Source of the DNA: a virus
DNA length: 20,454 nucleotides
Reading direction: 5' to 3' (one strand)
Virus record (IMG/VR): IMGVR_UViG_3300037089_000020
Location: 1 to 20,454 of that record
Every line of letters begins with the position of its first letter. Position 1 is the first letter of the stretch. The notes below the pieces were generated by a model. The model was not told where the DNA came from. It made no database searches and saw only the letters and a list, made by a program, of their open reading frames with translations. Both the position numbers and the translations under genes were made by a program. Shown piece after piece: positions 1 through 20,454 of the stretch.

Positions 1-1029
1 TGTGTCAGAATTGACTTGGGTTTCCATGTAACCCGGGAGAGTGTCGTGAATCCATACCGATGTACATGGGACAGTTACGGCCTGATGGACATACAGGATT
101 TGGGAATAGCTACTTGTGAATTGCCCTCCCGAGGATGATAGCTGGGCAATGGGTCCAAGCGGAATAGTACTTATTTCGATTTCGGTTGTGCTTCGAACTT
201 TGGTGATGGTTGCCGTGGTATCAGCGTGTCTATATTGATAAACGGGAGGATTGTCCTGTGTCTTTAGATTGACGTAATCGTAATGAAGCGTGATGGGTTG
301 GCCTTCCATCTGGTTGTTGAATGAATCCACTCTGTTATTTGGGTCTCCGGTCACCGCAGACCATAAGACAATTGCTGCATTAGCTGGCAATACGAATCCA
401 TAATTAGCAGAGCCGGGGGAAAAGAATCCGTTAGAGTTTTCCACTCTGAGATAAAACGAACCTGCAACTGTGACCTCACTTGATAATGAAGAACCAGTTG
501 TATTTTGAATGACTGGGTAAAGAAGAGGACGGACCTCCATATATGGTCCATTCCTCATTTTTGCCACGGGGCTGAGGAAACGTACACGAGAAACGTTTTG
601 ATACGTCGTGTTGATGGTGATGTTGGCCGACCACCTGACGATTTCTCCCTTGGTCGTGGTGCCTACGAGAAATACCTTCCCCGCTCCACTGACTGTTTCT
701 TTGTAAACGTGAATGGCAACTGTGAAATTAGCAATGTCAACAAAGTTGCTCTTTTGGGGTGGAGAGGCTAAGTATAGTGAATTACCATCACTATCCAAAA
801 CTTCAACTTTGATTTCAGAACCATCGGCGAGAAAGTCGGACCCATTGAAAGAAATAGAGTTCTTACCCGCAGTGAATACCGGTTCGAATTCTACGACTTT
901 GAAGTATTGTGATAAGTGAGCAGTATCCTCAATATCAACTTTAATGTCGGCAAGCCCTTGGGCTATGCCGGTGGTGGTAAAGCTGGTGTCGCCCCGCTTA
1001 CCGAAGTTTGAGAGTAATTGTTTGGCCAT
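1..1029 (-). CDS. Phage virion structural protein, N-terminal part (runs off left edge)
   Basis: The frame is open from an ATG at 1029 to the first base of the window, giving 343 codons with no stop, so the C-terminus lies outside. The product starts MAKQLLSNFGKRGD and is rich in beta-forming and Ser/Thr residues. Around residues 42-85 it has 'YFKVVEFEPVFTAGKNSISF' followed by 'GSEIKVEVLDSDGNSLY', a pattern I recognise from structural proteins of large tailed phages, where it resembles an immunoglobulin-like fold. No catalytic motif is visible. No clear Shine-Dalgarno precedes the start. Instead there is a promoter-like motif (1057-1066) and a hairpin (1037-1057) between this gene and the upstream recombination gene, so it is probably transcribed as its own unit. 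The exact place in the particle is unknown. Confidence 0.8.
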   Translation of the reverse strand, partial: MAKQLLSNFGKRGDTSFTTTGIAQGLADIKVDIEDTAHLSQYFKVVEFEPVFTAGKNSISFNGSDFLADGSEIKVEVLDSDGNSLYLASPPQKSNFVDIANFTVAIHVYKETVSGAGKVFLVGTTTKGEIVRWSANITINTTYQNVSRVRFLSPVAKMRNGPYMEVRPLLYPVIQNTTGSSLSSEVTVAGSFYLRVENSNGFFSPGSANYGFVLPANAAIVLWSAVTGDPNNRVDSFNNQMEGQPITLHYDYVNLKTQDNPPVYQYRHADTTATITKVRSTTEIEISTIPLGPIAQLSSSGGQFTSSYSQILYVHQAVTVPCTSVWIHDTLPGYMETQVNSDT

Positions 1030-1036
1030 ACGTACG

Positions 1037-1057
1037 GGTGAGATATAAAATCCCACC
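1037..1057 (-). other. 5'-leader hairpin upstream of the structural gene
   Basis: Arms at 1037-1044 and 1050-1057 can form an 8-bp stem (one G-U pair in the minus-strand transcript) around a 5-nt loop. The hairpin begins at the edge of the promoter-like motif and ends 7 nt before the ATG at 1029. It has no U-tract after it, so a leader stabiliser or translation-control element is more likely than a terminator. Confidence 0.45.
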
Positions 1058-1066
1058 TATACATAT
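1057..1066 (-). promoter_or_regulatory. Promoter-like motif ATATGTATAG
   Basis: On the minus strand this reads ATATGTATAG, identical to the copy at 12627-12636. It sits in the 41-nt gap after the Mre11-Rad50 fusion gene, 27 nt before the structural-gene ATG at 1029. The distance suits a minus-ten-like element. Its role is inferred from recurrence only. Confidence 0.45.
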
Positions 1067-1070
1067 AGCC

Positions 1071-4000
1071 TTATTCGTAGTTTACGAATGAGAAGTTGCC
1101 TTCCCGTTTTATCTCAATCTGTTTATCCACAGCGTCCTTGAGTGCATCAAGGTGTGAGATAATAAGCACGAAGTCGAAGTTGTTCTTCAAGAATGAGAAG
1201 AGCGTGTACATTGACGCCAGATTGTCGGCGTCGAGTGTTCCAAAGCCTTCGTCGAGGGCAAGAAACGTCGTCTTAGGAAGGTTGGAGATGTTTGTCAGAG
1301 CAACACGAATAGCCACACTGGCTACGAACCGCTCATATCCAGAAGTCAATTCGATTGGCCATCGGCCATACTCATAGACAACGTAGGGCACAACGTTTTT
1401 GCCATCGGTCTCAAACTGAATAGTATAGTCAACCACTTGGCTGAGGATGGAATTGACTTCCTTCTCAATCTCGGGAACTGTGTTGCAGATGACTTGGTAT
1501 GGGATACCATCACGCCCCACTGCGGCGAGATAATGCTGACGGTGTTCGAGTTCGGTTTCCATTGCCGTGACTTCGGCGAGGGTCTTCGTGACCGTTTGAA
1601 TGGTGGACTTGAACAGTTCACGCTTGCCAGAAATCTCCAATAGCGATTGGTGCTGTTTCTGGAACTGAACATCAAGCTTGGTAAGGGTAGTACGAAACGC
1701 ATTGATTTTCGATTGCACTTTGACATTGTTCTCCACCGCTACTTCATTACGATGGTAGATTTCGATTTGTAAAATAACTGCCTTGGACGCTGCATCCAGA
1801 CGTTCGAGTTCATTGGTCGCAATAATGATGCTCTTGCTGGCTGTAGCACACTTATCCTTGACAGTCCCCCGCTCGGTCAGAAGCTTGGTGTAGGTCTCAT
1901 AGGTATTCTCAACCCACTTGGTTTCTTCCATCTTCGTACGAAGGCCATCCAACGTCTCCATCATTCCATTAGCTTCGAATTTGTCATCGGGCAATTGCTT
2001 CTTGGCCTTGGTCGCATCTTTGACGAAATCATTATCCACACAGAACTTGCAGTTCGGGTCGTACTTGTGGTTCTTAAGACGTTCCACCTTTTCAAGCTTA
2101 CTCTTGATTTCTACTTTCTTGAGGTCCATTGTCTGCTTGAGAGCAGTCATCTTGTCGCATAATTCCTTGTAAGTCTTGTGGGCTTCTACGAAGTTTGACT
2201 TCTCAATCTTTTCGACTTCGGAATTGATTTCGCCAAGCTTTTTCTCTTGAGCCGTCAGAATCTCCCGTGCATCTGAAATCGCCTTGCGTTTGGCTGTAAG
2301 AGTTGATTCCGCAGTTTGCTTTCGAGTTTCCAATGACGAAAGGTCCGTGGGAACGCTTGTATCCAACTTGATGACATTGGCACTCTCGGCTATGATTTGC
2401 TCATTTACGTCAGAAATCTGCTTCTTCAAGCTTTCCACTTCCTGATTGGACGAATAGAAGAGCGTCTCGGCATGAGACAGTGCAGCTTCATTCTGTTGAA
2501 TGTCGAGTTGATAGTTCTTATCCTTATGAGTCTTAAGAACAGCCACAAGTTCCTTGCTACGCTCTCCCGCAGACTCATGGAGGCGGTCAAAGACGTTAAG
2601 GCCGATGAATTGTACCAGAAGGTCTTTACGCTCACTGTTACCCATGTCAATGAATGACGTTAGGTTCTTAGCGTTCTGGAATGAGGCGGCAGTGATAACA
2701 AAATCCTCATAGGTTCCAATGTAGTCCCGGATGATGTCGTTGGTATCACGACGCACGGTGCCGTGAAGTTCTTCCTCAACCCCGTTGACTATCTTCCAGA
2801 AACGAACATCCACCTTGACATTGCCCGAGCGAGTTGTGTTACCCTTGCGTTCAATGAAGTATCTCACGCTAGAAATCTCGAACTCCAACTTGCAACGGAA
2901 GGAAGACTTCTGAACGTTGAGGACGTGAAGTCCCTTGTAGCCACGGTCAAATTTGTCGAAGAGACAGAAGATAAGAGCCGAGAGGATGCTCGACTTACCC
3001 GACTTGTTGGGACCAAAGATGCCATAAACACCAGTCATCTGAGTAAAGTCAATGACGTTGCCTTCCCCATAAGTGAACATATTGTCGAACTCGAACTTTA
3101 TGGGTTTCCATTTCAAGTTACGAGTAAAGTCATCCCGTTTAATGAGAGCATTTGTAGCCTTGTTGATTTTCAGAATCTCTTCAATCTTAACGGGGTCCGT
3201 AATCTCAAGCTTCTTCGTTAGGAACTCGGTCAGAAGTTTTTCCTGATACTCCACCGTGGTCAAATCGGCAAGGACAATATCCTTACACAATGGGATAATG
3301 TCCTTCTTATCTCGCTCTTGGTCCATGCGGACATAGGCCGTTTCAACGACCTGTGTCTTCATCTTGATGTCAGCCAAGACCTTCTTGACTTCCGAGGCAA
3401 CACTTTCATAGCACTTCATGCGGAGACGAACCTTCTTCGGAAGGTTGGTCAAGTCCGTCGCCAGAAGTCCCTTATGAATGTCAATTGTGAAGTATCCATA
3501 GTCATTCTTTATCTCAGTGAACTTGTAAGTGCGGGTCTTCAAGTCCCATAGAGAGTAGCCGTGGCCATGCAGACCTTCACCGTGGTTTTGCTGAATCAGA
3601 CTACCGACATAATGAATACACGGCTTAAAGTGGTCAAGGTCGGCGTCCTGCATATCTTGACGCTTATGAATATCACCCAGCATAGCAATATCATTTCCGT
3701 CAAACAGGGGATTCATGATAGCGGGGTTGCTGATGGAATATCCCGTCTCCAATGCAGCCCTGTCAACGGCTCCATGAAATAGAGCTATGATATGCTCGTA
3801 TTGGTGCCGATAAACATCGGGAATATCCTTCCCAAGAATATATCTCTCGGGCGTATCAAACACACACATGTTGTTGAACAGCACATTGGAAAGACCGTAG
3901 AGACCAGTGGTTTTGAGATAGTAAATGTTCGGATTGTTAAGGGCATCTACAAGTGGGGTCAGACTGTCCAACCTGCTTTTATTGGAAAGTGTAGCGTCAT

Positions 4001-4277
4001 GATTTCCAGCTACAAGCACAAGGGGACGAATAGCGGCAATACGGGTGAAAAGGTCTGACGCAACTTGTACGCACTCGGGAGATAAGTCGCTCTTGGAATG
4101 AAACACGTCGCCAAGCAGAGCTACGATTGTGGTCTCGGGGGTCTTCTTGATTTCCTCGTAGAGATTATTGAAGACTTCCTTGTACTCATCATGTCGCTTA
4201 TTAAGGCGAATGTGGAGGTCCGCAAATTGCAGAACGTGAGTGAATTCGGGAATGCTCGTTTTTAGTATATTTATCAT
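1071..4277 (-). CDS. Single-chain Mre11-Rad50 (SbcD-SbcC, T4 gp47-gp46-like) fusion nuclease/ATPase
   Basis: This 1068-aa protein joins a Mre11/SbcD nuclease to a Rad50/SbcC SMC-type ATPase. Numbering is from Met at 4277. Phosphoesterase motifs are DLH (20-22), GDVF (56-59), GNHD (91-94), FHG (167-169) and GDIHKRQ (201-207), then a capping-region-like 'GSLIQQNHGE'. The ATPase half has Walker A GPNKSGKSS (422-430), a coiled-coil-rich region (about 570-920) with a CKFC zinc hook (743-746), signature LTSGYERF (977-984), Walker B FLALDEG (1005-1011) and H-loop ISHLD (1040-1044). All core motifs are intact, so activity is likely: DNA end processing and recombination-dependent replication. I chose the ATG at 4277 because it forms an ATGA overlap with the primase stop; an in-frame start at 4310 would add 11 residues inside the primase gene. 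In T4 and bacteria these are normally two separate genes, so the fusion is notable. Confidence 0.93.
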   Translation of the reverse strand: MINILKTSIPEFTHVLQFADLHIRLNKRHDEYKEVFNNLYEEIKKTPETTIVALLGDVFHSKSDLSPECVQVASDLFTRIAAIRPLVLVAGNHDATLSNKSRLDSLTPLVDALNNPNIYYLKTTGLYGLSNVLFNNMCVFDTPERYILGKDIPDVYRHQYEHIIALFHGAVDRAALETGYSISNPAIMNPLFDGNDIAMLGDIHKRQDMQDADLDHFKPCIHYVGSLIQQNHGEGLHGHGYSLWDLKTRTYKFTEIKNDYGYFTIDIHKGLLATDLTNLPKKVRLRMKCYESVASEVKKVLADIKMKTQVVETAYVRMDQERDKKDIIPLCKDIVLADLTTVEYQEKLLTEFLTKKLEITDPVKIEEILKINKATNALIKRDDFTRNLKWKPIKFEFDNMFTYGEGNVIDFTQMTGVYGIFGPNKSGKSSILSALIFCLFDKFDRGYKGLHVLNVQKSSFRCKLEFEISSVRYFIERKGNTTRSGNVKVDVRFWKIVNGVEEELHGTVRRDTNDIIRDYIGTYEDFVITAASFQNAKNLTSFIDMGNSERKDLLVQFIGLNVFDRLHESAGERSKELVAVLKTHKDKNYQLDIQQNEAALSHAETLFYSSNQEVESLKKQISDVNEQIIAESANVIKLDTSVPTDLSSLETRKQTAESTLTAKRKAISDAREILTAQEKKLGEINSEVEKIEKSNFVEAHKTYKELCDKMTALKQTMDLKKVEIKSKLEKVERLKNHKYDPNCKFCVDNDFVKDATKAKKQLPDDKFEANGMMETLDGLRTKMEETKWVENTYETYTKLLTERGTVKDKCATASKSIIIATNELERLDAASKAVILQIEIYHRNEVAVENNVKVQSKINAFRTTLTKLDVQFQKQHQSLLEISGKRELFKSTIQTVTKTLAEVTAMETELEHRQHYLAAVGRDGIPYQVICNTVPEIEKEVNSILSQVVDYTIQFETDGKNVVPYVVYEYGRWPIELTSGYERFVASVAIRVALTNISNLPKTTFLALDEGFGTLDADNLASMYTLFSFLKNNFDFVLIISHLDALKDAVDKQIEIKREGNFSFVNYE

Positions 4278-5224
4278 ATTCCAAGTTCGTATTTTAGATG
4301 GTCGCTCCAATCAAATGGCGGGGAATGTCGGATAAGGGTATGAATTTTCTCAAACCCAAGTTTGGATGGGTCTTTTCCTGACAGTTTAACGATGGAAATC
4401 TCTTCGAGGCAAGGGACATGGCGTGTTAGCCTTACATATGCTTTTATGGAATCCTTCTCTGCATCCAAATCCAGTATCACATTTACCCGCTTGACGTGGT
4501 GTTCGTTCATTCGCATTTGCAATGAAGATGACGGATACTTTCCGAACAATGGTATGGCGTTATTGCGAATGGCCATCGCATCAAATACACCTTCACATAG
4601 ATTAAGCGGTTCGTCATAATTGACAAAGCTTTCAAAGCCTACCAAGTCCATTGAAACGTCTGGTTTTTTATGTGGAACGCACCCATCTTCATAATAACGT
4701 CGGCCAATGAAAAAGTTGAGTACGCCTTTGGCATCATATGACGGAATGATAATGTGGTGCTCATATTCCCCACTTTCACAGTACCCGATGTTGTACCTAA
4801 GTATGTCCTCACGGGTGATACCACGTCGTTTTAAGTATGCCAAGGCATTCTTATATTCTGGCATAATTCGAGGTTTGGAGATTGGATGAAACTCAGGCGG
4901 AAGGTTGAGGAAAGTCGGGTCGGCCTTGGCATAACGAGCCATCCGAATGTCACCAGTAAGCTTTAAGATAGCGTCCCGATAGTTTGGCGGGGCTTGAAGT
5001 TTGTAGAGCAAACTCCCAAACGTGGCACCTTTCGTATCGCATCGCCAGCAATGGTAACTGCCAATTCTAGCACCGCCAACGGCGATTTCCAACTTGTTGG
5101 TAGAAAGATTCTTGTCAACGCAGAAGGGGCAATGGTACGTGGCCTGAACTCCCGATTTTCGGACTCTGGCCTGCTGACCGAGCAATTCATTGAAGATTGC
5201 TGTCAATTCTGATTGTACCATCAT
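4274..5224 (-). CDS. DNA primase, CHC2-type zinc finger plus TOPRIM
   Basis: This 316-aa protein fits a DnaG/T4 gp61-type primase that makes RNA primers for lagging-strand synthesis. An N-terminal zinc-binding site is formed by C32-x2-C35 and C59-x2-C62, in 'HCPFC' and 'HCWRC'. A TOPRIM domain follows: CEGVFDAMA (210-218, acidic E211), ILDLDAEKD (250-258, metal-binding D252/D254) and SGKDPSKLG (282-290). There is no helicase domain, so a separate phage helicase is expected elsewhere. The start is ATGATG at 5224/5221 with GAGG immediately upstream; the second ATG is an equally possible start. The stop overlaps the start of the Mre11-Rad50 fusion (ATGA), which implies translational coupling of priming and recombination functions. 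Confidence 0.9.
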   Translation of the reverse strand: MMVQSELTAIFNELLGQQARVRKSGVQATYHCPFCVDKNLSTNKLEIAVGGARIGSYHCWRCDTKGATFGSLLYKLQAPPNYRDAILKLTGDIRMARYAKADPTFLNLPPEFHPISKPRIMPEYKNALAYLKRRGITREDILRYNIGYCESGEYEHHIIIPSYDAKGVLNFFIGRRYYEDGCVPHKKPDVSMDLVGFESFVNYDEPLNLCEGVFDAMAIRNNAIPLFGKYPSSSLQMRMNEHHVKRVNVILDLDAEKDSIKAYVRLTRHVPCLEEISIVKLSGKDPSKLGFEKIHTLIRHSPPFDWSDHLKYELGI

Positions 5225-5263
5225 CCTCGCAGTCTAACCGATTTCAAGAGGAAACTCAACTTA

Positions 5264-6361
5264 TTATAACTCGTCCCGTTTTCGTTCTACCCACATCATC
5301 TGAGACTTCATTCGGTTGTAGAGAATATTGTCGGGCTGTTGAGCATAAAACTTGCTACGCATCACACCACATTTGGGACATCCATGTCCACTCATATGAA
5401 TATCGGGGGTTGTGAAAAAAGGACCGTGGTCTCGACATATGATGGTGGTAGGAGTTTTGGAATTTGCATAGCAAGTCTGAGAATAATCATATGTATCTCC
5501 GTGAACCTCTTTTGAGCGTCGGATGAATTCTTCCAATCCAATCAGCCCCTTTCCAAAACATTTCGGGCATCCCTGTTGAAAGTGTATGTGGTTCTCGGGG
5601 GTCTGCAAAAACTCTCCATGCTCGGGGCAAATAATTATTCCTTTTGTTTTCCCATTTACATATACAAATTTAGAATAGTCATAATGGTCTCCATTGATTG
5701 CTGATACTCGCCCGAGAAACTCTTCCATAGACAGCTTTGCTGCTTCGGACCTACGAACAATCCCACAGCGAGGGCAACCATCCCCCCGCAAATGAGCATT
5801 TGGCGTTGCATAGAATGGACCATGTATTGAGCATCCAAATTCCACCTTTTCATCGGAGGATTTGTACATTACCTTTGAGTAATCCCACCTATTCCCTTGA
5901 AGTTGGCGTGCCTTCTGTATGAAATCTTCCGTGGAGGATTTCAACCCCTCACGTACATCTTCAATGCCACATTGAGGGCAACCGTGGTCTGATAGATGAT
6001 TGCAAGCGTCTTGAGAAAAGTCCCCGTGAATTCTGCACGTTATGATTACTTTCTCATGCCCACTGACGTATTTGGTTTTAGAATAGTCATATCGGTTTCC
6101 ATGAAGGGCTTGTGCATCCTGTATGAATTGTTCGGTTGATTTTGGACTACACTGAGGGCGAAGCCTTCTAGCACATGTAGGACATGTCTGCCCATTCCAG
6201 TGGTTTTTCGGGGTCTGATAAAACTCGCCGTGCTTGGGGCAAATGATAGTGATTTTATCGTACTGAGAATAATACCGCACACGGGAATAGTCATACCTAT
6301 TCCCGTGTGCAGATTTTGCCCTGTGGATACACTCCGCAGTGGTTAGCGTTGCTTTTCCCAT
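5264..6361 (-). CDS. Five-repeat zinc-ribbon protein (DUF723-like repeats)
   Basis: The 365-aa product is built almost entirely of five tandem repeats of about 68 residues, centred at 19-63, 87-131, 155-199, 223-268 and 287-331. Each contains 'G(N/D)xxxDYS', a single Cys followed by an HG pair, and an H-then-CPxC ending such as 'GCPKC'. The conserved Cys/His pattern suggests one zinc-bound treble-clef or ribbon unit per repeat. Repeats of this kind are common in phage and mobile-element proteins and I believe they match DUF723, often taken as nucleic-acid binding. I see no nuclease catalytic motif. I chose ATG 6361, only 4 nt after the metallophosphoesterase stop; an upstream in-frame start at 6400 would overlap that gene. 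Its place in the operon suggests a DNA-related role, but it could be a degenerate or accessory homing protein. Confidence 0.8.
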   Translation of the reverse strand: MGKATLTTAECIHRAKSAHGNRYDYSRVRYYSQYDKITIICPKHGEFYQTPKNHWNGQTCPTCARRLRPQCSPKSTEQFIQDAQALHGNRYDYSKTKYVSGHEKVIITCRIHGDFSQDACNHLSDHGCPQCGIEDVREGLKSSTEDFIQKARQLQGNRWDYSKVMYKSSDEKVEFGCSIHGPFYATPNAHLRGDGCPRCGIVRRSEAAKLSMEEFLGRVSAINGDHYDYSKFVYVNGKTKGIIICPEHGEFLQTPENHIHFQQGCPKCFGKGLIGLEEFIRRSKEVHGDTYDYSQTCYANSKTPTTIICRDHGPFFTTPDIHMSGHGCPKCGVMRSKFYAQQPDNILYNRMKSQMMWVERKRDEL

Positions 6362-6365
6362 AGAC

Positions 6366-7265
6366 TTACCCCAAGTCCAGCACCGCAAGAAGAGGGTCAA
6401 TCGTGGCGAGTTTGATGGGAGTATAAATAGTCCCGCCCTCGGTCACGAGCGTCATTTCACGCCCAATGTCAATGACGTTGACTTGGGTGCGTCCATCGGA
6501 GAGGACGTGAATCATGGCGAAGGCGTGCGCCCAACCGTTCTGAGCACCGCCTTTACTGCAATACTCAGCTTGCAGCTTGGTCATACAGCCAATGCAATCC
6601 GCTCGGCGTCTCTCGTAGATGTTGGAGTCAATGCTTTCACGAATGACCTTATGCTGGTGCCCATACACCACATTGTCGAAATCACGAAGCATTTTCTTTA
6701 TAGAACCATTGTTATATCCATGCAGAACCACCGTTCCTTTGTGACCGGGAGCATTGATGAACACAAAGGGGTCTTCCTCACCGCCCCAGTAGGCATGGTA
6801 TTCGATATTGAAATCCTTCCACACAGGCCAGTTGTGGAAAGCCTCGGTTTGGAACTGTCGCATTGCGGGCTGAGAGAAGAAGGTGCGGGACCAGAAGTCA
6901 TGGTTGCCTTCAAGTTGGAACTTCTTAGCATCGGGGTATTTCTTATGCAAATACGCCCAGAAATTGTACACCATTTGTTTCTGAGACGCCCACGAGGCGG
7001 TGTACCAGTCTCCATTGGTATCTTGGGCTGTGCCTTCACGCTGAACTGCTTTGTTCCATGCGGAAATAGTGGACATTTCAGCAATGTCTCCAAGATGAAT
7101 AATGCCATCCAACTGATAAGGCTCAATGAATTGAAGCATCAGTGATATGGCTTCGGGGTCTTGGCAGAAGCGGGGTTCGTGGAACGTTTTACCATCCTTC
7201 AACGGCGCTTGGAAGTGCGTATCTGGGATGACGAGGTAGGTAGCTATCTTTGTTGTTTTCTTCAT
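6366..7265 (-). CDS. Calcineurin-like metallophosphoesterase
   Basis: The 299-aa protein has the full two-metal phosphoesterase motif set: DTH (15-17), GD (59-60), GNHD (120-123), LHG (181-183) and GHQH (202-205). Substrate is not shown by the sequence; phosphodiester or phosphomonoester cleavage on nucleic acids or nucleotides is possible. It is distinct from the Mre11-like half of the fusion nuclease in the same operon, being shorter and lacking the capping region. I prefer ATG 7265; an in-frame GTG at 7286 would add seven residues and lies inside an inverted repeat. It is the first gene of the minus-strand module and is followed 4 nt later by the zinc-ribbon repeat gene. Confidence 0.88.
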   Translation of the reverse strand: MKKTTKIATYLVIPDTHFQAPLKDGKTFHEPRFCQDPEAISLMLQFIEPYQLDGIIHLGDIAEMSTISAWNKAVQREGTAQDTNGDWYTASWASQKQMVYNFWAYLHKKYPDAKKFQLEGNHDFWSRTFFSQPAMRQFQTEAFHNWPVWKDFNIEYHAYWGGEEDPFVFINAPGHKGTVVLHGYNNGSIKKMLRDFDNVVYGHQHKVIRESIDSNIYERRRADCIGCMTKLQAEYCSKGGAQNGWAHAFAMIHVLSDGRTQVNVIDIGREMTLVTEGGTIYTPIKLATIDPLLAVLDLG

Positions 7266-7278
7266 TTTGTCTTTCTGC

Positions 7279-7295
7279 TCTGACACACTGTCAGA
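7279..7295. promoter_or_regulatory. Hyphenated palindrome in the divergent intergenic region
   Basis: TCTGACA and TGTCAGA form perfect 7-bp inverted arms around a 3-bp spacer, 13 bp upstream of the metallophosphoesterase ATG and between divergent genes. The size and symmetry fit an operator for a small dimeric regulator. The rest of the 7266-7386 gap shows no gene or clear promoter. Confidence 0.3.
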
Positions 7296-7386
7296 ACTAT
7301 CCTCGGCTCAATAGCCTTGGAATTTCATTCTGCGACCATAATACCAGAACCCTGAATATTGTCAACTCTTTTGTGAAATTTTCTGA

Positions 7387-7396
7387 GTATGTATAG
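7387..7396 (+). promoter_or_regulatory. Promoter-like motif copy GTATGTATAG on plus strand
   Basis: This differs by one base from the ATATGTATAG motif at 1057-1066 and 12627-12636 but lies on the plus strand, 2 nt before the GTG start of the GIY-YIG gene. If it acted as a minus-ten element, transcription would begin inside the coding region, so either the start is unusual or this copy is coincidental. Confidence 0.22.
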
Positions 7397-7410
7397 ATGT
7401 GAAAACATCT
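7395..7410 (+). promoter_or_regulatory. GAAA-tetraloop hairpin covering the GTG start codon
   Basis: AGATGT and ACATCT form a 6-bp stem closed by a GAAA (GNRA-type) tetraloop. The start codon (7399-7401) lies in the stem and first loop base. Such a hairpin would hide the initiation site in longer transcripts. Start-region hairpins that silence homing endonuclease translation are known for T4 I-TevI; a similar role here is inference. Confidence 0.4.
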
Positions 7411-7950
7411 GGAATCTACAAAATCCTCAATAAAATCAACGGCAAGTACTACGTTGGGTCTGCCAAAAATATCTACGACCGATGGTCGGACCACAAGAAG
7501 GATTTGAAGAAATCAAGGCACCACAATCGTCATTTACAGCGAGCGTGGGACAAATATGGTAAGGAGAATTTCGAACTCGTTGTCGTTGAAACCTGTGTTC
7601 CCGAGGCTCTTTTAGACAGGGAACAAGAGCATCTTACCCGCTGCAAATCAGTTCCAGATACAAATTACAACATGATTTACGAGGCGGGTGGTGGAGGGGA
7701 CTTCGCCCCAGAAATCATCGAGAAGATGCGAAGAAATCATGCCGATTTTCGTGGAGAAAAGAACCCCCGTTACGGCACTCATCTTTCCGAAGAGACCAAG
7801 CAAAAAATAAGAGCAAAGGCGATAGCGAGGCAATCAGACCCTTCTAAAAGACCAATGCTTGGAAAACACCACTCCGAGGCAACTCGCCAAAAACTACGAG
7901 ACATCAAACTAGCCCATTATCGCAATTCTCAACTTCTTCTTCCAACCTAG
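7399..7950 (+). CDS. GIY-YIG homing endonuclease with NUMOD3 repeats
   Basis: This 183-aa product is the only clear plus-strand gene. The N-terminal GIY-YIG nuclease has GIY (5-7), YVG (18-20), the expected catalytic Arg in IYDRW (R28), Glu in LDREQEHL (E75) and NYN (89-91). NUMOD3-type DNA-binding motifs follow at about 119-142 ('GEKNPRYGTHLSEETKQKI') and 154-175. It is a free-standing homing enzyme, paralogous to the minus-strand enzyme at 8890-9549. The start is GTG, the only plausible start after the in-frame TGA at 7384-7386, and it lines up with the N-terminus of the paralogue. No Shine-Dalgarno is visible. Its 3' end overlaps the convergent T5orf172-type gene by 47 bp. Confidence 0.88.
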   Translation: MKTSGIYKILNKINGKYYVGSAKNIYDRWSDHKKDLKKSRHHNRHLQRAWDKYGKENFELVVVETCVPEALLDREQEHLTRCKSVPDTNYNMIYEAGGGGDFAPEIIEKMRRNHADFRGEKNPRYGTHLSEETKQKIRAKAIARQSDPSKRPMLGKHHSEATRQKLRDIKLAHYRNSQLLLPT

Positions 7951-8203
7951 AAATAGCCATGTGCAATGGTATTTCATACCATTCGTTTCGTTGGGATAAT
8001 GCAAAATGACGCATTGCCTCTCTGATTCGTTTCTCGGCGGGAATGCAATCTGGATGAGGAATGTTGAAGACCATCTTGTACCCACGCTTGGGGTCGGAGG
8101 TCTGATAAGACCGAAGGCGAGCGTCCAAATCTTCTGTACACCCCACTTTCACAAAGCCGGGAAACGCATCGTTCGTAACTATGTAGAGGTATCCGCCTTT
8201 CAC
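7904..8203 (-). CDS. T5orf172/GIY-YIG-superfamily small protein
   Basis: The 99-aa product matches the T5orf172 (Mug113-like) branch of GIY-YIG domains: GYLYIV (4-9), VKVGCTEDLDARL (18-30, with R29), then PAEKRIREAM (55-64) and NEWYEI (73-78). The short size means it carries only the nuclease-like domain. I chose the GTG at 8203 because GTGA overlaps the stop of the upstream zinc-binding gene; a longer TTG start at 8245 would add 14 unmatched residues. Members of this family occur in phages and mobile elements as presumed nucleases, so this is a third GIY-YIG-type protein in 2.2 kb. The 3' end overlaps the convergent homing endonuclease. Confidence 0.75.
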   Translation of the reverse strand: MKGGYLYIVTNDAFPGFVKVGCTEDLDARLRSYQTSDPKRGYKMVFNIPHPDCIPAEKRIREAMRHFALSQRNEWYEIPLHMAISRLEEEVENCDNGLV

Positions 8204-8409
8204 TCTTGGTATAACTTTTTGTATTGGGGGTCCGAATGCATACAATCATCGCAGACGTACTCTTCGTCATCTCGTTGATATTCTTTCCAGTTGCCCTCGG
8301 CCACAATGTAGTATCCACCCGTAACAGTAACGCCCGTGGTAGGGCAAATGTCAATGGTTCCTTCGACCACTTTACCGCACCTATCGCACGTTATTTGTAT
8401 TGTTTTCAT
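8200..8409 (-). CDS. Small four-cysteine putative zinc-binding protein
   Basis: The 69-aa product has two CxxC pairs, C8-x2-C11 (CDRC) and C53-x2-C56 (CDDC), consistent with one zinc ribbon. The middle, with GGYYIVAEGNW (31-41), looks like a small beta hairpin domain. It starts inside the end of the RuvC-like gene (29-bp overlap) and its TGA overlaps the GTG of the next gene, so it sits in a tightly coupled set. No specific function is recognisable; phages encode many such small zinc proteins that bind nucleic acid or host proteins. Confidence 0.68.
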   Translation of the reverse strand: MKTIQITCDRCGKVVEGTIDICPTTGVTVTGGYYIVAEGNWKEYQRDDEEYVCDDCMHSDPQYKKLYQE

Positions 8410-8893
8410 AGCACGATACCACTATCGCATCATAGGCATCTTCCATTTTTTTATCTGGAACTCCGTTTCTGTTTAGCACAATCCACGGAGTCATATTATA
8501 CATAGTTTCAATTTTCTGTTTTACGAAATCTTTTGGTTTTATTCCTTTTATTCTGGACACCCCAAACAATTGTTTTCGCATCGTGACAGCATTGGCATAA
8601 ACCATTGGAAGATGATAATGCTCTTCGAGAATATAGCAAATAACCGCTTTATTCTTCGCCAGCTTCAATAACGTTTGTTGGGAAGTTTTTCCAAATGCAA
8701 ATCCCGACAAATTTTCTTCAACATTTATTCTCCCGAATTCTTTTCCGACGAGACCATCTATTATGATTTGGGCTTTGTCTTTGTACTTTTCTACTTTTGA
8801 TATGTCAAAATATCCGGCATCAATCAACTTTTTATCCTCTGTTATTGCGAATCCGCAGGTCGAACACGACAAATCTAATCCGAGAGATTTCAT
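8381..8893 (-). CDS. RuvC-like Holliday junction resolvase / RNase H-fold nuclease
   Basis: The 170-aa product has the acidic residues expected for RuvC-type resolvases: D7 in SLGLDLSCSTCGFAI, E59/E60 in INVEENLSGFAFGK, and D152/D155 in EDAYDAIVVSCY near the C-terminus. Length is close to bacterial RuvC. The likely role is cleavage of branched DNA during phage recombination and before packaging. The ATG at 8893 has a strong GGGAGGGG Shine-Dalgarno and overlaps the stop of the upstream homing endonuclease (ATGA), so the SD lies within that gene's last codons. A poxvirus A22-like branch or another RuvC-fold nuclease cannot be separated by eye. Confidence 0.82.
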   Translation of the reverse strand: MKSLGLDLSCSTCGFAITEDKKLIDAGYFDISKVEKYKDKAQIIIDGLVGKEFGRINVEENLSGFAFGKTSQQTLLKLAKNKAVICYILEEHYHLPMVYANAVTMRKQLFGVSRIKGIKPKDFVKQKIETMYNMTPWIVLNRNGVPDKKMEDAYDAIVVSCYENNTNNVR

Positions 8894-9549
8894 TGACCCC
8901 TCCCTCGTCGTAAAGCCGCTTCACGTAATTTTTGTTTTGATTCATCTGAATGATGTTTTCCTTTGAACGGAGAGGGTTTACCCTTTTTCGCAATACTTAT
9001 TTTTCTCTTTGTCTCGGCACCATAAGTCATTCCCTTATTCCACGCAGTTTGAACCCCCATCTTCCCCCTATTCCACGGCACTCGACCCATTTGCGAGGAA
9101 CTTATGTGAGATTTGTGCTCGTCAGAAAATATCATTCCTATTCGAGCATTACTTATCTTTTTCTTCGACTCTTCCGACATAACCCTGCCCACATTTGATT
9201 CGCTTATCTTTTTCCTACTCTCCAATGACATCTTTCGTCCTCGCATTGGAGCGGTAGAATCAAAAGACAGATTGTAATTCAATTCGGGAGAGTGGCGACA
9301 TTCATTCAGATATTTTTGTTCTGCCGCTTCAAGTTTTTCTTCGGGGATGACTTCAATCACATTGAACCGAAATGAAGGTTCTCCGTATTTATTCCACGCC
9401 GCTTGGAGATGGGGATTGGCATGATGATTGTTGTTCAACTTACACTTGTGAATATACCACCGATGATAAATGTCAGATGAACTGCCAACATAATACTTTC
9501 CATTTAGATTGTTCGTTATTTTGTAAATGCCGGTGACTTTGGTGTTCAT
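8890..9549 (-). CDS. GIY-YIG homing endonuclease with multiple NUMOD3 repeats
   Basis: The 219-aa product starts MNTKVTGIYKIT. It has GIY (7-9), YVG (20-22), R30 in IYHRW, E77 in AAEQKYL and NYN (91-93). After residue 100 about five NUMOD3-like motifs follow, including RGRKMSLESRKKI, MSEESKKKI, FSDEHKSHI, YGAETKRKI and HHSDESKQKL, more than in the plus-strand paralogue. It is a free-standing homing endonuclease. The ATG at 9549 has GGGAAA upstream and lies just after the stop of the RHH-like gene; an upstream in-frame start at 9660 would overlap that gene for over 100 bp. Its stop overlaps the resolvase start. Confidence 0.87.
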   Translation of the reverse strand: MNTKVTGIYKITNNLNGKYYVGSSSDIYHRWYIHKCKLNNNHHANPHLQAAWNKYGEPSFRFNVIEVIPEEKLEAAEQKYLNECRHSPELNYNLSFDSTAPMRGRKMSLESRKKISESNVGRVMSEESKKKISNARIGMIFSDEHKSHISSSQMGRVPWNRGKMGVQTAWNKGMTYGAETKRKISIAKKGKPSPFKGKHHSDESKQKLREAALRRGRGQ

Positions 9550-9550
9550 A

Positions 9551-9751
9551 TCAGTTTCCCTTTTTTTCCAAATTTTCACATCTCCCACAACCTTTTGGAA
9601 CCTTGTCGAGGCGAGCATATTCCTTCCCATATAACAATTGACTATGAAGTTGGTCTTCACACCATTGATTGAGTTTATGATTATTTTCTTCGCAAAACTG
9701 TTTGATTTCTTTGTGAAGTTCCTCGCTTATTTTTATTGTTTTATGTCTCAT
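9551..9751 (-). CDS. Small ribbon-helix-helix-like DNA-binding protein with C-terminal CxxC
   Basis: The 66-aa product starts MRHKTIKISEELHKEIKQF, the beta-strand-then-helix pattern of CopG/Arc-type repressors, with a second helix around 25-40. A C-terminal tail carries CGRC (54-57), unusual for a minimal RHH protein and possibly metal-binding. I chose ATG 9751; a longer frame to 9805 adds hydrophobic residues but starts upstream of the promoter-like motif. It is followed directly by the homing endonuclease, and three 10-bp direct repeats lie upstream, consistent with autoregulation. Assignment rests on pattern recognition only. Confidence 0.6.
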   Translation of the reverse strand: MRHKTIKISEELHKEIKQFCEENNHKLNQWCEDQLHSQLLYGKEYARLDKVPKGCGRCENLEKKGN

Positions 9752-9756
9752 AGTGA

Positions 9757-9766
9757 ATATACATAT
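9757..9766 (-). promoter_or_regulatory. Promoter-like motif ATATGTATAT
   Basis: On the minus strand this reads ATATGTATAT, a variant of the motif at 1057-1066. It ends 5 nt before the ATG at 9751, so the transcript would be leaderless or nearly so if this is a minus-ten-like element. Confidence 0.35.
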
Positions 9767-9773
9767 AAACAGA

Positions 9774-9800
9774 AGTAGAAAAAAGTGGAAAAAAGTAGAA
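9774..9800. repeat. Three 10-bp direct repeats (iteron-like)
   Basis: AGTAGAAAAA, AGTGGAAAAA and AGTAGAA follow with an exact 10-bp period, one helical turn, placing the variable GTAG/GTGG on one DNA face. They lie immediately upstream of the promoter-like motif of the RHH-like gene, a place where RHH repressors often bind their own operators. Function is inferred. Confidence 0.5.
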
Positions 9801-9813
9801 TCCATCAGAAAAT

Positions 9814-9838
9814 AAATGGCGTCACATGGACGCCATTT
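9814..9838 (-). terminator. Hairpin transcription terminator
   Basis: AAATGGCGTC and GACGCCATTT form a perfect 10-bp stem around a 5-nt loop, followed on the minus strand by ATTTATTTT. It lies 26 nt downstream of the stop of the 9865-10164 gene and upstream of the RHH/homing unit, closing the structural block. The stem could also work on the plus strand, with a weaker T-run. Confidence 0.75.
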
Positions 9839-9864
9839 TAGAATTTATATGTTTGAGTTTTCTC

Positions 9865-10164
9865 TTACGGATGATACTTTCTTGTGTCGAGTCCGTGGAT
9901 GTAGAGGGAGTAATCGTTGCTCAATCCACCATTTTGAACCACCTTGAGTTGCGACACCTGTTGCAACGCCTTCACCAAGAATCCATTTGGGTTCTGATTA
10001 GCGGCACCTTGCTGACTGGTAGCGTCAATCGTTTTCCCTGCTGCTGGTTCTTGGCCCGGGTCTCCGAGTACTTCCTTAACTTCAAACGCTCCACCCGCAT
10101 GTTGCTTTGCATAGCGAACGTCGAGGGTAGTCGTCAATGATGGTCTTACTGATGGTGCTGGCAT
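9865..10164 (-). CDS. Small hypothetical protein, last gene of the structural block
   Basis: The 99-aa product is MPAPSVRPSLTTTL... with a Gly/Gln/Ala-rich middle (about 31-58) and a C-terminal part ending GLDTRKYHP. No membrane segment, signal peptide or catalytic motif is visible, and I do not recognise the family. A good Shine-Dalgarno (AAAGGAAC) precedes the ATG, a promoter-like motif lies 20 nt upstream, and a terminator follows, so it could be expressed as its own unit. Its place at the end of virion genes suggests a minor virion or assembly protein, but this is only context. Confidence 0.65.
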   Translation of the reverse strand: MPAPSVRPSLTTTLDVRYAKQHAGGAFEVKEVLGDPGQEPAAGKTIDATSQQGAANQNPNGFLVKALQQVSQLKVVQNGGLSNDYSLYIHGLDTRKYHP

Positions 10165-10184
10165 ATAGTTGTTCCTTTACTTAG

Positions 10185-10194
10185 ATATAAATAT
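10185..10194 (-). promoter_or_regulatory. Promoter-like motif ATATTTATAT
   Basis: On the minus strand this reads ATATTTATAT, within the 32-nt gap between the FG-GAP/dockerin-like gene and the small 99-aa gene, 20 nt before the ATG at 10164. It is the most diverged of the recurring upstream motifs. Confidence 0.3.
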
Positions 10195-10196
10195 CG

Positions 10197-12617
10197 TTAG
10201 AAGTCCATTTTCACCACGAAATTTATGGGTAGTTCTGGGGTTATCTTAATCGGCGTCCCAAGTTTAGCTACAGCCACCATCTCAAGCCCATTGTAAAGGC
10301 CGATGGTTGTCGCCATTGGGGCCAAGAACGAGCCGGTCTTGTCAAAGACGGTCAATCGCTCATAGTCCAAGAAATCGCTCTTAATAGCGGGTTTGGCGAA
10401 CTTCTGGCTTAACCCGTTGAGATAGTCCATGACATCACTAAAGAGGCGACGATGGCACGATGGCGTGATGAAAGTAGCGTAATTCTCCTGAGTCAATCTG
10501 TGGGTGAAATACTTCCACATGATGTTCATGTCACGGTAGTCAATGCGGAAGTCTTGATTGAGGTCAAGGGTCGTTTGCATCTCCGTGTCAGTCGTCTCCC
10601 AGCGGAGTAAGCTTTCGCTAATCAACTGGGGAGTGGTGCTGTCATCGGTATTGGCCTTGTAATAGTTGAGTAAGCTTATTTCATCGTCGGTCTTCACAAT
10701 AGAAGAACTCCAATTTGTCGAAGTCGGAAGGCCAAGGATGGCCGTGTTCTTGTACTGCATGTAGCTCAAAATCACATCAACATCTTGATAGTCGAATATT
10801 CCATTATGGTTGATGTCCAATATCGAAGGACTCTGAACTACTGCCGTTGGGTTCGTACTGACATTGAACTCACCCGGGTCCACGGTGCAGATGACTTGCT
10901 TCTCGAAGATGGTGTGCTGACTCTTGAACTCCAAGTCATATTCGTAGGTGTAAGTATTGACTGGGGCATAGAACAGCCCATCAAATACAGACCCCGAAGT
11001 CATGATGACAATTTTGCCATTGCGATAGAAAACGTTTCCAATGTGGAACTGGTCACGAAGGTTATGAAGATTGTAGATGTACGCCTTGCCCGTAAGGTCG
11101 TCCAAATTCGTGTCGGAACTACGAGTCACTTCAATGTTGATTTGACGGTTAATGTCAAACATATACATCGGGGCACCTACTACCATTGACTCGTCAGCAA
11201 TAGCCACGTCGAAACCATAGTCTCGATATGGACTCAGATACTTCTTCTTTCTCTGATAGACATTGGTAATCCCCCACACGCCTGACCCAGTGTCCTTCTG
11301 TAGAAGCATGGCCTGCCCATCCAAGAGAGTTTGTAAATCGGCATTGCAATAATGCAATTGGTTCAACGTTCCGCCGACATAGCAGGATGACATCCCCTCA
11401 ACATCTATTTTTGGAACCCCAACTACAGCATTGCCATTGAACATGTCAACGGACCACCCCATGCGATTGTTGTACAGAGTTGTCGGCGTCCCATAAGTTT
11501 TCAGAACTTGTATCCATCCGGGGGCACCGGGGCAACGCTCGAAAATATATGCCGAACCTTGTTGGTAAAGGGTGGACCCGCTGTACTCAAAAAACATACG
11601 GTCATATGGTTCTCCGACAATAACGGAGTCTCCATAGGTTCCTACCGAATACCCGAAGCCATTGACTGAATTCATGGTGAGGTTGTCAGGCTGCGGAACA
11701 TACTCGGGATTAAACGTCATTGGCTGGACGTTGAAATCGGGGCGGAAAACGTACGACTGAGACCACGCATTATTGACTTGCTCGAAATAATACGCCATGT
11801 CATTTGATAGGTTTCCACAGCCAACTACCAAACTGTAACTATGGGGACCATCATACTTGTTAAGCTTCAAACTGAATCCAAACTGTGATTGGTCCACGGC
11901 ATAGGTCGGGGTGATTTTCTGGAATAAGGACCATGAGTAGTTGGTTCCTACCGTTTGGTTTTTGTACAGATACACGATTCCACTGGACCCGCTATAGTAC
12001 GGAGACCCAATTGCAAGCCAATCTTTGTTGATAGAAACTGCCATGCCGAATGAACCCGTTTCAACCAGCGGAGACCCAATGTCTGGGTCATCAATGGTAA
12101 ATGCTGCTGCACTGGCACTGTTGGCGGTCCACTCGATTTGCGCCAAATCATAGACCTCGGTCATTGCCCATGATGCCGTAATAAAGCTGGCGGTTGTTCG
12201 GGTTACTTCCGTGAGATATGGAGACCCAACCACCAAATACTTTTCGTACATGTCAAGAGATACTCCATATCCATTCTCAAGAGAAGCGGTGTAGAGGTCT
12301 TTGTCTATGCAAATGTTGTATTCGGGGTAGAAGACAAGGGAAGAACTTTCGGTAGCAATTGGCTCGGAAGCAGAGATGGGATTATTGGCTTCGGTGTCCA
12401 TTTTGACATCGAATCCCCTCCAAAGTTGATGAAGTGTGCCAACGTAATCATGCTCGTCTTTGGACTTATTATAACGGAAAACATCCACAGACCCCGTATG
12501 CTCCACACTTGCAGTCAGGTGGTCCCATCGGAGAAGGTCAGGGTTGGAGACTACGACGTAATCGCCGTAGGTCGCAACGGCATAGCCGTAGTTTTCATTT
12601 TTGACTTTGACAAACAT
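10197..12617 (-). CDS. Large virion adhesin: FG-GAP-like propeller with dockerin-like calcium loops
   Basis: In this 806-aa protein, residues 8-550 hold about seven repeats of 'GYxVxxxGDxVVVGxP' type: 10-25, 117-133, 189-206, 246-266, 320-337, 387-402 and 467-483. These resemble FG-GAP/integrin-alpha beta-propeller blades. Two dockerin/EF-hand-like loops follow, DINHNGIFDYQD (601-612) and DLNQDFRIDYRD (685-696), each with acidic or amide residues at loop positions 1, 3, 5 and 12. The last 38 residues, from TTIGLYN to KMDF, match the end of the 386-aa protein at 16426-17586, suggesting a shared particle-docking module. It is probably a surface-exposed fibre or baseplate adhesin that binds host glycans or proteins. 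The start is ATG 12617 with GAGAG just upstream; a promoter-like motif lies 9 nt upstream. Confidence 0.8.
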   Translation of the reverse strand: MFVKVKNENYGYAVATYGDYVVVSNPDLLRWDHLTASVEHTGSVDVFRYNKSKDEHDYVGTLHQLWRGFDVKMDTEANNPISASEPIATESSSLVFYPEYNICIDKDLYTASLENGYGVSLDMYEKYLVVGSPYLTEVTRTTASFITASWAMTEVYDLAQIEWTANSASAAAFTIDDPDIGSPLVETGSFGMAVSINKDWLAIGSPYYSGSSGIVYLYKNQTVGTNYSWSLFQKITPTYAVDQSQFGFSLKLNKYDGPHSYSLVVGCGNLSNDMAYYFEQVNNAWSQSYVFRPDFNVQPMTFNPEYVPQPDNLTMNSVNGFGYSVGTYGDSVIVGEPYDRMFFEYSGSTLYQQGSAYIFERCPGAPGWIQVLKTYGTPTTLYNNRMGWSVDMFNGNAVVGVPKIDVEGMSSCYVGGTLNQLHYCNADLQTLLDGQAMLLQKDTGSGVWGITNVYQRKKKYLSPYRDYGFDVAIADESMVVGAPMYMFDINRQINIEVTRSSDTNLDDLTGKAYIYNLHNLRDQFHIGNVFYRNGKIVIMTSGSVFDGLFYAPVNTYTYEYDLEFKSQHTIFEKQVICTVDPGEFNVSTNPTAVVQSPSILDINHNGIFDYQDVDVILSYMQYKNTAILGLPTSTNWSSSIVKTDDEISLLNYYKANTDDSTTPQLISESLLRWETTDTEMQTTLDLNQDFRIDYRDMNIMWKYFTHRLTQENYATFITPSCHRRLFSDVMDYLNGLSQKFAKPAIKSDFLDYERLTVFDKTGSFLAPMATTIGLYNGLEMVAVAKLGTPIKITPELPINFVVKMDF

Positions 12618-12626
12618 AACTCTCGT

Positions 12627-12636
12627 CTATACATAT
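12627..12636 (-). promoter_or_regulatory. Promoter-like motif ATATGTATAG
   Basis: On the minus strand this reads ATATGTATAG, identical to the copy at 1057-1066. It lies in the 32-nt gap before the 806-aa adhesin gene, 9 nt from its ATG. Confidence 0.45.
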
Positions 12637-12649
12637 CGGCCTCCACGAA

Positions 12650-13024
12650 TTATGTTGGCGGTGCAAGTCCGAAAACCAGAAACTTGTTGATTGACGACTC
12701 ATAGGCCAACCGCTGAACATACGTGTAGTAATTTCCTTCGAATTGTACGTGAGGGTTAATTGTATTCAATGCCCAACTAAGTCCATCGGGGGAAGTGTAA
12801 ATATACCCTCCGTACTCACAGGCAGCAAAGTGCCCGCCATCGGGGTTCCATTCCACGCATGACATATCGGTGCCAAAGATTGGTGCGGGCTGACTTATGT
12901 CAGTCCAATTCACGCCATCAGGTGAGGATGCCATCATACCAACTTCGCCAACGGCCACGTTGACCCAGAGTCGGTAGAACGTTCCAAAAGGAACATTGTC
13001 TCGTCGGTCCCGGGGTAAGTCCAC
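12650..13024 (-). CDS. BNR/Asp-box-like fragment, probably the 3' part of a frameshifted gene
   Basis: The 124-codon frame opens at a GTG (13024) with no supporting Shine-Dalgarno. The product has two Asp-box-like segments, SSPDGVNW and TSPDGLSW, each preceded by GE/GG loops (VAVGEVGMMA, YGGYIYT), a pattern of sialidase-like propellers on phage fibres. The first 20 residues (MDLPRDRRDNVPFG...) look unlike the rest. In the frame one base away, the same DNA from ATG 13047 to 12934 encodes a convincing segment with another Asp box, STDSGSTW. I therefore think this is the C-terminal part of the gene at 13047-13799, split by single-base frame changes. A real separate small gene is the alternative. 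Confidence 0.5.
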   Translation of the reverse strand: MDLPRDRRDNVPFGTFYRLWVNVAVGEVGMMASSPDGVNWTDISQPAPIFGTDMSCVEWNPDGGHFAACEYGGYIYTSPDGLSWALNTINPHVQFEGNYYTYVQRLAYESSINKFLVFGLAPPT

Positions 13025-13110
13025 TGAGTTAGGATTGCGTTTGTCATTATAATTGGGTTGCCATTATCGCTGGCGTAAACATCGGCCAAGTCAAAAGGCT
13101 TGCCGTGATG
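12934..13110 (-). pseudogene. Bridging coding frame between two apparently split gene pieces
   Basis: This frame is open from 13110 to a TGA at 12934 and reads GKPFDLADVYASDNGNPIIM, then TNAILTQWTYPGTDETMF, then LLERSTDSGSTW. It is protein-like and contains a perfect Asp box (SxDxGxTW). It overlaps the end of the 250-aa frame and the beginning of the 124-aa frame, each offset by minus one. An ATG at 13047 overlaps the TAA of the upstream gene (TAATG), so a 37-aa product is formally possible, but a fragment of one larger gene is more likely. Confidence 0.4.
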
Positions 13111-13799
13111 TTAGGTATAAATATAGGCGGGCCATCGTAATAGATGGGACAAGTGTAAGAAGCTGTCCCCGGCAAAATCCAATTTCCGAGGATACGGACC
13201 TCCTGAACCTTGGAGAAAAGGTTATTTCCCGCAATCAGATTGCCATTAGAATCGTCTTGAACCTCCACATTGTCATCAAATGACGTATCTTGGAACTGAA
13301 CGCTTCCGGGGGCAATTTTGTCGCCCATGACAAACCTCGGAATGGTAAACATCCTGAACTTGTCGGCCAAATAACGGTTCGCCTTGTTCAGAGGGAAGTC
13401 AATGTTTTCCATTCCGAAGATTTCGGTTGGGTTGTGATACTCATTGTAGAAAGCCCTGTACATCTGATTGTACAGGAGCACTTTATACGTTCCAGTGTTG
13501 AGGTTTATTTCCGCAGACGCCGAATCAAATGGCTTTACACTTCCACTGATGCCCTCTTCATAGAGGGCTAAGTCTGCTGTCTGTTGCTCCAAGGCAATGT
13601 CGCAATCACGGTTTAGGAGAGGAGTACCCGTGATGTAGTCAACATAGTCAAGAGCAATGGGCGTCTCAGGAATAACAACACTTGCGGAGTCTTGCTCCAA
13701 TATTACTTGGTCTGGGTTCTGTACATTATACAACTCCCGTGCCTTAGTGGCACGAAAAGGCGATGTCGTCACATCGGTCTTTTTGAGTTGTTTAAGCAT
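13047..13799 (-). CDS. Virion protein, short paralogue of the 418-aa structural protein
   Basis: The 250-aa product shares its first ~215 residues with the 418-aa protein at 15154-16410. Matching stretches include LDYVDY, DCDIALEQQ/ECDIALEQQ, YHNPTEIFG, FRMF(T/S)IPR, MGDKI/FGDKI, NLFSKVQEVR and ILPGT. After residue ~225 the match stops, and the last ~20 residues (SLLTWPMFTPAIMATQL) look out of frame. A minus-one shift near 13096-13100 would continue into a protein-like frame and then into the Asp-box fragment, giving about 383 aa in total. It has AGAGG before ATG 13799, just after the previous gene's stop. The likely role is attachment of a variable tail domain to the particle. Confidence 0.78.
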   Translation of the reverse strand: MLKQLKKTDVTTSPFRATKARELYNVQNPDQVILEQDSASVVIPETPIALDYVDYITGTPLLNRDCDIALEQQTADLALYEEGISGSVKPFDSASAEINLNTGTYKVLLYNQMYRAFYNEYHNPTEIFGMENIDFPLNKANRYLADKFRMFTIPRFVMGDKIAPGSVQFQDTSFDDNVEVQDDSNGNLIAGNNLFSKVQEVRILGNWILPGTASYTCPIYYDGPPIFIPNITASLLTWPMFTPAIMATQL

Positions 13800-13808
13800 A
13801 CAGACCTC

Positions 13809-15125
13809 TTATTCCACGAAGCTTCGGTCCCATGTCCACGAATACGCAAGCGTAAGCGTCTGCGAGGTGTACTTGGACTGCGATTGCTCGAACAAGAATG
13901 TGAACCCCTGATAATCCGCCGAGCCGGGGTCATAGTTATTAGGGGAAACGCTTCCTTGCCCAATACCCATACTACGAAGCTTAAGACTGTTCGCTTGAGC
14001 AATAGAAAATACCCCTGTTTTTCGAACAGTGTACGTCCCATTGACATAGGCATCCTTTGTAGTTTGGGTATTCCAATTGCCTCGGGACACAGCAGTATTG
14101 AATGGTCGAAGTGACTGCGAATCCTCGGAAAGCCAAAAATAGCAGAACTGTCCATCGCCCGAAGGTTCCAGCGAATAAAACCCACTTGATTGACCAGTGT
14201 TATAGATGTTTTGGATAGTTCCATAAGCATATCCATCTTGAGTCGGATTGCTCCATATGGCTTGCATTGACTCAGAACCATTAGTATTGGTTGCAGGAGC
14301 AATTGGCCAGTTAGCAGCCCCACCAACCCCATTGATAACCACGTTTGGCCGTGATACAGACGACGTTGGTGCAAGTTTCACTTGGAGTTGGAACACAACT
14401 CTCAAAAGTTGACTGACACCCACGGGAATAACCACTGGAAGGCGCAAACGACTAAACGTCGTATTTGGTGCAAGACGAGTGCCGCTCCAACCTACACCGA
14501 TTTCGGTATAGTTTCTTGCAGAAGTCTCAGTGGGGAAGTCAAACGTCCTACGCAGGGTCAACGTATCTGATAAGATACTGCTTCCACAATTTCCAGTCCC
14601 CGTGAGATAACTTGTAGAACGACTCACTTCGGACTCTAAACTCGTCTGCGAGGTTTTCCAGACAGTAAACGTAGTTGGTGGAATAGATTGCGATAGACTA
14701 CACGTTGCCGTTAGAGCAGTAATAGCCGTGGTAATTTGAACGTGGTCGGTTGTTCCAGCGGGAACCGAGTCGAATACAATCACATCACCGAGTTCGAGGT
14801 TTTGTGGGTAGTACGCCAAATATGGAGTTGTAAACCCCGTAAATGTTCCATCTGGGTACAGAGTAAGCCCATAGTAGCTTTGAGATACTTGAGCCGTTGC
14901 TCCAACGATGCTGTTTGGCCTTGTTCCCACCCCACCCATTGCGTACAAAAACGAATTGGCGTAGGTTCGGGAAGCAATACCATCCATACCGTTGTTCAAG
15001 ATTAAGTTCTTGGTAAATTCTGGTTGTTCCAGAACTACCTCACCTGTGTTGGCATCAACAACCATCGCCCTGAATCTTCCTTCAAGGGTGTGGCTCATTC
15101 CGCCAAAGTTTTGTGTTGTGTTCAT
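13809..15125 (-). CDS. Virion-associated structural protein (tail fibre or decoration type)
   Basis: The 438-aa protein is Thr/Ser/Gly/Asn-rich with beta character throughout. The N-terminus has FTKNLILNNGMDGIA (38-52) followed by an FLYAMGGVGTRP segment, a pattern I associate with phage tail-fibre or collar-type proteins. A middle segment, RNYTEIGVGWSG, is followed by VVFQLQVKLAP, suggesting a capsid- or tail-exposed jelly-roll-like domain. It has no enzymatic motif. An AGGAGAG Shine-Dalgarno precedes the ATG at 15125, and its stop is 9 nt before the next gene. It lies between the two paralogous proteins, so all three probably assemble at the same site. No specific gene name is justified. 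Confidence 0.75.
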   Translation of the reverse strand: MNTTQNFGGMSHTLEGRFRAMVVDANTGEVVLEQPEFTKNLILNNGMDGIASRTYANSFLYAMGGVGTRPNSIVGATAQVSQSYYGLTLYPDGTFTGFTTPYLAYYPQNLELGDVIVFDSVPAGTTDHVQITTAITALTATCSLSQSIPPTTFTVWKTSQTSLESEVSRSTSYLTGTGNCGSSILSDTLTLRRTFDFPTETSARNYTEIGVGWSGTRLAPNTTFSRLRLPVVIPVGVSQLLRVVFQLQVKLAPTSSVSRPNVVINGVGGAANWPIAPATNTNGSESMQAIWSNPTQDGYAYGTIQNIYNTGQSSGFYSLEPSGDGQFCYFWLSEDSQSLRPFNTAVSRGNWNTQTTKDAYVNGTYTVRKTGVFSIAQANSLKLRSMGIGQGSVSPNNYDPGSADYQGFTFLFEQSQSKYTSQTLTLAYSWTWDRSFVE

Positions 15126-15153
15126 ATATTTCTCTCCTATTTGTTATGCGTCA

Positions 15154-15450
15154 TTAAGGAGGCGGTGCCCCCCACACTGACGCTGTGTAAAATCCTACGT
15201 TCGTTATGCTCGCATAATCATCATAACCCGTTGCGACGATAGCATTGAAAACCGATGCGCTGTAAAACGCTACGCTTGTTATTGACCCACTTTCTCCCGG
15301 GGTACTTCCAGTCACAAGCATCTGGAACAAAGACCCAGAGTAAAATCCCACGACAGAAAGTGATGCGCTATCTTGTGACCCAGTGGACATCACAACTGCA
15401 TCAAACAATGAGCCACTATAGAACCCAATACTTGTGATTGAGGCCGAATC
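15154..15450 (-). repeat. Tandem coding repeats, four units of 75-78 bp
   Basis: The 3' end of the 418-aa gene encodes four diverged units with a GFYSGS/GFYTAS core. They are similar in protein sequence but clearly diverged at base level, so the repeats are old and not a recent slippage event. Confidence 0.6.
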
Positions 15451-16410
15451 ATGTGGTTCAAAACTTCCCGATTGAACGACAGTTAATACTGTCGCCGAGA
15501 GGAACGAAACAACTCCCATAGACGGCGTGTCCGTATAACGCTCATTCGCTACACTACCGAATAAATATCCTGTTCTACTGCTTGGGTATTCAATAAATGG
15601 AACGGTTTCGAGAGATGCTGAATGGAATGCGGCGAATAAAGACGGGCTTACGCCTGATGTTCCGTCTGTAAATGGATAGGTAGTAGATGACCCGCTTATG
15701 AATCCTATATCCAAAGACCCGCTTTCAGATACAGAAGCAGAACGAGGCTTATTGTCATACGTGACACAAATACAACTTGACGTTCCCGGTAAAATTTCGT
15801 TGGACCCCGAGGGCCATGTTCGTACCTCTTGAACTTTGGAAAACAGGTTGTAGCCAGCGATGAGGTTTTGATACCCGTCGTCGAAAATCTCTACGTTGTC
15901 GTCGAGAAGAGTGTCATAGAAATGAACACTCTTAGGCTGTATTTTATCCCCGAATACAAGACGTGGAATACTAAACATCCGAAAGTGGTCGGCAAGATTT
16001 CGGAGAGTTTTGCTTAGAGGAAAGTCAATGTGTTCAACCCCAAAGATTTCCGTGGGATTATGGTAGGAATTGTAGAACGCATTCTTGGTCTGACGATGGA
16101 CAAGGGTCTGATAAGTTCCATCGGCGTTTCTTGCGTCGGAAGACGAATTGAAATTCGCTGACCCAGTGATACCCTCTTCATAACCAAGAGAGTCAATGTC
16201 TTGTTGTTCGAGTGCAATATCGCACTCTCTATTGATTACGGGGTTTCCCAAATTGTAATCAACGTAGTCGAGGGATATATTAGTGCCATTGGTATAAACC
16301 TCCGACTCTAGTATAACAGTGTCAGCGTTCTGAATGTTCGATAAAACACGGGCCTTAGCCGCAACGAACGGCGTCGTCGAGACATTCTGGTGATTGATGT
16401 GCTTTATCAT
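15154..16410 (-). CDS. Virion protein with paralogous N-terminal domain and tandem ~26-aa repeat tail
   Basis: This 418-aa protein has residues 1-215 paralogous to the protein at 13047-13799. Residues ~225-418 are Ser/Gly-rich and end with four tandem repeats of 25-26 residues starting at about 321, 347, 373 and 398, each of the form 'SASITSIGFYSGSLFDAVV'; the last is cut short by a GAPPP end. Weaker copies are visible at 255-315. Such repeats suggest an extended beta-structured shaft. The start is ATG 16410, shortly after the stop of the 386-aa gene; no clear Shine-Dalgarno is present. Repeat number could vary between related phages. Confidence 0.78.
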   Translation of the reverse strand: MIKHINHQNVSTTPFVAAKARVLSNIQNADTVILESEVYTNGTNISLDYVDYNLGNPVINRECDIALEQQDIDSLGYEEGITGSANFNSSSDARNADGTYQTLVHRQTKNAFYNSYHNPTEIFGVEHIDFPLSKTLRNLADHFRMFSIPRLVFGDKIQPKSVHFYDTLLDDNVEIFDDGYQNLIAGYNLFSKVQEVRTWPSGSNEILPGTSSCICVTYDNKPRSASVSESGSLDIGFISGSSTTYPFTDGTSGVSPSLFAAFHSASLETVPFIEYPSSRTGYLFGSVANERYTDTPSMGVVSFLSATVLTVVQSGSFEPHDSASITSIGFYSGSLFDAVVMSTGSQDSASLSVVGFYSGSLFQMLVTGSTPGESGSITSVAFYSASVFNAIVATGYDDYASITNVGFYTASVWGAPPP

Positions 16411-16425
16411 TCATTCAGTAAGAAC

Positions 16426-17586
16426 TTAGAAATCAAGTCTGACCTTGATGAGCAGTTCTTGGTCAAAGGACTTGACCGCTGGCCTGCTCATTTTTGCAAC
16501 AGCAACAAGTTCGTTGCTATCGTTGTACAGCCCAACTGTCGTGATGTAGGTTCGTGGGTCAGTAATGAAGTCTGCGTTATAGATTTGACCCTTTGGATGC
16601 TGACCATCGGTTCCGTCGTACACGTAAGTCGGGTTGTTGCTATAGTTGAAGTCACGGTTCATTACTCGAACGAAGTAATGGCGGGCAGGGACATATTCGG
16701 ATTTTCTGACATTCATCAGTTGACCCGAGCACAAGTTCATGGACTCAAACAGAGTTTTGTGGTTGTAAGTGTATTGAACATTCCCCGGCAGTGAGCCTGA
16801 GATGTATGGCCACGACCCATCAGATTGAACTGGCCCACCCGTGTTAGCACCTACGCCCGACCCACTTGTAATTCCAAGCTTTTGAGCCATAGCAGCAGCA
16901 TTGAGGACCACAATACCAACTTGTGGATAGAAAAGCCCAAGACCTTCGTAAGTTGCACTTGCGGAAGGGTTCGTCAAGCTTCCAGTTACAAGCTGATAGA
17001 CATACTGATTACGGGTTGAATAGATAGAGTCGTCAATCAAAGTGACAAGACCTTTTGAACCACTGAAATTGAGTTGTAGTAACCCCTCATCAATTCGGTC
17101 CTTCATTTTGTAAGCCGAGAAATTGATTACCCAAATGTCAGTTGCCGTAACCGTAGTGCTGGCACTTGTCATCGAAAACATTCCGTTAGTCGTGGCATTT
17201 ACGTCAGAATTGGAAAGCAAGATGTTCTTGTACTGAGTGTAAATGGCTTTGGTCGGAGATGCCTCAATGCTCGAAGATTCCGTGGTGAACGAACCACTTC
17301 CGATGTCACCATAAAAGTTTCCATAAGCGATGGAGAAGTACGGGTCGTAATTGACGTAGGACGATTGGTCTGGAAATACGTTCAGATAGTACATCGTATA
17401 GCGAACGTCATAGAACGAAGTTCCATACGAAGGCGACGGGGTGCCCGACCCCGTAATGCGCCAGAAGTCATCCGTGAAATTTCCTTGGTCCCATCCCGGC
17501 GAACCATCGGGCCAGAATCCACTTGCAACACGGGTAACACGACCAGCTACTACGTCTTTCTTTGGGTCAAATTGGTTGAATATCAT
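16426..17586 (-). CDS. Phage structural protein (FDP...GRV...SG-type family)
   Basis: The 386-aa product starts MIFNQFDPKKDVVAGRVTRV, then SGFWPDGSPGW, an N-terminal pattern I recognise in virion proteins of large tailed phages, usually in a cluster with the MAYIDN-type protein found just upstream here. The middle (about 170-240) has IDEGLLQLNFSGSKGLVTLI, consistent with a conserved core domain. The last ~38 residues (TTVGLYNDSNELVAVAKM to RLDF) match the end of the 806-aa adhesin, which suggests a common docking or trimerisation module. ATG 17586 lies 4 nt after the previous stop, with no Shine-Dalgarno. The exact structural role is unknown. Confidence 0.78.
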   Translation of the reverse strand: MIFNQFDPKKDVVAGRVTRVASGFWPDGSPGWDQGNFTDDFWRITGSGTPSPSYGTSFYDVRYTMYYLNVFPDQSSYVNYDPYFSIAYGNFYGDIGSGSFTTESSSIEASPTKAIYTQYKNILLSNSDVNATTNGMFSMTSASTTVTATDIWVINFSAYKMKDRIDEGLLQLNFSGSKGLVTLIDDSIYSTRNQYVYQLVTGSLTNPSASATYEGLGLFYPQVGIVVLNAAAMAQKLGITSGSGVGANTGGPVQSDGSWPYISGSLPGNVQYTYNHKTLFESMNLCSGQLMNVRKSEYVPARHYFVRVMNRDFNYSNNPTYVYDGTDGQHPKGQIYNADFITDPRTYITTVGLYNDSNELVAVAKMSRPAVKSFDQELLIKVRLDF

Positions 17587-17590
17587 ATGC

Positions 17591-18238
17591 TTATTGCGTT
17601 GTAGAAGGCGGGACTGTCACAGTAACTTCAATCGAAGTGCTACCGCCAGATTCATTCCCGATGATTGTTAAATTGGTCGTAGTCGTTTTGTTCAACCCGC
17701 TGTTTGGAACGAAGCGGAACGAGTTTCCGACAACGACTTGGGCACTGGCAATATTGATGTCCCCAGCAAAAGTTGGTACAGTATTGGAAACAGAATTGAC
17801 AGCATTGGTCTGTTGCACAATCAGAATACCCACGTTCTTGTTCCCAAGGATAGCCGTATAGCCCGCTTGCAAGTTGTAGGCGGGGTTGGTTGAGGGACTG
17901 ATAACGATGTCACCAGTGTAATCCTTCGTCACGAGAATCTTGTCTTGGGCGATAGTGATAACTGGGATGGACGTGACACCTTGGTTCAAAGTCACGAGTT
18001 TGTACTTCATCGTCTGAGTCTCGTCAGTAAGTGGCTCAAAGACAGGGGTGTTGCGTAGGGCAATATCGTAGAAGGCGCTTCCGTTGGGATGGTTCGGCTG
18101 ATACAGCGTATAGTCAATTTCGTCGTCTGCCAAGGCAAATGACGTAATGTTTAGGTTGCCGTTCTGCGCCAAAATCTGACGACCCTTTTGGGTGAGAACT
18201 GCATCTACGGTGATGGTTTGGTTGTCTATGTAGGCCAT
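17591..18238 (-). CDS. Phage structural protein (MAYIDN...VDAVLTQKGR family)
   Basis: The 215-aa product begins MAYIDNQTITVDAVLTQKGR, then NITSFALADDEIDYTLY, NGSAFYDIALRNTPVFEPL and ETQTMKYKLVTL. This set is strongly characteristic of a virion protein family in large phages, typically next to the FDP-type protein encoded downstream here. The N-terminal half is the conserved part; the C-terminal half (about 130-215) is Thr/Val/Ser-rich and probably an immunoglobulin-like beta domain. It is preceded by a promoter-like motif (18264-18273), so it may head the transcript covering the block to 12650. No enzymatic motif is visible. Confidence 0.83.
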   Translation of the reverse strand: MAYIDNQTITVDAVLTQKGRQILAQNGNLNITSFALADDEIDYTLYQPNHPNGSAFYDIALRNTPVFEPLTDETQTMKYKLVTLNQGVTSIPVITIAQDKILVTKDYTGDIVISPSTNPAYNLQAGYTAILGNKNVGILIVQQTNAVNSVSNTVPTFAGDINIASAQVVVGNSFRFVPNSGLNKTTTTNLTIIGNESGGSTSIEVTVTVPPSTTQ

Positions 18239-18263
18239 ATGCTTTTTATAAAGTGATGCTCAT

Positions 18264-18273
18264 CTATAAGTAT
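18264..18273 (-). promoter_or_regulatory. Promoter-like motif ATACTTATAG
   Basis: On the minus strand this reads ATACTTATAG, in the 52-nt gap upstream of the 215-aa structural gene, 25 nt before its ATG. It shares 8 of 10 bases with the copies at 1057-1066 and 12627-12636. Confidence 0.38.
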
Positions 18274-18290
18274 CAACGAGCCGTTGGTTT

Positions 18291-19079
18291 TTAGTGGTAA
18301 ATTACGTTGTCCGACTTGATAAGGTCAATGTTTGTGACCTGAGTGCTTTGAACGGGGTCACTTCCATCACTTAATCCTGTCGGCCCGATAGTTGTACCAT
18401 TCGTTTGCATTCCTTTTCGATAAGACGCCGAAGTTACGGCTCTATTGGCAAGTCCATAACTCATGAACCTTTCCAATGCAAAATACCCTCGCTTATGAAT
18501 GTAATGGTTCCTCGGATAACCACGAACGATTTCAAAATACGTACCGTCATCACGGTAAATTGGAGTTTGCATCAGGGCTGTATATTGGGGAGTACCCGAA
18601 TAAATTGGGTCATATCCATATACAGGATAACCACGCACAACACTTGCATTGGGGTTGTAACGCCATGTATAGTTGTTGAAAACCGTGTTAGGGCTATTAA
18701 GCCAAGTATTTGCCCCATGATACCATTCACTTCCTCCAACATGATTATTATTTTCCGCAGGGATGGAATCAATTGAGGAAGCAGTATAAACGCTGGTCAA
18801 AAAGAATGTGTCGCTTACGACCACATAATCATACAGATAGATGGAGTTAGTCGAGTAAACATTTGCCTTTGGGCTATCAGGAATAATATAGTCTGTCGTA
18901 GCTGTCATGCGGCGAATGGAACTGCTATGAATCTTAATCTCCGAAGAATTATCCGAACGAACATATGACCCTGACTTAGCATAAATTGTCTGCCGCTGCC
19001 ATCGTTTCAACAGAAACTCAGACTTCCCGTAAACCGGGTGTGGTTCCTTAAACATGTTGAAGAATATTTCACCATTCAT
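18291..19079 (-). CDS. Hypothetical virion protein, Tyr/Ser/Asn-rich
   Basis: The 262-aa product starts MNGEIFFNMFKEPHPVYGKS and is unusually rich in Tyr, Asn and Ser, with repeated 'RGYP' segments (around 148-151 and 185-188). It has no signal peptide or catalytic motif. I do not recognise the family. It follows the PKD-domain fibre gene by an 11-nt gap with AAGGA before the ATG, and precedes the conserved structural pair, so a tail-fibre connector or baseplate-associated role is plausible from context alone. Confidence 0.72.
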   Translation of the reverse strand: MNGEIFFNMFKEPHPVYGKSEFLLKRWQRQTIYAKSGSYVRSDNSSEIKIHSSSIRRMTATTDYIIPDSPKANVYSTNSIYLYDYVVVSDTFFLTSVYTASSIDSIPAENNNHVGGSEWYHGANTWLNSPNTVFNNYTWRYNPNASVVRGYPVYGYDPIYSGTPQYTALMQTPIYRDDGTYFEIVRGYPRNHYIHKRGYFALERFMSYGLANRAVTSASYRKGMQTNGTTIGPTGLSDGSDPVQSTQVTNIDLIKSDNVIYH

Positions 19080-19090
19080 AAATCAAATCC

Positions 19091-20454
19091 TTACACGGGG
19101 CAGGCCAATTTTGCGGTCCAAGCGGTGCCCGCCAGCGGCGACCACACACGTAGAATTGCATATGGCGTATTTGTTGTCTTAACGAAGGAATCTGACCATG
19201 CGCCCGGGGCTGCGGGCGGTGGAGCAGTTCGGATAGCCTCAGTGAATCCAAGAGCATTCAACGCCGCTCTATAGTTATTATTTCCGGAACTCATTGCTCC
19301 GTTCCAATACCCCTGTGGATTTATAACAACAACGCCGTCATAAATAACTTGGAATCGGTCTGGAACAGTGTAAGCACTAAAGGTAAGTACAACAGTTCCG
19401 GTGCCAGAACCAAGTTGAATTGGGTAATCTTTGTAATATGGATATGGAACTGCATTCCCCGAAGGACTTATAGCTCCACCACATGGAAGTGTCGGCGGAA
19501 TGACAATTGGAGGCGGTTCTGGCGTTGGACAACTCATTGTATAACTGCAAGTCGTGTTAAACGGATTGTAAACATTGACCGTTGTAATGTTGAAAGCATC
19601 CGTCTTGTTGAAGTAAAGGGTGCCACTTCCCGGGGTAGCCACAAGATTGTTGGTCGGGGAAATAGAAGCTGACAGATACGCCGGGGTCGGGCTGGGGCCA
19701 TAAGGAGCCATAGCATCGTTAATACTATCCACCATTGTCTGGTCTGCACTGCCGCTGCATAGCCACAGAGTATCCAACATTGTATTACCATTGATGGTTA
19801 CTACATAACGAGAAGCACTGGTAGCTACGTTGTAACTGAATGTCACGGGTGTCGTAAGGTGTCCGAGAGAACCAACGTACTGTTGATTGAAAGATTTGTC
19901 TCCGAAATTTCCGCCTGCGAAATCCTGCAAGTAAGTTCCACCGCAATTATCTGGTTGTGGAGCAACGACAATATAACTTGCGCTAGTATAAACATCCGAA
20001 TAAATATTCGAACATCCTATTGGATTCGTCCTTGCAGTCAACATGACAGTATAAGTCCCTGCATCCATGAACGATTGGGTTGGACCAAATGCTGTACTTG
20101 TAGCAGAACCAGAGCCGAATTGCCAGTAATAGTTATCAGCATTTGTGCTGAGATTACTGAAACTTACTTCCAATGGAGCCGTGCCCGTCTTCGGGCTGGC
20201 ATCAAAACCAGCCGTAATGATGTAATTAGTGACCGTAACGTAATTGATAAGAATCTTGTGAAGACCAAATGCTCCATACGTTCCCGTCAGTGTTACAGTG
20301 TACGTTCCCGATTCATCATAGCTGTGAGACGGGGCAAACTCAGTACTGCTATGCCCATCTCCAAAATTCCAGACATATTTGGTTGCCCCAAAAGAATTAT
20401 TTACGAACTGGACGGTCAGTGGGGCGTATCCAACGAGTGGAAGACTTTGAGCAT
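19091..20454 (-). CDS. Partial tail-fibre/adhesin protein with PKD domains and a duplicated Cys-bounded module
   Basis: The frame is open through the right edge, so the N-terminus is missing and 453 residues are visible. Two PKD-like domains come first. One has YVWNFGDGHSSTEFAP and SGTYTVTLTG; the second has ASPKTGTAPLEVSFSNLS, YYWQFGSG and AGTYTVMLTA. Two related modules of about 130-140 residues follow (visible residues ~170-309 and ~324-452). Each starts with CGG, contains a VTFSYN../VVLTFSAYTVPDRFQVIYDG core and ends with SCP or ACP. The spacing suggests a disulfide or metal bridge at each module boundary, though this is inference. An in-frame TTG at 20173 is inside a PKD domain and is not the real start. 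The likely role is a receptor-binding or fibre protein. Confidence 0.83.
   Translation of the reverse strand, partial: AQSLPLVGYAPLTVQFVNNSFGATKYVWNFGDGHSSTEFAPSHSYDESGTYTVTLTGTYGAFGLHKILINYVTVTNYIITAGFDASPKTGTAPLEVSFSNLSTNADNYYWQFGSGSATSTAFGPTQSFMDAGTYTVMLTARTNPIGCSNIYSDVYTSASYIVVAPQPDNCGGTYLQDFAGGNFGDKSFNQQYVGSLGHLTTPVTFSYNVATSASRYVVTINGNTMLDTLWLCSGSADQTMVDSINDAMAPYGPSPTPAYLSASISPTNNLVATPGSGTLYFNKTDAFNITTVNVYNPFNTTCSYTMSCPTPEPPPIVIPPTLPCGGAISPSGNAVPYPYYKDYPIQLGSGTGTVVLTFSAYTVPDRFQVIYDGVVVINPQGYWNGAMSSGNNNYRAALNALGFTEAIRTAPPPAAPGAWSDSFVKTTNTPYAILRVWSPLAGTAWTAKLACPV

Follow-up and report, generated by a model that had tools for sequence, protein, structure and literature searches.

The gene at positions 1071-4277 of the window, as the analysed stretch of 20,454 nucleotides is called here, lies on the minus strand; its single frame of 1068 codons begins with a nuclease of the Mre11 type and continues with a complete Rad50. 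The most probable reading, to which we give a probability of roughly 80%, is that this chain is the only Mre11-Rad50 complex of the phage, performs the job of T4 gp47-gp46 and acts in repair and in recombination-dependent replication as a homodimer corresponding to M2R2. The arrangement as such has been known since 2011, when Mre11/Rad50 fusions were described in Mimivirus, Bacillus phage 0305phi8-36, plasmids, bacteria and eukaryotes together with their domain logic (Yoshida, Claverie and Ogata, 2011; PMC3175470), and the gene of the window is a further case. What is added here is that the fusion is fixed and abundant in its lineage, with an active site in which a ligand change is conserved.

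Gene and domain organisation

One uninterrupted 1068-codon frame had been described in the initial annotation, which named no strand. This description is correct for the minus strand, where the frame runs from an ATG at 4277 to a TAA at 1073-1071 with zero internal stops and yields a product of 1068 residues, while the plus strand of 1071-4277 is full of stops. Pfam matches cover both halves (Metallophos at residues 14-205, E 2.4e-8; AAA_23 at 398-628, E 7.5e-12), as do PHROGs matches (SbcD-like phrog_100 at 6-353; SbcC-like phrog_77 at 280-1067). The features of the gene and of its surroundings, with the evidence for each, are the following:

1071..4277, minus strand: fused Mre11-Rad50 gene, 1068 aa (frame, Pfam, PHROGs, model, related loci)
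3513..4277, minus strand: Mre11-type metallophosphoesterase domain, residues 1-255, with DxH, GD, GNHD, H and GDxH (Pfam Metallophos, motifs, model)
3324..3512, minus strand: Mre11 capping domain, residues 256-318 (modelled as strand-strand-helix-strand)
3258..3323, minus strand: low-confidence loop, residues 319-340 (320-334 below pLDDT 50 in the model; conserved among close relatives)
3141..3257, minus strand: Rad50-binding helix pair of Mre11, residues 341-379 (model helices 342-355 and 362-378; invariant Q345, L348 and N376)
3111..3140, minus strand: joint between the halves, about residues 380-389 (unstructured between helix 362-378 and strand 390-398)
2598..3110, minus strand: Rad50 N-lobe, residues 390-560, with Walker A (421-430) and Q-loop (534) (Pfam AAA_23, motifs, model)
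1518..2597, minus strand: Rad50 coiled-coil arms and CKFC zinc hook, residues 561-920, Cys 743 and 746 at about 2040-2051 (model, alignment)
1071..1517, minus strand: Rad50 C-lobe, residues 921-1068, with signature TSGYE, Walker B, D-loop and H-loop (motifs, alignment, model)
4274..5224, minus strand: DnaG-type primase (PHROGs), whose stop overlaps the start of the fusion (ATGA)
8381..8893, minus strand: RuvC-like Holliday junction resolvase, farther upstream in the same direction (phrog_159, E 7e-4)

An AlphaFold2 model of the monomer, built from 34 family members, is of moderate confidence (mean pLDDT 77, pTM 0.41). It places the nuclease up to about residue 255, the capping domain at about 256-318, a loose loop at 319-340, helices at 342-355 and 362-378, and the first Rad50 strand from 390, so that both the capping domain and the Rad50-binding helix pair of Mre11 are predicted to be present. 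Long helices at 561-735 and 750-920 flank the CKFC motif as coiled-coil arms around the zinc hook. The best matches among solved structures in Foldseek include Mre11 and Rad50 chains (7zr1, 3tho, 3qg5, 4o43 and 7yzp) alongside SMC-type proteins, and a search of a viral structure library ranks long proteins of giant viruses highest, with Tupanvirus on top (25% identity over the alignment), followed by the PAU and pT24 fusions.

The region of about residues 270-400 had been taken for a linker, but in the model it consists mostly of folded Mre11 parts, namely the cap and the helix pair, together with the loose loop. The joint proper is reduced to about 11 residues between the helix pair and the first Rad50 strand at 390. 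In the complex of T. maritima the C-terminus of Mre11 and the N-terminus of Rad50 are about 28 Angstrom apart, a distance estimated to be bridged by 9-12 residues (Yoshida et al., 2011; PMC3175470), and the joint of the window falls inside this range, in an uninterrupted frame with Mre11 first, as in the fusions recognised in that study. Because both halves are fused in one chain, their stoichiometry is 1:1. It is plausible that the fusion also tethers the nuclease to the ATPase head, since in split complexes the same helix pair already docks Mre11 onto Rad50 (PMC3175470).

Motifs and active site

The initial annotation had listed all five Mre11 motifs. Motifs I-IV are canonical (D20-x-H22, GD56-57, GNHD91-94 and H168), but motif V is GD-x-H (201-204), reading GDIH instead of GHxH. 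The Rad50 set that it also listed, comprising Walker A, the CxxC hook, signature, Walker B and H-loop, was confirmed by the motif table: Walker A is GPNKSGKS, the Q-loop has Q534, the hook is CKFC at 743-746, the signature is TSGYE, Walker B is ALDEG, the D-loop is TLD and the H-loop is SH1041-1042. The signature is degenerate, with TSGYE in place of LSGGE/Q, while its S, G and E are invariant in the family; both hook cysteines are invariant in the 34-member alignment.

The change in motif V is a property of the family, GDIH being found in 122 of 126 distinct relatives, with the remaining four unmatched by the pattern used. By contrast, GHxH is present in the split Mre11/SbcD proteins of T4, the cyanophage S-CAM8, the two Herelleviridae phages BSP38 and Stab21, Moorella phage MTATph1 and E. 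coli. The fusion is not the cause of GDxH, since JSF10 and PSTCR5, whose T5-type D12 is a split protein, share the His-to-Asp change (GDLH); the fusions of PAU, Carin-5 and YerA41 retain GHIH. In Mimivirus R555 the same change occurs, an aspartate replacing the ligand His206 of Mre11 (PMC3175470). Motif I reads DxQ in one sub-clade (27 of the 126 distinct sequences). This His-to-Gln change runs through all of the HHISDIQI sub-clade, with locus L059 and its relatives, and recurs in PAU, pT24 and MA9V-1. Given the conserved change in motif V and the DxQ of the sub-clade, metal binding and activity may differ from those of canonical Mre11.

Conservation of the fusion

A first scan of IMG/VR gave 144 relatives, and 80 loci were retained from these; a more diverse alignment brought the number of stretches that encode relatives to at least 598, and the GTDB genomes contain four metagenome-assembled contigs with relatives. 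Of 174 loci, 160 cover the protein from end to end. The other 14 fall short, mostly where their contig ends; among them, L008 is without the first hundred residues, and in L060 the break falls within the Rad50 coil, away from the junction. The finding named beforehand as one that would speak against a fusion, namely a relative whose halves are separated by a stop, does not occur among the 174 loci. Compared with relatives at 69-84% amino acid identity, dN is 0.12-0.25 and dS is above 1.6 or saturated, and for the joint (residues 379-391) dN against the same relatives is 0.03-0.10; purifying selection extends through the joint, and the open frame is not due to chance. Judged by these sequences, the fusion is the fixed and abundant form in the family of the window. 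The carrier is a water-borne phage lineage, a large viral group with the fusion as its normal form. The arrangement had been considered uncommon, a view that does not agree with fusion in 174 of 174 loci, with the number of stretches that encode relatives and with the fusions of other isolated phages.

Comparison with other fused and split systems

Mimivirus R555 and its marine homologues have the same layout as the window, with an N-terminal Mre11, a C-terminal Rad50, the cap and the helix-loop-helix kept and a short joint (PMC3175470). R555 is longer (1351 against 1068 aa) and is carried by a giant virus, whereas the carrier of the window fusion is a phage whose complete relative is T4-like. 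Some marine contigs with R555 homologues adjoin phage genes such as primases, and abundant marine homologues beside phage primases were suspected to be phage genes (Yoshida et al., 2011; PMC3175470). T4 gp47/gp46, which are SbcD/SbcC-like, share with the window the two enzyme halves, their order on the DNA and the expected role, but are encoded separately, with two small genes in between, have GHxH as motif V and show only distant similarity. In a survey of jumbo phages, the passages on SbcC and SbcD describe both as nearly universal, and these passages do not mention a fusion (PMC7824862).

A search for other phage fusions, suggested in the initial annotation, found them in several other lineages including cultured isolates. 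Mre11 and Rad50 lie in one frame in PAU (gp288), Tenacibaculum phage pT24 and Chryseobacterium phage MA9V-1, all of the phrog_35725 type, and also in PTm1, PTm5 and MA9V-2. The same holds for Cobetia phage Carin-5, Vibrio phage Va2, Rhizobium phage RHph_TM2_3B and other Rhizobium RHph_TM phages, E. coli phage IME392 and Thermus phage phiLo, as well as Ab1-TPeters and Vibrio phage 150E35-1. These other fusions differ from that of the window in that the similarity is distant, some have GHIH, and they form separate groups in the trees of both halves. Yersinia phage YerA41 (L097, 2405-5442), a close relative of Carin-5, has its fusion divided into two genes that overlap and encode 827 and 185 aa, and the cut lies inside Rad50, before the C-lobe. 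The Rhizobium phage RHph_TM39 (L103, 1180-5026, in a record marked partial) has two successive genes that open with the same Mre11 sequence, which is either a duplication or an assembly fault; it was rejected as a true split relative, as both genes begin alike, and was left out of the comparison.

The PAU group, the Carin-5 group and the core of the window family are each well supported in the Mre11 and the Rad50 tree. In both trees the window family and the Carin-5 group do not join each other and are surrounded by split systems, and the 735-kb phage LR756501 groups with the window family in the Mre11 tree and with the PAU group in the Rad50 tree. A single fused clade is not rejected by the AU test (p = 0.16 and 0.47 for the two half-trees), and both one and several fusion events would be compatible with the trees.

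Genomic context and a complete relative

In each of the 75 loci whose upstream sequence is long enough for scoring, the primase is found upstream of the fusion. A RuvC-like gene was found in 41 of 80 related loci, and such genes are frequent upstream together with virion-type genes. From the recombination and replication context typical of T4 gp46/gp47 the window holds the primase and the RuvC-like gene only; UvsX and a T4-type replisome are seen in Microcystis phage Mel-JY01. This phage encodes a fusion of 1066 aa (WWT39521.1), 37% identical to that of the window over 99%, with the primase just upstream, although a small ORF of 174 bases separates the two and the annotation is merely "AAA domain containing protein." Its complete genome of 190 kb encodes a UvsX-like recombinase, a DnaB/gp41-type helicase, a B-family polymerase and clamp loader subunits, in addition to a T4-like capsid protein, tail sheath and tail tube. 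A profile search of this genome found no second Mre11 or Rad50. A 560-aa AAA protein of Mel-JY01 (L122:32581-34263) was considered as a separate gp46-sized protein and rejected, being another kind of ATPase.

Proposed function and alternative explanations

As the simplest reading, and on the basis of what is known of the family, the fusion is most likely the gp46/gp47 of its lineage. Two chains would pair via their Mre11 nuclease domains and via Rad50 heads sandwiching ATP, giving the equivalent of M2R2, and the coils may in addition pair through the CxxC zinc hook. Binding and hydrolysis of ATP would gate how DNA ends reach the nuclease. The latter would trim them to single strands for a UvsX/RecA-type recombinase, and these strands would feed recombination-dependent replication jointly with the neighbouring primase. 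With its length of about 11 residues, the joint would stand in for diffusion and for subunit matching at the level of the operon, with the docking helix pair retained. We infer the dimer form, the gating, the nuclease activity and the role in replication, and also that the phage of the window, represented by a 20-kb fragment, has no second copy.

That the open frame results from an assembly or sequencing error, which joined two separate genes by erasing the stop or frameshift that divides them, could be considered for a metagenome contig of 20 kb. However, two contigs from other IMG/VR datasets (L005 and L006) are identical to the window over the whole gene, one frame spans the junction in every one of the 174 related loci, and cultured Mel-JY01 has the same layout, so that an artefact was rejected and has a negligible probability. 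It is very unlikely that the halves of the one chain are also, or mainly, used apart, through cleavage or an internal start at the Rad50 half. An internal start has in its favour the invariant Met400, which lies near the beginning of the Rad50 domain, but no ribosome-binding-like sequence precedes codon 400, for which reason a start at Met400 is not favoured. Moreover, the first predicted Rad50 strand (390-398) and the invariant W390, F395, E396, D398 and N399 precede Met400, so that a product starting there would lose a conserved part of the fold.

We also regard it as unlikely that the nuclease half is impaired and that the protein serves above all to tether DNA or bind its ends in an ATP-dependent manner. 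Such a role would fit the family-wide replacement of GHxH by GDIH and the DxQ in motif I of a sub-clade. On the other hand, aspartate can bind metal, and D20, D57, N92-H93, H168 and H204 are all invariant. The occurrence of GDLH in the split D12 proteins of JSF10 and PSTCR5, and of the same change in R555 (PMC3175470), likewise argues against an impaired nuclease.

Implications

Phage Mre11-Rad50 is often one chain, hidden under one-sided names such as "SbcC," "metallo-phosphoesterase," "AAA domain protein" or "coil containing protein." The phage fusions back the 2011 proposal that the abundant R555-like genes of ocean metagenomes are phage genes. With its fixed stoichiometry, a natural complex made as one chain, joined by 11 residues, is also convenient for structural studies. 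A tentative and rather doubtful extension is that a single old fused GDxH lineage unites aquatic T4-like phages with huge phages and with giant viruses of the Mimivirus type, having passed between bacterial and eukaryotic viruses as one cassette, and that its changed ligands (GDIH, and DxQ in a sub-clade) confer an activity unlike that of cellular Mre11-Rad50.

Further observations

In locus L007 (8001-11207, compared with 4277-1071 of the window) the first 1400 bases are identical, followed by up to 18 differences per 100 bases, a mosaic that points to recombination, with the break near where the Rad50 half begins. In the 484-kb phage LR756508.1 (L003) an ORF at 8656-9573 that combines a TnsA-like nuclease domain with cysteines resembling those of a zinc finger interrupts the fusion gene just after motif V; an Rfam search on this interrupted relative gave no match, and the insertion looks like a homing element or intron.

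The window contains a second calcineurin-type phosphoesterase (6366-7286, phrog_221), which was rejected as a partner of the fusion, as it is found only in near-identical contigs and among homing-endonuclease-type genes. A cluster of mobile-type genes surrounds the primase and the RuvC-like gene (5264-6400, 7399-7950, 7904-8245 and 8890-9660), with five repeated treble-clef modules (DUF4379/DUF723), two GIY-YIG/NUMOD3 genes, one of them on the plus strand, and one T5orf172 gene; most of these genes are absent from distant relatives. Two related virion-type proteins, encoded at 13047-13799 and 15154-16410, match the same relatives and have no Pfam match, and the latter carries a repeated SGS-rich tail.
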